A stretch of DNA of 64,000 nucleotides from Nitrospira sp. CR1.1 (GTDB lineage: Bacteria; Nitrospirota; Nitrospiria; Nitrospirales; Nitrospiraceae). Every line of letters starts with the position of its first letter. Position 1 is the stretch's first letter. Shown in pieces: positions 1 through 64,000 of this stretch. The notes beneath the pieces were generated by a model. The model was not told the origin of the DNA and ran no database searches. It was given only the letters and a program-made list of their open reading frames with translations. The position numbers and the translations under genes are program-made. Where the stretch lies: NCBI GenBank assembly GCA_014055465.1, contig WIAF01000001.1, forward strand, positions 124,001 to 188,000, written 5' to 3'.

Positions 1-19
1 ACTGCTGCTCCGTAACATC

Positions 20-805
20 CTAAAATCCCAATGAAACGCCGACGGTTCCCAGCAATGCCGCCCTGTCGGAAGGCCCGAGGAATTCGGTGCCGAGTCCGCC
101 ATCCAACACGACACGCGAGGTGAGCTGGTGGCGCAGGCCGATCTCCACACCGGTGTGGTTCCGCTGGCCTTGGAGGTCGGATTGTCTGGTGTAGAGGCTG
201 GCAATCAACGTGTCGCGAAAACGAGCGGGATACCCCAAGGGATAACTCACCGCCGCGACGGCACGATAGACACCGGACCGCTCCTGCCCTTGCGGAGAGC
301 CGAGTACGGTGTACCCCCCATTGAAATGCACGCGCAGCCGCCCGAACGACCGGGTCAGGATGCCGGTGAGTTGCGTATCCACCCCTTTCGAGTTCACGCC
401 GGTGGGCAGATCCGCCTCGACGCGAACGGCAAACGCCGGCAGCATCAATGTTTCCGTATTGAAGTTATAGAGGACCCCGAGGTGGAGATCCCCGGACTTA
501 TTGGCTCCCACAAGCGAATGAGGGTCGGTGAACAAATCCCCCTGAATTTCGATCTGAGTATTGTCGAATGCGCCATAAATGATTTGCGGCTGAAAGGTGA
601 CGTTGGTACGCCCCTGACGCCGGTCATTGAATCGCACACCGCCTTCCAGGCCGATCTCTCCTTTCGGAACGGCGTAGGCATCCTCCATTCCGATCGGACG
701 GTTGGGATCAAGGTTGTCATGATCCAAGGCAGACAACGGCACGGGCGTCAGCATGAGGGCCCCGACGAGCACCTGCGCAAGAAATCGGTTACCCCTCAGC
801 TTCAA
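20..805 (-). CDS. Outer-membrane beta-barrel protein
   Basis: The 261-residue product has an N-terminal signal sequence ending near residue 26 and then alternating polar/aromatic beta-strand sequence ending in a C-terminal Phe, typical of outer-membrane barrels. The start of the mature part (DPNRPIGMEDAYAVPKGE) resembles the transporter family related to phenol-degradation MetA proteins. The start is a TTG that overlaps the TGA of the upstream lipoprotein gene, and the last two Glu codons of that gene (GAGGAG) serve as its ribosome binding site, so translation is probably coupled. It is the last gene of a DUF4396-lipoprotein-barrel set. I infer a role in exporting or admitting a small solute, perhaps a metal. 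The substrate cannot be read from sequence. Confidence 0.75.
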   Translation of the reverse strand: MKLRGNRFLAQVLVGALMLTPVPLSALDHDNLDPNRPIGMEDAYAVPKGEIGLEGGVRFNDRRQGRTNVTFQPQIIYGAFDNTQIEIQGDLFTDPHSLVGANKSGDLHLGVLYNFNTETLMLPAFAVRVEADLPTGVNSKGVDTQLTGILTRSFGRLRVHFNGGYTVLGSPQGQERSGVYRAVAAVSYPLGYPARFRDTLIASLYTRQSDLQGQRNHTGVEIGLRHQLTSRVVLDGGLGTEFLGPSDRAALLGTVGVSLGF

Positions 806-1749
806 TGGTGATGCTCCTCTCCTTGCACGATCATCGGATTGGTCGCATCCGCACTCGCGAGATAGTAGTGATTCACCAGGCGATAAATTTCAGCGCGCTT
901 CGCCTCCCACGTCGGAAGCCCCTCGCTCGTCAGGATATCGCTGATGTTGTCGTGCAGCATATGCAGATTGTCGAAGATATGCGCAATCTCCGGATACCGC
1001 GCGGCAAACTGCGGGCTCAGTTCCGCCGTGAGTGGCATGAACGTCCACTCTACGGGCGGCTGATCGAGATACCGGCGATAGGTTGTGAGAATCGGACGCA
1101 CCGCCTGAGCTTTCGCGGCCAGGTCGCGCGCGGCCAGCAGTGGATCGTAGACCGCGACCTGCAGATAGTGGTACGACCAAATCGTGGCGTTGAAGAGCGG
1201 GAACCGCTGCCGAAACGCTTTGGAATAGGGGAAGGCATCCAGGCGGCGGTGGTCCAGTTGCTTGGACGTGATGGCATACTCGCTGTCCTTGTAATAGGTC
1301 AAGACATCCTGGATCGCGCGATCCTTGTCCGGTTCGTCCGACACGGCAATGTCATACGTGGCGCGGTGCAACGCATGCGCTTCGTCGAAGGTGTTCTGCG
1401 CGCGCCAGGCCAGCTTCATGTAGGTGGGGGCAATGGCCTCTTCGTTGGGGTTCAGTCGCGGCTTGGTCGCGATGAACGCGAGCGTCTCCTTCCGGGCCCG
1501 CTCCTCAATGGCCGGTACGTCCTGACCGCCGGTCAGCAGTAAATTCTCGTACAAATTGGAATGGCCGAAGTCGACGCCATTGAACTCACTGTCGAGTTCG
1601 GCCAGATCTTCCCGCAACGAAAAATTCCACAAGGCGCGGTAATAAAACCGCTTGTCGCGCGGTTCGAACTGACTGCACCCCGCCAGCGCGAGGGCGGCCG
1701 CGGCTGTGGCCACGACCGCGATGCTGCGCACATATTTTCCAATGGTCAT
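802..1749 (-). CDS. Lipoprotein of unknown function ending in a His tail
   Basis: 315 residues from the ATG at 1749. A hydrophobic signal peptide ends in the lipobox ALAGC (Cys about residue 24), so the protein should be lipid-anchored. The mature part is alpha-helical with many Tyr, Trp and His residues and no motif I recognise. It ends GEEHHH, a possible metal-binding tail. It lies between the His-rich DUF4396 gene and the barrel gene on the same strand and overlaps the barrel start by 4 bases, so the three probably act together at the envelope. An upstream in-frame Met at 1782 lacks the tidy signal-peptide start. The function is unknown to me. Confidence 0.75.
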   Translation of the reverse strand: MTIGKYVRSIAVVATAAAALALAGCSQFEPRDKRFYYRALWNFSLREDLAELDSEFNGVDFGHSNLYENLLLTGGQDVPAIEERARKETLAFIATKPRLNPNEEAIAPTYMKLAWRAQNTFDEAHALHRATYDIAVSDEPDKDRAIQDVLTYYKDSEYAITSKQLDHRRLDAFPYSKAFRQRFPLFNATIWSYHYLQVAVYDPLLAARDLAAKAQAVRPILTTYRRYLDQPPVEWTFMPLTAELSPQFAARYPEIAHIFDNLHMLHDNISDILTSEGLPTWEAKRAEIYRLVNHYYLASADATNPMIVQGEEHHH

Positions 1750-1931
1750 GCTGAATCGCTCCTCAATCACCGTGATCAACATCCCGGCCCGGACTATTCA
1801 TGAATGCCTGTTCTGCCGTCCGATTCTCTCGCCCTCGAGGCAGTTCTCGCCCGGCCTCGCTCGCGAGAGGGTGACGGGAAGTCGGGTCCGGCATATCGCA
1901 GCAGCGGATCGACCATTGCAACCGAACCGTC

Positions 1932-2528
1932 TCAGTGGCCATGCTGCCCATGCACCAGCGCATGGCCCTTGCCCCGCGCAATCAACCAGCGGTTGACGGG
2001 AAATGCCGCGACTCCGGCCATGAACAGTGACACAATCAGGCTGCCCCAGAACAGTGGATCAAGCAATCCGGCTTCCATGGCGCCGGGAATGATGACCATG
2101 AGGGCGTTGTCCACCAATTCCATGGCCGCCATCGAGAGGGTATCGGAGGCAAAGGCCAACCCCAGCGCCGTTCCCCAGGCCATACCCGCCCGCCGCAACG
2201 GATAGACGGTCATGGCATAGCCGAAGGAAAAAGCCAGCGCAATAGCAAGTCCGACCGTAGGCCAGCTACTCCAACCCAACGCCGTGCCGATCGCCATCCC
2301 AAGGACTTCGCCGATCGTGCAGCCGCTCAAGCAATGCAGGGTCGCCATGAGCGCCGTTCGATCGAGTGACGGTGTCCGGTGTTTCTCTTCACCATGCTCC
2401 TGATGGTGTCGATGGCCAAGATGATCGCGCTCAGCCTGTCGGCTTTCATGGTCATTTCGATGATGATCATGTCCTTTTGACTCTGCGTGGCGTGGTGCGG
2501 TTGCAGTCGCCAAATGATACCTGCTCAT
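1932..2528 (-). CDS. DUF4396 integral membrane protein with His-rich N terminus
   Basis: 198 residues. The first 55 are hydrophilic and very rich in His, Asp and Glu (clusters HDHHRNDHE and GHRHHQEHGEEKH), followed by four or more membrane segments (for example TIGEVLGMAIGTALGW and DPLFWGSLIVSLFMAGVAAF). The membrane part matches my knowledge of the DUF4396 family, often found beside heavy-metal genes. The Cys in LHCLSGCTIGE at the first membrane entry could also bind metal. The C terminus is again His-rich (HALVHGQHGH). I infer metal sensing, buffering or transport at the inner membrane. No metal can be named. It is the first gene of the minus-strand set running down to position 20. Confidence 0.7.
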   Translation of the reverse strand: MSRYHLATATAPRHAESKGHDHHRNDHESRQAERDHLGHRHHQEHGEEKHRTPSLDRTALMATLHCLSGCTIGEVLGMAIGTALGWSSWPTVGLAIALAFSFGYAMTVYPLRRAGMAWGTALGLAFASDTLSMAAMELVDNALMVIIPGAMEAGLLDPLFWGSLIVSLFMAGVAAFPVNRWLIARGKGHALVHGQHGH

Positions 2529-2813
2529 GCGCAGCCTCCCTGTGAGTGGTGATATCTGCCGTGCACCACTACAGACGGAACGAGGTGGAAATTCTTACAG
2601 CGGCAGGTGGAGCAACCAACTGGCGCGGATTGCGGAATGACTCTCTGTCCTTCTGCTTTGTACTCACCAGTCCGAATACGTGTATTTCTCACTGACTTTC
2701 CAGCTTCCTGCCGTCCAGTTTTGCGACAGCGCCGGAAAAGTCTTGATCTCGACCTTGGAGGCATGCTTGACTGAACCGTGTTCCGCATCTTCCCTGTTTA
2801 ATGGAGGGCTTGC

Positions 2814-3320
2814 ATGCCGCGTGGAATTCACCGCACTCTCTATAGCCTCTTCTTTCTCCTCCTCATCCCCCTCGTGACCCAAGCCGCCGACATGCCTGAT
2901 ACCAGCCTGACGCCCTTAAAATTCCTTGCGGGAGAATGGAAAGGAGCGGACGCGGACGGGAAGGCCCACAAGATCGCGTTTGCCCTCAGCTCAGGCGGCA
3001 CGACTCTCACCGAAATCCTGACGCCTCCCGATAGCCCTCCGATGACGACCATGTATTATAGCGACGGCGACCAGCTGATGTTGACGCATTATTGTTCGCT
3101 CGATAACCAGCCGCGCATGCGCGCCGCGGCAATCAAAGACGGAGAGAAAACCATTGTGTTTTCCTTCGTGGATGCGACGAATTTGAAGAATCCAACCGAT
3201 GTGCACATGCATCAGCTTTCGATCGAAGTCAAAGACCACGACCACTTCACCCAAACCTGGACATTGAGCAAGGCCGGAAAAGACGTGCCGAAAGTGTTTG
3301 CCTTTGAGCGTGTGAAATAG
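2814..3320 (+). CDS. Small secreted protein, possible lipocalin-like fold
   Basis: 168 residues with a clear signal peptide (hydrophobic core LYSLFFLLLIPLVTQA, cleavage about residue 24). The mature part starts LTPLKFLAGEWKG, the kind of opening seen in small beta-barrel proteins of the DUF1579/lipocalin-like group, and continues as alternating beta strands. Likely periplasmic. It precedes a methyltransferase gene by 34 bases on the same strand. The 285 bases upstream, between it and the divergent DUF4396 gene, show no other gene. The exact role is unknown. Confidence 0.65.
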   Translation: MPRGIHRTLYSLFFLLLIPLVTQAADMPDTSLTPLKFLAGEWKGADADGKAHKIAFALSSGGTTLTEILTPPDSPPMTTMYYSDGDQLMLTHYCSLDNQPRMRAAAIKDGEKTIVFSFVDATNLKNPTDVHMHQLSIEVKDHDHFTQTWTLSKAGKDVPKVFAFERVK

Positions 3321-3354
3321 CCCTCACTTACGTCGTCCCACAAGGAGCCCGCCG

Positions 3355-4212
3355 ATGCCGTCACAAACACCCGCAGCTCTGATCGAAGCCCAGCGAGAGG
3401 ATTGGAATCGCGTCGCCGCCGGCTGGGATAAATGGGATCAGTTTTTCAATCGTACCATGGCATTTATCAACCACCGGCTGGTGGCTGATGCGCGCATCCG
3501 CCCGGGACTTCAGGTCTTGGACTTGGGGTCAGGGACCGGGTATCCGGCGCTTTTGGCCGGTGAGGTGGTGGGGGCTGATGGAACGGTGGTCGGCATCGAT
3601 CTCGCTGAATCCATGCTGGCGGTGGCCTCTCGCAAAGCGAAGACGCTTGGCCTGCAACACGTCAGCTTTCGGACCGGAGATGTGACAGCATTGCCGTTCG
3701 ACTCCGGTTCGATGGACTCGATCATCAGCCGGTTCTGCTTGATGTTCCTGCCAGAGATTCCCAGGGCCACTGCGGAAATCGCGCGCGTGCTGAAGCCGGG
3801 AGGATATGTCGCAGCCGCCGTCTGGTCGGCCCCGGACAAAAATCCCTTCATTCGCATTCCGATGGACGTGATCAAAACCATCACGCCCCTTCCACCGCCC
3901 GATCCCGAGGCGCCGGGGATCTTCCGTCTGGCGCGTCCAGGCGACTTGGCAGGCATGTTCGAACGTGCCGGGCTCATACTGCTGGATGATCAGGAGTTCA
4001 CGGCCGAAGTGACCTACGCCACGGCGGAAGAGTTTTTTCTCGGACTGATGGACGTCGCCGCACCAATCCAAAACCTCTTTGCCAAACTCACCCCGGCGCA
4101 ACAAGCCGAGGCGAAACGCGGCATCATCAAGGCTGCAAACGAATACCGACGACCGGAAGGGGTTTCATTGCCGATTGCGGTGCGGATCGTCAGCGCACGC
4201 AAGCCTCAGTAA
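3355..4212 (+). CDS. Class I SAM-dependent methyltransferase
   Basis: 285 residues. The SAM-binding motif I is VLDLGSGTGYPALLA (about residues 58-72), followed by the acidic post-I motif VVGIDLAESML and motif GDVTALPF. ARVLKPGGYVAAAVW is the usual strand-4/5 region of ubiquinone/menaquinone (UbiE)-like and small-molecule methyltransferases. A good ribosome binding site (AAGGAG) precedes the ATG. The substrate is not deducible. It probably shares a transcript with the small secreted protein gene upstream and is followed by a strong hairpin at 4227-4263. Confidence 0.85.
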   Translation: MPSQTPAALIEAQREDWNRVAAGWDKWDQFFNRTMAFINHRLVADARIRPGLQVLDLGSGTGYPALLAGEVVGADGTVVGIDLAESMLAVASRKAKTLGLQHVSFRTGDVTALPFDSGSMDSIISRFCLMFLPEIPRATAEIARVLKPGGYVAAAVWSAPDKNPFIRIPMDVIKTITPLPPPDPEAPGIFRLARPGDLAGMFERAGLILLDDQEFTAEVTYATAEEFFLGLMDVAAPIQNLFAKLTPAQQAEAKRGIIKAANEYRRPEGVSLPIAVRIVSARKPQ

Positions 4213-4226
4213 CGCTCCAAGCGGGG

Positions 4227-4263
4227 CACATGCCCGGCGACGGCGTGCGTCGCCGGGCATGTG
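4227..4263. terminator. Bidirectional terminator-like hairpin
   Basis: A perfect inverted repeat with 16-base arms (4227-4242 and 4248-4263) and a 5-base loop GCGTG lies between the 3' ends of two convergent genes (methyltransferase and the Lys/Glu-rich protein). There is no clear U tract on either side, so termination may need Rho or be inefficient. Confidence 0.6.
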
Positions 4264-4279
4264 GCGGACTGACCGGACC

Positions 4280-4558
4280 TTAGTCGGTGACTTTTTCCTT
4301 CAACTCCTTCACCTTCCCCTTCGCCCGCTCTCCGGCTCCCTTCATTTTGCCTTTTGCCCGTTCCAACTCAGCCTTCGTCTCGTTCCCCTTCAACTCCTCT
4401 TTCATCGCCTTCGCCTCGCCCTTCATCTCCTCGACATCCGCCTTCATTTCACCCTTGGCCTTCTCCATCTTGGCCTTGGTCTCACTGGCCTCCGCAGAAA
4501 ACATCATTCCTACCGACACACACACGCCGATAACCAGCGCCGTCATGAATGTACGCAT
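4280..4558 (-). CDS. Secreted Lys/Glu/Met-rich helical protein
   Basis: 92 residues. A signal peptide (TALVIGVCVSVGMMFSAEA) is followed by about 65 residues of low-complexity, charged sequence built from short repeats such as KAKGEMK, EMKGEAKAMKEE and RAKGKMKG. This would form a long amphipathic helix, similar in composition to CsbD-like and LEA-like stress proteins. The ATG at 4558 is preferred over 4564 because GGAGG lies 6 bases before it. Likely a periplasmic stress or hydration protein by analogy only. Confidence 0.6.
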   Translation of the reverse strand: MRTFMTALVIGVCVSVGMMFSAEASETKAKMEKAKGEMKADVEEMKGEAKAMKEELKGNETKAELERAKGKMKGAGERAKGKVKELKEKVTD

Positions 4559-4766
4559 ACCCATCCTCCGAATGTTAGGTGAACCGCCGTGAGCAATTAT
4601 CAATCTGCACGTTCCCTCCCCGTTGCCCCACTAGCAAACCCCCTAGTTCTCGGGTGTCGAGTTTCCCATGGAGAGAGACTAGGGTTACCGCCAGTTGAAC
4701 CAGTGGCATTGCGGCGACACACTCGTGCCGACAGCCTCTGGTCCCTATCGAGAAAGGAGCGTGCTC

Positions 4767-5201
4767 ATGCGACACCTCATTCTTCGCAGCCTCCTGGGCT
4801 TCGTGCTCGTCACAACCGGCGGGTGCAGCTATGTGTTCTACCCTCACGCCAAAGACTTCACCGAGAAGGCCAAGGGTGGAACCACGGTTGAGACCTTGAT
4901 CAACCTGACGAATATGATGGAAGCCTCCGCCAAGTCCGGCCAGCAGGGGAAAGGGAAGGACCAGGCCTTTGATGATCTGCACAATCAGCTCCACGCCTTC
5001 GACAACACCATTTGCTGCGTGGACAAAAACAAACGCGCCCTGCCGGCCTATGACTTGGTTGTCACGCATAACAAGGAACTCTGGGCGATCTTTAAGCGGG
5101 TCTCGAAGTTCAAGGATGATCAACCCCAACGCAGTCAGCATTTGGAACTGTTCGCCACGGAAGTCCGTGAACTCCGGGACTCGCTCCAAGCATTGAAATG
5201 A
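4767..5201 (+). CDS. Hypothetical lipoprotein
   Basis: 144 residues. The signal peptide ends in the lipobox VTTGGC (Cys about residue 20). The mature part is helical and contains an unusual ICCVDKNKRALPAYD stretch. The ATG is chosen because AGAAAGGAG lies about 7 bases upstream. I recognise no domain. A hairpin at 5228-5261 follows the stop codon. Envelope location is supported, function unknown. Confidence 0.65.
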   Translation: MRHLILRSLLGFVLVTTGGCSYVFYPHAKDFTEKAKGGTTVETLINLTNMMEASAKSGQQGKGKDQAFDDLHNQLHAFDNTICCVDKNKRALPAYDLVVTHNKELWAIFKRVSKFKDDQPQRSQHLELFATEVRELRDSLQALK

Positions 5202-5227
5202 ATGCCGGAATGTTGCACAGTGCGCCA

Positions 5228-5261
5228 CGGCGGAGGAGTCAGGCTCGATGACTCCCCGCCG
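5228..5261 (+). terminator. Terminator-like hairpin
   Basis: Arms CGGCGG-A-GGAGTCA and TGACTCC-CCGCCG (one bulged A) with a 7-base loop begin 27 bases after the lipoprotein stop codon. No strong T run follows. Confidence 0.45.
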
Positions 5262-5350
5262 ATGCAACGATTTACGACGCTGCCGCCGGCCTGTCGAGCC
5301 GACATATATGGCCGACGTCCATGCGGGAAAACGCGAAAGGTGCGTGGCGC

Positions 5351-5725
5351 ATGCGTGCCGACAGCTTCAAAGATTTTGTCCTGGACCAACTCGGCCGGGT
5401 CCCCCACATCATCTGTAAAGCGATGTTCGGTGGCCACGGTCTGTATCAGCGCGAGACGTTCTTTGGGATCATTCACAAAGGCCGGTTCTACTTAAAGACA
5501 CATGAGACGACCCAATCGGCGTATGCCGCGCGCGGCATGCAGCCGTTTCGCCCGAACGGCAGGCAACTTCTCACACACTATTACGAAGTGCCGGTCGATA
5601 TTCTGGAAGATGCCGGACAGTTGGAGGACTGGGCCCGCCGGGCCATTGTGCCACCGAGCGCGCAATTGATGCTTCCGTTTCATGACCATCCCTCGACAGG
5701 GGATGTTCTCGCCCAACTGTCATGA
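5351..5725 (+). CDS. TfoX N-terminal-domain protein
   Basis: 124 residues from the ATG at 5351, chosen because AAAGGTG is suitably placed upstream. An in-frame ATG at 5321 has no ribosome binding site. The sequence MRADSFKDFVLDQLG, then KAMFGGHGLY and GIIHKGRFYLKT, is the typical layout of stand-alone TfoX-N proteins (about 110 residues). The family name comes from the competence regulator, but stand-alone copies are of unknown role. Its stop overlaps the next start (ATGA), so it is coupled to the DUF488 gene. Confidence 0.8.
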   Translation: MRADSFKDFVLDQLGRVPHIICKAMFGGHGLYQRETFFGIIHKGRFYLKTHETTQSAYAARGMQPFRPNGRQLLTHYYEVPVDILEDAGQLEDWARRAIVPPSAQLMLPFHDHPSTGDVLAQLS

Positions 5726-6294
5726 GCCAATCACTCCTCACTCCCACTCAACGACTCTGGACGATCGGTCACTCGACCCATTCAATCGAAGAGTTTCTCG
5801 CGCTCCTCCAAACCCACGGCGTCCTGCGGCTGGTGGATATCCGCCGCTACCCCGGTTCTCGGCGATATCCTCATTTTCATTCGGCTGCGTTGGCCAAGAG
5901 TGTTCCGATGGCGGGAATCCGGCATGAAGCAATGCCGAGGTTAGGCGGGCGTCGAACGGCACGATCCGATTCACCTAACAACGGCTGGAAGAACGCGGGC
6001 TTTCGAGGGTACGCCGACTACATGCAGACAGAAGAATTTGAGAGGGCACTCGGCGAGCTGATGGCCCATGGCGAGCATGAACGAACCGCCATCATGTGCG
6101 CAGAAGCCGTCCCCTGGCGTTGCCATCGCTCCCTGGTCGCTGATGCCCTTGTGTCACGCGGGTGGGAGGTCACCCATATTCTAGGTGCCCACCAGGTCAA
6201 GCAGCACCAACTCACGACATTCGCAATAGTCCAGTCCGGCCATCTGATTTATCCCGCGCCACCCGACCAGCGTTCCACTCCCCTGATGTTGTAG
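5722..6294 (+). CDS. DUF488 family protein
   Basis: 190 residues with the DUF488 hallmarks: WTIGHSTHSIEEFLALL at the N terminus, LVDIRRYPGSRRYPHF, and CAEAVPWRCHRSLVADAL near residue 130, whose two Cys residues and Arg are conserved. The family is widespread but biochemically undefined. The Cys pair suggests a metal or redox site. It overlaps the TfoX-N gene by 4 bases. Related DUF488 genes are often near stress functions. Confidence 0.85.
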   Translation: MSQSLLTPTQRLWTIGHSTHSIEEFLALLQTHGVLRLVDIRRYPGSRRYPHFHSAALAKSVPMAGIRHEAMPRLGGRRTARSDSPNNGWKNAGFRGYADYMQTEEFERALGELMAHGEHERTAIMCAEAVPWRCHRSLVADALVSRGWEVTHILGAHQVKQHQLTTFAIVQSGHLIYPAPPDQRSTPLML

Positions 6295-6346
6295 ACATTC
6301 TGCCGCTCATTGTGTTCATCCCGGGGTTGCTGCACACTATCGGCCC

Positions 6347-6718
6347 ATGTGGTATCGCGTCGGCGCCGACCTCGTCCTGCTGCTGCACCTGGGTTTTGTC
6401 CTCTTCGTGATCGGTGGCGGGGTGCTGCTGCTGAAATGGCGAGCCCTGGCGTGGCTCCATGTGCCGGCGGTGGCCTGGGGCGCCCTCATCGAGTTCACTG
6501 GCTGGATCTGTCCGCTGACGCCACTCGAGCATGATTTACGCACGCTGGGTGGTGAATCGGCGGGCGGAACCGACTTCATCGGCCGCTACCTTCCACCCCT
6601 GCTGTATCCCGCAGCACTGACGCGCGAGATTCAAATCCTGCTAGGTCTGCTCGTGCTGCTGGTGAACGTGATGCTGTACTGGCTGGTATTCTTCAGGCGC
6701 CCGGGTGGGAAACCGTAG
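6347..6718 (+). CDS. DUF2784 membrane protein
   Basis: 123 residues with three to four membrane segments (ADLVLLLHLGFVLFVIGGG, LHVPAVAWGALIEFTGWICP, ILLGLLVLLVNVMLYWLVFF). HLGFVLFVI and EFTGWICPLTPLE are diagnostic of DUF2784. The function is unknown. It ends 11 bases from the stop of the convergent ChrR-type gene. Confidence 0.8.
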   Translation: MWYRVGADLVLLLHLGFVLFVIGGGVLLLKWRALAWLHVPAVAWGALIEFTGWICPLTPLEHDLRTLGGESAGGTDFIGRYLPPLLYPAALTREIQILLGLLVLLVNVMLYWLVFFRRPGGKP

Positions 6719-6729
6719 CGATCGATTCG

Positions 6730-7314
6730 CTACCGGATGGGTTCGTTTTTGGACGAGGTCATGACCAGGGCCAGACACCCCTGTTCGCTTGAGGTGACGG
6801 GATGCACGGTGCCTGCCTCTGCACGATGGTAATCCCCGGCCTGCAGAAACTCACCGGCGCAGACACAGCTTCCCTCAAGCACATACAACTCTTCGACCTG
6901 CGGATGGCGGTGGCCGATCAGCGCGCCGCCGGGAGCCAACCGCAACAACATGGTCGTGCGTGCCGCCGCCTGATCGTGAAACAAGACCTTCATCAAGAGC
7001 CCCGGGGCCAATTCCTGCCAAGCCAGGCCCTTGCTCCGGACGAAGGTGAAGCCTGTTGCTTCAGCGGGCTCCTGCGGTTCCCGCGCGATTTGCGCCATGA
7101 GCCGCTCCTTGAGAGAGGCCGGAGGAGGGATAGCCGGGCCACTAAACGCCAGCTCCTGCACCACATTTTGAAACGCTGCCACATCTTCCCGTGTGGAGGC
7201 GGAGGCGGTCTCCAATGCACGCGTGAACTCCCGCTGCGCGTCGTCGCCGAGGGCCTCCAACGCATAGAGTGCCGCCAGTTCGGCCAAATCCTGTTCGCGG
7301 CGAGGATCGGTCAT
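6730..7314 (-). CDS. ChrR-type cupin anti-sigma factor
   Basis: 194 residues. The N-terminal half is an anti-sigma domain (LAALYALEALGDDAQREF, as in RskA/ChrR-type proteins). The C-terminal half (about 105-190) is a cupin (GLLMKVLFHDQAA, GGALIGHRHPQVEELYVLEG, then CAGEFLQAGDYHRAEAGTVHP) with His/Glu metal ligands. ChrR proteins bind zinc and release their sigma factor under singlet oxygen or peroxide stress. The gene overlaps the sigma-factor gene by 4 bases, as expected for a sigma/anti-sigma pair. The N-terminal zinc-binding HxxxCxxC motif of many anti-sigma factors is absent. Confidence 0.85.
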   Translation of the reverse strand: MTDPRREQDLAELAALYALEALGDDAQREFTRALETASASTREDVAAFQNVVQELAFSGPAIPPPASLKERLMAQIAREPQEPAEATGFTFVRSKGLAWQELAPGLLMKVLFHDQAAARTTMLLRLAPGGALIGHRHPQVEELYVLEGSCVCAGEFLQAGDYHRAEAGTVHPVTSSEQGCLALVMTSSKNEPIR

Positions 7315-7916
7315 GACAGCAACCCCTCCCCGTGAGGCGCGAGCACTTCGCGCAATTTGATCATCCCCAGCCTCATCCGCGTCTTCACTGTCCCCAGCGG
7401 CAGCTTCAGGTGATCGGCAATTTCACTCTGACTCAAGCCCCAATAGTAGGCCAGCGCGATCGCCTGGCGCTGTTCGACGGAGAGGCTCGCCAATGCGTCC
7501 TGCACGAAACGTTGCCGTTCCAATCCCGCGCTGTATTGTTCCGGCGTGTCCTCATGGCCCGGCAACTCGGCCGCTTGTTCGAGCGGAACGTGCCGGCCCC
7601 GCTCCAGATAGCTGCTCCGAAACCGGTCGATGGCTCGGCTCTTCGTGAGCGTCATGAGCCACCCCCCCGGCGTGCCTCGCTCCGCGTCATAGGTCGAGAT
7701 CCGGCGCCAGACCTGAGTATAGACATCCAGGGTCGTCTCCTCGGCGGCCGCATGATCCCCGAGAATCTTCATCGCCAGGCCGAAGACCTTCGCGCTGCTG
7801 ACATCGTACAGCTCCGCCAGCGCGGATTGGTCTCCGACCGCAATACGCGCGAGGAGTCCCGCCCATTCCTGCTCATGAATCGATGGTGCGTTGGCCACGG
7901 TCTGGGTGTCACACAT
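7311..7916 (-). CDS. ECF RNA polymerase sigma factor (RpoE/SigK type)
   Basis: 201 residues. Region 2 (ALAELYDVSSAKVFGLAMKIL to TPGGWLMTLTKSRAIDRFR) and region 4 (QRQAIALAYYWGLSQSEIADHL, helix-turn-helix, then LPLGTVKTRMRLG) are both complete. The WLMTLTKSRAIDRFR segment is typical of sigma factors partnered with cupin/RskA-type anti-sigma factors. It directs RNA polymerase to stress promoters once released from the downstream anti-sigma protein. A weak promoter (TTGCGC, 17 bases, TACAGT) can be seen upstream on the minus strand near 7990-8020. Confidence 0.9.
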   Translation of the reverse strand: MCDTQTVANAPSIHEQEWAGLLARIAVGDQSALAELYDVSSAKVFGLAMKILGDHAAAEETTLDVYTQVWRRISTYDAERGTPGGWLMTLTKSRAIDRFRSSYLERGRHVPLEQAAELPGHEDTPEQYSAGLERQRFVQDALASLSVEQRQAIALAYYWGLSQSEIADHLKLPLGTVKTRMRLGMIKLREVLAPHGEGLLS

Positions 7917-8128
7917 GGGTGTCCTCGTGAAGGTCTACGAGTGCACCCGTTCTCTTGGATGTCTGATTGCTCTCCGTGTCAGGCGGAACTGTAGCATCGG
8001 GCTCACCGTGGCGCAACGGCACTTTTTTCGTAAGGGCGGAGATCCAATTGCCTTCAGCTCTCGTAATCACAGACAGAGAGGCCGATAAGGCGGCCCGCCA
8101 TACAGACTCTTAACCAGGAGGACACATC

Positions 8129-8605
8129 ATGTCTCACCGCATTGCATCACTCGCCATGGTCTTCGGTCTTGCGCTGACCGTCTCCGCTTGCAATAGCATG
8201 GGCTCGTCGCCAGCCGGTACGGCCGCCACGGAAAAATCCCTGTATGATCGCTTAGGCGGCAAAACCGCCATCACCGCTGTGGTCGATGATTTTGTCGGAC
8301 GCGTGGCCGCCGACAGCCGCATCAACGGGAAGTTTGCCAACGCCAATATCCCACGTCTGAAGAGCATGCTGGTTGATCAGATTTGTCAGGCCTCCGGCGG
8401 CCCTTGCACCTACACCGGCCGCGACATGAAGAGCACCCACGCGGGTATGGGTGTCAGCAGCAGCGACTTCGATGCGCTGGTCGGCGACCTGGTCGCCACG
8501 CTGAACAAGTTCAAAGTGCCGGAGAAGGAGAAAAACGAGTTGCTGGGCGCGCTCGGCCCGATGAAGGGGGATATCGTCGAGAAGCCGATGGCCTCGATGC
8601 GGTAG
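8129..8605 (+). CDS. Group 1 truncated haemoglobin, lipid-anchored
   Basis: 158 residues. The signal peptide ends in the lipobox TVSAC (Cys about residue 21). Residues 38-150 are a truncated globin: SLYDRLGGKTAITAVVDDFV, then KSMLVDQICQASGGPCTYTGR, then THAGMGVSSSDFDALV, where the conserved proximal His should be in the STHAGM segment. Most truncated globins are cytoplasmic, and a lipoprotein form would place haem in the periplasm, possibly for NO or O2 chemistry. A good ribosome binding site (AGGAGG) precedes the ATG. A hairpin follows the gene. Confidence 0.9.
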   Translation: MSHRIASLAMVFGLALTVSACNSMGSSPAGTAATEKSLYDRLGGKTAITAVVDDFVGRVAADSRINGKFANANIPRLKSMLVDQICQASGGPCTYTGRDMKSTHAGMGVSSSDFDALVGDLVATLNKFKVPEKEKNELLGALGPMKGDIVEKPMASMR

Positions 8606-8631
8606 CGGCTAGGCCATTTCACCGGATGAAG

Positions 8632-8658
8632 GCGGGGCGACCGTTGCGGTCGCCCCGC
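8632..8658 (+). terminator. Terminator-like hairpin after the globin gene
   Basis: Perfect 11-base GC-rich arms (GCGGGGCGACC and GGTCGCCCCGC) with loop GTTGC, 26 bases after the stop codon. No T run follows. Confidence 0.55.
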
Positions 8659-8762
8659 TATGCCCCTACGTTATGAGGCTACACCAAGCCGACCTGGCAG
8701 ATGCGCAACAACGACATCGCCGCGACCAATGTCCTGTCCGCGCGCAAGACGTTAGCCATCGG

Positions 8763-9671
8763 TCAGCCTTCAATGAAGTAGTCGCTGTCAATTTTCTTGG
8801 TTTCATACGACGTGACTGATGTGACGCCAACATTGTGATCGATCATGAGCTGGGATAATTGGTCCCCATCTATGAGAACGATTTTTGAGTTGATCTTGGC
8901 GACATAGTCTTCAGCCTCCCGAGTGAAACCGGACGTGGTGATGAAGATGCCTTTGTTCGCGCGATGTCCTTGTAAGGCGCCCGCAAATTTTTGAATGTCG
9001 GGACGGCCGATCGGTGCTTGCCAACGCTTGGCCTGGAGATAGATCACATCAAGACCTAGACGGTCTTCGTTAATGATTCCATCGATTCCTTCGTCCCCAC
9101 TGCGACCGATTGCTTTTCCCGCTTCTTTGCGGGAACCTCCATACCCCATCTTCACTAGCACATCGATGACCAGCCGCTCGAAGAAGGCCGGGGAACATTC
9201 TTTTGTGGTTTTCAGCAATTCCGAAGAAAGATCCTCGCGCAGTTTCTGATAGGCACTTTCGAGAAGTTCTCCCGGTGTCTGCAGGCTGTCGGTTTCGGTC
9301 GGCTCGTTGGCTGGCTCGGAATCCCGGTGTTTTGTCCGGAATGCAATAAACTCCGGGAACTGACCGAGGAATCTGACGTTGAGCTCTGGCAGGTTTTTCG
9401 AGAGCACGTCCCGGCCTCGCTGGGTGATCCGAAAGTACCCACGGCGGGTAGATTCCAGTAGCGCTGCCTTATTCATATAGGTTCGAGCCCAGCCAACGCG
9501 GTTAGCGAAGGTGAATTGCGATCCACTGGGCAGTAACTCTTTTCTTTCCCCCTCCGTCAGGTTGAATCGTTCGGCCAATTCCTCAACGGCCTCGCGCAAT
9601 GTGTGTTCGTTCCCATCGGAAGCAAGACGAAGGAGCGGAAGCATGACGGACTGGTAGTCAGGAATTGCCAT
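8763..9671 (-). CDS. mrr: Mrr-type restriction endonuclease
   Basis: 302 residues. The N-terminal winged-helix region (about 1-95, IPDYQSVMLPLLRLASDG to YFRITQRGRDVLSKN) is the Mrr N domain. The C-terminal catalytic domain has FFERLVIDVLVKMGYGG, then GDEGIDGIINED and VIYLQAKRW, the D-x(n)-QxK nuclease core of the Mrr_cat fold, and FITTSGFTREAEDY. The family cuts modified (methylated) foreign DNA (type IV restriction). The protein is full length. It sits alone, next to a mobile repeat, with no methyltransferase partner in view, as expected for type IV enzymes. Confidence 0.92.
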   Translation of the reverse strand: MAIPDYQSVMLPLLRLASDGNEHTLREAVEELAERFNLTEGERKELLPSGSQFTFANRVGWARTYMNKAALLESTRRGYFRITQRGRDVLSKNLPELNVRFLGQFPEFIAFRTKHRDSEPANEPTETDSLQTPGELLESAYQKLREDLSSELLKTTKECSPAFFERLVIDVLVKMGYGGSRKEAGKAIGRSGDEGIDGIINEDRLGLDVIYLQAKRWQAPIGRPDIQKFAGALQGHRANKGIFITTSGFTREAEDYVAKINSKIVLIDGDQLSQLMIDHNVGVTSVTSYETKKIDSDYFIEG

Positions 9672-9943
9672 ATATGACTCATGGAGTGTGAACAGCTACA
9701 ATTGGGGCTTTCGGCCGCGAAGCTAATTTGCCAATGCTTCTCTATGGCGATCCCCACGGCTCGTGAACCATACCCCATGCCTGTTGACCGTTCAACAGGC
9801 CGTAGCGGTGAGGCGATCCCTGGCGTATGTTTCTAGGCACACAGCCCGTATGCTATTCCTATGAACCCAGTCCCCTAACAGCGCCCACCAGTTATCCGAT
9901 GCACTTCCTACTCCGCTGATCGAAAGGCGTCACCCTCGCCCCC
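9672..9943. other. Intergenic stretch with a small hairpin
   Basis: Non-coding interval upstream of the Mrr gene. The only structure seen is a perfect hairpin at 9780-9799 (arms CCTGTTGA and TCAACAGG, loop CCGT). No gene, RNA or clear promoter is recognised. The interval continues into the mobile repeat at 9944. Confidence 0.5.
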
Positions 9944-10148
9944 TATCAGGATGCGGAAAAAGTCCACCAGCGGCGTTCTCGCATCGTTCAGAGGCTCAAC
10001 GTACGACGAGAGTACGATTCGCCGCTTCACTCGCTGCGGCCTTGCTGGATGGCCTTGTTGCGCATCCTGCCTACTATCGTGATACCAACACGCCACGTGA
10101 GCTGATCGCGGCGTGGCGTGCAAAAATGAGTTTTTCCGCAGCCCGCTA
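9944..10148 (+). repeat. ~200-bp non-autonomous mobile element, copy A
   Basis: The element (9946-10146) is flanked by TA on both sides (9944-9945 and 10147-10148). Its ends are inverted repeats: TCAGGATGCGGAAAAA at the left and, read inward from the right, GCGGGCTGCGGAAAAA. An internal copy of the left terminus in opposite orientation is seen at 10061-10070 (CGCATCCTGC). It matches copy B (58649-58855, opposite orientation) along its whole length with about 15 differences by eye. It contains no real gene. TA flanks and size suggest a MITE moved by an IS630/Tc1-mariner-type transposase, which is not in this window. Confidence 0.85.
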
Positions 10149-10228
10149 TGGATGGATCCTTGGTCGCAAACACTTCTTCTGTCATGGCCCTCACAGAACA
10201 GACGACCGGTCTCCTCTAAAGTGACCGC

Positions 10229-10468
10229 ATGGCGCGTCTCACCATTGTGGTACACCAGGGCTGTCTCTCCATCCATTCCGTGCAGAAGTTGGCGGAAGAG
10301 GTTCGGCAACGGCTCCCCGACTGGACCATTGAGCTGATATCCGCAGAACGCAGTACCGAGTCCAGCGGGCTCATTGTATTCCCGGCCTTTCTCGTCAACG
10401 GGACATTGGTAGCGACAGGTCTTCCTGAAAGAGAATGGCTCCTGCAGCGACTGCAAGGGCACAGCTGA
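10229..10468 (+). CDS. Small thioredoxin/glutaredoxin-like protein
   Basis: 79 residues. The opening MARLTIVVHQGCLS places a single Cys after the first beta strand, where thioredoxin-like folds have the active-site Cys. The rest (VQKLAEEVRQRLPDWTIELI, then GLIVFPAFLVNGTLVATGLP) fits helix-strand and a cis-Pro-like strand (FPAFLVNG) as in glutaredoxin-like proteins. It lacks the second Cys of a CxxC site, so it would be a monothiol form or a structural relative. It is alone between the repeat element and the convergent Crp-like gene. Confidence 0.6.
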   Translation: MARLTIVVHQGCLSIHSVQKLAEEVRQRLPDWTIELISAERSTESSGLIVFPAFLVNGTLVATGLPEREWLLQRLQGHS

Positions 10469-10513
10469 GAGGGGGAGAAAGGATCACTGCGAAAAGACCA
10501 ACGCCCACGGCGA

Positions 10514-10532
10514 GGCCGCCCCAAAGGCGGTC
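10514..10532. terminator. Hairpin between convergent genes
   Basis: Arms GGCCGCC and GGCGGTC (one G-U pair) with loop CCAAA lie between the ends of the thioredoxin-like gene and the Crp-like gene and could serve both. Confidence 0.4.
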
Positions 10533-11234
10533 TTAGGAGGCGAGTCGCACCAGCGCGTCGGGTTGAAGGATGATCACCGTGCGCCCCTCAGTATGGATCA
10601 GCCCTTCTTCCCTGAACTGCCCTAACGTTGTGCTCACCGTTTCCCGGCTGCAGCCGATAAGATTGGCCATTTCCTGATGGGTCAGCTTCACCTTTAGACG
10701 CACTCCCTGCGGGCCCGGATCACCTTCGCTCTTGCCCAACTCCGAAAGGAGATGCGCCAGCCTGGCCGGCACATCGCGGAACACCAGGTCCTCCACACGA
10801 CTCTGGATCTTCTTCAACCTGAGTCCGATCAGTTTCGTCAGGTTGATGGTCACATTCGGATGCATGGCCAAATACTGATCAAATTCCTTGCGCGGAATCA
10901 CGCAGATCAACGCATCGTCGAGAGCCTCCGCTGAGGTGGACCTGGGAGTATCCTGCAGCACGTCGAGTTCTCCAAACACGTCGCCGGCCTCGATGATCTC
11001 GAAGGTGACCTCCTTTCCATTTGCCGCCGTATTGGCAATTTTAACTCGGCCGCGCTTGAGCAAATACACGCTGCTGCTGGGATCACCTGGAAGATACAGC
11101 GGCTGCCGTTTTCTGACCTCTTCCATGCGGGTGATCTTCTCCATCTCGTGCATGGCTGAGGGAGAGATCCCGTCAAACAATCGAATGTGTTTCAGGAACC
11201 ACAGCTTATTCGGAATGGATGGCGACCGTTCCAT
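10533..11234 (-). CDS. Crp/Fnr-family transcription regulator
   Basis: 233 residues. The cyclic-nucleotide-binding beta-roll spans about 15-130 (RLFDGISPSAMHEM, RGRVKIANTAANGKEVTFEI, EAGDVFGELDVLQDTPRSTSA). A dimer helix follows (LTKLIGLRLKKIQSRVEDLV), and the C-terminal winged helix is KLTHQEMANLIGCSRETVSTTL. There are no N-terminal cysteines for an Fe-S cluster, so it is Crp-like rather than Fnr. The GELDVL segment where Crp contacts cAMP is present in variant form, so the ligand is uncertain. It is divergent from the DsrE gene with a 322-base shared upstream region. Confidence 0.88.
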   Translation of the reverse strand: MERSPSIPNKLWFLKHIRLFDGISPSAMHEMEKITRMEEVRKRQPLYLPGDPSSSVYLLKRGRVKIANTAANGKEVTFEIIEAGDVFGELDVLQDTPRSTSAEALDDALICVIPRKEFDQYLAMHPNVTINLTKLIGLRLKKIQSRVEDLVFRDVPARLAHLLSELGKSEGDPGPQGVRLKVKLTHQEMANLIGCSRETVSTTLGQFREEGLIHTEGRTVIILQPDALVRLAS

Positions 11235-11556
11235 GTGCGCACCTCATTGTTGGAGTCCTGTACGGTACTCATCTATTCCCGACAAGGCAACGGCTTGAAA
11301 GAACAGGTTCATTGCCCTTTTCCTCCGCAGCGCGCCAATCCATCCCAAGGCCGAACGAGGAATCCGACCGTCTGTGCGGCATGGCACGGCTGAGAACGTC
11401 GCCGAAAGGTTTTAAGGTCCTTTTGTAAGCCAGCTCACAGATGTGAGGAGGGTCGGCGCAGTAAAGTCTTGCGTATGGCGGCATATCGACGGGTTCGCTC
11501 AAGTCTGCAGCGGAGCCGTCTCTTCATTTATCTGTACGTCGGGAAAGGAGTGCGCG
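11235..11556. promoter_or_regulatory. Shared regulatory region with a palindrome
   Basis: Non-coding interval between the divergent Crp-like and DsrE genes. A perfect two-fold element CTCACA-GA-TGTGAG is at 11434-11447. Its half-sites TGTGA/TCACA are those of Crp, but the spacer is 2 bases instead of 6, so it is either a different operator or a small hairpin. No strong sigma70 promoter was seen. Confidence 0.4.
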
Positions 11557-11913
11557 ATGTCAAAAGTGGCGATTGTTGTACTGGCGGACACGCAAACACA
11601 CGAAGGGTTAGGGCGCGTGGTGAACGCGATGGAGGCCGTCAAAGAGTTCAAAGATGGTCAGGACGATGTCCAACTCATCTTTGACGGCGCCGGGCCCAAA
11701 TGGATCGTGGAGTTGGAGAAGCCCGATCACATGGCCCACGGGCTATACGTGGCAGTGAAAGATCGCATCAGCGGAGCCTGTGACTTTTGTGCGGGCGCCT
11801 TCGGCGTGAAAGACCAAGTCGCCGCCTGCGGGATCGCACTAGCAGGGGAGTACGACGGCCATCCGAGCTTCAAAAAACTCGTTTCGCAGGGGTATCAGAT
11901 CATCACGTTCTGA
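11557..11913 (+). CDS. DsrE-family protein
   Basis: 118 residues from an ATG with a good ribosome binding site (GGAAAGGAG). The fold signature of DsrE proteins is visible: KVAIVVLADTQTHEGLGRVVN at the start, VQLIFDGAGPKWI in the middle, and GACDFCAGAFGVKDQVAACG containing three Cys residues. DsrE proteins carry sulfur as persulfide or act in thiol stress. Here the Cys cluster is in the usual active-site loop. It lies just upstream of the arsenic island and opposite a Crp-like regulator. Any link to arsenic or sulfur is inference. Confidence 0.8.
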   Translation: MSKVAIVVLADTQTHEGLGRVVNAMEAVKEFKDGQDDVQLIFDGAGPKWIVELEKPDHMAHGLYVAVKDRISGACDFCAGAFGVKDQVAACGIALAGEYDGHPSFKKLVSQGYQIITF

Positions 11914-12139
11914 GGGATAGCGTGGGGGCGAGGCATCTGGGAAGGAACTCGCCTCCCCATTTGCGTGGGTAGTTCCGTAGAATGTGCAACCGTCGGCCGC
12001 TGAGTTCTCTCGAGAACGATCTTCCGAGGGACGGGCGTCATCAGACTATTCGTTGCACCAGCTCCCCATTGGCCGAGTTCATGCAAAATGTGTTACATAG
12101 AATTCATTCCATATCATCCGAAGGAGACATGAGGGGGAT

Positions 12140-13327
12140 ATGCCCACCGACGATATTACACAAAAAGTCAGCGAGCGTTATGCTCGCGCCGCCTCGACGG
12201 GCGAGCAGATGTGCTGCCCAACGGGGTACAACTTTGACGATCTGCGCTCGTTCATTCCGGATGCGGTTCTGAACATTTCCTACGGGTGCGGCACGCCCGC
12301 CGGGCTGGACACGGTGCAACCAGGTGAAACCGTGTTGGATATCGGCTCCGGCGGCGGGATTGATTGCTTCGAAGCGGCACGCCGTGTAGGCGCCAATGGC
12401 CGGGTCATCGGAATCGATATGACCGACACCATGCTGGAGATCGCCCGCCGCCATGCCCCCATCGTCGCCACAAATCTCGGGTATCCGCAGCCGAACACCG
12501 AATTCCGCAAGGGCATGGCCGATGCCATGCCGGTCGAGGACGCCAGCATCGACCTCATCATCTCGAACTGTGTCATCAACCTGGCCCCTGACAAACGCAA
12601 GGTCTTCCGCGAGATGTACCGTGTCTTGAAACCCGGTGGTCGCTTCACGATCTCCGATATCGTCTCAGACCAAGTGGTGCCGCAATATATGGTCCACGAC
12701 GCCGCCAAGTGGGGCGATTGCCTTTCGGGAGCCCTGCAGGTCCAGGACTACATTGGCGGGATGGTGGATGCCGGCTTTCGCGCCGTGCACCAGATCAAGT
12801 CCGGGGCCTGGCAATCGATCGACGGCGTTCATTTTCTGTCCGTCACCCTGACCGGGTACAAGCTCCCTGAAGCGGTCGGGAAAGAGGCCCCGCTCTTTGC
12901 CACGCTCTGCGGCCCCTTTTCCACCGTGACCGACGAACTGGGCCAACAGTACCGACGCGGTGTCCCGCAACCCATTGAGGCGCACGGTGCGCAACTGCTG
13001 CGGAGTGAGCCATTGCGCTCACTCTTCCTCATCGGGCCGGCTCCGATCACCCTCGATGCGGCTGATCCCCGCTGGTGCGCGGTCCTCCCAGAGCAGAAGC
13101 CCTGCGTCTGGCAAGGCGCCTACGCCATTCTCACCGGGCCGATCATCAGCGCTGAAGACGATGATCATCATCAGTACTATCGCGGAGTGCCGTTGGAAAT
13201 CTGCTCCAAAACCCAGCACGTCCTGATGCAGGACACCTACCGGCCTCACTTCACCATCTACCACCGAAGTGCGAGCGCGGTGGAGGGGGAGGCGGTCAGT
13301 TGTTCGCCTGAAGGGAATTGCTGCTGA
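12140..13327 (+). CDS. arsM: Arsenite S-adenosylmethionine methyltransferase
   Basis: 395 residues. The SAM motif is VLDIGSGGGIDCFEAARRVG, followed by VIGIDMTDTMLEIARRHAP. Cysteines expected to bind As(III) are visible in SYGCGTPAG, LIISNCVINL and WGDCLSGALQ, matching the catalytic Cys set of ArsM. MCCPTGY near residue 28 and the C-terminal CSPEGNCC add further thiols. ArsM turns As(III) into methylated forms and provides precursors for arsenosugars. The C-terminal extension of about 130 residues after the core is present in other long ArsM proteins. The start follows AAGGAG. Its stop overlaps the arsR start by one base (TGATG). Confidence 0.95.
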   Translation: MPTDDITQKVSERYARAASTGEQMCCPTGYNFDDLRSFIPDAVLNISYGCGTPAGLDTVQPGETVLDIGSGGGIDCFEAARRVGANGRVIGIDMTDTMLEIARRHAPIVATNLGYPQPNTEFRKGMADAMPVEDASIDLIISNCVINLAPDKRKVFREMYRVLKPGGRFTISDIVSDQVVPQYMVHDAAKWGDCLSGALQVQDYIGGMVDAGFRAVHQIKSGAWQSIDGVHFLSVTLTGYKLPEAVGKEAPLFATLCGPFSTVTDELGQQYRRGVPQPIEAHGAQLLRSEPLRSLFLIGPAPITLDAADPRWCAVLPEQKPCVWQGAYAILTGPIISAEDDDHHQYYRGVPLEICSKTQHVLMQDTYRPHFTIYHRSASAVEGEAVSCSPEGNCC

Positions 13328-13683
13328 TGCCACGCCACGCCATCGCCAATCTGACCACCCCGCGTGAGTGTGCCGCCGTCTTGAAGGCCATGGGCGATGA
13401 AACGCGTTTGCGTATTTTGGAATCACTGTTGTTGGGCGAAAAGTGCGTGAGCGACCTCACACAAACCCTCTGCTGCTCGCAGCCACATGTGTCCCATCAC
13501 CTCCGCATTCTTCGGGAGGCCGGATTAGTGGAGGGGCATCGACACGGCAAACAAGTCTGTTATCGAGTCGAGCCAACCGTCCAGCGAGCGATGAAACGTC
13601 GAGGCGAACAGGTGCTGGACTTTGGATGCTGTGAATTACGTTTTCCTACCTCGACCTTGCTCACCGTGCAGCACAAACACTGA
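13327..13683 (+). CDS. arsR: ArsR-family repressor
   Basis: 118 residues from ATG 13327, overlapping the arsM stop. The winged-helix motif runs AAVLKAMGDETRLRILESLL, LCCSQPHVSHHLRILREAGL, VEGHRHGKQVCYRV. EKCVSDL corresponds to the ELCVCDL metal site of classical ArsR but retains only the first Cys. Other cysteines are in QTLCCSQ, QVCYRV and DFGCCELRF, so As(III) binding probably uses a non-classical set. As the second gene of the arsMRS group, it should repress the arsM promoter until arsenite binds. Confidence 0.9.
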   Translation: MPRHAIANLTTPRECAAVLKAMGDETRLRILESLLLGEKCVSDLTQTLCCSQPHVSHHLRILREAGLVEGHRHGKQVCYRVEPTVQRAMKRRGEQVLDFGCCELRFPTSTLLTVQHKH

Positions 13684-13734
13684 GGCCAGGACTCCGGCGA
13701 TGAACGCGCTCCACACGACTTGGGATGGCCCACG

Positions 13735-14772
13735 ATGGCACTGACGCTTGTGGGCCAACACAAACCGCTTGCGTCTTCTGCCGAGCAATTGAAGGTACTT
13801 GCAGAGATCGGGACCTGCCTGCCGTTTGAGGAACAACTTCGCCGAAGTGGTCTGTCCCCGCTCCACGCGACCGGCATCACAGTGCTTCAACTCAATGTGG
13901 GCAAACTCTGCAACCAAACGTGCCGCCATTGCCACGTAGACGCAGGGCCTGACCGGACCGAACGCATGTCTCGAGAAACCGCTGAGCAATGCATCGCGGC
14001 CCTGGCGCAGACGGACATTCCAACCGTCGACATCACCGGCGGAGCGCCGGAACTCAATCTCAATTTTCGTTGGCTGGTCGAGCAGGCCCGTGCCCTGAAC
14101 CGGCACGTGATGGACCGCTGTAACCTCTCGGTACTGCTGTTGCCCTCGCAGGCCGACCTGGCAGCCTTTCTCGCGGCACACCAGGTAGAGATCGTCGCCT
14201 CTCTTCCCTATTACCGCGCCGCGCAGACCGACGCGCAACGGGGTGAGGGTATCTTCGACAAATCCATCCAGGCGCTTCGCCTGCTGAACGCGCTCGGCTA
14301 CGGCCGTGAGGGCAGCGGGTTGCTCTTGAATCTCGTGCACAATCCAGTCGGCGCCTTTCTGCCTCCCAAACAGGAGGCGATCGAGGCGCAATTCCGGAGA
14401 GAGCTCCGCACCAAGCATGGCGTGGAATTCAACCACCTCTATACGATCACGAACATGCCGGTGAGCCGGTTCCTTGAATTTCTACTGGAAAGCGGCAATT
14501 ACCAGGGATACATGGCACGTCTTGCGAGTGCGTACAATCCCGCTGCCGCCGCCGGCGTCATGTGCCGCTATACCCTCTCGGTCGGCTGGGACGGGGCGCT
14601 CTACGATTGTGATTTCAACCAGATGCTGGACCTTCCGGTGCGGCCCGATGCCCTTTCGCACATCCGGGACTTCGATCCGGCACGACTCCATCAGCGGGAG
14701 ATCACCACTCGAAATCATTGTTACGGATGCACGGCGGGAGCGGGCTCGTCGTGCGGCGGTGCGGTGACCTGA
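13735..14772 (+). CDS. arsS: Radical SAM protein ArsS (arsenosugar-type)
   Basis: 345 residues. The radical-SAM cluster motif is CNQTCRHC (CxxxCxxC), preceded by ITVLQLNVGKL and followed by DAGPDRTERM. VDITGGAPELN is the GGxP-like SAM-contact strand. The C-terminal domain (NHCYGCTAGAGSSCGG) is Cys-rich, as expected for the auxiliary cluster of the ArsS/SPASM-related family. ArsS works after ArsM, adding a deoxyadenosyl group to dimethylarsenite on the route to arsenosugars. The start is uncertain because neither the ATG at 13735 nor an in-frame TTG at 13720 has a clear ribosome binding site. Confidence 0.92.
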   Translation: MALTLVGQHKPLASSAEQLKVLAEIGTCLPFEEQLRRSGLSPLHATGITVLQLNVGKLCNQTCRHCHVDAGPDRTERMSRETAEQCIAALAQTDIPTVDITGGAPELNLNFRWLVEQARALNRHVMDRCNLSVLLLPSQADLAAFLAAHQVEIVASLPYYRAAQTDAQRGEGIFDKSIQALRLLNALGYGREGSGLLLNLVHNPVGAFLPPKQEAIEAQFRRELRTKHGVEFNHLYTITNMPVSRFLEFLLESGNYQGYMARLASAYNPAAAAGVMCRYTLSVGWDGALYDCDFNQMLDLPVRPDALSHIRDFDPARLHQREITTRNHCYGCTAGAGSSCGGAVT

Positions 14773-14911
14773 TTACCATGCTGACACCGCCGTCCAGCTT
14801 CGTTCTCAGCCGTGTACCCGCCTCACCGTACTTATCCGGTACGCGTCGGCGGACTCACATCCCTGCAGTCTTGCCGGATCGACGCTTTGAGCATTCTGCG
14901 TGGGAGACCGC

Positions 14912-16045
14912 ATGGATATTTCTTTTCTGACCTTTGCGCTGGTGTTGGCGTTGGCCTATGCCAACGGCGCCAATGACGTCTCGAAAGCCATCGCGACATT
15001 GGTCGGCAGCGGAGTCACCAACTACCGCACGGCGATTCTATGGGGAACAGCCTGGACCATCGCCGGAGCCGGATTCGCCACCCTGGTCGCCGGAGCGATG
15101 GTCAAGACCTTCAGCAATGGGCTGTTGCAAACCGGCACGAGCCTTTCGCCCACCATCGCTCTGGCTATTCTGTTCGGCGCGATGGCCTGGGTCCTCGTGG
15201 CATCACGAACCGGCCTCCCCGTGTCGACAACCCATGCGCTCACCGGCGCCATCGTGGGAACCGGGCTGGTAGCGTTTGCGGGAGAAGGGTTGTTGTGGGA
15301 GGCCATCGGCAAGAAAATCGCGTTGCCCTTGCTACTCAGTCCTTTTCTCGCCTTCGGCCTCTCGCTGCTATTGCACCCTGCTGTGCGCCAGTCGGCGGAA
15401 AAATGGGGAGGAGCGTGTCTCTGCCTGATGCCCGCCTCGCGCGCACTCTTCACCATTGACGCTCGCGGGAGCACGCGAACGCTTTTTCAGAGCACGGGAT
15501 TTGGCCAGCCGGTCGTCGCGGTGCCGGCTCAATGTGACCGCGCAGGGCTGCGGGGATTGTCCGTGGGGCTCGATACGGTCCATTGGCTTTCCAGCGGGCT
15601 CGCGTCCTTCGCGCGCGGCACCAACGACGCGCCAAAAATCGTCGCGATGCTCCTGCTCGGTAGCACGACGGCAACTTGGCCCAGCCTGTGGTTTCAGTTC
15701 TCGGCCTTCGGAGGGGTGGCGTTCGCGATGGGCCTGGGCAGTTACTTGGGCGGATTACGCGTCACCGAGGTGCTGGCCGAAAAGGTCACGCGCATGGACC
15801 ATGCGGAGGGATTGACGGCGAACCTCACCACTTCGACGCTCGTGCTCTGTTCCGGCTGGCTGGGATTGCCGGTTTCAACAACTCATGTCAGCAGTTCCGC
15901 GATTATCGGCATCGGGCTCCTCAAAGGCTTCACTGCGGTACGTTGGACGACCGTGCGCGACATGGTATTGGCCTGGGTCATCACCGTGCCCGCTGCCGGA
16001 GGCTTCGCCGCTCTGGCGTACGTACTCCTTTCGCGCTTCTCGTAA
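14912..16045 (+). CDS. PiT-family phosphate/anion transporter
   Basis: 377 residues with about ten membrane segments. The two inverted PiT signatures are present: ALAYANGANDVSKAIATL near residue 15 and FARGTNDAPKIVAMLLLG near 235, each followed by GLPVSTTHALTGAI and GLPVSTTHVSSSAI. PiT carriers move phosphate, and arsenate by mimicry, with a cation. Sitting between arsS and the porin-aioBA operon, it may replace phosphate displaced by arsenate made by the oxidase or move arsenate itself. Direction and substrate are inference. The cytoplasmic loop is short compared with E. coli PitA (about 500 residues). Confidence 0.9.
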   Translation: MDISFLTFALVLALAYANGANDVSKAIATLVGSGVTNYRTAILWGTAWTIAGAGFATLVAGAMVKTFSNGLLQTGTSLSPTIALAILFGAMAWVLVASRTGLPVSTTHALTGAIVGTGLVAFAGEGLLWEAIGKKIALPLLLSPFLAFGLSLLLHPAVRQSAEKWGGACLCLMPASRALFTIDARGSTRTLFQSTGFGQPVVAVPAQCDRAGLRGLSVGLDTVHWLSSGLASFARGTNDAPKIVAMLLLGSTTATWPSLWFQFSAFGGVAFAMGLGSYLGGLRVTEVLAEKVTRMDHAEGLTANLTTSTLVLCSGWLGLPVSTTHVSSSAIIGIGLLKGFTAVRWTTVRDMVLAWVITVPAAGGFAALAYVLLSRFS

Positions 16046-16179
16046 CCATGCTGCTCTATCTCGAATGGCTCGCGCGGCTCATCCTTCGACGAAACGTATA
16101 GACACATCTCCATGCATGTATGTATCAGTACCGCTTCGATGCGATCTCGACACCTCACACAAAGGAGCCATGCCTGCTC

Positions 16180-17655
16180 ATGCATCGTCCTCGGTTATCC
16201 GCCTTCACAGCACTTGCACGCGTCTTGTTGTTCGGCGCACTCATACTGTCCCTCGTCCTCCCGGCGCAGGCAGACAACCTCCCGTTCCCGGAGCCGGCGA
16301 ATGAGAATGCCTATGCCGTCCCGGTGGAAAATCTCCGACTGCGCGTCTGGGCGCAATATCGCGTCATGTACAATGCCAGCAATATTCCCAGCGGCATCAA
16401 TAACGGGAGCCTGCCGACGGCAGGAAACGGCACCGGCAAACTCAACTATGGGGACACTACCGGCTACGATTTCTTTCGTCAACGCATGCGCCTCGCGCTC
16501 GACCTTCAACACAAGGATTCCAGCAACGTCGGCGCTTATATGCAAATGGAGTATCGAGGCGGTTTCGGCGGATCGAGTCCGGCAGCCAGCGACCCTCGCG
16601 GAGAAAACGGCGCCAACGCAGACGGCACCCCGAATGCCTTCAATCGCCTGCAGGCTCGCGGCATCCGCTACGGGTATGTCTACGTCAGCCCGATTGAAAA
16701 TCACACGCTGGTGGTCGGCATTCTTCCGACCATCGACCAGGTGGGCCGTGTCTTGTGGGACGGTGAATGGGACTTCTTCGTCGGCGGCGCCTCGCTGGGC
16801 GGGAAAGTGGGCGACGGCGACTACCGCCTCGGGTTTTACCGGATTGCCTCCGACCTGAAAGCCGGCACCATTGGAACTGGCTTCGGCAAAGACGGCGACA
16901 TGTGGGTCGCCGATTACAACCGACCCGTCAAGCTCGGCGCCTATGACATGAAAGTCGGCGGACACTTCTATAGTTTGAATTTGGGCAAGACTGAAAACAT
17001 CTCCATCGGAGATACACATGAGAACTGGGCCGCGCTGACGGCATCGGGCGGCCTCTTCGGCGGCGCATGGAACGCGTACCTCATGCTCAATAGCGGCCGA
17101 ATCGGCACAGGGCTGACGGGCAACAACCACACCGGCTATTCAAGCAAGTTTGAAGGATCGATCCCCATCGGGCCGACGACCTTCAATCTGTTCGCCCTCT
17201 ATGCGTCCGGTGACAAGGCAGGACAGACGTCGAACCAATTCACCACGCCGGAGGCCATTCTGGGCACCAACGGCTATTGGGGTTATTCACATATTTTCAA
17301 TGCGAACGCTCCGGGTGACGTGAATGATTTCGGCGTCAACCTGAATAACGGCGGAGCCGGTCTGATGACGGTGCAGGCCCAGTTGAAATTCCCCATCGTG
17401 CCCCGACTGACCGGCACGTTGGAAAGCGCCTATTTTGCTGCGGCTCGATCCCGCGAGTTTGGGGCCCGCGGCGGCACCAATTACATGGGTACCGAAACAG
17501 GCGCCATGCTGACCTATAACATTGCGAAGAATCTGAATCTTGATATCGGAGCCGCCTATGCCTCCATGGGCGGATTCCTCGCCAACCGGACCCAAGCGAC
17601 TAGCGTTGAACGTTCGATTTACGAAGTCTTTTCCCGTTTCCAATACGCCCTGTAG
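16180..17655 (+). CDS. Outer-membrane porin of the arsenite oxidase operon
   Basis: 491 residues. A signal peptide (VLLFGALILSLVLPAQA) is followed by a barrel-like mature protein: alternating strands, many Asn/Gly/Tyr loops (ASNIPSGINNGSLPTAGNGT), and a C terminus SRFQYAL. The start ATG at 16180 has AAAGGAG 12 bases upstream. It is 33 bases before aioB on the same strand and likely in one transcript with aioBA. I infer that it lets arsenite into or arsenate out of the periplasm where the oxidase works. Family membership beyond outer-membrane porin cannot be settled by eye. Confidence 0.8.
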   Translation: MHRPRLSAFTALARVLLFGALILSLVLPAQADNLPFPEPANENAYAVPVENLRLRVWAQYRVMYNASNIPSGINNGSLPTAGNGTGKLNYGDTTGYDFFRQRMRLALDLQHKDSSNVGAYMQMEYRGGFGGSSPAASDPRGENGANADGTPNAFNRLQARGIRYGYVYVSPIENHTLVVGILPTIDQVGRVLWDGEWDFFVGGASLGGKVGDGDYRLGFYRIASDLKAGTIGTGFGKDGDMWVADYNRPVKLGAYDMKVGGHFYSLNLGKTENISIGDTHENWAALTASGGLFGGAWNAYLMLNSGRIGTGLTGNNHTGYSSKFEGSIPIGPTTFNLFALYASGDKAGQTSNQFTTPEAILGTNGYWGYSHIFNANAPGDVNDFGVNLNNGGAGLMTVQAQLKFPIVPRLTGTLESAYFAAARSREFGARGGTNYMGTETGAMLTYNIAKNLNLDIGAAYASMGGFLANRTQATSVERSIYEVFSRFQYAL

Positions 17656-17688
17656 CGACGGCGCTGCGGGAACTATCAGGAGGACATG

Positions 17689-18213
17689 ATGAGTGAGATC
17701 TCACGAAGACGCTTCTTGAAATTGGGGGCTTGTGTAGTCGGTGGAGCTTGTGCGGCCGATGCCCTCCCGTCGCTCACTCACGCTACCGAGAGCGGGGAAC
17801 TCGCCACGCTCAAAACCACCCTTCCCTATCCTCGCATGAAACTGGCGTCCATCGGACAACTGAAAATCGGTCGTGAACAGCTGAGCACCTATCCGGATCA
17901 GGCCTCGCCGGTCGTGCTGTTAAAACTCGGACGGCCCGCGGTCAATGGGGTCGGCCCGGACCGTGACATCGTCGCGTTCAGCCGACGCTGCTCGCACATG
18001 GGCGGCACCCTGAGCTTTCGGCCGGACACCGCAACATTTCATTGCCCCCTCCATTACGCCATGTTTGACGCTGAGAAGGGAGGCCTCTTGGTCATCGGAC
18101 AAGCGACGGATAATCTGCCCCAGCTCGAACTCGAAGTCGATGCAGCAGGCGACGTGTTTGCCGTGGGAATCAGAGGCTTGCTGTACGGGCGCCAGGCGAA
18201 CGTCTTGGCCTAA
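17689..18213 (+). CDS. aioB: Arsenite oxidase small (Rieske) subunit
   Basis: 174 residues. The twin-arginine signal SRRRFLKLG directs export of the folded complex to the periplasm. The Rieske [2Fe-2S] ligands are C101-S-H103 (in CSHMGGTL) and C119-P-L-H122 (in HCPLHYAMFD). The extra pair of cysteines that forms a disulfide in many Rieske proteins is missing (Gly and Leu instead), as in some known AioB proteins. AGGAGG at 17678-17683 favours the second of two adjacent ATGs. It passes electrons from AioA to an acceptor, but no cytochrome gene is adjacent. Confidence 0.94.
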   Translation: MSEISRRRFLKLGACVVGGACAADALPSLTHATESGELATLKTTLPYPRMKLASIGQLKIGREQLSTYPDQASPVVLLKLGRPAVNGVGPDRDIVAFSRRCSHMGGTLSFRPDTATFHCPLHYAMFDAEKGGLLVIGQATDNLPQLELEVDAAGDVFAVGIRGLLYGRQANVLA

Positions 18214-18244
18214 TCGGGGACCGCACGAAGAGGAGATCTCGCGT

Positions 18245-20707
18245 ATGAGTTCGATCTATCATGGCGAAGACCGGGTTCCCGTTCCTCCGGCCGATGCCCA
18301 ACAGTTTACGACCGTCTGTTCCTACTGCATCGTCGGCTGCGGCTACAAGGTCTATAAATGGCCGCTGGGAAAAGAAGGCGGGCCGCTGCCACATCAGAAT
18401 GCCTTGCAAGCCGACTACAGGACTCCGCAGCCTGAACAGGCCGGAACCTGGATCTCACCGGCGATGCACAGTGTCATCACGGAACGAAACGGCCAACGAT
18501 TCAACCTTGTCGTCTTGCCGGACAAAGACTGCGTCGTGAACAACGGGAACCATTCCATCCGTGGCGGCACGCATGGCGACGTGCTCTACGCGCCAGACCG
18601 TCCCACGGCGGACCGGTTGACTCACCCGCTGGTGTATCGCGGTCGCAGCCGCCTGCCCACGACCTGGGAGGATGCGATCGAGCTGGGCGCCCGCGTGATC
18701 AAAGCCAATCTGGACACATGGGGGCCGGATGCCATCGCCATGAAGTGTTTTGACCACGGCGGCGGAGGCGGAGGGTTCGAGAATAACTGGGCCATCGGGT
18801 CCTTTTTCTTCACCGGCATCGGCACGAAAATGGCCTCGATCCACAACCGTCCCGCATACAACAGCGAGGTGTTCGCCTCCGATGACGCCGGAATCGCCCC
18901 TCTTCCTTCAGCGTATCTCGACGCCGAGTTGGCCGATACGATCGTGCTGATCGGGGCCAACTCTTATGAAACCCAGTCAATCTACTTTCTCGAGCATATG
19001 TTGCCCAATCTCGGCGGGGCAACATTGTCGCTCAAGCAACACCTGTTGCCGGGGGAGACACCTGCGCGAGGCAAAATGATCATTGTGGACCCGCGGCGAA
19101 CATCGACGGTCGCCGTGGCGGAAGCGCATGCGGGAAAGGACAACGTCCTGCATCTGCAGATCAACAATGGCACCGACATTGCCCTCTGCAATGCGCTCTC
19201 ACGCCTGATACACGAACAGGGCTGGCACGATCAGGACTTCATTACTCGACGGACAAACAACTTTTCGAGCTTCCAGCAGACAAATCTCGCACAGAGTCTC
19301 GACGAGGCGGTGCGGCTGACCGGCATCTCGAAAGCCCAGATGATGCAGGCGGCCGAATGGATCGCCAAACCCAAGGCGGCAATGGCACGACGCCGCACCC
19401 TCTTCCTGTACGAGAAGGGACTGATCTGGGGGCTGAAGAACTATGAAAATGTGGCGTCTGTCGTCGACCTTGCGCTGCTCACCGGCAACCTCGGTAAGCC
19501 TGGCACCGGCTGCGGTCGATTGGGCGGACATCAGGAAGGCTACAGTCGGCCGCCATATCCGGGGCAACGCCCGCCGGTCAATGTCGATGAAGTCGCCGTG
19601 AAAGGCGGAGCCTCCAAAGTGTTCTGGGTCGCCGGCTGCAATCCCGTGGGCGGAACCTTGAATGCGCAACAATTCCGCACCGCCCTCGCCCAACGTACCG
19701 CGCTCGTGAATCAGGCGCTCGATGCAACGAGCGGCGGCAGCCTCGACGACAAGGTGGCGGCCGTCATGGCCGCCCTCGACAAGGGAGGCCTGTTTCTTAT
19801 CCTGCAGGACATTTACCCGACTGAGACCGCTCAGTATGCCCATCTCGTCTTACCCGCCGCACAATGGGGCGAGATGAATCTCACCTCAATCAACGGCGAA
19901 CGGCGACTCCGGCTCTATCAGCAGTTCATGGACGCGCCAGGAATCGCCGAACCGGATTGGAAAATCATGGCGCGCATGGCGCAACGGCTAGAGTCCGCCT
20001 ACCGTGCCGAAGGCAAGACGGAGATGGCCACTCGTTTTTCGGGATTCACCTGGACCAGCGACGAAGAGGTCTTTCGTGCTGCCGCTGCCGGCGTGAAGGG
20101 TGCGCAGGAAGACTATGGGGACACGACCTATGCCATGCTGCAGGCACTCGGCACAAACGGCGTGCAAACACCCGTACAGGGAATGAAGAACGGCATACCG
20201 GTCGGCACCACCCGCCTCTACATGGACGAGAAGCGGTTCACGTTTATTCCTTCAGCCTGGCCAGGCTTTCCCCCACAGATTCAGGCACTCATGAATGATA
20301 GCCGATATCCGTTCTGGGTGAACAATGGGCGGGCCAATCACGGCTGGCAAACCCTCTATGACGACGCCCGGAAACCCTATGTGATGGGCCGCGAACCGTT
20401 CCCGCACGTGGAAATTCATCCGCAGGATGCCCAACGCCTCGACATCGCCAACGGCGATCTGATCGAACTGTTCAATCCCTATGGAGCAGTCTCGGCGATG
20501 GCCGTCGTGACCGACTCGAATGCGCCAGGACATGTGTTTATGTTATTCGAGCACCCGAAAGGCTGGCTAAACAGTTTGACGACCGATTATGTCGACCCGG
20601 CAACCACGATCCCGTACTACAAGGGAACCAAAGCAGGCATTCGAAAAGTTGGACCCATGCCGGGGCTGAACGAGCACGTGACCTTTGTCCCGACGAATCA
20701 GGCTTAA
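18245..20707 (+). CDS. aioA: Arsenite oxidase large (molybdopterin) subunit
   Basis: 820 residues, the usual AioA length. The [3Fe-4S] site is C25-x2-C28-x3-C32 (CSYCIVGC), with no fourth Cys, as in AioA. Residues matching the substrate pocket of the Alcaligenes enzyme are seen with correct spacing: H171 and E179 in DHGGGGGGFENNW, and R425 and H429 in GRLGGHQEGY. The bis-MGD molybdenum enzyme oxidises arsenite to arsenate in the periplasm. It has no Tat signal of its own and travels with AioB, whose gene ends 31 bases upstream. A GAGGAG ribosome binding site precedes the ATG. Confidence 0.96.
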   Translation: MSSIYHGEDRVPVPPADAQQFTTVCSYCIVGCGYKVYKWPLGKEGGPLPHQNALQADYRTPQPEQAGTWISPAMHSVITERNGQRFNLVVLPDKDCVVNNGNHSIRGGTHGDVLYAPDRPTADRLTHPLVYRGRSRLPTTWEDAIELGARVIKANLDTWGPDAIAMKCFDHGGGGGGFENNWAIGSFFFTGIGTKMASIHNRPAYNSEVFASDDAGIAPLPSAYLDAELADTIVLIGANSYETQSIYFLEHMLPNLGGATLSLKQHLLPGETPARGKMIIVDPRRTSTVAVAEAHAGKDNVLHLQINNGTDIALCNALSRLIHEQGWHDQDFITRRTNNFSSFQQTNLAQSLDEAVRLTGISKAQMMQAAEWIAKPKAAMARRRTLFLYEKGLIWGLKNYENVASVVDLALLTGNLGKPGTGCGRLGGHQEGYSRPPYPGQRPPVNVDEVAVKGGASKVFWVAGCNPVGGTLNAQQFRTALAQRTALVNQALDATSGGSLDDKVAAVMAALDKGGLFLILQDIYPTETAQYAHLVLPAAQWGEMNLTSINGERRLRLYQQFMDAPGIAEPDWKIMARMAQRLESAYRAEGKTEMATRFSGFTWTSDEEVFRAAAAGVKGAQEDYGDTTYAMLQALGTNGVQTPVQGMKNGIPVGTTRLYMDEKRFTFIPSAWPGFPPQIQALMNDSRYPFWVNNGRANHGWQTLYDDARKPYVMGREPFPHVEIHPQDAQRLDIANGDLIELFNPYGAVSAMAVVTDSNAPGHVFMLFEHPKGWLNSLTTDYVDPATTIPYYKGTKAGIRKVGPMPGLNEHVTFVPTNQA

Positions 20708-20708
20708 C

Positions 20709-21740
20709 GTGTCGCCTTCTGCACAGTCTCATGCCCACAGGTTCAGACGTCGTGCGGCGGACGTCGCGCGTGCCATCATGCTCGCCGCCTCCATCACCGG
20801 TTGCGCCACGATAGGACCCCCACCGCGAGTCATCCACGACACCAGCGAACTCCTCGTTCGCCTGCAACCGGCGCACACCTGTGCGGCCGGCTCGGAAGCA
20901 ACGCCGTTTTCCCACCCCATTCAACTCAGTGGCCAGCAGATTCGGACGCTACTCGTCTCATTGCTCGCCCGCGAAAAGGTCGGGCTGCTCAACTCGTTTG
21001 TCCACGCTCACGGAACGCCGCGACTCTTTGCCGATGGCGACCTCGACCGGCTGACCCTCCCTATTCAGGAAGCATTTGCACTGGCCACTCCCGAAGAAGT
21101 TGTGGTGTTCCTGTTGACCGCACCCGCGTCCGACTCTCGCGGCATCGTCACGTCTGGCGCCTTGTCCATTCGAGGCGAGGTGCTGTCGATTGCCCTCTTT
21201 AATTTTAGACACCCGGTGCGCGCCAGCCTATCCGATGTCGGCGCCACCGATCGCCTCGGTGACGTGAGGGAGACGGTGCGGTACGCCAGGACGTCTCCCT
21301 GTGTTTCAATCGGAGAGCAGGATTTCGCCCTATTCTTCAAGGAGCCTGCCTATCAAAATCAGACCCGATCGGGGAGTCTGGTCCGATACCCGGAGCGAAC
21401 GCTCTCAATTGCCTATGCGCCTTTTCTTTCGGACCATTCCCGGCCGGCATCACAAAAGGCCGACAGCGAAACCCGTCAGCCTCACTCTTCGAGCGAAAAC
21501 GCGGAGCGCCAGACGATTGAGGACCTCACGCGCAGAATCGCAGAGCTTGAACAGGCCAACCGGGCCCTCGCTGCACCATCTCCAGACACGGCTGTTCCCG
21601 GCTCCCCACCCGATCCCCCCAAACCGGCCATCGACAGGACAGCTGCCACGGTTGGTGAAACGCAACAACGGCTCCTGGATCTGATCAAACAATTGGAAAC
21701 GCGGATTGCCGAACTGGAACGCCAACGACAGGCGCCTTAG
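20709..21740 (+). CDS. Lipoprotein of unknown function attached to the aio operon
   Basis: 343 residues from a GTG one base after the aioA stop. The N terminus has a basic segment and the lipobox ASITGC (Cys about residue 32). Residues 45-220 form an unrecognised domain with two well-spaced Cys (HTCAAGSEATPF and TSPCVSIGEQDF). After a proline-rich linker, the last 60 residues contain heptad-like coiled-coil repeats (TIEDLTRRIAELEQANRAL and RLLDLIKQLETRIAELERQ). Placement suggests co-expression with the oxidase, possibly for anchoring or assembly. I do not recognise the family. The spacing is tight but the ribosome binding site is weak, so coupling to aioA is likely. Confidence 0.75.
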   Translation: MSPSAQSHAHRFRRRAADVARAIMLAASITGCATIGPPPRVIHDTSELLVRLQPAHTCAAGSEATPFSHPIQLSGQQIRTLLVSLLAREKVGLLNSFVHAHGTPRLFADGDLDRLTLPIQEAFALATPEEVVVFLLTAPASDSRGIVTSGALSIRGEVLSIALFNFRHPVRASLSDVGATDRLGDVRETVRYARTSPCVSIGEQDFALFFKEPAYQNQTRSGSLVRYPERTLSIAYAPFLSDHSRPASQKADSETRQPHSSSENAERQTIEDLTRRIAELEQANRALAAPSPDTAVPGSPPDPPKPAIDRTAATVGETQQRLLDLIKQLETRIAELERQRQAP

Positions 21741-21866
21741 TCGCACTGAACACCGTGCCTCTCCGCCATCCGCACCTTCCTCACATCTTAAGTATTGCTC
21801 ACACGTCCCCACTTTGTTAAGGTGACCCATCCGCATCTTCACCACCCCAAACAGGTAAACCACGCG

Positions 21867-22904
21867 ATGGTCTGGGACCCTAAAGACCCTTGGAGCAAAA
21901 AGGGCGACGATTTGGATCAAGCCTTTAAGCAGGCCCAGGGCCAACTTCGTAACCTGCTGCCGACCGGCGGATTTCGCAATCTGCTCCTCGTTGCCCTCAC
22001 CGTGTTCCTCATCTGGCAAAGCGCGTTTATTGTGGCTCCCGACGAAGAGGGCGTCGTCAAACGATTCGGGATCCCGGTTCGAGTCGTGGAACCGGGGCCA
22101 CATGTGAAAATTCCTGTGGTCGAAAGCGTCTTGCAGCCCAAGGTGGCGAAGTTGCATCGGGTGGAAGTCGGGTTTCGCACCGATCGGCAGGGCCGTCAGC
22201 AGATGATTCCGCAAGAAGCCTTGATGCTGACCGGCGACATGAACATTCTGGCCATTGAATTCATCGTTCAATACAAGATCAAAAGTTCCCGCGAGTATTT
22301 GTTCAATGTCGCAGACATCGACGAGACGATCGGAAAGGCGGCTGAGGCGTCCATGCGGGAGGTCATCGGCAAGAGCAAAATCGACGAAGCCCTGACCACC
22401 GGCAAAGCACAGATCCAGAATGACACGCAGGAACTGCTCCAGCACATTCTAGATGAATACAAAACCGGCGTGCAGGTGGCCGCCGTCCAATTACAGGACG
22501 TCGATCCCCCGGAAGCCGTGGCCGCGGCATTTAAAGACGTGACCAACGCCAAAGAAGATCGCGAAAAACTCATCAACCAGGCCCAGGGCTATCGAAACGA
22601 CATCACCCCTAAAGCCAAGGGAGAGGCAGCGCAGTTGGTGAATCAAGCCAAGGGTTATGCGCAGGCGCGATTGAATCGCGCCCAGGGAGAAGCTAATCGC
22701 TTCCTTGCCACCCTCAAGGAGTACAACCAGGCAAAAGACATTATCAGCAAGCGAATCTACATCGAGACGCTTGAAGACGTGCTTCCCCACATCGATAAAT
22801 TCGTGATGGATGGCAAAGGCGGAGAGCGGACCCTGCCGTACCTCCCGTTGGATCGTTTCAATAAACCGGCCCCGGCCGGCGCGGCGCAGGAGCGTACCCC
22901 ATGA
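21867..22904 (+). CDS. hflK: Membrane protease regulator HflK
   Basis: 345 residues from ATG 21867 (MVWDPKDPWSKKG). One N-terminal membrane segment (NLLLVALTVFLIWQSAFIV) precedes a band-7/SPFH domain (VAPDEEGVVKRFGIPVRVVE, ALMLTGDMNILAIEFIVQYKI) and a long helical region. HflK and HflC form a large periplasmic-facing cage around the FtsH protease and control which membrane proteins it degrades. The stop overlaps the hflC start by 4 bases. An in-frame start at 21795 would add an untypical 24-residue leader. Confidence 0.93.
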   Translation: MVWDPKDPWSKKGDDLDQAFKQAQGQLRNLLPTGGFRNLLLVALTVFLIWQSAFIVAPDEEGVVKRFGIPVRVVEPGPHVKIPVVESVLQPKVAKLHRVEVGFRTDRQGRQQMIPQEALMLTGDMNILAIEFIVQYKIKSSREYLFNVADIDETIGKAAEASMREVIGKSKIDEALTTGKAQIQNDTQELLQHILDEYKTGVQVAAVQLQDVDPPEAVAAAFKDVTNAKEDREKLINQAQGYRNDITPKAKGEAAQLVNQAKGYAQARLNRAQGEANRFLATLKEYNQAKDIISKRIYIETLEDVLPHIDKFVMDGKGGERTLPYLPLDRFNKPAPAGAAQERTP

Positions 22905-23761
22905 GCAAGCAGGGATTTGCTATCGCCTTTGTCGGCATCGTCATCGGCTTGCTGGTTCTAGGCGCTTCACCCTTCTACATTGTCGACGTCACCCAGAATG
23001 CCATTGTGGTGCAGCTCGGCAAGCCGGTCCGAAATGTCACCGAAGGCGGCCTGTACCTGAAAGTGCCCTTCATTGAAGAGGTCACCTATTTCGATAAGCG
23101 CCTGCTGGACTATGATTCCAACGCGCAGGACGTGATCACGCAGGACAAAAAGACCCTTCTCCTCGATAACTTTGCCAAATGGCGGATCACCGATCCCCTC
23201 AAGGTCTACCAAGCCTTCCAAAGCCAGCGTGGCGCGCTGCAGCGTTTACACGACATCATCTATTCGGAGCTGCGAGTCGAACTGGGCCGACACGACCTGG
23301 CGGAAATTGTGTCGTCGACCCGGGCGCAACTCATGGCCGTGGTGACCCAACGCGCCAATGAAAAGGCGTCGGCGTACGGGATTGAGATTCAAGATGTGCG
23401 GATCAAGCGGGCAGACCTTCCCGAGCAAAACGAGAAGGCCGTCTTCTCACGTATGCAGGCGGAACGGGAACGGCAAGCCAAGCAATATCGCGCGGAAGGC
23501 GCCGAAGAAGCGCAGAAGATCAAGTCGGAAGCCGAGAAGGACCGGGAGATTATCCTTGCCGAAGCCTATCGCGAATCAGAAGAGCTTCGGGGCGGCGGCG
23601 ATGCCAAGGCCTTCAAAATCTACGCGGATGCGTACCGCCAGGACCCGCATTTCTTTGAGTTCACGCGCACCATGGAAGCGTATCGCAAAACCCTCAAAGA
23701 CAAGACCACGATCCTCGTCAGTCCCGACTCGGAATACTTCCGCTTTCTCAAACAACGCTAA
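22901..23761 (+). CDS. hflC: Membrane protease regulator HflC
   Basis: 286 residues. The N-terminal membrane segment (AIAFVGIVIGLLVLGASPFYIV) is followed by the SPFH domain (QNAIVVQLGKPVRNVTEGGLY, YDSNAQDVITQDKKTLLLDN) and helices ending RADLPEQNEKAVFSRMQAER, typical of HflC. It partners HflK in the FtsH-associated complex. The start is within the hflK stop (ATGA overlap). Its 3' end is 6 bases from the end of the convergent fhs gene. Confidence 0.94.
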   Translation: MSKQGFAIAFVGIVIGLLVLGASPFYIVDVTQNAIVVQLGKPVRNVTEGGLYLKVPFIEEVTYFDKRLLDYDSNAQDVITQDKKTLLLDNFAKWRITDPLKVYQAFQSQRGALQRLHDIIYSELRVELGRHDLAEIVSSTRAQLMAVVTQRANEKASAYGIEIQDVRIKRADLPEQNEKAVFSRMQAERERQAKQYRAEGAEEAQKIKSEAEKDREIILAEAYRESEELRGGGDAKAFKIYADAYRQDPHFFEFTRTMEAYRKTLKDKTTILVSPDSEYFRFLKQR

Positions 23762-23767
23762 GTTGAA

Positions 23768-25450
23768 TCACGCCAGCCCAACGATCTCGCCGGACCGCGG
23801 ATCGATATCGATGCGTTCACCGGCCGGTTTTTTCGGCAACCCCGGCATGAGTTGAATCCCCGAACACACGGCCGTGAGAAAGCCCGCACCGGACAGGATT
23901 CGCAACTCCTGGATAGGCACGGTAAAGCCGGATGGTCGCCCTTTGAGAGCCGGGTCATGGGAGAGCGACAACGGCGTTTTCGCCATGCAGATGGGAAACT
24001 GCTCGAATCCCAATCGCGCCGCCAATTCGATGTCCGTTTCCGCCTGAGTCGAATACGACACACCTACCGCGCCGTACATTGTCGCCGCAATGGTCTCGAT
24101 CTTCTTCTTGATGGGCCAGGTTGCCTCATAGAGGTGCGTGAATTGTGATCCTTGCGCCGCGACCTTGACAACCGCACGCGCAAGTTCCTCCGCGCCTTTT
24201 CCGCCATCGGCCCAATGAGTCGACACGGCAGCCGACGAGGCCCCGGCAACCAGCGCGCGTTCGCACACCCAGTTCAATTCAGCGGTCGAATCATCCTTGA
24301 ACGCATTGACCGCCACCACCACGGGCACACCGTGGGCTCGCACATTCGCAATGTGCTGTTCCAGATTGGCAAACCCTTTTTCCAGGGCGGCCTGATTCGT
24401 TCCCGTTAATCCCGATGGGAGCGGTGTCCCGGATTTCACTGTCCCCCCTCCCCCATGCAGCTTCAGGGCACGCAACGTTGCCACAACGACTCCGACATCG
24501 GGCCGAAGACCGGATGTGCGGCACTTGATATTGAAGAACTTCTCCGCTCCTAAATCGCTGCCAAAACCGGCTTCCGTAATGACATACTCCGCGCAACGGA
24601 GCGCCAACTGATCCGAGACAACAGAGCAATTGCCATGAGCGATGTTGCCAAACGGTCCGGCATGAACAAATGCGGGCGTGCCTTCCAAGGTCTGCACCAG
24701 ATTCGGGAGCAAGGCATCCTTCAGCAACACGGCCATCGAACCGGCACAACCAAATGCCTCGGCTGTGGTCATGGCACCACTCTCCGTCAGACCAACAAGG
24801 ATTCTGCCAAGGCGCTGACGCAGATCGGCATGATCCTTGGCCAGCGCTAACACCGCCATGATCTCCGACGCCTCGGTGATGACAAACTGCCCCGCTCGTG
24901 ATCCCGTTTGCGCGCTCAGAATGATGTCGCGGAGCGCTCGATCGCTCACGCCCAGCGTGCGAGGCCAGCTAATTTTTTGTGGATCCAGCTTGAGCACATT
25001 GCCGTGAAAGAGGTGGTTATCCACAAACGCCGATAGCAGATTGTGGCTCGCCGAGACAGCATGGGCATCGCCGGTGAAATGCAGATTGATGTCCTCCATG
25101 GGCCATACCTGCGCTCGCCCCCCGCCTGTTCCTCCGCCTTTGATGCCAAACACCGGCCCCAGAGAAGGCTGCCGCAACGTAACAGCAGCTTTGTGGCCCA
25201 ATCGACAGAGGCCCATGCTTAATCCGACGGAGGTCGTCGTCTTACCCTCCCCAAGCGGCGTCGGATTAATGGCCGTGACGAGGATATACCGCCCGAGCGG
25301 TCTCTTCGTCACTCGCGAAGCAAAATGGGGAGCAATCTTGGCTTTGTATCTGCCGTGAGGGATGAGATCTTCGGAAGAGATACCTAACGTTTGTGCGACT
25401 TCGAAAATATGCTTGTGAGTGGCAGATCGGGCTATTTCAAGGTCGGTCAT
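23768..25450 (-). CDS. fhs: Formate-tetrahydrofolate ligase
   Basis: 560 residues from ATG 25450, which has GAGGAG 7 bases upstream. An in-frame start at 25525 would add a leader without support. The ATP-binding loop is PTPLGEGKTTTSVGLSMGL. Further hallmarks are LRQPSLGPVFGIKGGGTGGG and NLHFTGDAHAVSASHNLLSA. The enzyme makes 10-formyl-THF from formate, ATP and THF for one-carbon metabolism. The length matches the family. It is convergent with hflC and 3' of the M23 peptidase gene. Confidence 0.97.
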   Translation of the reverse strand: MTDLEIARSATHKHIFEVAQTLGISSEDLIPHGRYKAKIAPHFASRVTKRPLGRYILVTAINPTPLGEGKTTTSVGLSMGLCRLGHKAAVTLRQPSLGPVFGIKGGGTGGGRAQVWPMEDINLHFTGDAHAVSASHNLLSAFVDNHLFHGNVLKLDPQKISWPRTLGVSDRALRDIILSAQTGSRAGQFVITEASEIMAVLALAKDHADLRQRLGRILVGLTESGAMTTAEAFGCAGSMAVLLKDALLPNLVQTLEGTPAFVHAGPFGNIAHGNCSVVSDQLALRCAEYVITEAGFGSDLGAEKFFNIKCRTSGLRPDVGVVVATLRALKLHGGGGTVKSGTPLPSGLTGTNQAALEKGFANLEQHIANVRAHGVPVVVAVNAFKDDSTAELNWVCERALVAGASSAAVSTHWADGGKGAEELARAVVKVAAQGSQFTHLYEATWPIKKKIETIAATMYGAVGVSYSTQAETDIELAARLGFEQFPICMAKTPLSLSHDPALKGRPSGFTVPIQELRILSGAGFLTAVCSGIQLMPGLPKKPAGERIDIDPRSGEIVGLA

Positions 25451-25643
25451 ACCATGTCTCCTCAAAGGAACGTCTTCAGAGCGCGCGAAGTATACCATGC
25501 CCCTCACCCGACTGATGACGCACAAAAACCTGCTCAGATGTGGTGAAGCAAAGAATGGATCGTGGGGCTATTGAAGATGGAATCGAGAAGATTGGACGTT
25601 ACGGTAGAAGCGCGGAAGAGAAAACCCGAGGGATGGTGAAGAC

Positions 25644-26663
25644 CTAATCGAGAATGAATTTCGTCGGATCAAGCGCCTGGCCGTTCTTCTTAATCATGTA
25701 GTGGAGATGTGGCCCGGTCGAAAGGCCGGTGCTGCCAACAAGAGCAACGACATCTCCGCGCTTCACGCGCTGACCTTCTTTCACCAAGGACTTGGCAAGA
25801 TGCCCGTACACGGTTTCAATGCCATAGCCGTGATCCAGCTTCACCATATTCCCCATTTTTGAATCAAATGCTACCGTGACCACACGACCAAGGGCGGGAG
25901 CCTGGACTGGAGCATTCGCCTGGGCGCCGATATCAAGGCCATCGTGCCAGGCCGGCTTCTCCGTGAACGGCGAGACCCTGGGCCCAAAACCTGACGTCAC
26001 CCAGCCGCGAACCGGCCAGATTGAGGGAGTGGAAGCCCACTGGGCGGAGCGCTGCTCGGCTATTTGTGTCAGACTTTGAAGGGCTTCTTCCTGTTGCGTG
26101 GCTTCCCGCACGAGGGCGTCTAAACTTTCGCGAACCTGCTGGGTCACCTCTTCAATGCTCTCGGTGGAGAACTCAAGATCGGATTGGTTGTTATCCCGCA
26201 GCTCCGATACCTGCTGCCTAGCCCCCGGCCCTGAAGCAGCCGGTCCATTTCCTTGAACACTGCTCTTTCCATCGGGCAGTGGACCATCCTCACCACCCCG
26301 TCCGTTAGCTAGATCGCCGACCGGCTTCGACGCATCAATCCCGAGCATGACCCGGAGCCGTTGATTGACCTCCCCCATAGCTGAAATTCTCTTCTTGAGA
26401 TCATCGATTGCGGCAGAAAAGGCAGCAGTTTGCTCTCGTGCACCCATGGCCTCAGCTCGAAAGGCCGATAATTGCCAGACTTCTCCGGTTCGAATCACAT
26501 AATGGGACACAACGAGCAGATCGGCCACAATCAGAATTGCAGCCAGGATCAAGAGCTTACGTACGAATTTCCGTGGAAAACTAAACCGTAGCGGCTTGGA
26601 GGAGGATCCTCGAAACACCACGACAGTATAGGCATCACTTGTTTCGGCCGTTTGTTGGCTCAT
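25644..26663 (-). CDS. M23 (LytM-type) peptidase
   Basis: 339 residues. One membrane segment (LLILAAILIVADLLVVSHYV, about 36-55) is followed by a periplasmic coiled coil, a Gly/Pro-rich linker (residues 120-150), a second helical stretch and the C-terminal M23 domain: WHDGLDIGAQANAPV, GNMVKLDHGYGIETVYGHL and GPHLHYMIKKNG. The HxxxD (HDGLD) and HLH zinc ligands are both present, so it should be an active peptidoglycan endopeptidase. The coiled coil resembles the arrangement in EnvC/MepM-type proteins. Confidence 0.9.
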   Translation of the reverse strand: MSQQTAETSDAYTVVVFRGSSSKPLRFSFPRKFVRKLLILAAILIVADLLVVSHYVIRTGEVWQLSAFRAEAMGAREQTAAFSAAIDDLKKRISAMGEVNQRLRVMLGIDASKPVGDLANGRGGEDGPLPDGKSSVQGNGPAASGPGARQQVSELRDNNQSDLEFSTESIEEVTQQVRESLDALVREATQQEEALQSLTQIAEQRSAQWASTPSIWPVRGWVTSGFGPRVSPFTEKPAWHDGLDIGAQANAPVQAPALGRVVTVAFDSKMGNMVKLDHGYGIETVYGHLAKSLVKEGQRVKRGDVVALVGSTGLSTGPHLHYMIKKNGQALDPTKFILD

Positions 26664-26778
26664 AGGGCGCTCTCCCCTTCACGGATTCAGCTTCGTTGCA
26701 ACCACGGACTTTTGCAGTGTACCCATCTCAAGTCCGATGGTCAACCCTTTGTTGCAAAAAGTTTATCATCAGAATCAA

Positions 26779-27108
26779 CTACTTAGAAGTTTCACTCCTA
26801 ATCCAGTTCAGGTAGGAGACCGAGCCCGCAATGACCGGCAACGCGATAATTTCGGGGACAGTATAGCTGTGGTGCTGCCGAATCGTCGCTTCAAGCTCTG
26901 AATATCGCTGTTGGGTTGTTTTAATGATCATCAAGCATTCATTCTCGACACTGATCTTGTCATCCCATCGGAAAATTGATCGCATCCCCCCCACTACATT
27001 GGCGCAAGCAGCAAGCCTGGATTCGACAATGATCCGTCCCATCTTCTCGGCTTCTTCATAGGTGGAGGCAGTCACCAACACCACGATCTCTGAACTTTGC
27101 GCATCCAC
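26779..27108 (-). CDS. cutA: CutA1 divalent-ion tolerance protein
   Basis: 109 residues, standard CutA1 length. Motifs are IVVLVTASTYEEAEKMGRII, LAACANVVGGMRSIFRWD and the C-terminal YTVPEIIALPVIAGSVSYLNW, all diagnostic. CutA1 forms a very stable trimer with a PII-like fold and has been linked to copper tolerance, although its actual function is unclear. It lies upstream of the M23 gene on the same strand, 115 bases apart. Confidence 0.95.
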   Translation of the reverse strand: MDAQSSEIVVLVTASTYEEAEKMGRIIVESRLAACANVVGGMRSIFRWDDKISVENECLMIIKTTQQRYSELEATIRQHHSYTVPEIIALPVIAGSVSYLNWIRSETSK

Positions 27109-27409
27109 ATCTCCCCCGTCATCTTAAGAAGTTAAGCAAATTGCATGCCTATGCCAGCCACAGACAACCAATAACACGATACAAATCAACGTCTTACATA
27201 CTATTCAGACCCAGTTCGAGGCACGATTCCTTGACCAATTCTAGGCAGGATTTGCACAAACAAGCAAAAAACGGCCAGTCTCACCATGCAGGATTTTCCC
27301 GCCCCTCACATTTAGAAAGCAAAACTCCCGCACGCTAATTGCCACTGCTCTTCTTCGGAGTGAAGCCTTCCGGCCTTGAGAGACACCCTCTAGCCAGACG
27401 CGGCCAGGG
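27109..27409. other. Intergenic region upstream of cutA and rhodanese genes
   Basis: About 300 bases, relatively AT-rich compared with the surrounding genes. The only ORF across it (27141-27338) lacks a ribosome binding site and any recognisable protein character. No RNA gene was recognised. It ends at the rhodanese promoter. Confidence 0.5.
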
Positions 27410-27438
27410 TTGACACCCCTTTTCCGGGTCCTTATGAT
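27410..27438 (+). promoter_or_regulatory. Near-consensus sigma70 promoter
   Basis: TTGACA at 27410-27415, exactly 17 bases, then TATGAT at 27433-27438. The -35 is perfect and the -10 has one mismatch. It should drive the rhodanese gene starting at 27471, leaving a leader of about 25 bases containing GGAGG. Confidence 0.8.
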
Positions 27439-27470
27439 CCGATCATCTCAGTATAGATGGAGGTCCGTCG

Positions 27471-27791
27471 ATGAGCTTTACAATTACACCCACAGAACTC
27501 AAATCGAGGTTGGATAAAGGTGACAAACTTGTGCTCGTAGATGTTCGAGAGCCTTGGGAATACGCCATTGCCAAGCTGGAGGGTTCCGTCCTGGTGCCGC
27601 TGGCAACTCTTCAACAATCCCTTGGGAAATTGGACCGTAACGCCGAAATTATCGCCGTGTGCCACCACGGGATGAGAAGCGCGGATGCGACGGGGTTTCT
27701 GTTACAGCAAGGGTTTGGAAACGTGAAAAACCTGATCGGGGGAATCGATGCCTGGTCTGTCCAGGTCGACTCATCCGTCCCCCGCTATTAG
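27471..27791 (+). CDS. Single-domain rhodanese
   Basis: 106 residues, one rhodanese domain (GlpE/PspE size). LVLVDVREPWEYAIAKLEGS is the first signature and AVCHHGMRSADATGFLLQQG holds the active-site Cys loop (CHHGMR). FGNVKNLIGGIDAWS closes the domain. No signal peptide, so cytoplasmic sulfur transfer (thiosulfate or persulfide). It is transcribed from the strong promoter at 27410-27438 and ends 9 bases before the convergent epimerase gene. Confidence 0.93.
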   Translation: MSFTITPTELKSRLDKGDKLVLVDVREPWEYAIAKLEGSVLVPLATLQQSLGKLDRNAEIIAVCHHGMRSADATGFLLQQGFGNVKNLIGGIDAWSVQVDSSVPRY

Positions 27792-27800
27792 CTCAGGAGA

Positions 27801-28724
27801 TCAGCCAAGTCCATCTCTGAAAAATTCTACGGTTCGCCGCAATCCTTCCCGCAAGTCGACCCTCGGCTCCCACCCGAGCGTGCGTTGGAGTTTTGTGCAG
27901 TCAATGACGCTCCTTGCTTGCTCACCGCGTTTGGCCGGACCGTGCACTTCCTTGAATTCAACCTTGGTCAGGTCAACGACGACTCGGAAGAGGTCATTGA
28001 CCGACGTCTCAATGCCGGTCCCCACATTGTACACACCCTCAACCTGAGGACCCATCGCCATCAAATTTGCCTCGACGACGTCCTCGACAAAGACGAAGTC
28101 ACGGGTTTGGCGGCCATTCCCATTCACCACAGCTTGCTCCCCTCGCAGCATTTTCTGAATGAAAATGGCTACGACGCCCGCTTCGCCTTCAGGATCCTGG
28201 CGAGGCCCATAGACATTGGCATACCGCAAACTCACCACCTGAATGCCACTCATCCGGTGGTAGTAAGAGAGGTAATGCTCCCCGCATAATTTGCTGATTC
28301 CATAGGGGGAGAGCGGTTGAGTGATATGCGTTTCCGGTGCTGGAAAGGCCAGTTGTTCTCCGTAAATCGCCCCCCCGGATGACGAAAAGATAACCTTTCT
28401 CGCGCCATGTTTGGATGCCTGCTCCAAGACATTCAACGTCCCCAGCACATTGACCTGTGCGTCGAACAGAGGATCTTCGACTGAACGTCGAACATTCATC
28501 TGTGCCGCCAGGTGAAAGACCACCGAGGGCCGCTCATTGCGGAACACCCGCTCCAGTTTCGGATTCTCGATGTCCAGTTTGTAGAATTGCGCCGCCTTGG
28601 GAACGTTTTTTCGCTTGCCCGTTACAAGATTATCGACCACCACGACGTCGTGACCCTCCTGGAGCAACCGATCCACGACATGTGATCCGATAAATCCAGC
28701 CCCTCCGGTAACCAAGACTTTCAT
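27801..28724 (-). CDS. NAD-dependent sugar-nucleotide epimerase (GalE-like)
   Basis: 307 residues from ATG 28724. The NAD-binding motif is VLVTGGAGFIGSHVVDRLL. The catalytic Tyr-Lys pair is in SPYGISKLCGE, with the Ser in IFSSSGGAIYGE. The extended SDR family member probably acts on a UDP-sugar (UDP-glucose or UDP-glucuronate 4-epimerase group) for polysaccharide or LPS synthesis. The exact substrate cannot be fixed. An upstream in-frame start at 28778 would add an unlikely 18-residue leader. Confidence 0.9.
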   Translation of the reverse strand: MKVLVTGGAGFIGSHVVDRLLQEGHDVVVVDNLVTGKRKNVPKAAQFYKLDIENPKLERVFRNERPSVVFHLAAQMNVRRSVEDPLFDAQVNVLGTLNVLEQASKHGARKVIFSSSGGAIYGEQLAFPAPETHITQPLSPYGISKLCGEHYLSYYHRMSGIQVVSLRYANVYGPRQDPEGEAGVVAIFIQKMLRGEQAVVNGNGRQTRDFVFVEDVVEANLMAMGPQVEGVYNVGTGIETSVNDLFRVVVDLTKVEFKEVHGPAKRGEQARSVIDCTKLQRTLGWEPRVDLREGLRRTVEFFRDGLG

Positions 28725-28892
28725 ACGTCTCCTCGCCTCTCCTTCATCAGCCGTACTAACAACACCCGACTGCATCATCGAAACTCAGCCTACACCCTCT
28801 GCCCGCTTCCTCAAAGTGTTTTCGTCCTGATTTAGTCCCACGGGTCCCTATGGCCACGACCGCCATGCGAGACCGGCCCTACCAAAGTCAGT

Positions 28893-29648
28893 TCATATCT
28901 TGCGCCGAAACCAAGCGAGGAATTCGCGATTACCTTTACGGCCTTCGATCGGAGATTCCATGCGACCTGCCAGCTCCAATCCAAGACGCATCGCACAAGC
29001 CACAACCTTCTCCACCGTCGCCTCCCGCAACCCGTCATCCCGCACGATCCCTCCCCGCCCGACGAGCCCTTTCCCCACCTCAAACTGCGGCTTGATCAGC
29101 GTGATGATAGAACCAGCAGGGGTGAGATGGGAGATGACAGCAGGCAACACGAGGGTGAGTGAAATGAATGAGACGTCGATCACGATTAAATCGATCGGTT
29201 CAGCGATCGCGCCCGGTTCAAGATACCGGACGTTGGTCCGCTCCATCAGGACAACTCGTGGATCCTGCCGAAGCCGCCACTCAAACTGACCATATCCCAC
29301 GTCCACCGCATACACACGAGTCGCCCCTCGCTGCAACAGACAATCGGTAAAACCTCCGGTCGAACACCCCACATCGAAACACACCATCCCGCTCGGGTCG
29401 ATGTGAAATTGATTCAGCGCGCCGGCCAGCTTTTCTCCCCCGCGCCCGACATAGGGAGAGCCCGACCCGGTCACCTCCACCAGCGCATCCGGCAATGTCG
29501 GTTTTGCCGCCTTGTCGATGACGATTCCATCCACACGGACCAGACCGGCCAGGATCAGTCGGGCCGCATCTTCCCGGCTGGCGGCGAGACCTCGACTGAC
29601 CAGCGCCCGATCAAGCCGTTCCCGTTGTGGACGAATTTTCTGGGTCAT
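28893..29648 (-). CDS. tlyA: TlyA-family 16S/23S rRNA 2'-O-methyltransferase
   Basis: 251 residues from ATG 29648. The N-terminal S4 RNA-binding domain (RLDRALVSRGLAASREDAAR) is followed by a FtsJ-like methyltransferase domain (VCFDVGCSTGGFTDCLLQRG, VYAVDVGYGQFEWRLRQDP, LIVIDVSFISL, LIKPQFEVGKG). TlyA methylates rRNA cytidines (for example C1409/C1920). The length matches the family. It is the last gene of the xseA-xseB-tlyA group, with 65 bases to xseB. Confidence 0.95.
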   Translation of the reverse strand: MTQKIRPQRERLDRALVSRGLAASREDAARLILAGLVRVDGIVIDKAAKPTLPDALVEVTGSGSPYVGRGGEKLAGALNQFHIDPSGMVCFDVGCSTGGFTDCLLQRGATRVYAVDVGYGQFEWRLRQDPRVVLMERTNVRYLEPGAIAEPIDLIVIDVSFISLTLVLPAVISHLTPAGSIITLIKPQFEVGKGLVGRGGIVRDDGLREATVEKVVACAMRLGLELAGRMESPIEGRKGNREFLAWFRRKI

Positions 29649-29713
29649 ACTGTGAAGGAAGTTCGACGACGGCGGCCGCAGGCCGTCTAGCGGCCCGCGC
29701 ATGGCTCGGACGG

Positions 29714-29968
29714 CTACTGTGGGTTCTCTGACTCATCCTCACCAGGAGAAAAGGCTTGAATGCGCTTTTTCCCGTCTTTCTCCTGCACCAAAATCTCCAC
29801 CTTCCGTTCGGCGTCCTCCAACATTTTGAGACAGGTCTTGGACAACCGAATCCCTTCCTCGAAAATCTTCAACGAATCGTCGAGCGGAAGGTCTCCCTTT
29901 TCAAGTTCGGCGACGATCGTTTCCAATCTCGCCATCGCGTATTCGAATTTCACAGCAGCCACAACCAC
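29714..29968 (-). CDS. xseB: Exodeoxyribonuclease VII small subunit
   Basis: 84 residues, standard length. The sequence KFEYAMARLETIVAELEKGD then LPLDDSLKIFEEGIRLSKTC is the diagnostic helical pair of XseB. It binds XseA to form the single-strand-specific exonuclease. The gene follows xseA by 52 bases on the same strand. Confidence 0.95.
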   Translation of the reverse strand: MVVAAVKFEYAMARLETIVAELEKGDLPLDDSLKIFEEGIRLSKTCLKMLEDAERKVEILVQEKDGKKRIQAFSPGEDESENPQ

Positions 29969-30020
29969 TCCCTTTGCTCATCCATTACCCGAAACATTAT
30001 TGCCTGCGCCCCCGGTGCGG

Positions 30021-31379
30021 TCAAGGCATCGACGGGGGGACCACCTTTTCCACCTCACACACCAACTGTCCTTCGGCGAGTTTGATCTGAACAGCGTCTC
30101 CCACCGCCACATCGGCCGCCCGCCGCACGATCCTCCCGCCCGACATGGTACGAACAATGCTGAACCCGCGTTGCAAAATGCCTAACGGGCTGAGCGCGTC
30201 GAGCGCGGCTAGCTGTATCGCAACCGACTGCCGTCTGGACATGAGCCCGCGGCGGGCTTCCTGCTCCAAGCGCTTGCACAATTGGGGAATGACTACCAAC
30301 GACCCCTGAATCCGATCGCGCGGGCCCTGCGCGATCAGAAGGTGGCGGCGTTCCACCATTTCACGATGCAACACCGTCAGCTGTACGGTCAATGCGCGCG
30401 TTAATCCGTCCCGAAGTTCATCGAGCCGCTGAGCCTGCGTCTGTATCCGAAAGCGCGCCTCGCCCAGGATGCTAAGCGACCGCTCAAACCGGTGCCGCTG
30501 CACCTGCAGCAGAGTGTCCACGAGACGGCGCAGACGACGGGCCAATTCATCCAACCGTTCCATGATCTCATCCAGCACGGGCACCACCGCCTCCGCTGCC
30601 GCCGAAGGCGTGGCGGCACGATGGTCCGCTGCAAAATCCGAGAGCGTCACATCGATTTCATGCCCCACAGCGGAGACTACCGGTACCCTGGACCTGGCGA
30701 TGGCACGAACCACCGCTTCTTCATTAAACGCCCCCAAATCTTCCGAAGCGCCGCCGCCACGTCCGACAATCAGCACCTCCACCTGCGGCATTGCACTCAA
30801 TACGCTGATCGCCGCGGCAATCTGCGCGCCCGCGCCTTCGCCCTGAACCGGAACAGGGGCGATAAGAATATTGACGACGGGGCAACGGCGTCGAAGCACC
30901 GCCACAATATCGCGGATCGCCGCCCCAGTCAGCGAGGTGACCACGCCTACTGTCCTTGGAAATGACGGCAACCTCCGTTTGCGCGACTCATCGAACAACC
31001 CCTCCTGAGACAACCGCTCCTTGAGCTGCTCGAATGCCAGTTGAAGCGCGCCGACTCCCTTCGGATCAAGGGACTCGACAATCAGTTGGTACTCACCGCG
31101 CGGCTCGTACACCGAGATGCGACCGCGCGCAATCACGGCCAGGCCTTCCTGCAGGGCAAACCGAAGCCGTAAGGCGCCGGACCGAAACAACACCCCGCGA
31201 AGTTGGCTCTGGCTATCTTTCAGCGTGAAATAGAGGTGACCGGAGGATGGCGCACGAAGATTCGAGATTTCCCCCTCGATCCAGACATCCTGAAATTGAT
31301 CTTCCAGAGAATTCCGGATGAGCCGTGTCACATCGGACACAGAAAGCAGCAACGGCAACGTAAGGTTGTGCCCGGTCAT
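30021..31379 (-). CDS. xseA: Exodeoxyribonuclease VII large subunit
   Basis: 452 residues. The N-terminal OB domain (VSDVTRLIRNSLEDQFQDVW, EGEISNLRAPSSGHLYFTL) is followed by the catalytic region (VGVVTSLTGAAIRDI, LIVGRGGGASEDLGAFNEE, SRVPVVSAVGHEIDVTLSDF, ADHRAATPSAAAE) and a long coiled coil. The domain order and length are standard. The enzyme degrades single-stranded DNA in both directions in repair. It is part of the co-directional run rny-ymdB-xseA-xseB-tlyA. Confidence 0.97.
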   Translation of the reverse strand: MTGHNLTLPLLLSVSDVTRLIRNSLEDQFQDVWIEGEISNLRAPSSGHLYFTLKDSQSQLRGVLFRSGALRLRFALQEGLAVIARGRISVYEPRGEYQLIVESLDPKGVGALQLAFEQLKERLSQEGLFDESRKRRLPSFPRTVGVVTSLTGAAIRDIVAVLRRRCPVVNILIAPVPVQGEGAGAQIAAAISVLSAMPQVEVLIVGRGGGASEDLGAFNEEAVVRAIARSRVPVVSAVGHEIDVTLSDFAADHRAATPSAAAEAVVPVLDEIMERLDELARRLRRLVDTLLQVQRHRFERSLSILGEARFRIQTQAQRLDELRDGLTRALTVQLTVLHREMVERRHLLIAQGPRDRIQGSLVVIPQLCKRLEQEARRGLMSRRQSVAIQLAALDALSPLGILQRGFSIVRTMSGGRIVRRAADVAVGDAVQIKLAEGQLVCEVEKVVPPSMP

Positions 31380-31416
31380 ATCTCACCGAGCGGAAGGGAA
31401 TGATTCCGGGAGCAGG

Positions 31417-32196
31417 TCAATCCATCACTCGGATGCGTTCGATCGACACCGCTTTGCCAAGCGTGGCATCCAGATCAACGAGGACCGCACAGAACACCGT
31501 TGGCCCCGACGCCACCTCAAACCGGCGCGGCATCCCCGTGAGAAACTTTTCGATGGCCAATTCTTTCTTGATGCCGATCACCGAATGCAATGGACCGGTC
31601 ATGCCAATATCGGTGATGTAGGCCGTTCCCTTTGGCAAAATTTGCTCATCCGCCGTCTGCACGTGAGTATGGGTTCCCGCCACGACGGTGACCAACCCGT
31701 CCAGATAATGTCCCATCGCCATCTTTTCAGAAGATGCCTCGGCATGCATATCGACGACAATGGCCGACACCTGCGTCTTGAGCTGCTCGACCTCGCGTTT
31801 TGCAACCTGGAACGGACAATCGATCGTTGGCATAAATGCTCGACCCATGAGATGGAGAATGCCCAGCGACTCCCCGCCCGGCGTCGTAAAGATGTAGCTG
31901 CCCCGTCCGGGCACCCCCGCCGGATAGTTGGCAGGACGCAAGAGACGCGGTTCGCGGGGAAACACGTCCAGAATTTCCTTCTTATCCCACGCGTGGTTCC
32001 CCGTGGTGATGACCGACACCCCGAGGTCAAAGAGATCATCCACCAGATCAGGCGTGATGCCGAATCCGCCAGCCACATTTTCGCCGTTGCCGACCACGAC
32101 GTCGATGGAGTGGTTGGCAATGAGTTTCGGCAGCAGGCGAGCCACGGACCGTCGTCCCGGCTCGCCCATGATGTCTCCAATCATCAGTACTTTCAT
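31417..32196 (-). CDS. ymdB: YmdB-family metallophosphoesterase
   Basis: 259 residues from ATG 32196 (MKVLMIGDIMGEPGR). Metal-binding motifs are GDIMG, VGNGENVAGGFG, ITTGNHAWDKKE and GTHTHVQTADE. This is the TIGR00282-type phosphoesterase group whose Bacillus member YmdB hydrolyses cyclic nucleotides (2',3'-cAMP reported). The gene directly follows rny (RNase Y) by 10 bases, the usual pairing in many bacteria, which points to a link with RNA turnover. Confidence 0.95.
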   Translation of the reverse strand: MKVLMIGDIMGEPGRRSVARLLPKLIANHSIDVVVGNGENVAGGFGITPDLVDDLFDLGVSVITTGNHAWDKKEILDVFPREPRLLRPANYPAGVPGRGSYIFTTPGGESLGILHLMGRAFMPTIDCPFQVAKREVEQLKTQVSAIVVDMHAEASSEKMAMGHYLDGLVTVVAGTHTHVQTADEQILPKGTAYITDIGMTGPLHSVIGIKKELAIEKFLTGMPRRFEVASGPTVFCAVLVDLDATLGKAVSIERIRVMD

Positions 32197-32206
32197 GCCC
32201 GATCGC

Positions 32207-33784
32207 TCACTTCGCAAAATCGACGAACCGGCTTTCCCGGATCACCGTGACCTTGATTTGCCCTGGGTATGTCAACTCCTGCTCGATCTTCTTGGCCAGG
32301 TCCCGGGAAAGCTGAAAACATTCCGGATCCGTGAGATCTTCCTGCTTCACAATCACACGAATTTCCCGTCCGGCCTGAATGGCATAGGCTTTCTGTACGC
32401 CCTTGTGGACGGTCGCCAGCGACTCCAATTTCTCCAACCGCTTCACATACGATTCCAACGCTTCACGGCGAGCGCCGGGCCGCGCGGCCGACAGCGCTTC
32501 CGCCGCTGCGACCAATACCGTCTCCGGGCAAATAGGCTCGACCTGCTCATGATGCGCGGCAATAGCATTGACCACCTTGGCGTTTTCGCCGTATTTCTTG
32601 GCGATCTCCGCGCCCAGCATGGCATGCGGCCCCTCTTCCTCGTGACTCACCGCTTTGCCGATATCGTGCAGCAGGGCCCCGCGTTTCGCGAGTTTGACGT
32701 CCAACTTCAATTCTGACGCCATGATGCCGCAAATGTAGGCCGCTTCACGGGCATGGTACAGGTTGTTCTGGCCGTAACTGGTTCGATACTTGAGCCGCCC
32801 CAGCACCTTGACCAACTCGGGATGAAAATCCGATAACCCGACCTCGAAGATGACCTTTTCCGCCTCTTCGATCATCAGCTTCTCGATATCGACCTTCACT
32901 TTTTCGACGATTTCTTCAATACGGGTCGGATGAATCCGGCCATCGTGCATGAGCCGCTCAAGCGACACCTTGGCAATCTCACGGCGCAGCGGGTCGAAGC
33001 CTGAGATAATCACCGCCTCGGGCGTCTCATCGATAATGAGATCGATACCCGTGGCCGCCTCAATAGCGCGAATATTTCGCCCTTCACGGCCGATAATCCG
33101 GCCTTTCATGGCATCATTCGCAATCGGCACCACCGAAATCGTGGCCTCGTTCACATAATCACGGGTGACGCGCTGAATCGAAGAAGCAATGATCTCCCGC
33201 GCTTCACGGTCGGCGTTTTCTTTCGCCTCTTCGAGCAGGCGCTTCGCTAACCCGGCAGCTTCCAAGCGAGCCTGACTATCCATCTCCTGAATCAACTGAC
33301 GCTTGGCTTCTTCTGCGGTGAGGCCGGCCACCCGCTCCAATGCCTCGCGATGCTGCTTGAGCGCCTGTGCGCAGGCCGCATCCTTCTGAGTCAGAACCTC
33401 TTCCCGCTTAAGGAGGTCCTGCTCCCGCTTGAGCGCCTCCTGATCCCGCTTCTCGAGCAGGCTGACTTTCCTGTCCAGCCCCTCTTCGCGCTGAGACACC
33501 CGCCGCTCCACATTGGTGACTTCAGCGAGCTTCGCTTTCTGCTCTTTTTCCAGCTCGATTCGTGCCTGGAACACGAGGTCCTTGGCTTCCAGCTTGGCTT
33601 CTTTTACAAGATTTTCCGCCTCGCGCTGAGCCGATTGTACGATCTGTGCTGACTGGTCCTCGGCCTCGGCCCGTCGTGTGATGGCCGACCGTCGGCGCAA
33701 CACTTCGTACAGACCGGCCCCCAAGACCGCTCCAACTAACCCGATAACAATGTACGCAACAACGCTGAGAGAAATGGGAACCAC
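32207..33784 (-). CDS. rny: Ribonuclease Y
   Basis: 525 residues. An N-terminal membrane anchor (VVAYIVIGLVGAVLGAGLYEV) precedes a coiled coil of about 150 residues, a KH domain (GRIIGREGRNIRAIEAATGI) and an HD domain (RGALLHDIGKAVSHEEEG, AIAAHHEQVEP). This is the mRNA-decay endonuclease of bacteria that lack or supplement RNase E. The start is GTG 33784, but GGGAGG almost touches it, an unusually short spacing. An ATT three codons downstream would have normal spacing. The upstream 570 bases hold a candidate 6S RNA. Confidence 0.96.
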   Translation of the reverse strand: MVPISLSVVAYIVIGLVGAVLGAGLYEVLRRRSAITRRAEAEDQSAQIVQSAQREAENLVKEAKLEAKDLVFQARIELEKEQKAKLAEVTNVERRVSQREEGLDRKVSLLEKRDQEALKREQDLLKREEVLTQKDAACAQALKQHREALERVAGLTAEEAKRQLIQEMDSQARLEAAGLAKRLLEEAKENADREAREIIASSIQRVTRDYVNEATISVVPIANDAMKGRIIGREGRNIRAIEAATGIDLIIDETPEAVIISGFDPLRREIAKVSLERLMHDGRIHPTRIEEIVEKVKVDIEKLMIEEAEKVIFEVGLSDFHPELVKVLGRLKYRTSYGQNNLYHAREAAYICGIMASELKLDVKLAKRGALLHDIGKAVSHEEEGPHAMLGAEIAKKYGENAKVVNAIAAHHEQVEPICPETVLVAAAEALSAARPGARREALESYVKRLEKLESLATVHKGVQKAYAIQAGREIRVIVKQEDLTDPECFQLSRDLAKKIEQELTYPGQIKVTVIRESRFVDFAK

Positions 33785-34352
33785 CTCCCTTACGGCAGCG
33801 GGACAGACACACTGTCACCCTGCAAATAATCGCAGCCAGTGGCATAGGGGAGCAGGGAGTGAGGGCAAGGAATAGCTAGACAGGAAGGAACACTATCTGA
33901 TTACTTGCTGACTACTTGAGCCAGTGAAACCGCCATGTGGAATCGCCGTCGCTACTTCAAGTAGAGGAGTGGTCGGCCTCGACCTGAATCATTTCTTCGG
34001 CCAGCTCGCACAGGAGCAGACCTCTGCCGCCGGGTTCGAATTGTTGCATATTCATGCCACGGCGAAAGCCCCCAAATTCTGGTGGGCCCCTGGTCCCCGA
34101 CCATCAACGTTCGTTGATGACACACTTGTCGCATGGGCACGGAGGACCGAGCCTCCTGACTCATCCATACGATCACGACCACACTGAACAACAGAACAAA
34201 AACCAGCGATTCCATATGTTTAGAGCTCAAATACCGTCGTCAGATTTTCCGTCCTTAGTCGAAGCGTCCTTTCCTCTCCTGCTCTTGTTGACCCTCAGGT
34301 CAATACAACGAGGAAACGATAACAAAGGACTGCAGTGAAAGCAAGGCGAAAC
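33785..34352. other. Long structured intergenic region between zapA and rny
   Basis: 568 bases without a convincing gene. Read on the minus strand, it holds a hairpin just after zapA (TTGACC-TGAG-GGTCAA near 34288-34303), the candidate 6S RNA (33965-34157) and, below it, the inverted pair CTACTTGA and TCAAGTAG near 33913-33967. An ORF with one hydrophobic N-terminal segment (33952-34230, minus) overlaps the RNA candidate and was not accepted. Confidence 0.5.
33965..34157 (-). ncRNA. ssrS: Candidate 6S RNA
   Basis: Read on the minus strand, this 193-base interval folds by eye into one long rod. The closing stem is AGGAG with CTCCT, then TCGG with CCGA, then CCTC with GAGG. A central open region carries the small hairpin ATCAAC-GAAC-GTTGAT. 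Then come stems CAGGGG with CTCCTG and CGCCG with CGGCG, and an apical hairpin GCAT-GAAT-ATGC. A 180-200-base rod with a central bubble is the 6S shape, and the position directly downstream of zapA is the classical ssrS site in many bacteria. I cannot match the conserved 6S sequence blocks with confidence. Confidence 0.45.
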
Positions 34353-34649
34353 TCACCGCGAGAGGATGGACGGCATCTGCTGATCGATCGACTCCATGAG
34401 GGACGCCACGCGGCGGTCCGCGTCCGCTTCGCCCTGCCGGAACCGTCGCTCCAATTCCATCAACTCATGAGCAAGATTGAATGCGGCAAGGACCGCCAAT
34501 TTGGCCGGAGTGGCAGACCGCATTCCGGCCGCCACCTGTTTCATTTGTTTATCAACAATGTCGGCCAATTGTTTCACGTAGGATTCGTCGGCCTCGCCAT
34601 TCACGGCATACCGCTGGCCATAGATCTCCACGTCAATGGTTTTAGTCAA
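34353..34649 (-). CDS. zapA: Cell division protein ZapA
   Basis: 98 residues from a TTG start at 34649, chosen because AAGGAGG lies 5 bases upstream and the sequence LTKTIDVEIYGQRYAVNGEA is the usual ZapA N terminus. DESYVKQLADIVDKQMKQVA and KLAVLAAFNLAHELMELE are the conserved helical parts. ZapA bundles FtsZ filaments at the division ring. The start overlaps the last codons of the upstream zapB-like gene by 8 bases, so the two are coupled. Longer upstream in-frame extensions read through the zapB-like gene and are spurious. Confidence 0.9.
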   Translation of the reverse strand: MTKTIDVEIYGQRYAVNGEADESYVKQLADIVDKQMKQVAAGMRSATPAKLAVLAAFNLAHELMELERRFRQGEADADRRVASLMESIDQQMPSILSR

Positions 34650-34896
34650 ACGCCACCTCCTTGGATTCATCCAGGCACTCCAACAAATCAATTTCGCCGA
34701 GCACTTTTTCGATCCGGGATCGGATATCCAGGCGCTCCTGCTCCCAGCGTCGGTTTTCATCATCGCGCACGGCGACCCGTTCACGCGCCAGGCGAAGCTC
34801 GTCCTCCAGCGACGTGTTCTTCCGCTTGAGATCCTGCACCAGTTTCACGAGATCACGAATCCGAATTTCAAGAGCGTCGAGACGATCTAAAGTCAT
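34642..34896 (-). CDS. zapB: ZapB-like coiled-coil division protein
   Basis: 84 residues, almost all coiled coil (LDALEIRIRDLVKLVQDL, NTSLEDELRLARERVAVRD, RIEKVLGEIDLLECLDE). The size, composition and position immediately before zapA fit ZapB, which bridges ZapA and the chromosome terminus. The sequence itself is low in information, so the assignment rests on context. It is preceded by a strong sigma70 promoter. Confidence 0.7.
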   Translation of the reverse strand: MTLDRLDALEIRIRDLVKLVQDLKRKNTSLEDELRLARERVAVRDDENRRWEQERLDIRSRIEKVLGEIDLLECLDESKEVAFD

Positions 34897-34948
34897 GGTA
34901 GGTCCTCATAGCAAAGTGATGGTCGCACATGGTGGTTAATGGGGGCGA

Positions 34949-34977
34949 AATATAGAAAGTTCATTCCCCCTTGTCAA
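34949..34977 (-). promoter_or_regulatory. Strong sigma70 promoter for zapB-zapA
   Basis: On the minus strand: TTGACA (34977-34972), exactly 17 bases, TATATT (34954-34949). Perfect -35 and one mismatch at -10. The predicted transcript begins about 45 bases before the zapB-like ATG and could read on into zapA and the candidate 6S RNA. Confidence 0.75.
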
Positions 34978-34991
34978 GAAAACCGCTCCGG

Positions 34992-37259
34992 CTATGACGC
35001 ACCGTGAAGTCGGCGATATTCTCCGTAACTGCGCAACACCCGTTTCACGTACAGACGGGTCTCCTGGTAGGGAATAAGTTCCACGAACTCGTCTTGATCA
35101 CGCCCCCGATGCACCGCAATCCAATTATTCACGGCAATCGGCCCGGCATTATAGGCCGCCACTGCGTGGGCGAAGTTCCCGCCATACTGTTCGAGCAGTT
35201 GTCCCAAGTAGCGCACCCCGAGCCGGATATTTGTTTCCTGGTCAAACAATTCCTCTCGCCCGACCGCCGGAAACCCGTATCGTTGCGCGACCGCATTGGC
35301 TGTCCCCGGCATCAGCTGCATCAAACCGACGGCCCCCACCACTGAGACCGCCTTTTCATCGTATTGGCTTTCCTCGCGAATAATGGCGGCGGCCAGGTAG
35401 GGATCGACGGCGGTCACCCCCTGGGCCGCAATCGTCGGCACGAGGCCGGTGGGGTAGGCTACGGTCCATAAGGCCGGCGCCGTCGGCAAGCCGCTCTTCT
35501 CCAACTTCTCGCGAAAATGAACTTTCGCGACCCGCAAGGCAGGATGATAGGCCCCCACCTCGCTGAGCATCGTCGAAAAGGCCAGCAGCACATCCTGGTC
35601 CCGGCTGTACTGCTCCGTCAGCGCACCCAGTTCACGCGCCGCATCTTGCGCAAATCCCAGTACCTTCAACTCTATTCCGCGCCGGTAGACGGCGTGTTTT
35701 TCGATTTCCTGACGCCGGTTCTCCGGCAACCGTTCCGCTTCTTCGGCCGTGGAACGTTCAGCTGCTGCGACCACCGGCTGGTTTGTCGGCATTGCCGTTC
35801 GCCGCGCAGCCAGTTGACAGTAGTAGCTATAGGCGTGGCGCTGACAGAGTCGCACATACTGCTCGCCCACATGCTGGTTCTTTTCATGTTCTTCCGCCCG
35901 CGCCGCCCAATACATCGCCTGAGGCTCAAACCCATTGACGTGCAGCTCGACGACGGCACGAAAGGTTTCCGTGGCATCCTTGTACCTCGCGGTCCGGTAT
36001 TGGGCCCATCCGGCCCGCCACAGCCCCTCAGCTCGTTGACTCGCTGAATCACCTAGTTTCGCGACCTGACGGAACATGCCGATCGCCTCATCGAACTTGC
36101 CCTGATCCTCTAACCACACCCCGGCAAACAAATGCACCATCGCTCGCTGGTCGCCGGCCAAGGGGCCCTGGGCTGCCGATCGCGCCAATTCAATGAGTTT
36201 GTCTCCAAGATTCTGCCGCAAATAAACCCGGGCCAGCCATACTGTGGCCTCCGCCGATTCCTGCACCCGATCGGCCACTAAGCCGCGAAACGTTTCGCGG
36301 GCCTGGTCATATTGTTTCAGGCGGACATAGGCAACACCTAATTTGAGGCGAGCCTCATATCGGCGGGCATGTCCGGGCGCCAACGAGAGGAAGCGGCGCA
36401 ACTCTTCCACCGCCTCGGCTTGCATCGAGAGTCCAAGAAACGCCTGCGCTCGAATCAGAAAGTCGTCGGCAGTCGGCAACCAGGATTCTCCGCCTATCGC
36501 CCCATCCAATCGCGTTTTCGCTTCCCGAGCCTCCGCTGATTGCGGATAACGGAGCCAGAGCTGCTTGAACGCAGCGCGCGCCTCCGGCAGCCGGTTCTCG
36601 CGAATGTGACAGTCGGCCTGATGGGACAAGGCCATCGGAGCAGCCGGATCCTTCTCCGCAAGCGCCACGGCGCGCTCCAGCCAGTCCACCGCGCGGAAAC
36701 ACACATTTGCGCTATACCAGGCCTCTCCTGTGCGATAGGCAGCCTTCGCAATGAGGTTCGAATCCGGCACGCTCTTGGGAATTGTCTCCAGCAACTCGGC
36801 GGCTTGGATCGGCTCGTTTTGCTTCAACAACGACTCTGCGATCCAGAGGCGGAGATAATCGTCGATCACCGGCATCTCCGGCTGGGCCGCGCGAAGAAGT
36901 TTCGCCGCTTCCCCCGGGTCCCGTTCAATCAACAGAACCCCCAGGACAACCCGAGCCCGCTGAGCCCACGGGGTTGAAGGAAACAATTCCATCACGGATC
37001 GCAGCTGGTCGATTTTGAGCATTGTCGCCTGTTCGCGCTGATCCGGAGATCCGGAGCGATCATTGACGGAGAGGGCCGAACGAAAGCAATCTTCGGCGGA
37101 GACACAGAGTGGAGGGGCAACAGGCAACGGGCGAGGAGACTCAGCTGTCGCCGTCAAGAACACACTCGACAGAAGAAGCCACGCGGCAAGTGCCGCTACA
37201 CTGGCCCGCCAAGGTAGTTCGCGCACAATCCCCCTGCGCAGAAGGTGAACCGGCACCAT
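34992..37259 (-). CDS. slt: Soluble lytic murein transglycosylase (Slt70-type)
   Basis: 755 residues from ATG 37259. A signal peptide (ASVAALAAWLLLSSVFLTATA) is followed by about 500 residues of helical TPR-like superhelix and a C-terminal SLT domain: YLAAAIIREESQYDEKAVS with the catalytic Glu (REE), VGAVGLMQLMPGTANAVAQ and HAVAAYNAGPIAVNNW. It cleaves peptidoglycan glycan strands with anhydro ends. The start is uncertain. ATG 37259 has no ribosome binding site, whereas a GTG about 10 codons downstream (MRELPWRAS) follows AGGGGG and gives a neater signal peptide. Confidence 0.92.
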   Translation of the reverse strand: MVPVHLLRRGIVRELPWRASVAALAAWLLLSSVFLTATAESPRPLPVAPPLCVSAEDCFRSALSVNDRSGSPDQREQATMLKIDQLRSVMELFPSTPWAQRARVVLGVLLIERDPGEAAKLLRAAQPEMPVIDDYLRLWIAESLLKQNEPIQAAELLETIPKSVPDSNLIAKAAYRTGEAWYSANVCFRAVDWLERAVALAEKDPAAPMALSHQADCHIRENRLPEARAAFKQLWLRYPQSAEAREAKTRLDGAIGGESWLPTADDFLIRAQAFLGLSMQAEAVEELRRFLSLAPGHARRYEARLKLGVAYVRLKQYDQARETFRGLVADRVQESAEATVWLARVYLRQNLGDKLIELARSAAQGPLAGDQRAMVHLFAGVWLEDQGKFDEAIGMFRQVAKLGDSASQRAEGLWRAGWAQYRTARYKDATETFRAVVELHVNGFEPQAMYWAARAEEHEKNQHVGEQYVRLCQRHAYSYYCQLAARRTAMPTNQPVVAAAERSTAEEAERLPENRRQEIEKHAVYRRGIELKVLGFAQDAARELGALTEQYSRDQDVLLAFSTMLSEVGAYHPALRVAKVHFREKLEKSGLPTAPALWTVAYPTGLVPTIAAQGVTAVDPYLAAAIIREESQYDEKAVSVVGAVGLMQLMPGTANAVAQRYGFPAVGREELFDQETNIRLGVRYLGQLLEQYGGNFAHAVAAYNAGPIAVNNWIAVHRGRDQDEFVELIPYQETRLYVKRVLRSYGEYRRLHGAS

Positions 37260-37300
37260 TATAACGTAACCACGCATAAACGCGATTAGGTTCGCGTTGC

Positions 37301-37330
37301 TTGTCACAAGTTTTTTCCCTGTGCTAGGCT
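37301..37330 (+). promoter_or_regulatory. Promoter candidate for a leaderless rlmN transcript
   Basis: TTGTCA (37301-37306), 18 bases, TAGGCT (37325-37330). The -10 ends only 5 bases before the rlmN ATG (37336-37338), so transcription would begin at or next to the start codon. No ribosome binding site is visible upstream of this ATG. Confidence 0.45.
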
Positions 37331-37335
37331 CCGGC

Positions 37336-38424
37336 ATGGTCTCGCACACTACGACTCGTCACAACCTGCTGGCTTTGACCGAAGCGGGCATGGTTGCATT
37401 CGTCGCGTCGCTGGGATGGCCGGCCTATCGCGCATCTCAAATCCTTCGCTGGCTGTATCAGGAACGCGTCCGCACCTTTGCCGAGATGAGTAACCTCTCG
37501 CAGAAAGACCGCGAGTATCTCACCTCCGCCTGCAGCATCGAACGAGCGACGGATGTTCACCTATTCGCCTCGCAGGACGGCACGAAGAAATTTGTGCTCA
37601 CCCTGGCTGACGACAAGCAAGTCGAGTGCGTCCTCATTCCGGACGAAGACCGCCTCACGCTGTGCCTTTCCACGCAAGTGGGGTGTACGCTCGATTGCGG
37701 ATTCTGCCTGACCGGCACATTGGGACTCACACGCAACTTGCGCGCCCATGAAATCCTGGACCAGGTCCTGCTGGCCCAAGACCATTTGGAGGCCGACCAA
37801 CGATTGACGAACCTGGTCTTCATGGGAATGGGAGAGCCCCTGGCCAATCTCGACGCCGTGGCCGATGCCGTCGGTCGCCTCACCGATCAGACATGGGGGC
37901 TGGGGTTTTCAGGTCGCCGCATCACCGTTTCCACTGCGGGTCTCGCCTCGCGAATCAAAGATGTGGCCCCGTTGAAGGTCAACCTGGCCATTTCCTTAAA
38001 TGCCACCACCGATGAACTCCGCCAGCAGATCATGCCCGCGGCCAACCGGCTCCATTCGCTCCAGGCCTTGCTGGCCGCCTGCCGCGACTATCCGCTGGCT
38101 GATCGCGATCGCCTCACCTTCGAATATGTTCTGCTCGCGGACGTGAATGATCGGCCGGAGGATGCAATCCGCTTGATCAAGCTGCTCCGCGGGCTTCGCT
38201 GCAAGGTCAACTTGATCGCCTTCAACCCTTTTCCAGGAAGCCCGTTTCGACGCCCGTCGGATGCCGCCATCGACATGTTTCAGAACACCTTGCGCCGGGG
38301 CCACCTTGATGCCTACCTCCGTCGGAGTCGCGGTCGCGACGTCCTCGGCGCCTGCGGCCAACTGGGCCGGATTGAGATGAGCCAGGCCCCGGTTGCCTTG
38401 ACACAGATTCAGACCCGTTGTTAG
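37336..38424 (+). CDS. rlmN: 23S rRNA (adenine-2-C) methyltransferase RlmN
   Basis: 362 residues from ATG 37336. The radical-SAM motif is CTLDCGFCLTG (CxxxCxxC). Other hallmarks are LNLVFMGMGEPLANLD-type sequence (LVFMGMGEPLANLDAV), RRITVSTAGLASRI, VNLAISLNATTDELRQQIMP and the C-terminal LRRSRGRDVLGACGQL with the catalytic Cys (GACGQL). It methylates A2503 of 23S rRNA and A37 of some tRNAs. It is divergent from slt, with no ribosome binding site and a -10-like element right before the ATG. Confidence 0.97.
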   Translation: MVSHTTTRHNLLALTEAGMVAFVASLGWPAYRASQILRWLYQERVRTFAEMSNLSQKDREYLTSACSIERATDVHLFASQDGTKKFVLTLADDKQVECVLIPDEDRLTLCLSTQVGCTLDCGFCLTGTLGLTRNLRAHEILDQVLLAQDHLEADQRLTNLVFMGMGEPLANLDAVADAVGRLTDQTWGLGFSGRRITVSTAGLASRIKDVAPLKVNLAISLNATTDELRQQIMPAANRLHSLQALLAACRDYPLADRDRLTFEYVLLADVNDRPEDAIRLIKLLRGLRCKVNLIAFNPFPGSPFRRPSDAAIDMFQNTLRRGHLDAYLRRSRGRDVLGACGQLGRIEMSQAPVALTQIQTRC

Positions 38425-38438
38425 CATGATCTTCGGAC

Positions 38439-39833
38439 ATGCCTAAGCCGAGCACATCCCACAGGCCATCGCCGCTCCGCCATTCAGTTCTCGCGTGTTC
38501 GCTTCTGAGCGCCCTCTTGTTTACGAGCCAGGGCTCTACCGCCCATGCCGTCGAGCCGAAGGAGTTCACCCTCTCCAACGACATGAAAGTCATCCTCGTG
38601 GAGGTCCCGAAGGCTCCCGTGGCCACCGTGCAGGTGTGGTACAAGGTCGGTTCGCGTAACGAGGTCATGGGCCGGGCGGGGTTATCGCACATGCTGGAAC
38701 ATATGATGTTCAAAGGCACCGCGAAATATCCCAAAGGGACCTTCTCCCGCCTCATCCGCAAAAACGGCGGTATGGACAATGCTTTCACCAGCCAGGACTT
38801 TACCGCGTACTTTGAAAACCTGGCGGCCGATCGCGTCACGCTGGCCCTTGAACTCGAAGCAGACCGGATGCAAGGGCTGATTCTTGATGCCAACGAATTG
38901 AAAACCGAACGGGAAGTCGTCAAGGAAGAACGGCGGCTTCGCAACGAAGACGACCCGCAAGGCGCATTGGTCGAGGCGCTGTTTGCACAGGCATTCATGA
39001 GCCATCCCTACCACTGGCCGGTCATCGGTTGGTTCTCCGACCTCGACGCCATGAGCCTCGACGATCTCCAGCGCCACTATGACACGTACTATTCACCGAA
39101 TAACGCGACCCTGCTCGTCGTCGGCGACATCAAGGCGGACACGCTCCTGCCGGTCATCGCCAGACTGTTCGAACCGATTCCCAAAGGTCCTTCGCCCAAA
39201 GCCCTGGCCGTCACCGAAGGCCCGCAACACGGCGAACGCCGTTTTCTTTTGAAACGCGAAGCACAGGTGCCCTTCGTCATGATGGGCTACCGCGTTCCCA
39301 ATTATTCCAGCGACGATTCCTATGCGTTGAACGTGCTCGAATCGATTTTGTCCCACGGCAAAAGCGCGCGTCTCTATCAAAGTCTGGTCTATGAGCAGAA
39401 GACCGCCCTGGCGGTGGGCGCCGATTACGGATTGATGCAGGCTGACCCGGGCTTATTTTATTTTTATGCGGTGGTGAAACCGGGAGAAAAAATCGAAGCC
39501 GTCGAGGAAGCCGTGCTGAAAGAGATTCAGCGCCTCCAGGCGGAACCACCCAGTGAACTCGAGCTCCAACGCGCAAAAAATCAAATCGAAGCCGCTCACA
39601 TTTTCGAACAGGATTCCAACTTTCGCCAGGCCATGCTACTGGGGGAAGCTGAAACCATCGGAGCTGGATGGCGAAAAGTCAGCCAGTTCGTAGAACGTAC
39701 CCGCGCCGTCACGGCACAGGACGTCCAGCGAGTCGCCTCGCGCTATCTGACCGCCGATCTGCGCACCACCGGGACATTGATGCCCCTTCCCCCGCAACCC
39801 CAATCAGCTTCACCGGCCCAACCGCACCAGTGA
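38439..39833 (+). CDS. M16 zinc peptidase, catalytic subunit
   Basis: 464 residues. A signal peptide (VLACSLLSALLFTSQGSTAHA) precedes an M16 domain pair. The inverted zinc motif HxxEH is present (LSHMLEHMMFKG), with the distal Glu in LKTEREVVKEERR. The C-terminal half (SKSARLYQSLVYEQ-like, read here as KSARLYQSLVYEQKTALAVG) forms the second lobe. This pitrilysin/processing-peptidase-type enzyme is probably periplasmic and works with the product of the next gene, 11 bases downstream, which lacks the zinc motif. Confidence 0.92.
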   Translation: MPKPSTSHRPSPLRHSVLACSLLSALLFTSQGSTAHAVEPKEFTLSNDMKVILVEVPKAPVATVQVWYKVGSRNEVMGRAGLSHMLEHMMFKGTAKYPKGTFSRLIRKNGGMDNAFTSQDFTAYFENLAADRVTLALELEADRMQGLILDANELKTEREVVKEERRLRNEDDPQGALVEALFAQAFMSHPYHWPVIGWFSDLDAMSLDDLQRHYDTYYSPNNATLLVVGDIKADTLLPVIARLFEPIPKGPSPKALAVTEGPQHGERRFLLKREAQVPFVMMGYRVPNYSSDDSYALNVLESILSHGKSARLYQSLVYEQKTALAVGADYGLMQADPGLFYFYAVVKPGEKIEAVEEAVLKEIQRLQAEPPSELELQRAKNQIEAAHIFEQDSNFRQAMLLGEAETIGAGWRKVSQFVERTRAVTAQDVQRVASRYLTADLRTTGTLMPLPPQPQSASPAQPHQ

Positions 39834-39844
39834 GGCACATACAG

Positions 39845-41218
39845 ATGGCACGACAACCGGCTCCACTCTCATCTCGAAGCCAGCAGCCACTAGGCCGGAT
39901 TTTCCTCGGGCTTCTTGTTCTGGCCCTCTGCCTGCCCGGCGATCAAGGACAGGCCGCCGACATTGTTCCAACCCGTTCCGTGACTGCGAACGGCATGACC
40001 GTGCTGTTCCTCGAGCAACACTTTCTACCAACCGTGGAAATCCACGCCCTGGTCAAGGTGGGATCGGCGCAAGATCCGCCGGACAAAGCCGGCTTGGCGA
40101 ATCTTACCGCCAGCCTTCTCGATGAAGGGACTCAGACAAGAACGTCCCGACAGATCGCCGAACAGATCGATTTCGTGGGAGGGTCGCTCGGGGCGCATGC
40201 CGCAGAAGATTTCACCACCGCGTCAGCGCGCGTGCTGAAGAAAGACGCAGACCTCGGCTTTGCCCTCCTCGCCGATGTCTTGCAGCATCCCGCGTTCCAT
40301 AAGCAGGAATTCGAACGGGTCCGCACCCAAATTCTCGGTGAAATCGTCAGCGATGACGACGACCCCGGCAACGTGGCGATGAAGGCCTTTCACCAATTGA
40401 TTTTTCACGGCCATCCCTATAGTTGGCCGGCCCATGGCGCGGAGGACACCCTCAATAAAATCACGGTGGCCGATGTCCAACAGTTCCATGCCCGGGAATA
40501 TCTGCCGAATCAGACGATTCTGGTGATTGTCGGAGACTTGACGCAAGAGCAGGCAGCCACATTGGTTCAGACACACTTTGGCTCTTGGAAGAAAGGCACG
40601 CCTTCGCCCTACCAGCTCAAAAAGCCGGCGCCGATCGATCGTAAAATGGTGCAGCTGATTGAAAAAGATCTCACGCAATCGACCATTATCCTGGGACATA
40701 CCGGCATCAGCCGGACCAATCCAGATTATTATGCCGTCACGGTCATGAATTACATTTTAGGGGCCGGCGGGTTCTCCTCCCGCCTGATGGACTCCATCCG
40801 GGATAAACAAGGGCTTGCTTACGGCATCATGAGCCAATTCGATTCCCGCTTGCTGCCGGGGGCCTTCTTCATCAGCTTACAGACGAGGACCGAGGTCACG
40901 AATCAAGCCATCACGGGAGTCCTGGCAGAGGTCAAAGGAATCCGCGATGCCCCGGTGACAGATCAAGAGCTCAATGAAGCGAAGTCTTTTATCGTCGGAA
41001 GCTTCCCGCTGCGCGTCGATTCAAGCGCCAAGCTCGCCAACGTCCTCGCGCAGGTGGAATTTTATAATCTGGGATTGGACTATTTTACGAACTACCCGAA
41101 AGCGATCGAAAAGGTCACGAAGGACGATGTCCTCCGGGTAGCCAAGCAGTATCTTGACCCGCAACATTACGCCTTAGTCGTCGTCGGATCGATTGCAAAG
41201 GCCAAAGTAAAGCAGTAG
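39845..41218 (+). CDS. M16 peptidase-like, non-catalytic subunit
   Basis: 457 residues from ATG 39845. A signal peptide (IFLGLLVLALCLPGDQGQAA) leads an M16 fold (TVLFLEQHFLPTVEIHALVK, AGLANLTASLLDEGT). Where the partner has HxxEH it reads NLTASLL, so zinc and catalysis are lost. The C-terminal lobe keeps FSSRLMDSIRDKQGLAYGI, the R-Y pair typical of the non-catalytic chain. It likely forms a heterodimer with the preceding subunit, as in mitochondrial processing peptidase. An ORF start at 39668 lies inside the upstream gene and is not used. Confidence 0.92.
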   Translation: MARQPAPLSSRSQQPLGRIFLGLLVLALCLPGDQGQAADIVPTRSVTANGMTVLFLEQHFLPTVEIHALVKVGSAQDPPDKAGLANLTASLLDEGTQTRTSRQIAEQIDFVGGSLGAHAAEDFTTASARVLKKDADLGFALLADVLQHPAFHKQEFERVRTQILGEIVSDDDDPGNVAMKAFHQLIFHGHPYSWPAHGAEDTLNKITVADVQQFHAREYLPNQTILVIVGDLTQEQAATLVQTHFGSWKKGTPSPYQLKKPAPIDRKMVQLIEKDLTQSTIILGHTGISRTNPDYYAVTVMNYILGAGGFSSRLMDSIRDKQGLAYGIMSQFDSRLLPGAFFISLQTRTEVTNQAITGVLAEVKGIRDAPVTDQELNEAKSFIVGSFPLRVDSSAKLANVLAQVEFYNLGLDYFTNYPKAIEKVTKDDVLRVAKQYLDPQHYALVVVGSIAKAKVKQ

Positions 41219-41262
41219 CCTGCTTCCCCGACCAGGCGACTGCGCAATTCCCCGGAATCCTC

Positions 41263-42093
41263 ATGGTTTCCACCACGCCACCCACCGAGAAAGTCTCCCG
41301 CGCAAGGCAGCTCCTGCGAGAGATGGGCTCAGTCATCGTGGCGTTCTCCGGAGGCATCGACAGCACGTTGGTCCTCAAACTGGCCCATGATGCATTGGGT
41401 GCGCAGGCCATCGGCGTCACCGCTGTCTCCCCCACACTCCCTGCTTCTGAACTGGAAGGGACGCAGCAGATTGCCGCAGAAATCGGCGCCGCTCATCGTA
41501 TCGTCGAAACGGATCAACTGCAGATTCCCGAGTTTGTCCGCAATGATGCCACCCGCTGCTATCATTGCAAGACCGACCTCTATTCGCTGTTAGGCAGGCT
41601 CAGACATGAATACACAACGATGTGTATCGTAGATGGCACCAACGTCGACGATCTGGGAGACGATCGCCCCGGCCTGAAGGCCGCCCGCGAGTGGGGTGTG
41701 CGCAGCCCATTGCTGGAAGCCGGATTCACGAAGGCCGACATCCGCGAAGCCGCCCGTGAGCTAGGACTCTCCAACTGGGATAAACCGGCCGCTGCCTGCC
41801 TCTCCTCGCGCGTACCGCGAGGAATCACCATCACCCGAAGCACACTTTCGCGCGTAGAGCATGCGGAAGCCGCGTTGATCCAGGAAGGCTTCCGCCACTG
41901 CCGCGTGCGAGACTACGGCGAACTGGCAAGGATTGAGTTAGCAGTGGAAGACCTGCCGAAATTACTGGAAACCGGTTGCCGCGAACGGCTTGTCGAGAGC
42001 CTGAAACAGGTAGGGTATCGTTTCGTGACGGTGGACTTGGAAGGATATCGCCAGGGAGGCGTAAGTTTCACCCCCCCGGCGGCAGAACACTAG
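41263..42093 (+). CDS. larE: LarE-type ATP-dependent sulfur transferase
   Basis: 276 residues. The PP-loop is VIVAFSGGIDSTLVLKLAHD. RCYHCKTDLYSLL and NWDKPAAACLSSRVPRG are family hallmarks. The Cys in ACLSSR matches the sacrificial Cys of Lactobacillus LarE. The enzyme adds sulfur to the pyridinium precursor of the nickel-pincer cofactor. Partner genes larB and larC are not in this window. Its TAG stop shares the bases CTAG with the stop of the convergent atpF gene. Confidence 0.92.
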   Translation: MVSTTPPTEKVSRARQLLREMGSVIVAFSGGIDSTLVLKLAHDALGAQAIGVTAVSPTLPASELEGTQQIAAEIGAAHRIVETDQLQIPEFVRNDATRCYHCKTDLYSLLGRLRHEYTTMCIVDGTNVDDLGDDRPGLKAAREWGVRSPLLEAGFTKADIREAARELGLSNWDKPAAACLSSRVPRGITITRSTLSRVEHAEAALIQEGFRHCRVRDYGELARIELAVEDLPKLLETGCRERLVESLKQVGYRFVTVDLEGYRQGGVSFTPPAAEH

Positions 42094-42602
42094 TTCCGGC
42101 TCTGGTAGGTCTTCGCGAGCGCGTCAAGGGCTTCGTCCGCCAGACGACGATGATCGCCATCCGTCAAGGCCCGCCCGACAACTTTCTCCGCGACCATCAT
42201 CGCTAAATCTGTCGTTTGTGAGCGGATGTCCTGAATAGCCTTGCGGCGTTCAGCCTCGATCTCGCGAGTCGCGTCGCCCTTGATTCGCTCCGCATCCGCC
42301 GTCATACGCTGCTCGTTCTCTTCCATCAACCGCGCCGCGCGCTCTTTGGCCTGCGCCAACAAGGCATCCGCGTCTTTGGCCGCCGTCGCCAGCTTGGCTT
42401 CGTATTCCTTGAGCTTGCGCTCAGCCTCTGAACGGTGGCGTTCGGCTTGATCGAGACTGTCCTTGATCTTTTTCTCACGCTCTTCCAGCATGGCCAGCAA
42501 GCTCGGGAACGCATACTTGTAGAGCAGAAAGAAGAGAATGCCGAAGGAGAGAATCTCCCAGAAGATCAACGACGAAAAGAAATGCGATTCAAATTGAGGC
42601 AT
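42090..42602 (-). CDS. atpF: ATP synthase F0 subunit b
   Basis: 170 residues. One N-terminal membrane helix (FFSSLIFWEILSFGILFFLL) is followed by a long charged coiled coil (MLEEREKKIKDSLDQAERHR, AERIKGDATREIEAERRKA) that forms the stator stalk. The C-terminal part (MMVAEKVVGRALTDGDHRRL) contacts the delta subunit. It is the last gene of atpZ-atpB-atpE-atpF, and no delta, alpha, gamma, beta or epsilon genes follow. Confidence 0.95.
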   Translation of the reverse strand: MPQFESHFFSSLIFWEILSFGILFFLLYKYAFPSLLAMLEEREKKIKDSLDQAERHRSEAERKLKEYEAKLATAAKDADALLAQAKERAARLMEENEQRMTADAERIKGDATREIEAERRKAIQDIRSQTTDLAMMVAEKVVGRALTDGDHRRLADEALDALAKTYQSRN

Positions 42603-42668
42603 AGTCTGTTACCCAAATGAGTTGAGGGTTCTGAGCCGGGCATGCCGCCAGGTTCGACCGTCTATGCG

Positions 42669-42899
42669 CTACTTGCGCAAGCCCATGATGATGAACGCAA
42701 TGACCAACCCGTACAAGGCGATGGCTTCGACCAACGCGAAACCAATCCACATGTACTTCCCGACGCGGCCTTCCGCTTCCGGCTGGCGAGCCACGGCCTC
42801 AATCATTTTTCCGAAGATGTACCCGATTCCCACGCCGGCTCCGGCAAAACCTGCCGCCGCCAACCCCATGCCGACCAACGCTGCTGCTGCTGCATCCAT
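42669..42899 (-). CDS. atpE: ATP synthase F0 subunit c
   Basis: 76 residues from ATG 42899, two membrane helices. Helix 1 is Gly/Ala-rich (VGMGLAAAGFAGAGVGIGYI). The loop is ARQPEAEGR, and helix 2 carries the ion-binding Glu in GFALVEAIALYGLVIAFII. The residue after the Glu is Ala rather than Ser/Thr, and no Na+ ligands are seen, so proton coupling is expected. The GxGxGxG-type packing motif sets the c-ring. Confidence 0.95.
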   Translation of the reverse strand: MDAAAAALVGMGLAAAGFAGAGVGIGYIFGKMIEAVARQPEAEGRVGKYMWIGFALVEAIALYGLVIAFIIMGLRK

Positions 42900-42934
42900 T
42901 GTGTGTCCTCTCCTCCGTTTATAGACCACTCGAC

Positions 42935-43684
42935 CTAATGTGCGTGCTCGCTATGACCGTGCAAAGTCACGGCATCCCCTAAATAGACACAGCTCAGCAC
43001 GGTGAAGATATAGGCTTGAATAAACGCAATGCCGACTTCGAGGCCATTCATCGCAATCGTGAAGGCAAACGGCAACCATCCAATCAGCAATCCACCACTG
43101 ATAGCCAATCCGAACAGCACGCCTAAAATCACGTGGCCGGCCGTCATATTTGCGAACAACCGCACCGCCAGTGAAATGGGCCGCGCCAGTTGGCTGATCA
43201 GCTCAATCGGAATCATGAGCGGCAGCAACCAACCCGGCGTTCCCGGCGGCACGAGAATACCGAGGAATTTCATGCCATGCAGCGAAAATCCCAGGACCAG
43301 GCTCAGCCCGTAAATCCCCACTGCAAACACCGCGGTGACGATAATCTGGCTGGTGACGGTATAGGACCCTGGAATCAATCCGAGCAAATTCGCGAAGAGA
43401 ATAAAGAGGAACAGCGTGGCAATCAGGGGGAAATATTTCATGCCCGCCTCACCCATGGTGTCCAGAATAATCCCGCGAATGAACTCGACGATCAATTCGG
43501 CCATGTTCTGCAATTTGCCGGGAACCAACTTACGGGCAGCGGCGGCAGAGATCATCAGGAAGGCCACCAGACCGACCACCACCCACATGAGGATGACCGC
43601 TTTGTTGATGGAGATATCGATACCGGCGGGCACGAGCGGAATCAGATCGTGCAATTCGAATGCATGTAGCGGACTTTCTTCCAC
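42935..43684 (-). CDS. atpB: ATP synthase F0 subunit a
   Basis: 249 residues, about six membrane segments. The essential Arg is in ARPISLAVRLFANMTAGH. LFANLLGLIPGSYTVTSQI and NGLEVGIAFIQAYIFTVLSC are conserved. The His-rich C terminus (HGHSEHAH) is unusual but short. It forms the proton half-channels beside the c-ring. The order a-c-b with 35-66 base gaps is standard. Confidence 0.96.
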   Translation of the reverse strand: MEESPLHAFELHDLIPLVPAGIDISINKAVILMWVVVGLVAFLMISAAAARKLVPGKLQNMAELIVEFIRGIILDTMGEAGMKYFPLIATLFLFILFANLLGLIPGSYTVTSQIIVTAVFAVGIYGLSLVLGFSLHGMKFLGILVPPGTPGWLLPLMIPIELISQLARPISLAVRLFANMTAGHVILGVLFGLAISGGLLIGWLPFAFTIAMNGLEVGIAFIQAYIFTVLSCVYLGDAVTLHGHSEHAH

Positions 43685-43714
43685 AATGATCCTTTTTGCG
43701 TCAGACGATTCAGG

Positions 43715-43999
43715 TTAACTCTGCCATCGTTGGGCCGATCGATAGGCATTCCGGATACCGGCGGCGGCCCCCAATCCTAAGCCTGCGACCAGTCCCCAGG
43801 GATTGGAATCCAGCAGATAGGTGTCGATGACCCAGCCCAATCCTCCGCCGACAATCAACGCAGCGAGCAGTTCCGTCCCAATCCGGACAGCCTGCCCGAG
43901 CCCCGCATATAACGGATCCTGAGAGGGGGGCATCACGTGCTCACGCGCGGCACTCCTCAGCGCAGTCGGAGAGAGTGCACCCATCGGCGGGCGCGCCAT
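43715..43999 (-). CDS. AtpZ/AtpI-like ATP synthase accessory protein
   Basis: 94 residues with two membrane segments (RIGTELLAALIVGGGLGWVID and WGLVAGLGLGAAAGIRNAYRS), the typical layout of AtpZ/AtpI proteins that help c-ring assembly or ion supply. It heads the F0 genes. The start is uncertain. A TTGACA at 44022-44027 (minus) with a TTGAAT 18 bases on overlaps the first ATG, so initiation may be further in, at 43984 or at 43933 (MPPSQDP). Confidence 0.8.
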   Translation of the reverse strand: MARPPMGALSPTALRSAAREHVMPPSQDPLYAGLGQAVRIGTELLAALIVGGGLGWVIDTYLLDSNPWGLVAGLGLGAAAGIRNAYRSAQRWQS

Positions 44000-44091
44000 T
44001 CAAGCAAATTCGCTGGGGGCTTGTCAAGAAGTTGGCCTGCTATGACCAGGCCTCATGATGCGGTATAGTCTTTTCCTGGGCACAACCCTCC

Positions 44092-45591
44092 ATGAATGAC
44101 ACATCGATGACCGAATTATCGCATCACACATTTCTCAGCGGGCCCCCGCAGCCCCTTGTCGTAGTTCGCCCCCACCCGAAAGCCGATGTCTTCGAGCTCT
44201 ATCAACGCCTGGCCCTCACAGACTTCCCCTCCTTTCTTCTGGAGAGCGGGAACGGCACCAATGCGACCGCGCGCTATTCGTTCTTCGGCAGCCATCCTTA
44301 TCTGACCTTGACCGGCCGTGCCCAAGACTATCAATGGAACACCGGGGAGCAGGTGAATACCTGTCATGGCTCTGTGTTCGATGCCTTCCAGCAGGCCTTT
44401 GCGGATTCGACGATTCCCCTGCCAGCCGGCCTGCCACCGTTTTTTGGGGGCGCGGTCGGGTACCTCAGCTATGATCTCGCCCGATCATTCGAATCGCTGC
44501 CCACCCTGGCCGCTGACGATCTCGGCCATCCAGATCTGCATATGGCCTTCTTCGATCTCGTAGCCTCGGTGGATCACCATACGAATCAGCTCTTTCTAAT
44601 GTACTGTCCTCCTTTGTCACGATTTCGTGCGGAACCCCGAGAAAAACTGTTTCGCGAAGGCTGCGACCGGCTGGCCGAACTGGAGGCGCGCCTGACGAGC
44701 TCACTCCCCCCTCGATCTGCCCTGACCAGGCCCGCACCAACCAGCTTTGTACCCAGCCAATCGCGGGATGCCTATACGGCTCGCGTCCGCCGATGTCAGG
44801 AGTACATCGCTGCCGGCGACATCTATCAGGCCAATCTTTCTCATCGCTTCACTCTCGATCTCGACGCTGCCTGGTCGGCCTCGGAGCTGGATCAATATGC
44901 CAGGGATCTCTACGGACGCCTTCGCCGCGTGAACCCGTCTCCCTTTGCAGGGCTCGTGCGATTCCCCGAGCTCAGCCTCGTCAGCAGCTCTCCCGAACGA
45001 CTCGTGCGATTAACCGGTTCACGGGCCGATACGAGACCTATTGCCGGCACCAGGCCCCGGGGAGAGGGGCAGCCGCAAGACCTCACACTGCGGGCCGAGC
45101 TTTTGGCGAGCCCCAAGGAACGAGCGGAACATGTCATGCTGGTCGATCTGGAACGGAACGATCTCGGAAAGGTCTGCCGGTACGGCTCCGTCCGGGTGGA
45201 CGAATTCATGACCATCGAGCAGTACTCCCATGTCAGCCATTTGGTATCAGAGGTAGTTGGAGCGCTACGACCGGGCACTTCGCCCTTCGACCTCGTCCAG
45301 GCTGTCTTTCCGGGCGGAACGATCACCGGCGTGCCCAAACTCCGCTGCATGGAGATCATCGAGGAGCTGGAACCGGTGCGCCGCGGCCTCTATACCGGAG
45401 CGCTGGGCTACTTCAGCTGGAGCGGGGACTTGGACCTGAACATCCTCATTCGGACACTGATCCTGACAAAAAACAGAGGCTACTTGCAGGTCGGCGCCGG
45501 CATTGTGGCCGATTCGGATCCCGATCGCGAATACGACGAAACGCTCGCCAAGGCGGGCGCCTTTTTTACCATCCTGGAGGCTGACCGCTGA
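44092..45591 (+). CDS. pabB: Aminodeoxychorismate synthase component I (chorismate-binding)
   Basis: 499 residues of the TrpE/PabB family. The N-terminal domain has ARYSFFGSHPYLTL. The catalytic domain has IAAGDIYQANLSHRF, PIAGTRPRG, VMLVDLERNDLGKVC, VFPGGTITGVPKLR and YTGALGYFSW. Classical PabB has Lys in PIKGT. Here it is Ala, as in TrpE and in a second PabB group, so anthranilate synthase is an alternative. The gene that follows, overlapping by one base (TGATG), is a class IV aminotransferase of the PabC type, which favours p-aminobenzoate synthesis. Confidence 0.85.
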   Translation: MNDTSMTELSHHTFLSGPPQPLVVVRPHPKADVFELYQRLALTDFPSFLLESGNGTNATARYSFFGSHPYLTLTGRAQDYQWNTGEQVNTCHGSVFDAFQQAFADSTIPLPAGLPPFFGGAVGYLSYDLARSFESLPTLAADDLGHPDLHMAFFDLVASVDHHTNQLFLMYCPPLSRFRAEPREKLFREGCDRLAELEARLTSSLPPRSALTRPAPTSFVPSQSRDAYTARVRRCQEYIAAGDIYQANLSHRFTLDLDAAWSASELDQYARDLYGRLRRVNPSPFAGLVRFPELSLVSSSPERLVRLTGSRADTRPIAGTRPRGEGQPQDLTLRAELLASPKERAEHVMLVDLERNDLGKVCRYGSVRVDEFMTIEQYSHVSHLVSEVVGALRPGTSPFDLVQAVFPGGTITGVPKLRCMEIIEELEPVRRGLYTGALGYFSWSGDLDLNILIRTLILTKNRGYLQVGAGIVADSDPDREYDETLAKAGAFFTILEADR

Positions 45592-46475
45592 TGTGGGTGT
45601 TTCTCAATGATCGATTCGTGCCCAAAGAAGAAGCCGTCGTCTCGGTGTTTGATCATGGATTTCTCTATGGCGACGGAGTCTACGAAACCCTTCGCTCCTA
45701 CGGCCCTCGCATTTTCATGCGCGACCAACATCTGGCCCGGCTCCGGCGCTCGGCGGAGGCCATCGGACTCACGATCCCCATTCCAGACGCGCAGTGGCCG
45801 GATCTGCTCCATGAGGCCATGCGCCGCAATGCAGTCGGTAACGATCGCGTCGATGCCTATCTCCGCGTGACGATCTCACGCGGCGAAGGAGAGATCGGCT
45901 TGGATCCCGCGCTCTGTCCGCGTCCAACAGTGGTCATTCTGGCGAAGGCGCTCCATCCGCCATCGGCACAGCTTTTGCGCGACGGAGTTTCGTTGACCGT
46001 CGCACAGACCAGACGGAATCTTCCGGCCGCCTTGTCCCCGCAGATCAAATCCACGAATTTCCTCAATAACATTCTGGCCAAACGCGAATCCATCGCGGCC
46101 GGCACCTTCGACAGCCTGCTTCTCAATTGGAGAGATGAACTGACTGAATGCACCATCAGTAATCTCTTTTTCATCTCGAACGGCGCCGTGCATACCCCTG
46201 CCATGGACTGCGGTATTTTAGACGGCATCACGAGGGCGATTGTCATGATGCTGGCCGAGGAGGAAGGTCTGCCCGTCAAGGAAGGACACTACCACCTGGC
46301 AGACCTGAGCCAGGCCACTGAATGCTTTCTGACGAATACCAGCATGGAAGTCATGCCGGTTTCATGGGTCGACGCCTTTCCTATCAGTGACGGCCGACCC
46401 GGCCCCCTCACCGGACGGATTCAGGCGCGATTCGCCGCCAGTCGCCACAGATTCCTCGAACCGCTCCCCGCCTGA
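45591..46475 (+). CDS. pabC: Aminodeoxychorismate lyase / class IV aminotransferase
   Basis: 294 residues. The class IV PLP fold is seen in VFDHGFLYGDGVYETLRSY, then SPQIKSTNFLNNILAKRES with the PLP Lys (IKSTNFL), then LTECTISNLFF and CGILDGITRAIVM. PabC and branched-chain or D-amino-acid aminotransferases share this fold. The position directly behind pabB argues for 4-amino-4-deoxychorismate lyase in folate synthesis, though a BCAT-like activity cannot be excluded. Confidence 0.87.
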   Translation: MWVFLNDRFVPKEEAVVSVFDHGFLYGDGVYETLRSYGPRIFMRDQHLARLRRSAEAIGLTIPIPDAQWPDLLHEAMRRNAVGNDRVDAYLRVTISRGEGEIGLDPALCPRPTVVILAKALHPPSAQLLRDGVSLTVAQTRRNLPAALSPQIKSTNFLNNILAKRESIAAGTFDSLLLNWRDELTECTISNLFFISNGAVHTPAMDCGILDGITRAIVMMLAEEEGLPVKEGHYHLADLSQATECFLTNTSMEVMPVSWVDAFPISDGRPGPLTGRIQARFAASRHRFLEPLPA

Positions 46476-46547
46476 CATTCCGCAATATTTCTATATTTAT
46501 CCGTGCGTTGAGAAATCTTTCCGGCCACAGAACAGGACCCGCCGTTT

Positions 46548-46576
46548 TTGACAGGCAGGAGGTCAGCTGCTACGGT
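46548..46576 (+). promoter_or_regulatory. Promoter candidate upstream of the small transglycosylase gene
   Basis: TTGACA (46548-46553), 17 bases, TACGGT (46571-46576). The -35 is perfect and the -10 weak. It leaves a leader of about 40 bases before ATG 46625. Confidence 0.4.
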
Positions 46577-46624
46577 TGAATCAACGACAGTGAACGCCAC
46601 ACCGGCCCAGGCGTCTCAACCACG

Positions 46625-47290
46625 ATGTCTCTTTACACCCGCATCACGCCGAGCCTCCTCCTGTCTGCAATCGTGCTGCTAACCGTTTCTCCGGGGCGGG
46701 CCGAGGTCTACCAATATATTGATGCCAACGGCACCATTTCCTTAACCAATGTGCCGAATGATCCGCGATATAAACGCGTGATGTCCGAACTGCCTCGCTC
46801 CCGCAGCATCATCTCCGACCGTGAATTGGATCCGGTGATCGCCCGACATTCCCGCGCCCATCGCCTGCATCCGGCGTTGATCAGAGCCGTGATCAAAACA
46901 GAGTCGGACTTCGATCCGCTGGCCGTTTCTCATGCGGGCGCCGTCGGGTTAATGCAACTGATGCCCCAGACAGCCATGCGCTTCGATGTGCGGGATTCGT
47001 ACAATCCGGATGACAATATCGGCGGGGGCACGAAGTACTTACGGCAACTGCTGGACCGGTTTAACGGCAATCTGCCGCTGGCCCTGGCGGCCTACAATGC
47101 GGGAGAACATGCGGTGGAGCGCTACCGGGGGCTTCCTCCGATTCCGGAAACGCGGCAGTATGTCCTCAAAGTCCTCGGGCACTATCGCACGTTTCTCATG
47201 AACGCGCGGTCTTCTTCTTCCCGGGCCTACGGCTCGGCGGCGCCTCGGTCGCCAGGACGAGGTCTCGCTCCTTCGACGGCATCCCGATAA
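46625..47290 (+). CDS. Small lytic transglycosylase with DUF4124 domain
   Basis: 221 residues. A signal peptide (LLLSAIVLLTVSPGRA) is followed by a DUF4124 segment (EVYQYIDANGTISLTNVP) and an SLT domain: LIRAVIKTESDFDPLAVSHA with the catalytic Glu, GAVGLMQLMPQTAMRF, and ALAAYNAGEHAVERYRG. The tail after residue 190 is low-complexity (Ser/Arg/Pro) and overlaps the 3' end of nadB on the opposite strand by 95 bases. It cleaves peptidoglycan in the periplasm. Confidence 0.92.
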   Translation: MSLYTRITPSLLLSAIVLLTVSPGRAEVYQYIDANGTISLTNVPNDPRYKRVMSELPRSRSIISDRELDPVIARHSRAHRLHPALIRAVIKTESDFDPLAVSHAGAVGLMQLMPQTAMRFDVRDSYNPDDNIGGGTKYLRQLLDRFNGNLPLALAAYNAGEHAVERYRGLPPIPETRQYVLKVLGHYRTFLMNARSSSSRAYGSAAPRSPGRGLAPSTASR

Positions 47291-48866
47291 TCTGCCCATC
47301 CCCCAACCGTAACTGGCTATGCTGCTTCCACCCTTGCCTCCTGGCTTCGGGAAAATCCGACCGATAGTGGGCACCGACGCTATTCTCCCGCCACAAGGCC
47401 GCATCCGTGATGCAGCGCGCCACCTGCACCATGTTCTTCACCTCCAAGGCGGCGCGCGAGGAAAAGGGTTTTCCAAGGAGACGCATCCAGCGGACCAGTT
47501 GCGCGGACGCACTGATCAATGACTCTCCCGAACGCACAAGCCCCACCTTTCCCCACATCAATCGACGCAGCGAACTGCGGAGTTTTTCCGGATCATCGAG
47601 GTCGGTCGGCCGGCCCTGCTCCAGGTCTTCAAGCGACGGCACCGGCTCGGAAAAGTGCCCCGCATGAGCCACCGCAGATTGGGCGGCCCGCATGCCGAAG
47701 ACCAATCCTTCCAGCAATGAATTGCTGGCCAACCGATTGGCCCCATGCACTCCGCTGCAGGCGACCTCCCCCGCCGCATACAGGCCGGGCAGCGTCGTCG
47801 CGCCATGCACATCCGTCCACACACCGCCCATCATGTAATGAGCGCTGGGGGAGACAGGAATCCACTCTTCCGTCATATCGATGTCATACCGCAGGCAGGT
47901 CGCATAGATCGTGGGAAACCGGCGCTTCACAAAGGCCGCGCCCAGGTGCGTGACATCCAGATAGACATGCCGCGCGCGCGTGGCGGCCATTTCCGACCAG
48001 ATCGCCCGCGAGACCACATCCCGTGGAGCCAATGCGCCGTCTGGATGATACCGGTGCATGAATAACTCGCCCTTGATGTTCCGGAGCTGCCCGCCTTCCC
48101 CGCGAATGGCCTCCGACAGCAAAAAGGGAGGACTCGACGGCAGGTATAGCGACGTGGGATGGAATTGCACGAACTCCATATCCATCAGCATCGCCCCGGC
48201 CCGCAACGCCATCGCCATGCCGTCCCCCGTCGCATTCCCCGGATTCGTGGTGCGCGCGTAGACCTGGCCCGCTCCGCCTGTGGAGAGGACCACCGCGCTG
48301 GCCGGCAGCACGGTGCGTTCGCCCGACATCTCGTTCAAGACAATGGCGCCGCAGCAACGCCCGTCGACTACCGCCAGGTCGACCGTAAATCTCCGATCCA
48401 GCCGCTGAATGCGCGGCTGCCTGGCCGCATAGGCCATGAGGGCGCGCACCATTTCGTTGCCGGTGGCATCGCCGCGCGCGCGGAGGATGCGGCTCCGGCT
48501 GTGCGCGGCTTCGCGGGTAAACGCAAACCGCTTGCCGATCTTGTCGAACTTCGCTCCCCACGCGATCAGTTCCTGAATGCGATCCGGTCCTTCTTCGACC
48601 AGCACCCGCACCGCTTCACGACGACAGAGTCCGTGACCGGCCTTTAACGTATCCGTGAGATGGCTTCCAACATCGTCTTCCTCGCTGAGCGCGACTGCCA
48701 CTCCGCCCTGGGCATACATGGAATTGCTTTCCAGGGGATGCCCCTTGGTCAGCATCAACACGCGCCCTGCGCGGCTCAGTTCAATGGCCGCGCGTAGACC
48801 GGCGACGCCGCTCCCGACGACGAGAAAGTCTGTTTCAATGTTGGGAGAAGCACTGCGGGCTGACAT
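47196..48866 (-). CDS. nadB: L-aspartate oxidase
   Basis: 556 residues from ATG 48866. The FAD-binding motif is FLVVGSGVAGLRAAIELSRAG. NSMYAQGGVAVALSEEDD, TREAAHSRSRILRARGD, EFVQFHPTSLY and YAAGEVACSGVHGANRLASN are diagnostic for NadB. It makes iminoaspartate, the first step of de novo NAD synthesis. It starts 3 bases after the stop of the lipoprotein gene upstream. Its last about 30 codons overlap the convergent transglycosylase gene. Confidence 0.96.
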   Translation of the reverse strand: MSARSASPNIETDFLVVGSGVAGLRAAIELSRAGRVLMLTKGHPLESNSMYAQGGVAVALSEEDDVGSHLTDTLKAGHGLCRREAVRVLVEEGPDRIQELIAWGAKFDKIGKRFAFTREAAHSRSRILRARGDATGNEMVRALMAYAARQPRIQRLDRRFTVDLAVVDGRCCGAIVLNEMSGERTVLPASAVVLSTGGAGQVYARTTNPGNATGDGMAMALRAGAMLMDMEFVQFHPTSLYLPSSPPFLLSEAIRGEGGQLRNIKGELFMHRYHPDGALAPRDVVSRAIWSEMAATRARHVYLDVTHLGAAFVKRRFPTIYATCLRYDIDMTEEWIPVSPSAHYMMGGVWTDVHGATTLPGLYAAGEVACSGVHGANRLASNSLLEGLVFGMRAAQSAVAHAGHFSEPVPSLEDLEQGRPTDLDDPEKLRSSLRRLMWGKVGLVRSGESLISASAQLVRWMRLLGKPFSSRAALEVKNMVQVARCITDAALWRENSVGAHYRSDFPEARRQGWKQHSQLRLGDGQIIGMPSKERDLVLATEAPPSRRPGKKKTARS

Positions 48867-48868
48867 GG

Positions 48869-49384
48869 CTAAGGTTTGGCTTGTCCGCGAGCGGGATCTT
48901 CGCCAAGGCTGGCCCGCCTGCCCATGCCGAATGGCAGATCGCCCTGAGCCTCTCGAAGCAAAATCGATTGCGTCCCGACCCAGGCTAACCGCCCGTGACC
49001 TCGCTGGCGCGTGCCCACTTCGCCGGGCTCCCGTTTCCACTGGCCCTGCCAATGAATAAACACATCGATGTTGTCGCCTTCGATCACAATGCGTTCGATT
49101 GAAAACTCCAAGTGAATATCCCGGAAGGTATCGAAATCGCTGTGGATATCCCGTTGCACCTGATCCAGGCCTCCAGACGGTAGCAGTAACGCCTCCAAAG
49201 CGCTCCGGTCCCGCTCCACGTAGGATTTCCTCAGTGCCTCAACGGCCTGATCGATCCGAAGCAGACGGTCGTGATCGTCTTTATATTGGATGGTTTTTCC
49301 CGCACAGCCCACGCTGAGAATCAGCATGAACCCCAGGAGCAGTCGGACAAGACAGGCAGAACGGGATACGTAAAAATTGAACAT
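48869..49384 (-). CDS. Hypothetical lipoprotein upstream of nadB
   Basis: 171 residues from ATG 49384. The signal peptide ends in the lipobox LSVGC (LLLGFMLILSVGCAG). The mature part (LLRIDQAVEALRKSYVERDR, FDTFRDIHLEFSIERIVIE, VFIHWQGQWKREPGEVGT, GRLAWVGTQSILLREAQGD) looks like an NTF2-type alpha+beta fold, but I cannot name the family. The stop is 3 bases before nadB, so the two genes are probably co-transcribed, although no functional link is evident. Confidence 0.65.
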   Translation of the reverse strand: MFNFYVSRSACLVRLLLGFMLILSVGCAGKTIQYKDDHDRLLRIDQAVEALRKSYVERDRSALEALLLPSGGLDQVQRDIHSDFDTFRDIHLEFSIERIVIEGDNIDVFIHWQGQWKREPGEVGTRQRGHGRLAWVGTQSILLREAQGDLPFGMGRRASLGEDPARGQAKP

Positions 49385-49559
49385 GGCGCAGTATAGGAAC
49401 CTTGGCGGAAAGAGGTCAAGCAATGACCCTGTCCGCACCCACCCTGGCTTCGCTGAGGCCCGCGAATGAACCGGCAGCAAACATTTCGTCAGAATCTTGA
49501 CTTGCTTTTTGAACCGAAACCCACTAGACTCCCGCGCCTAGCAGTTGGAGATTGAACGT

Positions 49560-49655
49560 ATGGCGAGTGTCCTCAAGAAACGCCGGAAGAAGATGCGCAA
49601 GCACAAGTATAAGAAGTTGCGCCGGCGTCAGAAATTCTTGCGTCGCAAGAGCTGA
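49560..49655 (+). CDS. 31-residue basic COX24/AURKAIP1-domain (bS22-like) protein
   Basis: A 31-codon ORF (ATG 49560, TGA 49653-49655). The product starts MASVLKKRRKKMRKHKYKK and is more than half Lys/Arg. It matches the short COX24/AURKAIP1 motif (KKRRKKMRKHKYKKLRRR) of the mitochondrial ribosomal protein mS38 and its bacterial counterparts, so it is likely a small ribosome-associated protein. GGAG lies about 10 bases upstream. It is too short for routine gene finding. The downstream neighbour at 49687 is 31 bases away and may be co-expressed. Confidence 0.85.
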   Translation: MASVLKKRRKKMRKHKYKKLRRRQKFLRRKS

Positions 49656-49686
49656 GCCCATCACGACATAATGGACGGAGGGATCC

Positions 49687-49905
49687 GTGCCCGAAGGAAA
49701 AAAAGTTCGCATCCGCGTTCGAACGGTGAACTGTGTCTACGTCGGGGATTTCCTCATCCCGCCCATGCGGAATCGTGTGTCCGATGCGATTAACGAAGAG
49801 CAGCGGCTGTTTATCAGCCTGACTGACGTGTTGATCAATGATAAGGATCGATCGGACTTCGTGGCGATCAACAAGAACCTGATCGAGTCGATCGCTCAGC
49901 TCTAG
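49687..49905 (+). CDS. Small conserved-looking cytoplasmic protein
   Basis: 72 residues, with a GTG start preceded by GGAGGGATCC. The sequence VRIRVRTVNCVYVGDFLIPP, then NRVSDAINEEQRLFISLTDV and LINDKDRSDFVAINKNLIES, is compact and well-balanced, probably beta-rich with a terminal helix, and does not look like a shadow ORF. No family is recognised with certainty. It lies between the 31-residue basic protein and the ABC exporter. Confidence 0.7.
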   Translation: MPEGKKVRIRVRTVNCVYVGDFLIPPMRNRVSDAINEEQRLFISLTDVLINDKDRSDFVAINKNLIESIAQL

Positions 49906-50005
49906 CGCTCTCACCTCATTGCAAAGGTCATGTCGTCTTCGTACCGCCGCGATCACCGGTGATACGCTACGCGCCTGCCTCCCTGAAACAATTGTCGTAA
50001 CACCG

Positions 50006-51736
50006 ATGTTCTCGTTCAAGCGCTTCTATCCCTTCCTCAAGCCTTACGTCCCCCGAATGATTGCGGCCGCCATCATGGTCATGGCCGTTGCCGCCGTGAA
50101 CCTGGCTCTGCTGCGCCTGGGAGGTACGCTCTGGGACGTCATTACCGTGCAGCACGATGCCGACCGAATGGCACAGATGATCCTGCTGCTTCTTGGCCTC
50201 GTCCTGCTCCAAGGGCTTTGTTCCATGGGGCACAGTTACCTGACGGCCTGGGTGTCGCAACGGGTCATGGCGGACTTCCGGACCCATCTCTTCGCGCATC
50301 TCCAAACCCTGTCCGTGAATTTCTTCTCCAAGCGCCGGACCGGCGAGTTGATGTCGCGGCTGATGAACGACGTGACCGTGATCCAGAACGTCGTCACCGA
50401 TACCCCTATCGACGCAGCCAAGCAGGTCGTCACCTTCATCGGCGGCGCGGGCTTCTTGTTTGCGATGAACTGGCAGCTCTGCCTCCTCATCCTGGTTCTG
50501 CTCCCCTTGTTGGTCGTCGTCGCCAAGCTGTTCGGCCGGCGCTTGCGGGCACTCTCGACCACCATTCAAGATCAAACCGCCTCCGTCAGCACGCTAGTGG
50601 AGGAAGTGATTGCCGGCATCCGTGTCGTGAAATCCTTCGTGCAGACCAAGCGGGAAGAACAGCGATTCGTGACGCAAGTACACACCGCCATGGAACTGTC
50701 CTTGCGCCGTGCCACCATCATGGCGTGGTTCGTGCCGACGATTACGTTCGTCACTTTCGCCGCCGCCGCCATGGTGCTGTGGTATGGAGGCAGGCAGGTC
50801 ATCGACGGGACCGTGTCTCCCGGCGACCTGTTCGCTTTCGTCCTGTTTGCCGGCATTCTGATCGGACCATTCGGATCGGCCGCACGCGTCTTCGCCCAAA
50901 TCAAGGAAGCACAAGGCGCCATGCAGCGTGTCTTTGAAATTCTCGACACCCATGCCGAAATCGCCGACGCACCCAACGCGATCGACCTGCCTCCGGTCCG
51001 TGGACATGTGCGCGCGGAACACCTCAGCTTCGCCTATGACGCCCGGCAGCCCGTGCTCTCGGACGTGTCATTCGAAGCCAAGCCCGGCGAACTCATTGCG
51101 ATCGTCGGACCGACCGGCTCGGGAAAAACCACGATCATGAATCTGTTGCACCGTTTTTACGATCCGACCTCGGGGCGGCTGACAGTAGACGGCCATGACG
51201 TCAAAGACGTCCGGCTCGATAGCCTGTACCGGCAGATCGCGCTGGTGCCTCAGGATACAATTTTATTCGGCGGTCCGATCCGCGATAACATTCGCTATGG
51301 CCGCGAAGACGCCACGGAAGAAGAGATTCTCGCCGCGAGCAAGGCGGCGCATGCCCACGAATTCATCGCGGGATTTCCGGACGGCTATCAGACCATCGTC
51401 GGAGAAAAAGGCATCAATCTTTCCGGCGGCCAACGGCAACGCGTCGCCATTGCGCGAGCGATTCTCAAGAACCCCCGGATTCTGTTGCTTGATGAAGCCA
51501 CCTCGGCGCTGGATACTGAATCGGAGCGGCTGGTGCAGGAAGCCCTGGAAGAACTCATGGTGAACCGGACAACCTTTGTCGTCGCCCATCGGCTGAGCAC
51601 CATTCAACGCGCCGACCGCATCCTGGTGCTGAATAAAGGCAAAATCGTGGAATCCGGCACCCATGCGGCGCTGCTGGCGCAGCAGGGGCTGTATCACTAC
51701 CTCTATACCTTGCGTCTCAGCGAACTCCCGGTGTAA
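50006..51736 (+). CDS. MsbA-type ABC exporter (fused membrane and ATPase domains)
   Basis: 576 residues from ATG 50006. Six membrane helices span about 1-310 (MIAAAIMVMAVAAVNLALLR, MILLLLGLVLLQGLCSMGHS, VTFIGGAGFLFAMNWQLCLL and others). The ATPase domain has Walker A GPTGSGKTT, the Q-loop (IALVPQDTILFGG), signature LSGGQRQRVAIARA, Walker B ILLLDEATSALD and the switch His (FVVAHRLSTIQ). It works as a homodimer. Lipid A or another lipid or drug is the likely substrate, as for MsbA, but this is inference. Confidence 0.9.
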   Translation: MFSFKRFYPFLKPYVPRMIAAAIMVMAVAAVNLALLRLGGTLWDVITVQHDADRMAQMILLLLGLVLLQGLCSMGHSYLTAWVSQRVMADFRTHLFAHLQTLSVNFFSKRRTGELMSRLMNDVTVIQNVVTDTPIDAAKQVVTFIGGAGFLFAMNWQLCLLILVLLPLLVVVAKLFGRRLRALSTTIQDQTASVSTLVEEVIAGIRVVKSFVQTKREEQRFVTQVHTAMELSLRRATIMAWFVPTITFVTFAAAAMVLWYGGRQVIDGTVSPGDLFAFVLFAGILIGPFGSAARVFAQIKEAQGAMQRVFEILDTHAEIADAPNAIDLPPVRGHVRAEHLSFAYDARQPVLSDVSFEAKPGELIAIVGPTGSGKTTIMNLLHRFYDPTSGRLTVDGHDVKDVRLDSLYRQIALVPQDTILFGGPIRDNIRYGREDATEEEILAASKAAHAHEFIAGFPDGYQTIVGEKGINLSGGQRQRVAIARAILKNPRILLLDEATSALDTESERLVQEALEELMVNRTTFVVAHRLSTIQRADRILVLNKGKIVESGTHAALLAQQGLYHYLYTLRLSELPV

Positions 51737-51753
51737 TCGATCAGGAGGCCCTG

Positions 51754-52626
51754 ATGAACAGGCCTGTCATCGCACTCGCCTTCGCCGCACTGTTCCTCTC
51801 TTGGACCGCGCCTGGTTCAGCTCAGCCCCCATTGCCCAAACCCGACCATCTGGTGATCGTGATCGAAGAGAATCATGCCTTCGGTCAAATCATCGATTCA
51901 CCGGCAGCCCCATACTTGAATACGCTGGCGCGTACAGGCGCCCTGCTGACCAATTCTTATGCCGTGACCCATCCGAGCCAACCGAACTATATCGCTCTCT
52001 TCGCGGGAACCATCGACGGAGTCAGCAAAAACACCTGCCCGACCTCGCTGACGGTTCCCAATCTATCCAGCACACTGGCTCAGGCCGGACAGACATTCGT
52101 CGGTTATGCGGAAGACCTGCCCGCTGTCGGATCCATCGAGTGCATCGCGGGCGCCTATGCGCGCAAACACAATCCCTGGGTCAACTGGCAATCCTCTCCC
52201 ATCAACACGGTCCCCGCCGCCAACAACCGTCCGCTAACCGATTTCCCGACAGACTTCAGCACACTGCCGACCGTCAGCATCGTGGTGCCCAATCAACAGA
52301 ACGATATGCACGACGGCACCGATCCCGACCGGATTCAACGCGCAGACCAGTGGCTCCGGGCCCGCCTCGAGCGTTACGTGGAATGGGCACAGACACACAA
52401 TAGTCTGCTCGTCATCACCTGGGACGAGGACAACGGGAAATCGGACAACCACATCCCGACGATTCTGGTGGGGCCGATGGTGCGACCGGGCCGCTACGGA
52501 GAGCTGACGAATCACTACGGACTGCTGCGGACGATCACGGACCTGTATGGAGCACAACCAGTAGGCCTCAGCCGGCAGGCGTCTCCTCTCACCACGATTT
52601 GGGCAGCGCCGACACTTACACCGTAG
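51754..52626 (+). CDS. Secreted phosphoesterase (acid phosphatase / phospholipase C-like)
   Basis: 290 residues with a signal peptide (VIALAFAALFLSWTAPGSA). The fold of the phosphoesterase family PF04185 is seen in HLVIVIEENHAFGQIIDSPA, AVTHPSQPNYIALFAG, and LLVITWDEDNGKSDNHIPTI, the last holding metal ligands. It probably cleaves phosphate or phospholipid esters in the periplasm. A small hairpin (51740-51755, arms ATCAGG/CCTGAT) covers its ribosome binding site and the first two bases of the ATG. The last 11 bases overlap the end of the convergent P-ATPase gene. Confidence 0.85.
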   Translation: MNRPVIALAFAALFLSWTAPGSAQPPLPKPDHLVIVIEENHAFGQIIDSPAAPYLNTLARTGALLTNSYAVTHPSQPNYIALFAGTIDGVSKNTCPTSLTVPNLSSTLAQAGQTFVGYAEDLPAVGSIECIAGAYARKHNPWVNWQSSPINTVPAANNRPLTDFPTDFSTLPTVSIVVPNQQNDMHDGTDPDRIQRADQWLRARLERYVEWAQTHNSLLVITWDEDNGKSDNHIPTILVGPMVRPGRYGELTNHYGLLRTITDLYGAQPVGLSRQASPLTTIWAAPTLTP

Positions 52627-55336
52627 ACCCGCGCGGCGGCCCGCTTCGCACCCGGCTCCAGGCTTTCCACAGTTCCATCACCAGGAACGGCAACACCCCG
52701 AATCCCGCGACCAGCCACCATTCATCGAGCCGCAGTGGAACGACCCGAAAAATCTCCTGCCCCCAAGGACTCAACAGAATCCCTGCCTGCAACAGGGCCG
52801 AGATGAACACAGCGGCCACCAGCATCCGATTGGTGGCGACCCCGATCTGAAACAGCGAAAGCCGGTCATGACGACAGGTGAACGCGTGGAGGAACTGAAC
52901 GAGCACCAGCGTCGTAAAGGTCATGGTGCGGGCAAACGTCACCTCGTCGTTCATGATCGACAGGGCAATACCGAACATCGCCAGCGTCGCCGCGGCCATC
53001 ACCGCGCCTTGAACGCAGACCGTCAGAAACCGTTGGCGATCCAGGAGCGGCGCCTGCGGGTCACGCGGCGGGCGTGTCATCACATCGGGATCCTTTGGAT
53101 CGACGGCAAGGGCCAACGCAGGAAACCCGTCGGTGACCAGGTTGATCCAGAGAATATGGATCGGAAGCAGCGGCAACGGCCAGCCTAACACCGTACTCCC
53201 CAGCATCACCAGCACTTCACTCAGATTGCACGACAGCAGATAGTGCACCGACTTGCGGATGTTCTCGTAGATGCTCCGGCCCTCTTCGACGGCCGCGGCG
53301 ATGGAGGCAAAGTTGTCGTCGGTCACGACCATGTCCGACGCGTCTTTCGTCACATCCGTCCCCGTCATCCCCATGGCGATCCCGATATCCGCTTCCCGCA
53401 CCGCCGGGGCATCATTCACGCCGTCGCCGGTCATCGCCACCACCGCCCCTTGCGCGCGCCAGGCCTTGACGATGCGAAGCTTATGCTCCGCCGACACCCG
53501 CGCGTAGACAGACACGTCGCGCACGCGCGCTGACAACTCCGCATCAGTCAACCCGTCCAGTTCCAGACCGGACAGGGCCTGCGTCGAGCCGCTCACAAAA
53601 CCTGCCTCGCGCCCGATGGCCAGAGCCGTCTCCTTATGATCCCCGGTAATCATCACCGTCACGATTCCCGCAGACCGGCAACGCTCGACCGCCTGTTTGG
53701 CTTCAGGACGCAGGGGGTCCTTCATCGCCGCCAATCCCAAGAACACCAATTCCCGCTCAATCCCCTCCGACTCAAACGTCGCCGGCTCCGGGTCGAGCAC
53801 ACGCCGCGCCAACGCCACGACCCGGAGAGCCTGTTGGGCGAACTCCTGATTGATCGAGAGAATCGAGTGTCGCGTCGCATCTGTGAGAGGCGAGACCTCC
53901 CCCGCGCTCGTCATGTACGAGTCGCACCGCCCCAGCAGGATATCCGGCGCACCCTTCACATAGGCTACGGGACGCCCGCCCGATCGGCGGACCATGGTCA
54001 TCATTTTGCGTTCGGAGTCGAACGGAATTTCTCCCACGAGAGGATGGGCAACTTCGAGGTCTTCCTTCCGCCACCCGGCCTTGCCGCCCGCAACCAGCAA
54101 CGCGCCTTCCGTGGGATCGCCCACCACCGTCCAACCTCCCTCTGCCGCTCGAAGCGACGCGCCGTTGCACAATACCGCGCTCCACAAGAGATCTCGCAAC
54201 CCTCCCGTGCGGAAATCGCCGCCGATGATCTCGCCCTCCGGCGCGTATCCGTCCCCGGTCACATCACACACAAGGCCGTCAACCGCCAAGCGTGTGACCG
54301 TCATTTCATTCTTGGTCAATGTGCCGGTCTTGTCCGTGCAGATCACCGTCGCCGCGCCCAAGGTTTCGACAGCCGGCAGCCGGCGGATCAACGCATGGCG
54401 GCGCACCATACGCATCACACCCAGGGCCAGCGTCGTCGTCACAATGGCCGGCAGCCCTTCCGGTATGGCCGCCACCGCCAGGCTCACGGCCGTTAAAAAC
54501 ATGTCGAACACCGGCTCGCCCCGCCACAGGCCTAGCCCGAACACCACGAGCACGATCCCCAGCGAAAGCCACAGCAACACATGCCCGAACTGCTCCAATC
54601 GCCGCTGGAGGGGTGTCGGCTCCACCGGCACCGCGGTCATCAGCGTCGCAATGCGTCCCAGCTGAGTTGCGCTGCCGGTGGCGACGATAAGGGCGCGCCC
54701 CTTGCCCCCGGTAACCGTCGTGCCCATGAACAGCATGTTCCGTTGATCGGCCAAGGGCACATCGTCGTCGTCCAAGGCCAGGCTGGTTTTTTCGACTGGC
54801 GTGGACTCTCCGGTCAGAGCGGCTTCCTGCGTGCGGAAGGCGGCGGCCTGAATGAGTCGCGCATCCGCCGGCACATGATCTCCTGCCTCCACATCAATGA
54901 TGTCGCCGGGGACCAGCTCTGTTGAAGACAGGGTGCGCCTTGTGCCGGCTCGAATCACTCGGGCATAGGTCACCGACATGGTCTTGAGCGCCGCCAACGA
55001 CTGCTCTGCCCGGTATTCCTGCACAAATCCGAGCAGCCCGTTCAGCAGCACAATGGCGAGGATGGCGCCGGCATCGACCCATTCGCCGAGCAGGCCCGAG
55101 ACGAGGGCGGCGCCGATCAGCACCCAGATGATGAGGCTGCTAAATTGGGCCCCCAGCATACGCCAGGGCGAAGGCGAGGCGGCTTCAGGCAATTCATTGC
55201 GACCATGGACGGATAACCGGCGCGTGGCGTCGTCTTCGGCCAGCCCTTGCGCCGGGACGACGCCGAACTCGCGGCCGATCTCCTCCGTGGACCGGGCATA
55301 CCACCGGGCCTGACTGTGTTGTCGCGCTTCGACCAT
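52616..55336 (-). CDS. P-type cation ATPase (Ca2+-type, P2A)
   Basis: 906 residues from ATG 55336. The N-terminal cation ATPase domain leads into LTGES (actuator), the M4 motif AIPEGLPAIVTTTLALG, the phosphorylation site CTDKTGTLTKNE, the nucleotide-binding YVKGAPD, and MTGDGVNDAPAVREADIGIAM. PEGLP and the M6 region LLPIHILWINLVTDGFPALA fit secretory-pathway/PMR1-like Ca2+ or Mn2+ pumps. It expels divalent cations from the cytoplasm. Upstream in-frame Met codons (55420) extend into non-coding sequence. Confidence 0.92.
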   Translation of the reverse strand: MVEARQHSQARWYARSTEEIGREFGVVPAQGLAEDDATRRLSVHGRNELPEAASPSPWRMLGAQFSSLIIWVLIGAALVSGLLGEWVDAGAILAIVLLNGLLGFVQEYRAEQSLAALKTMSVTYARVIRAGTRRTLSSTELVPGDIIDVEAGDHVPADARLIQAAAFRTQEAALTGESTPVEKTSLALDDDDVPLADQRNMLFMGTTVTGGKGRALIVATGSATQLGRIATLMTAVPVEPTPLQRRLEQFGHVLLWLSLGIVLVVFGLGLWRGEPVFDMFLTAVSLAVAAIPEGLPAIVTTTLALGVMRMVRRHALIRRLPAVETLGAATVICTDKTGTLTKNEMTVTRLAVDGLVCDVTGDGYAPEGEIIGGDFRTGGLRDLLWSAVLCNGASLRAAEGGWTVVGDPTEGALLVAGGKAGWRKEDLEVAHPLVGEIPFDSERKMMTMVRRSGGRPVAYVKGAPDILLGRCDSYMTSAGEVSPLTDATRHSILSINQEFAQQALRVVALARRVLDPEPATFESEGIERELVFLGLAAMKDPLRPEAKQAVERCRSAGIVTVMITGDHKETALAIGREAGFVSGSTQALSGLELDGLTDAELSARVRDVSVYARVSAEHKLRIVKAWRAQGAVVAMTGDGVNDAPAVREADIGIAMGMTGTDVTKDASDMVVTDDNFASIAAAVEEGRSIYENIRKSVHYLLSCNLSEVLVMLGSTVLGWPLPLLPIHILWINLVTDGFPALALAVDPKDPDVMTRPPRDPQAPLLDRQRFLTVCVQGAVMAAATLAMFGIALSIMNDEVTFARTMTFTTLVLVQFLHAFTCRHDRLSLFQIGVATNRMLVAAVFISALLQAGILLSPWGQEIFRVVPLRLDEWWLVAGFGVLPFLVMELWKAWSRVRSGPPRGSTV

Positions 55337-55626
55337 GCCTTCCGATCTCTTTCGGCTTCCCTGCCGGGACGACTCCTTAGGGACAGGCCCCTTTACGAGC
55401 GACCATCCTAAGTACTTCAACTTGCGGAGAAAACGCCCGTTTTTCCTTTGGCCCGCCGATCGGCAGGGGGAAATTTCTTCTGTTCCACACCCCCGGGACT
55501 CAACCCCGGCGCAAACCAGCCGATACAGTATCCACGAAGGACGGAGAGCGGCCCTGAAGCGGGCATCATTCCTGTGGTAGGAACGGCCGTCGCTTGAAGC
55601 TGTGGATTGCGTAGGATTGGTGATCT

Positions 55627-56079
55627 ATGACACGTTCCTCCTGGTCGTCTTCGAATCCGCTTCCGGAGAACCTTCGTCTCAGCCTGAAGGACCTTCGTCA
55701 CGGCCTCCTCGGCCTGCACAAATCCCTGATTGTCTCCGAACAGCTCACGTATGAACGCATTTACGGGCGCATCTCCTCAGCCGGTCAACTTTTGCAGCTC
55801 GTCATGAACGACCCCTGGTTCGCCTGGCTGCACCCCTTGTCGCATCTCGTTGTCCGCATCGATGTCGTGCTGGAAGATCAGGAGGATACGACGATCGAAG
55901 CCGCGCAGGATCTGCTGGTGGAAGCTCGCCACATGCTGCGCCCTTCCGAAGAGGGCGACGGGTTCGAACGCAGCTACTACGAAGCCTTGCAACGCACCCC
56001 AGACGTCGTGCTGGCCCATGCCAGCGTTAAAAAATTGCTCAGCACTGCCGCCACTGCAGCCTCCGCGGCTGCAGCCTAA
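55627..56079 (+). CDS. Hypothetical protein, helical
   Basis: 150 residues. The sequence is helical (LRLSLKDLRHGLLGLHKSLI, GRISSAGQLLQLVMNDPWFA, WLHPLSHLVVRIDVVLEDQE, TIEAAQDLLVEARHMLRPSE) with an Ala-rich tail. The DPWFAWLHPLSHLVVRID segment is distinctive. No signal peptide or domain known to me. It lies 3' to the P-ATPase start on the other strand, with a 290-base interval between them that holds no gene I can see. Confidence 0.65.
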   Translation: MTRSSWSSSNPLPENLRLSLKDLRHGLLGLHKSLIVSEQLTYERIYGRISSAGQLLQLVMNDPWFAWLHPLSHLVVRIDVVLEDQEDTTIEAAQDLLVEARHMLRPSEEGDGFERSYYEALQRTPDVVLAHASVKKLLSTAATAASAAAA

Positions 56080-56097
56080 TCGCCTGGACCATCTCGA

Positions 56098-56715
56098 TCA
56101 AAAGAGCGGATGGTGCGGGGAAGAGGAGAAGGGCGCCGAACGCGGCGCGTCGCCTCGATTTCCCAGAAATCTCCACCCCTGCTTGTCCCGCACGAGATAA
56201 TGCACCTCCTGAAACCAACTATCCAGCGTGACGCGCGCGCCTGATTGCACGTCAACGCCATACAAGCCACCGGTGCAAGTCAACTCCACGCGCAGCCCCT
56301 CTCCGGCGCCCACGATTTTCATCTCAGAAAAGAGGTGCGTCGAGGATAATGTCCGGTAGTGCTCGAACACCTCGCTCCAGATGCGCTCGACATCCCCCAT
56401 GTGCAGGCCGTGATAATTGTAACCCGGCGCATAAAACTGCATCAGCGCGGGGAGTTCCTGTTTCTCCAACGCGCGTTCCGCGCGATCGAAGGCCGCCAAC
56501 ACCTCCTTCACCATGGGATCGGCTCGAACCGCCTTGGCACCGGTGACGGTCCCGCTGTCGCGCCTCACGGTCATCTCAGGGAGCACGTGCACCGCCGCCC
56601 GAGCCGGAACCGTTGCTAGCGCCAGCAGCGCCGCGCTGAAGCACCACAGAACCTGCCACAACCATCCACAAACACCTCGCCGCTTCCTGCGATCCTGTCT
56701 GTCTCGTTCGCGCAT
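56098..56715 (-). CDS. Secreted NTF2/SnoaL-like protein
   Basis: 205 residues from ATG 56715, with GAGGAG upstream. A signal peptide (VLWCFSAALLALATVPARAA) is followed by an NTF2-like fold: VLAAFDRAERALEKQELPAL, MQFYAPGYNYHGLHMGDVER, SSTHLFSEMKIVGAGEGLRV, and YLVRDKQGWRFLGNRGD. This resembles DUF4440/SnoaL-like proteins, which include ketosteroid-isomerase relatives and many non-enzymatic binding domains. Substrate unknown. It converges with the hypothetical gene, the stop codons being 18 bases apart. Confidence 0.75.
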   Translation of the reverse strand: MRERDRQDRRKRRGVCGWLWQVLWCFSAALLALATVPARAAVHVLPEMTVRRDSGTVTGAKAVRADPMVKEVLAAFDRAERALEKQELPALMQFYAPGYNYHGLHMGDVERIWSEVFEHYRTLSSTHLFSEMKIVGAGEGLRVELTCTGGLYGVDVQSGARVTLDSWFQEVHYLVRDKQGWRFLGNRGDAPRSAPFSSSPHHPLF

Positions 56716-57057
56716 CGTCACTCCTCTCTTCACAGAATCGGCGGCGATGTCCCGGGATAGGGCTACATCCTTAACAAGCATTATGCAAAGCCGGTACCGC
56801 CAACGGTTGATGACGGGCTGGAGACATTGCCCATAGTCCCCCGCTGGGTCCTGCCAGGCTGCCGTTAAAGGCGACAGACCTCCCTGCATGCTGTGGCACG
56901 ACGCCACAGGATCAGACCGCCTTCACGACAGGCTCCCCAACCATTCTCTGTCATACAGGCTGGTTTCGTACTTTTGCTTTGGCCGGCGAGGAGTGAACGT
57001 TAGACTACAGTGACGGCGCTATCGTCAGCCTACAGCTACCGAAGATACGGAGCGGGA
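56716..57057. other. Intergenic region between divergent genes
   Basis: About 340 bases upstream of both the NTF2-like gene and the TPR gene. Long reading frames cross it but have no signal or domain character. I see no RNA gene or clear promoter. Confidence 0.45.
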
Positions 57058-58047
57058 ATGCCATCGTCGACGAAACTGCGACTCGCCAGTGTACTCGGCT
57101 ACATTCTCGTGACGTCCGGGATCGTTCTTGCTGAGGACAGCCCGCGCCAGGCGACCATCGCCCTCATCGACAAGACCTGGGCCGTGAGTCTCGATATTCC
57201 GGGGTACCGCGTTCAGGCAGATGGCGTCAAACCGGACAGCCGGCGCTACTTCCTCGCCACCAATGACACCACCGCCAGGCGTCTCTCCATCACGCTGGAA
57301 GCGGTCTCTGGGCAGGCCACGGAGCAGGGCTGTCTCATTCATTTGGCCCGTATCGCACAAGCCGTTGCCGCGCCACCCAGCGCAGGCCCGACACGAACTG
57401 AGATCGATCACCTCCCCGTACTCGAATATCTGCTGCAGGAGACCGGCAGCCGCGCGACGAATCGACTCCACCTCTTTGCCTGTACGAGCAAAGACAACGT
57501 GTACATGGACATCCACCTCTCGCAACGCGACGCCAGCACCGGAGACGACGCGCCACTGCGCAAGATGTTGGAGACCCTCACCATCGTGGCCGCGGCCAAG
57601 GCCGATAGCCTGGCTCACTTTCAAGCAGGGAGCGCGCCGTATCTGCAAGGAAAATTCACGCGAGCAATCCCGCATTATGAACAAGCCGTCGCCCTCGAAC
57701 GGATCAACCCCGTCCTGGACAAACCCCTCTGGCGTCTTCTCATCCATAACCTGGCCGTCGCCTATCGCCGGACCGGCGACCTGGCGCGCGCTAAAACGGC
57801 AATCGAGTATGGCCTTTCGCAGGACCCGGCAAATCCGTTTTTTCATTACGATCTCGCCCGCGCCTATGCCGGAATGAATGAGCGGGACCGGGCCATGCAA
57901 TCTCTTCACGACGCCTTCCTCCACTTTCGCCTGAGCAACGAGCGTGAACCCATGCCGGACCCCAGACAGGACGTGTCCTTCAGGCGCTTCATGCTGGATC
58001 CTGCATTTAGAACGTTAACGGAATCCCTCATGCAACCCGCCATCTAA
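57058..58047 (+). CDS. Secreted TPR-repeat protein
   Basis: 329 residues from ATG 57058. A signal peptide (LASVLGYILVTSGIVLA) is followed by a beta-rich region (residues 25-190, with Cys in EQGCLIHLAR and LFACTSKDN) and then TPR-like helices (GKFTRAIPHYEQAVALERI, IHNLAVAYRRTGDLARAKTA, FFHYDLARAYAGMNERDRAM). Probably periplasmic, mediating protein-protein contacts. It precedes a PilZ gene by 49 bases. Confidence 0.75.
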   Translation: MPSSTKLRLASVLGYILVTSGIVLAEDSPRQATIALIDKTWAVSLDIPGYRVQADGVKPDSRRYFLATNDTTARRLSITLEAVSGQATEQGCLIHLARIAQAVAAPPSAGPTRTEIDHLPVLEYLLQETGSRATNRLHLFACTSKDNVYMDIHLSQRDASTGDDAPLRKMLETLTIVAAAKADSLAHFQAGSAPYLQGKFTRAIPHYEQAVALERINPVLDKPLWRLLIHNLAVAYRRTGDLARAKTAIEYGLSQDPANPFFHYDLARAYAGMNERDRAMQSLHDAFLHFRLSNEREPMPDPRQDVSFRRFMLDPAFRTLTESLMQPAI

Positions 58048-58096
58048 GGAACGCCTCGAACCGAGCAGAACCAGCCGATCATGGAAGGACAGAGTG

Positions 58097-58465
58097 ATGG
58101 CAAAACGTAAGAACACGCGAGTCGCGATGAATCGACCGATCGATGTGCAAGGCCCCCGCGGGAGCAGCCAGGGCGTGGTGCGGGATTTTTCTCCCGGAGG
58201 ATGCAAGATTCAACAGACTGCCGCCAAGGTGCACTGCGGAATGCGATTGACGCTGCGGATCTCGCTTCCCGATCGCATCGAACCCATCGAAATCAAGCCC
58301 GCCGTCGTCACCTGGACGAGCACGGATGCGTTCGGCGTGGAATTCCTGGCGCTCTCGGCAGAGACGCGGAGCCGGGTGAAACTGGTGTATGACCTTCTCC
58401 TGGACGCTCAGTCGACGGCGGAAACGGAACGGGTCATCTCCCTTCCCGGCGTCTCCTGGAAATGA
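58097..58465 (+). CDS. PilZ-domain protein
   Basis: 122 residues. The sequence RKNTRVAMNRPIDVQGP, then GVVRDFSPGGCKIQQT (DFSPGGC corresponds to the DxSxxG motif), then AVVTWTSTDAFGVEFLALS is the PilZ fold, which can bind c-di-GMP. The N-terminal RxxxR motif is present only in altered form (KKRKNTR region), so c-di-GMP binding is uncertain. The start is the ATG at 58097 rather than the GTG before it. Likely a small c-di-GMP-type effector. Confidence 0.8.
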   Translation: MAKRKNTRVAMNRPIDVQGPRGSSQGVVRDFSPGGCKIQQTAAKVHCGMRLTLRISLPDRIEPIEIKPAVVTWTSTDAFGVEFLALSAETRSRVKLVYDLLLDAQSTAETERVISLPGVSWK

Positions 58466-58515
58466 CCGGTCGTGAGATGAGGTGACTAAACACATCCTCG
58501 CGGGTACGTCAGGCA

Positions 58516-59340
58516 TCATCGGAGCAACAACCAAAGGCCGAGTCTCTCCCCGTAGACCCTCGCCAGGCTGTCCGGTTCAATGAGCCAGTACCGCATCTCC
58601 ACGCGATCGCCGATCCCCATCAACCCTACATTCATCATCAACATGCCCTAGCAGGCTGCGGAAAAACTCGTTTTTTTGCACGCTACGCCGCGATCAGCTC
58701 ACGTGGCGTGTTGGTATCAGGATAGTACGCAGGATGCGTAAAAAGGCCATCCAGCAAGGCCGCAGCGAGTGAAGCGGCGAATCGTACTCGTGTCGTACGT
58801 TGAGCCGCTGAACGAGGCGAGAACGCCGCTGGTGGACTTGTTCCGCATCCTGCTAGAGGGCGATCAGCGCATGAGTGGAGTCGATTGCTCCGGGCAGCGG
58901 CCCCCCCGGCATCTGCCAGATCGGTAAACAAGAAGGCCGCCATATTGACCGCATTGCTGTCGAAAAGATTGCCCACTGCAAGATCGAAGGCCCCGAGCCG
59001 CACGGCGGCCAGAGACGTGCCCAACTCAGGCAACGTCGTCACCACCGCCACGAGCATATGCTCGAACGCCGCCTGCGCCCAGACGCGTGTGTCGCGATGG
59101 ACAAGGTGATGAGGCCAAGAGTGAGCATGTTGGCAAGCACCGCGCCGAAGGGATCTCCAGCGGACAGGTCCGGCGCATCGAGCAAACAGGCGCTGACGGT
59201 CGTGAACACCTCGGGGCAACGACGTCGCAGCCGCCATCAACACGGCGCCGACCCACAATCACCCGAGTCCTGTCGACGACGCTATCTGATCGCCGCAGCG
59301 CTTCGAGCACCACACTACGGCAAGTGCCAGCCTGCGGCGT
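58516..59340 (-). pseudogene. Broken Na+/Ca2+ exchanger gene, split by a mobile repeat
   Basis: Reading the minus strand in three frames recovers pieces of one exchanger: GDQIASSTGLG, a stop, then LWVGAVLMAAATSLP, frameshift, EVFTTVSACLLDAPDLS and GDPFGAVLANMLTLGLITL, frameshift, TTLPELGTSLAAVRLGAFDL and AVGNLFDSNAVNMA, frameshift in a run of seven G, PGGPLPGAIDSTHALIAL. Here the repeat element (58649-58855) is inserted. After it the gene resumes as GMLMMNVGLMGIGDRVEMRY and WLIEPDS and ends at TGA 58516-58518. The G(T)SLPE/LPELGTS and GN(L)F-SN signatures mark the CaCA family. The gene is dead, with at least one stop and several frameshifts. Confidence 0.9.
58649..58855 (-). repeat. ~200-bp non-autonomous mobile element, copy B
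   Basis: The element (58651-58853) is flanked by TA at 58649-58650 and 58854-58855. The terminal inverted repeats are GCAGGCTGCGGAAAAA (left) and, read inward from the right, GCAGGATGCGGAACAA. It is inverted relative to copy A at 9944-10148 and nearly identical along its whole length. The exchanger pseudogene continues in frame across the insertion when one TA is removed, so the element borders and 2-base target duplication are visible directly. Confidence 0.9.
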
Positions 59341-59444
59341 TATGAACACGGGCGGGGCAGATGGAGGCGCGATCAGGCATCCGGAAGCGCGCGACGCGTC
59401 TGCGACGGGATTGCCCGATCAGACAGGCAGGAGAACGGCGCGCG

Positions 59445-60962
59445 CTACTGCGGGCCAACGGGCAGGAGAAGTTCAGCAACTTTTTCGATGATGGCCTGAG
59501 GCAAAAACGGCTTCTGCAGGTAGGCCGCTTGCGCATCCACCCCGTGGGACACCAGCATGTCCCCGGCATATCCTGAAATATAGAGCACCTTGATCTTGGG
59601 AAACATCGTCCTGGCCCCCTGCGCCAACACGGAGGCCTTCATGCGCGGCAGGATCACGTCGGTGATCAGGAGGTCGCAGCCGCCCTTGCGCAACTGCAAC
59701 ATCTGCAAGGCCTCAACGCCGTCTGCCGCCGCCAATACTTCATAACCCTGATCCCGCAGCACGGCTGCCACAAGACGTCGAATGCCCTCATCGTCTTCTA
59801 CCAGGAGAATCGTCGCGCAGGTCGCCTGGAGCTGCCGTGAGGCCGCCACCTGTTCGGCGTCCGATGTTTGCGGCTGCACACGCGGCAACATCACCGTAAA
59901 CCGCGAGCCCCGGCCGGGCTGGCTGGTCACGTCGATATACCCGCGGCTCTCCTTCACGATTCCATAGACGGTAGCCAACCCCAATCCAGTGCCCTTCTCG
60001 AATTCCTTCGTGGTGAAATACGGTTCAAAAATATGGGCCAGAGTCTCGGCATCGATTCCGCATCCCGTATCCTCGACCACCAGCGTGACGTAGCGGCCAG
60101 GAATCGCTCCTGGGTGCGTGCGCACATACTGCTCATCCAAATCGGTATTGCCCGTCTCGATCGTTAAAATGCCTCCCTCGGCCATGGCATCGCGAGCGTT
60201 CAGGGCCAGGTTCAGCAACACCTGCTCAATCTGCACCGGATCGCCCAAGACATGGCCGGCCTGGGGGTGCAGCACCAGGACCGTCTGAATCTGCTCTCCG
60301 ATCAGCCGGCGCAAGATATCTTCCATGTCGCGAATCAGAGTATTGAGCGGCACGTCACGCTGCTCCAGAACCTGGCGCCGGCTGAACGTCAACAATTTCT
60401 TCGTCAACGCCGCGGCTCGCGTGCCGGCCTGTCCGATCATGTCGACTTCGTGGTGCAGCGGATGAGATCCCAGCTGCTGCGCGACCCGGTGCGCATGACC
60501 GATGACGACCATGAGCAAATTGTTGAAGTCATGCGCGATGCCCGCGGCCAGTCGCCCCAGCGCTTCCATCTTTTGCGATTGCCGCAGGCCCTGCTCGTCC
60601 TGCTTGCGCTTGGCCAGATCGATGATCGTCTCAATGACATGGACGCGGCCGTCTTTCGAGGGCGCTTTCGCCCAATGGACCAACAGATGGCGGCCGTGCT
60701 GCATTTCCACCTGCTCCGACACCACCTCGTTCCGGCCCAAGGCGTCAGGCATGCGGCAGAATTCGCAAGGCGCCGTCTTCCCCGCGATTTTTTCATAGCA
60801 GGGGGAACCGGCCATGTCGCCGAACGCACCCAGGCTGGTCTGATTTTGGAACTGCACGGAATGGTTGGCAGGATCAATCACCGTCACGATGACCGGCTGC
60901 GAATTCAGCAGCACCTGCGGATCATACGAGAGACCGTCGGGCGAGTGCGGAGAACCGGGCAT
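59445..60962 (-). CDS. Hybrid sensor histidine kinase with PAS and receiver domains
   Basis: 505 residues, no membrane segment. An N-terminal PAS domain (about 20-115) contains SPCYEKIAGKTAPCEFC with three Cys, a pattern seen in PAS domains that may bind metal or sense redox. The kinase core follows: H-box LAAGIAHDFNNLL, N-box LNLALNARDAM, G-boxes VEDTGCGIDAE and GTGLGLATVYGI. A C-terminal receiver domain (about 385-500) has ILLVEDDEGIRRLV, phospho-acceptor Asp in LITDVILPRM, and the Lys in LQKPFLP. The order is typical of cytoplasmic hybrid kinases that signal to an unlinked regulator. Confidence 0.92.
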   Translation of the reverse strand: MPGSPHSPDGLSYDPQVLLNSQPVIVTVIDPANHSVQFQNQTSLGAFGDMAGSPCYEKIAGKTAPCEFCRMPDALGRNEVVSEQVEMQHGRHLLVHWAKAPSKDGRVHVIETIIDLAKRKQDEQGLRQSQKMEALGRLAAGIAHDFNNLLMVVIGHAHRVAQQLGSHPLHHEVDMIGQAGTRAAALTKKLLTFSRRQVLEQRDVPLNTLIRDMEDILRRLIGEQIQTVLVLHPQAGHVLGDPVQIEQVLLNLALNARDAMAEGGILTIETGNTDLDEQYVRTHPGAIPGRYVTLVVEDTGCGIDAETLAHIFEPYFTTKEFEKGTGLGLATVYGIVKESRGYIDVTSQPGRGSRFTVMLPRVQPQTSDAEQVAASRQLQATCATILLVEDDEGIRRLVAAVLRDQGYEVLAAADGVEALQMLQLRKGGCDLLITDVILPRMKASVLAQGARTMFPKIKVLYISGYAGDMLVSHGVDAQAAYLQKPFLPQAIIEKVAELLLPVGPQ

Positions 60963-61113
60963 GGGCGTCCTCGTGCGGATTGGGGCGTGGAAGAACAGCC
61001 GAACGAACCAGCTGTCTTTGGTTGTACTACATCACCGCGTACAGTCAAGGAGTTGATCGATTGTATGGCCGCGGCGTGACGTAGGAATTACGGAAGCGGG
61101 CGGCGGCGCCTGC

Positions 61114-63639
61114 TCAGCGGCCATTGTTCGCATGCCGGTAGAACCACGTCTTCACCAGTTCTGCCGCCGCGACATAGGCCAGAAGTATTCCGAGCAGCGC
61201 GGCCCAAAAGATGGCCGGCAAAGATTCAAATCCCAAAAGCGTTCCGATGGGCGTCACCGGTAACGCGATCGTCGCCAGTGCAATTAGCAACGTCGAGAGC
61301 AGCAAGGGCGGAGACGGGCGGCTGGTTACGCAAGGGCGGCGTGTACGAATCACCAGGACGATCAGCGACGCCGAGAGCACGGACTCAACAAACCAGCCGG
61401 TGCGGAACTGACCGGTCGTGGCCTGCAGCAACAGCAGCAGGACGCCGAACGTGAGGTAATCGAAGAGCGAGCTCACGAATCCGAAGGTCAACATGAACCG
61501 CCGGATGAATGGAATATCCCACCGGCGAGGCCGTTCGATGAGTTCAGAATCGACATGGTCGGTGGCAATCGTCATTTCCGGAACGTCGGTCAGCACATTC
61601 GTCAGCAGAATCTGTTTCGGCAGCAACGGCAGAAACGGCAAAAACAGCGAGGCCCCCGCCATGCTGAACATATTGCCGAAATTCGCGCTGGTCGCCATGA
61701 ACACATACTTGAGGGTATTCGCGAAGGTGCGCCGCCCCTCCCGGACGCCTTCCACCAACACGCTCAAATCGTGCTCCAGCAACACCAGATCCGCGGCCTC
61801 CTTGGCGACATCGACGGCGCCATCGACTGAAATACCAACGTCCGCGGCGTGGAGCGCGGGCGCATCGTTGATGCCGTCCCCGAGGTAGCCGACCACGTTA
61901 CCCGCGCCGCGCAGCGCACGGATGATGCGTTCCTTCTGGTTCGGTTCGATTTCCGCAAAAATGTCCACCTCATTGGCCAGTGCCCGAAGCGCATCGTCGG
62001 TCATGCCACGTAGGTCACTCCCGGTCATGAGCCGGGGATTCGCCAGGCCGACTTGTCGCCCCACATGGGCCGCCACCAACCCCTGATCTCCCGTCACCAT
62101 TTTTATCGACACCCCCAGCCGCTGGAGAAGGGCAATCGTGTCGACAATGCCGGCTTTCGGAGGATCGACGAAGACCAACAAGCCCAGGAACGTCATCCCT
62201 GCTTCATGCTCCTTGGAAACGCGGTCGATGACGCCCAGATCACGGCAGGCCAGTCCGAGCGTGCGAAAGCCCTGCCCGCTGAGACCCCGCACCCGGTCCC
62301 TGATCGACTCGCAGACCTGATCCATCGGCAGCAGGGTCCCGTCTTTCTGCTCCGCGTGCAGGCAGACCGCCAGCATACTTTCGACGGCGCCTTTGGTAAT
62401 CAGAAGATGGGTGTGCGGAGTGGCCACCAGGACGGACAGCCGCTTGCGAACAAAATCGTAGGGCTCCTCTTCCACTTTACGATAGCCGGAGAGATCGAAG
62501 GCGCGGTGACGACGCAGGGCTTCATCCAAGGGGTTCGGAAAGCCGGTTTCGAACATCGCGTTGATGTGACCATGGAACAACACCCGCTCGCTTGGCTGGC
62601 CGTCGAGATCCAGCGCGGCATGGAGCCGCATAGAACCTTCGGTCAAGGTGCCGGTCTTGTCGGAGCACAACACATTCATGCTCCCGAAGTTTTCGATCGA
62701 CGCCAGCCGCTTGACGACGACATGCTGCCGGGCCATGCGCCTCGCGCCGTGCGAGAGATTCACGCTGATGATGGCCGGCAGCAACTGCGGCGTCAGTCCG
62801 ACCGCCAAGGCCATAGAGAAGAGAAAGGATTCGAGGACCGGCCGCTCAAGATAGACGTTCACGGCAAAGATCGCGAAGACGAGGAGGAGCGTCACTTCGA
62901 GCAGCAGATAGCCGAATCGCCGGACTCCCCGCTCGAATTCCGTTTCGGGGGCCTTCAGCGCCATGCGGTGGGCGATACGGCCGAATTCCGTCTCCTGTCC
63001 CACCGCGACGATGACGACCCGGGCCTGCCCGCTGACGACATGGGTGCCGAGAAACAGACTGTTGGTACGGGTGGCCAACGGTGCGTCAGCAGCCAGCGTC
63101 GCCACTGATTTTTCGACCGGATACGTCTCCCCTGTCAAGGTGGCCTCATCGACGAACAGATCTTTCGCCTCCAGAAGCAACGCGTCGCCGGGGAGACTCG
63201 ATCCGGCCGACAGTTCAATGACGTCGCCTGGCACGATGTGGTCGGCCGGAACTTCGCACAGCTCGCCATCCCGCCATACGCGAGCCGTGATTTGCACGAG
63301 TGCCAGCAGTCCGGCGACGGCGCGCGCGGCGCTGTACTCCTGCCAGAAACTCAAACACGCGCCGGCCAGGATGATGCCCAGGATAATCAGCGCATCGCCG
63401 CGTTCTGCGAGGAAAAACGATACGCCTGAGGCAAAGAGCAAGATAAGGACGATGGGACTTCGAAACTGCGCCAGAAGGAGCCGCAACGGCCGGCCATTCC
63501 GCTGAGGCCTGAGCCTGACGGATGCACAGGTTGCCTGTCGCGCTTCAGCCTCGGCCGTGGCCAGCCCCTTTCGCGTGGCAGACAACTCTCGCAGCACATC
63601 ATCCGCAGACAGGGCCCAGAATGGTGTCTCCTTCAGCAT
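61114..63639 (-). CDS. mgtA: Mg2+-type P-ATPase (MgtA/MgtB-like, P3B)
   Basis: 841 residues from ATG 63639. TLTGETYPVEKS is the actuator loop, NVLCSDKTGTLTEGSMRLH the phosphorylation site, VGYLGDGINDAPALHAADVG the hinge. FGSMNVLCSDKTGTLTEG and the C-terminal membrane region (LPKQILLTNVLTDVPEMTIA) are characteristic of MgtA rather than Ca2+ or heavy-metal pumps. It imports Mg2+. The longer in-frame Met at 63690 is not supported. It lies 19 bases after the RND pump gene. Confidence 0.9.
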   Translation of the reverse strand: MLKETPFWALSADDVLRELSATRKGLATAEAEARQATCASVRLRPQRNGRPLRLLLAQFRSPIVLILLFASGVSFFLAERGDALIILGIILAGACLSFWQEYSAARAVAGLLALVQITARVWRDGELCEVPADHIVPGDVIELSAGSSLPGDALLLEAKDLFVDEATLTGETYPVEKSVATLAADAPLATRTNSLFLGTHVVSGQARVVIVAVGQETEFGRIAHRMALKAPETEFERGVRRFGYLLLEVTLLLVFAIFAVNVYLERPVLESFLFSMALAVGLTPQLLPAIISVNLSHGARRMARQHVVVKRLASIENFGSMNVLCSDKTGTLTEGSMRLHAALDLDGQPSERVLFHGHINAMFETGFPNPLDEALRRHRAFDLSGYRKVEEEPYDFVRKRLSVLVATPHTHLLITKGAVESMLAVCLHAEQKDGTLLPMDQVCESIRDRVRGLSGQGFRTLGLACRDLGVIDRVSKEHEAGMTFLGLLVFVDPPKAGIVDTIALLQRLGVSIKMVTGDQGLVAAHVGRQVGLANPRLMTGSDLRGMTDDALRALANEVDIFAEIEPNQKERIIRALRGAGNVVGYLGDGINDAPALHAADVGISVDGAVDVAKEAADLVLLEHDLSVLVEGVREGRRTFANTLKYVFMATSANFGNMFSMAGASLFLPFLPLLPKQILLTNVLTDVPEMTIATDHVDSELIERPRRWDIPFIRRFMLTFGFVSSLFDYLTFGVLLLLLQATTGQFRTGWFVESVLSASLIVLVIRTRRPCVTSRPSPPLLLSTLLIALATIALPVTPIGTLLGFESLPAIFWAALLGILLAYVAAAELVKTWFYRHANNGR

Positions 63640-63658
63640 GGGTTCAAACCGGAGTTGT

Positions 63659-64000
63659 CTACACCCACTCCGGAGCATGTTCCTTCGCAACGTCCTGTTC
63701 GGCGAACGTGCGGTACAAGGCAGGCAGCACCAGCAATGTCAAGGCGGTCGACGTGAACAGGCCTCCGACAACCACCGTCGCCAAGGGCCGCTGCACTTCA
63801 GCGCCAATCCCCTGCGCCATCACCAGCGGGAGGAGACCCAGGAGGGTCGTCATCATCGTCATCACGACCGGACGAAGCCGCAGGACGCACCCCGTCACGA
63901 TCGCCGCCTCCGTCTGCTGCCCCTCGTTCCGCAACTGATTGATATACGAGACGAGCACGATGCCGTTGCCGACCGCCAACCCGAACAGTTCGATGAAGCC
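63659..64000 (-). CDS. Heavy-metal RND efflux pump, C-terminal end (cut by window edge)
   Basis: 114 codons of the 3' end of a longer gene that runs off the window. GFIELFGLAVGNGIVLVSYI and TGCVLRLRPVVMTMMTTLLG and IGAEVQRPLATVVVGGLFTS are the last membrane region of CzcA/CusA-type (HME) RND transporters. They export divalent or monovalent metals with a membrane-fusion and an outer-membrane partner, which must lie outside this window. It reads in frame to base 64000 with no start codon in the window. Confidence 0.9.
   Translation of the reverse strand, partial: GFIELFGLAVGNGIVLVSYINQLRNEGQQTEAAIVTGCVLRLRPVVMTMMTTLLGLLPLVMAQGIGAEVQRPLATVVVGGLFTSTALTLLVLPALYRTFAEQDVAKEHAPEWV

Follow-up and report, generated by a model that had tools for sequence, protein, structure and literature searches.

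The analyzed DNA, a 64,000-nt stretch of the Nitrospira sp. CR1.1 genome (hereafter, the window), contains two near-identical copies of a short element in opposite orientation. Both copies were recognized in the initial annotation, and their alignment (92% identity over 222 columns, E-value 7e-86, with copy B matching at 58642–58863 on the minus strand) confirmed the pair and its coordinates within 1–2 bases. Copy A is a 199-bp MITE (9947–10145, plus strand), the ends of which were set by the divergence of flanks in alignments of 19 copies from the same genome and 81 copies from the genus. It is enclosed by a 4-bp target duplication, CTAT, present in identical form on the left (9943–9946, plus strand) and on the right (10146–10149, plus strand). 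The whole sequence begins with CAGGATGCGGAAAAAGTC and ends with GAGTTTTTCCGCAGCCTG; the former is the left terminal inverted repeat (9947–9964, plus strand), 16 of 18 bases of which match the ends of IS5-family elements. The left inverted end is CAGGATGCGGAAAAAG. The family consensus of the right end, read on the minus strand, is CAGGCTGCGGAAAAACTC, from which the right terminal inverted repeat of copy A (10128–10145, minus strand) deviates by one change, being CGGG there. The inverted termini are seen both in the 19-copy alignment and in an end-pattern search, where CAGGMTGCGGAAAAA with at most one mismatch has 61 occurrences in the CR1.1 genome and 0 when read backwards.

Two parts are distinguished between these ends. 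The left part of copy A (9947–10069, plus strand) is a structured core, a hairpin of ~123 nt with an outer, an internal, and an apical stem, as supported by a covariance-model match (9938–10076, 149 bits) and by pair counts in 28 sequences. The right part (10070–10145, plus strand) is an arm with the right terminal inverted repeat at its end. The element had been suggested to be composite on the basis of an internal reversed copy of the terminus; the sequence in question, GCGCATCCTG (10060–10069, plus strand), is real and the element is composite, but this "terminus" is the 3' arm that closes the outer stem of an independent structured repeat, not merely a nested copy of the element.

Copy B (58652–58852, minus strand) has the same organization, with its core at 58730–58852 on the minus strand (model match 58723–58861, 151 bits) and the target duplication CTAG behind the right end (58648–58651, minus strand) and before the left end (58853–58856, minus strand). 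It lies inside a Na/Ca-exchanger-like gene (58516–59258, minus strand), the 3' part of which is left as a remnant at 58516–58647 on the minus strand; the assignment is based on a Pfam Na_Ca_ex match of a relative's protein. In addition, a run of G in this gene contains a frameshift and the insertion site has a stop, so that the gene either was a pseudogene or became one. The joined flanks of copy B with one repeat were used as a query against the genus genomes, and the empty site was found in all 13 aligned relatives (13/13), where the gene is uninterrupted and CTGG occupies the place of the two CTAG repeats of CR1.1; TTGG-like variants of the preceding codon occur once at this site in the relatives. 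Therefore, the insertion of copy B is specific to the CR1.1 lineage.

A third, diverged core without the right arm of the MITE, missed in the initial annotation, was found at 14765–14905 on the plus strand (model match of 57.5 bits). It directly follows the TGA stop codon (14770–14772) of a radical-SAM/DUF3641 gene, and a phosphate-transporter (PHO4) gene lies shortly behind it. The DUF3641 match reaches residue 348 of 350, hence this TGA is the natural end of the gene.

Copy number and spread of the MITE

A 205-base query gave 46 matches in the CR1.1 genome (4.44 Mb, 31 contigs), 19 of them full-length, so the further copies expected in the initial annotation do exist. In the alignment of these 19 copies with their flanks, similarity breaks off abruptly at a common base on each side. 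The majority of the remaining matches cover only the left ~127 bases of the query, and an 81-base consensus of the right arm, including its CTAG, has 22 matches in the same genome. Matches to the MITE query were found in all 29 Nitrospira genomes searched (CR1.1 included); the relatives provided 81 full-length copies with flanks, reduced to 75 distinct copies by a stricter pass. The MITE inserts in both orientations. Its movement in one relative (G016) was recent, since 37 of the 91 pairs among 14 of the 18 fetched copies reach an identity of 98% or more, with 100% in the best pair. One MITE has identical flanks in CR1.1 and in another genome, G006 (loci L016 and L078), so that either the insertion is common to both genomes or a contig has strayed.

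Altogether, the element is short, has no gene, is present in many copies, and is bounded by terminal inverted repeats and a target duplication, and an autonomous partner with the same ends exists in the relatives. The initial description of a composite and mobile MITE that lacks a gene and depends on a transposase encoded elsewhere is thereby supported. We do not claim a preference of the MITE for stop codons: among the 75 distinct copies, the left end lies at a stop in 25 and the right end in 26, which is only a modest excess over 22% (15/68) for any CTAG in the window, as counted with open frames of 60 codons or more.

Target duplication and autonomous IS5-family elements

The 4-mers on either side of the MITE are identical in 64 of the 75 distinct copies (CTAG in 47, CTAA in 10, TTAG in 6, and CTAT in 1, the latter being copy A). 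The identical non-CTAG pairs are thus 17, compared with a mean of 2.5 and a maximum of 8 in 20,000 shuffles. As the bases around TA are also repeated at these non-CTAG sites, the duplication is 4 bp long with the consensus YTAR, which is the target duplication described for IS5 in an excerpt of PMC10359306. The TA reported on both flanks in the initial annotation is therefore present, but only as the middle of a 4-bp repeat. Its assignment to a TA-duplicating, IS630-type element does not hold: an IS630/Tc1-type MITE with a 2-bp duplication would account for the TA that flanks nearly every copy on either side, and 2-bp and 4-bp duplications are indistinguishable at CTAG sites, but it is highly improbable and is rejected on the basis of the non-CTAG sites, where the bases before and after TA repeat on both sides (17/75), so that repeated coincident mutations would be required; moreover, the matching autonomous elements found near DUF772 genes all encode IS5-family transposases.

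These autonomous elements were identified by listing the DUF772 transposase genes of the genus and scanning their surroundings for MITE ends. Three relatives yielded four elements of ~1.3 kb: G020 has two (L160 and L177), and G001 and G018 have one each (L164 and L165, respectively). Each has CAGGCTGCGGAAAAAC at both ends and is flanked by either CTAG/CTAG or TTAG/TTAG. The encoded transposase contains DUF772 and DDE_Tnp_1 domains and matches the NCBIfam model NF033581 (IS5 family) with 285 bits, above the cut-off of 140, whereas the match to the IS1182 model (203 bits) is under its cut-off of 270; together with the YTAR 4-bp duplication, this places the elements in the IS5 family. The consensus right end of the MITE is identical in 18/18 bases to the left ends of L164, L165, and L177.

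Several related elements were observed in the course of this search. One IS5-like element of CR1.1 itself (L096/L095, contig C1, ~862–4400) is CTAG-flanked, has the ends CAGGCTGTTGACAAAC, and is split by IS21-like istA/istB. Four other loci (L167, L168, L169, and L158) contain sister IS elements, the ends of which are the variants CAGTGTGTTGACAAAC, CAGGCTGTTGACAAAC, and CAGTCTGCTGAAAAAC. The ends of at least one core (L033) match those of the TTGACAAA type, as though cores were adapted to more than one transposase. In one relative (G004), 14 genes for DUF772 transposases have identical scores, but there is only one weak MITE match.

We consider, with a probability of roughly 0.88, that the feature is a composite, non-autonomous IS5-family MITE of ~200 bp moved by the IS5-type transposase of an element with the same ends. 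In the proposed mechanism, this transposase, provided by an autonomous element of ~1.3 kb, would recognize both ends of the MITE, and insertion would occur at YTAR sites, usually CTAG, with duplication of 4 bp. The left ~123 bp are a structured hairpin repeat in its own right, the 5' end of which is also the end that the transposase would bind, and the right ~76 bp would supply the second functional end. The inner end of the core differs from a working end by one position, GCGC for GCGG, and the outer right arm is perhaps needed for this reason. In the hairpin, the same difference shows up as a mismatch that is conserved for the most part.

Some observations weigh against this reading. No autonomous element with the MITE ends was found in the CR1.1 genome, where the single end matches outside MITE copies and the DDE_Tnp_1 and DUF772 genes were inspected. 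Of the 28 relatives, all of which have MITE matches, only five (G001, G002, G013, G018, and G020) have a close transposase (77–100% identical); in G016, only a broken piece with 61% identity was seen in the assembly. Furthermore, the MITE and the IS elements have only their ends in common, their interiors being unrelated, and the flanking 4-mers are unequal in 11 of the 75 copies. We infer that a transposase of the IS5 type probably moved the MITE and that the CR1.1 lineage would have lost its source, the only relatives seen in this genome being distant and interrupted (transposase pieces with 42–46% identity, split by an IS21-like insert).

The core as a structured repeat

The partial matches of ~127 bases represent a repeat in its own right. 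In an alignment of 28 of the 33 collected sequences, 90.2% of the cells in the outer, internal, and apical stems are paired, compared with 33.6–40.8% when the stems are slid by 1–3 columns. Both-sided changes were observed in 21 of the 37 pairs, including 7 of the 8 pairs of the internal stem, which lies outside any terminal repeat. All five measures exceed those of all 500 shuffles, a result that related sequences can also give without structure. The fold z-scores are −6.7 and −6.6 for two solo cores, −3.4 for copy A, and −1.0 for the weak core of the window. In the outer stem (alignment A1, columns 20 and 129), a G–G mismatch is mostly conserved, and the adjacent pairs covary.

The covariance model identified at least 110 core copies in the CR1.1 genome (111 places, a few of which are the same core on the other strand); since 150 of 2238 candidates were scored, 111 is a lower bound, and the 9 flank columns of the model, with their CTAG consensus, favor cores next to CTAG. 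No match to Rfam families was obtained in the window at the gathering score, or in four loci at E-values up to 1. With strict filters, core matches were found in 50 of the 118 sampled Nitrospirota genomes, including all 23 listed from the same family as CR1.1, and the loop pattern also found the core in Geobacter-type genomes. Whole-genome searches with the model yielded 26, 7, and 19 matches in the genomes of L318, L320, and L257, respectively, and none in the genomes of L252 and L229.

In some regions, the cores form clusters of several per 10 kb, partly in tandem (L011, C19:1–12500; L215, C7:155800–173400; L217, C6:100200–108400). An integron attC array was considered for the cluster on C19 and set aside: the cores lie between ordinary genes, and they have no attC core sites, as judged by the attC core-site motif.

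Position of the cores relative to stop codons

Of the 110 separate cores located in the searched loci of the CR1.1 genome, 20 have the MITE right arm and 90 lack it. The latter are termed solo cores, although this category, defined by the lack of the right arm of the 205-base type, includes some composites with other arms. With respect to same-strand stop codons, defined as the ends of open frames of at least 100 codons on the strand of the core, 34 of the 90 solo cores start exactly at a stop and 47 start within 2 nt of it, against a background of 0.13 per position. A similar distribution was observed for 106 cores from named contigs (46 exactly at a stop and 57 within 2 nt). These were obtained from 100 of 120 loci among at least 120 matches to one loop pattern, excluding cores near locus ends; several of the loci come from one and the same genome or are orthologous to CR1.1 loci. 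On the opposite strand, the right end of the core was at a stop (offset 0) in 0 of 90 and 0 of 106 cases.

A stop triplet at the left end of the core closes a long frame in 34/41 and 46/65 cases in the two sets, respectively, compared with 6–12% for stop triplets over the window, and this comparison is independent of the CTAG bias of the core model. The stops used are TAG (68), TAA (29), and TGA (7). The third core of the window conforms to this placement. The left neighbors of 209 cores are rich in YTAR (CTAG in 41, TTAG in 18, and CTAA in 12). No target duplication was seen around the non-MITE cores (10/209, compared with 8.8 in shuffled pairs). Since the MITE inserts in both orientations, whereas the core is found at stops in one orientation and without duplication, we treat the core as a separate entity with its own retention or movement.

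Cores recur at the same location in orthologous genes from different species. Among 740 base-pair comparisons in 20 of 21 pairs (263a/269 was left out, as it is not an ortholog pair), 73 changes are compensatory, 24 are one-sided but keep the pair, and 108 are losses or gains of pairing. Some of these ortholog cores differ at up to 54% of paired positions, and for these, exchange for another copy and change in situ are equally likely.

Interpretation of the cores outside the MITE

Three explanations of the solo cores were weighed. Selection may keep them as structured 3' ends of mRNAs, acting as terminators, stabilizers, or processing signals, a serious possibility that falls somewhat short of even odds. 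It agrees with the exclusively sense orientation, with both-sided changes in nearly all pairs of the internal stem (7/8), and with the presence of cores behind the same gene across species, where compensatory changes outnumber one-sided pair-keeping ones (73 vs. 24). However, pairs lost or gained (108) outnumber the compensated ones, and a terminator or stabilizer explains neither the exact zero distance to the stop codon nor the scarcity of TGA.

It is rather unlikely that the solo cores are giant REP-like palindromes moved strand-specifically and without duplication by an HUH/Y1-type mechanism with cleavage next to NTAR. Similarly doubtful is its extension, by which the stop codon would supply NTAR and only insertion in the sense orientation would leave the gene intact. 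The succession of NTAR and an oriented, duplication-free palindrome fits this explanation and reproduces the tetranucleotide-plus-palindrome arrangement of REPs, but at ~123 nt the core is longer than the few tens of nucleotides expected (of the order of 20–35 nt for REPs, according to an excerpt of PMC2817692), and its ends resemble the terminal repeats of DDE elements. A regular-expression scan for Y1/RAYT proteins, made with an unvalidated pattern on the fetched pieces only, gave 0 hits among 5998 open frames.

Finally, the origin of solo cores from old MITE insertions with a decayed right arm and duplication is improbable, as MITEs lie at stops by their left (25/75) or right (26/75) end alike while other cores do so by the left end only, and no trace of a duplication is seen, despite the resemblance of core ends to terminal repeats and the YTAR enrichment of left neighbors.

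We tentatively describe the core, at close to even odds, as an undescribed class of element: a three-stem palindrome of ~123 nt that is anchored to stop codons (NTAR) in the sense orientation without target duplication, occurs in Nitrospirota and Geobacter-type genomes, keeps its pairing while the stem sequence turns over, and was captured by an IS5-type end to give a freely inserting MITE. What would matter here is the core and not the MITE, which alone is one more family. A repeat fixed to the base behind stop codons, in the same register in nitrifiers and their relatives, would be either a 3'-end RNA element absent from Rfam or a mobile element that spares genes.

Comparison with known systems

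The MITE with its IS5 partner is a known kind of element. It has the same terminal bases and the same 4-bp YTAR duplication as the IS5 family (NF033581 group), autonomous copies of which occur in the same genus, and differs from it in having no transposase gene and only the ends in common. In the open-licence literature searched (Nitrospira repeats, MITEs, Geobacter repeats, REPs, and IS5), neither the MITE nor the core was found, although Geobacter supplements may include the core; the excerpts of PMC12542641, PMC6006769, and PMC3543383 hold nothing on the element.

By description, the MITE is similar to Chunjie, a 235-bp MITE of Geobacter uraniireducens with 37 further copies (PMC10969869, in excerpt), in its size, intergenic copies, and terminal and direct repeats, and the core is also present in Geobacter-type genomes. 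Geobacter genomes are described, in excerpts of two studies, as containing numerous palindromic multicopy intergenic families, some of them common to other genomes (PMC2700814, PMC2996986). These resemble the core by description, and the core may be among them.

REPs offer a further parallel: according to PMC2817692, they consist of a GTAG-type tetranucleotide with a palindrome behind it and are present in more than 100 copies. Nitrospira moscoviensis appears in a table of REP-like counts in the excerpted RepRanger report (PMC12306157). Similar to the REP/RAYT system as described in PMC2817692, the core combines a short tetranucleotide with a palindrome, a high copy number, and strand orientation. 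In contrast to REPs, it has roughly four times their length and a conserved structure of three stems, and it is located at the stop codons of ordinary genes. In this stop-anchored form, the core looks new.

Follow-up and report, generated by a model that had tools for sequence, protein, structure and literature searches.

A non-coding MITE with IS5-family-like ends inside a decayed Na+/Ca2+ exchanger gene of Nitrospira

Introduction

Small palindromic repeats of the Correia/NEMIS, RUP and ERIC types lie near gene ends and can fold as RNA. RUP and Correia elements duplicate TA, not YTAR, and HUH transposition produces no target duplication at all. The MITEs of prokaryotes have been reviewed (PMC10969869), and a YTAR duplication has been documented for IS5 (PMC10359306). 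Among the papers covered by our literature search, none dealt with MITEs in Nitrospira.

The element described here is a MITE, a known, ordinary kind of element. One of its copies, copy B, interrupts the remnant of a Na+/Ca2+ exchanger gene in a Nitrospira genome of 4.44 Mb (31 contigs). The window is the whole stretch of 64,000 nucleotides analysed around it (59% G+C). Its sole long repeat is an inverted pair, 9936-10126 and 58673-58863, and the features of the two copies are collected in Table 1.

Table 1. Positions of the element copies and of the exchanger pseudogene in the window
Feature	Position	Strand	Basis
Element copy B, non-coding MITE, composite of left and right modules	58652..58852	+	19 near-full-length genome copies, target-site duplications, empty sites; no Rfam match
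Left target-site duplication, CTAG; its minus strand contains the exchanger's in-frame TAG codon (58648-58650)	58648..58651	.	Orthologues have TGG here
Right target-site duplication, CTAG	58853..58856	.	Flank comparison
Left terminal inverted repeat, CAGGCTGCGGAAAAACTC	58652..58669	+	18/18 bp with one end of Nitrospira IS5-family elements (L141, L128, L127, L123)
Right terminal inverted repeat, minus-strand reading CAGGATGCGGAACAAGTC; CAGGATGCGGAAAAAGTC in most own-genome copies	58835..58852	-	Own-copy comparison
Left module, ~77 bp, differs between subfamilies	58652..58728	+	Copy comparison
Right module of 124 bp, found throughout the order and folding as a long covarying hairpin; stands alone between its own CTAG copies at L194 and L215	58729..58852	+	
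199-bp element copy A, which lies away from the exchanger and is flanked by its CTAT duplication (9943-9946 and 10146-10149)	9947..10145	-	
Na+/Ca2+ exchanger (CaCA) pseudogene, ending in a stop codon at 58516-58518; no 5' end can be made out	59301-58516 (clear homology)	-	Pfam and orthologue alignment
Point at which about 370 bp were deleted internally; short direct repeats (GCTCGTGGC in orthologue) apparently flanked the lost stretch	59050..59059	-	Orthologue alignment
+1 frameshift in G run	58901..58909	-	Orthologue alignment
Two more one-base indels in the pseudogene	near 59101-59114 and 59213-59217	-	Orthologue alignment

Results

The exchanger gene and its decay

The exchanger remnant lies in pieces on the minus strand, between a histidine kinase gene (59445-60962) and a PilZ gene (58094-58465), and matches Pfam Na_Ca_ex (PF01699, E=7e-8). 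As the preliminary description had it, the reading breaks at the element, running as ...STHALIAL to one edge and resuming as GMLMMNVGLMGIGD... past the other, down to the stop at 58516-58518. The gene is also dead beyond the insertion, again as first proposed: it carries one-base indels that shift the frame, the deletion of ~370 bp and an in-frame TAG, and its conserved GNLFGSNAFN motif has become GNLFDSNAVN, so that no intact functional exchanger is encoded. The borders given earlier are real insertion edges, each misplaced by one base, and the range 58516-59340 is that of the pseudogene, the element (58652-58852) making up only about a quarter of it.

Orthologues from the genus are 73-83% identical to the remnant; 12 of the 13 that were aligned have open frames of 338-374 codons, and many occupy the same place beside PilZ and histidine-kinase genes. 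Differences between the remnant and one of them (G023) are spread over the codon positions (20/17/31), whereas two intact orthologues compared over the same columns differ mainly at third positions (5/1/31), which shows that constraint on the pseudogene has gone. The orthologue of genome G026 (L072, G026:C19) stops early, with an open frame of only 98 codons, and the gene seems to have decayed there a second time, independently. In the relatives that are most similar in the flanking genes (G007, G008, G013, G015, G017 and G027), the gap between PilZ and kinase genes measures about 100-240 bp, and blastn found no exchanger remnant at the seven loci searched.

The empty site and the order of events

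All 13 same-genus orthologues align across the insertion site without the element, and an intact gene containing the same sequence, the case that would have spoken against an insertion, did not turn up among them. The orthologue codon at the site is TGG (Trp) in 13/13, in the context (C/T/G)TGG. The window reads ...GCCCTC-TAG-(element)-...CTAG-GGC..., and excising the 201-bp element with one CTAG (205 bp) rejoins the frame as CTC TAG GGC, with a stop in place of Trp. The preliminary description had the frame restored by removal of the element and one TA; CTAG being palindromic, that operation yields the identical joined sequence. The frame does rejoin, but the codon at the joint is TAG and the result is not a working frame.

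Both copies of the duplication read CTAG and the duplication is 4 bp long; hence the change from TGG to TAG would have preceded the element. From this comparison we infer that a nonsense mutation came first and created the CTAG target, the exchanger being already broken when the element arrived. This order rests on both CTAG copies; a formal possibility is that the two changed in parallel or that one was converted by the other. Any 205-bp insertion would break the gene, and one could therefore envision that the exchanger was lost through the insertion and acquired the TAG later. Such a course is improbable, given that both duplicate copies are CTAG against TGG in the 13 orthologues and that the checkable targets of other copies were already YTAR before insertion.

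A 4-bp target duplication

Those other copies also fix the length of the duplication. Identical 4-mers flank 32 of the 38 located copies, some of the six unequal pairs being off-register locations or decayed copies. Most of the matching pairs are CTAG, and CTAA/CTAA, TTAG/TTAG and ATAG/ATAG also occur. A search of the genus with the joined flanks of five further copies from this genome recovered the site of one (in L003) as a single CTAG, free of the element, in 7 of 8 relatives, and the empty sites of the others likewise had one CTAG, TTAG or CTAA. Together with the empty site of copy B, these single YTAR sequences at the points of insertion bear out the past movement that had been claimed for the element.

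The target duplication is 4 bp and YTAR-like (CTAG at copy B). Earlier it had been taken for TA; a duplication exists, and only its length is corrected. That description implied an element of mariner/IS630 type and a TA duplication of 2 bp. Such an element would account for the TA present in nearly every target and, thanks to the palindrome, for the sequence joined on removal of the element and one TA. It would leave unexplained why the outer bases agree on both sides at non-palindromic targets too (CTAA/CTAA, TTAG/TTAG, ATAG/ATAG), the very point that makes the duplication 4 bp rather than TA. Since the transposases partnered with these ends are in addition of the IS5 family and not IS630, we consider a mariner/IS630 origin very unlikely.

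Partner elements of the IS5 family

A partner was sought by a transposase-family search in the genus and a scan of transposase flanks. Complete IS elements of 1314-1317 bp (1.31-1.32 kb) in other Nitrospira (G020, G001, G018) have the ends CAGGCTGCGGAAAAAC(TC), and the left end of the MITE is identical to ends of such elements over 18/18 and 16/16 bp. They are flanked by the duplications CTAG/CTAG or TTAG/TTAG and, in a wider flank search, CTAA too. Their transposase belongs to IS5 family NF033581 (285 bits, cut-off 140), scores below the cut-off of the IS1182 model and contains the Pfam domains DUF772 and DDE_Tnp_1. A blind search for NTAN and inverted ends around transposase homologues of several phyla led back to these ends and to YTAR, the ends being of the CAGG(C/A/T)TG type and the duplications CTAG, TTAG or CTAA, Ca. 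Nitrospira defluvii FP929003.1 included. In that sequence, at about 2.773-2.775 Mb (L253), lies a complete 1316-bp IS5-family element with a TTAG duplication. Geobacteraceae relatives have CAGGTCTTTGAAAAAC with ATAT.

The sequence common to MITE and IS is limited to the terminal 16-18 bp, and the right end is not the same (CAGGATGCGG..AAGTC). The MITE's own genome has no intact element or transposase with matching ends; a single related copy is disrupted, with other ends, and where end matches stand alone or are paired differently no transposase lies in between. At the start of contig G000:C1 (L131), a second transposase-like open frame, IS21-like by eye, breaks up an IS5/IS1182-like transposase (ends CAGGCTGTTGACAAAC, CTAG), so that one element sits inside another.

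IS5-family elements of other Nitrospira are the likely transposase source for the MITE, to judge by the shared ends and duplications. In the mechanism that we propose, the transposase of such an element would bind the MITE ends in trans and excise or copy the MITE, which would then be inserted by a staggered 4-bp cut at the CTAG that a TGG-to-TAG nonsense mutation had made beforehand in the exchanger. Other lesions and the loss of constraint would have followed or accompanied the insertion. As a whole, mobilisation by an IS5-family element and insertion at a CTAG from a prior nonsense mutation is, we believe, very probably what took place. Another conceivable origin is as a palindrome of the REP/BIME or REPIN kind, mobilised by RAYT, a single-strand HUH transposase: the element is palindromic, abundant and for the most part close to gene ends, and its right module folds into a long hairpin. 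The 4-bp duplications of the copies and ends that match a DDE transposon make this origin very improbable.

Copies, subfamilies and modules

The genome contains about 20 near-full-length copies of the element with 92-98% identity, besides truncated and diverged ones. The near-full-length ones are 1-11 substitutions away from their 200-bp consensus (6 for copy B, which is 201 bp long and has no open frame of its own), and the terminal inverted repeats of copy B are imperfect (CAGGCTGCGGAAAAACTC versus CAGGATGCGGAACAAGTC). Within the order, 209 of the 236 genomes have matches, as do 33 of the 37 genera; most of the distant matches are restricted to element positions 78-201. This restriction arises because the right module is conserved whereas the left modules differ by subfamily: copies from other genomes join the order-wide 124-bp right module to subfamily-specific left modules of ~77 bp, all of which start with the same end. 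At two loci (L194 and L215) the right module stands alone between CTAG copies.

Two longer versions of about 265-270 bp (L117, G000:C4:118467-118741; L118, G000:C13:12130-12401) appear to differ in a central portion, some 65 bp in length, that starts at the same internal point, and would form a further subfamily. Elsewhere, 3.2 kb that include one element copy (L009, G000:C4:283519-286729) are 99.9% identical to a locus of genome G006 (L032, G006:C45), while the histidine-kinase genes of the two genomes are just 79% identical; either the stretch was transferred recently or one contig has been assigned to the wrong bin.

Where the insertions lie

The scanned part of the window holds 32 CTAG sites, where base composition predicts about 234 over 64 kb; CTAG is thus about seven-fold rarer than predicted, which restricts the landing places of a CTAG-targeting element. 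The stop of a long open frame coincides with 12 of 38 element sites, versus 3 of the 32 other CTAG sites in the window. Insertions at a stop leave the gene intact because the target supplies TAG or TAA. A preference for stop codons is suggestive only, as the same pattern would result if the harmless insertions were those that survived; both this coincidence and the excess of elements between convergent genes over divergent ones (34 versus 19) are expected from such survival.

A covarying hairpin in the right module

The element as a whole folds better than shuffled sequences (z = -4.0). Rfam gave no match at E<=1, for which reason a known RNA family was rejected. In an alignment of 36 diverse right modules, 96% of the pair cells of the hairpin hold standard pairs, and changes on both sides are seen at 16 of 39 pairs compared with 2-6 in slid controls. 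In the outer 17 bp, such covariation may come from the transposase recognising both ends. The inner stem lies outside the inverted repeats, and there 8 of 10 pairs have compensatory changes, far more than in slid controls. The hairpin appears to be maintained by natural selection.

Changes in the inner stem were placed on a tree of 185 distinct copies which, being built from short sequences, is uncertain; about 58 of them led to G.U and 16 to A.C. The overall substitution spectrum is strand-symmetric (167 G>A, 167 C>T), and an excess of G.U over A.C in spite of this symmetry is the pattern that an RNA of the window's plus strand would show. Covariation and G.U excess together hint at selection on the RNA fold. 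The element has no orientation bias towards neighbouring genes (72 versus 81), which speaks against such a role. One may tentatively suppose, at rather less than even chances, that the 124-bp right module combines a transposon end with a selected RNA hairpin which would act when transcribed from the plus strand of the window, for example as a 3'-end stabiliser, a terminator or a processing site.

Discussion

The analysis provides an order-wide repeat family of nitrite-oxidising bacteria with borders, a 4-bp YTAR duplication and a likely transposase. The frequent siting of such elements at gene ends finds an explanation in the target itself, which holds TAG or TAA so that the stop is retained after insertion; in the exchanger, a nonsense mutation would have created just such a TAG-containing site. 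The covarying hairpin raises the testable question of whether the element also acts as RNA. Were this true, the nitrite oxidisers would have in this family an RNA element that is mobile and spread through the order.

These properties inspire comparison with three groups of known elements. Like Correia/NEMIS, RUP and ERIC, the element is small, palindromic, near gene ends and foldable as RNA; here it has no sequence match in Rfam. With the IS5 family (NF033581; PMC10359306) it shares the CAGGCTGCGGAAAAAC ends and the YTAR duplication of the complete Nitrospira elements, but it lacks a transposase gene and the common part is confined to 16-18 bp at the ends. The prokaryotic MITEs (PMC10969869) are likewise short and non-coding, with terminal inverted repeats, target duplication, many copies and the ends of a full IS. 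Unlike them, the present element consists of two modules with a third, internal end-like sequence; one of these modules is also found alone with CTAG on both sides, and order-wide spread is joined to a hairpin with compensatory changes.
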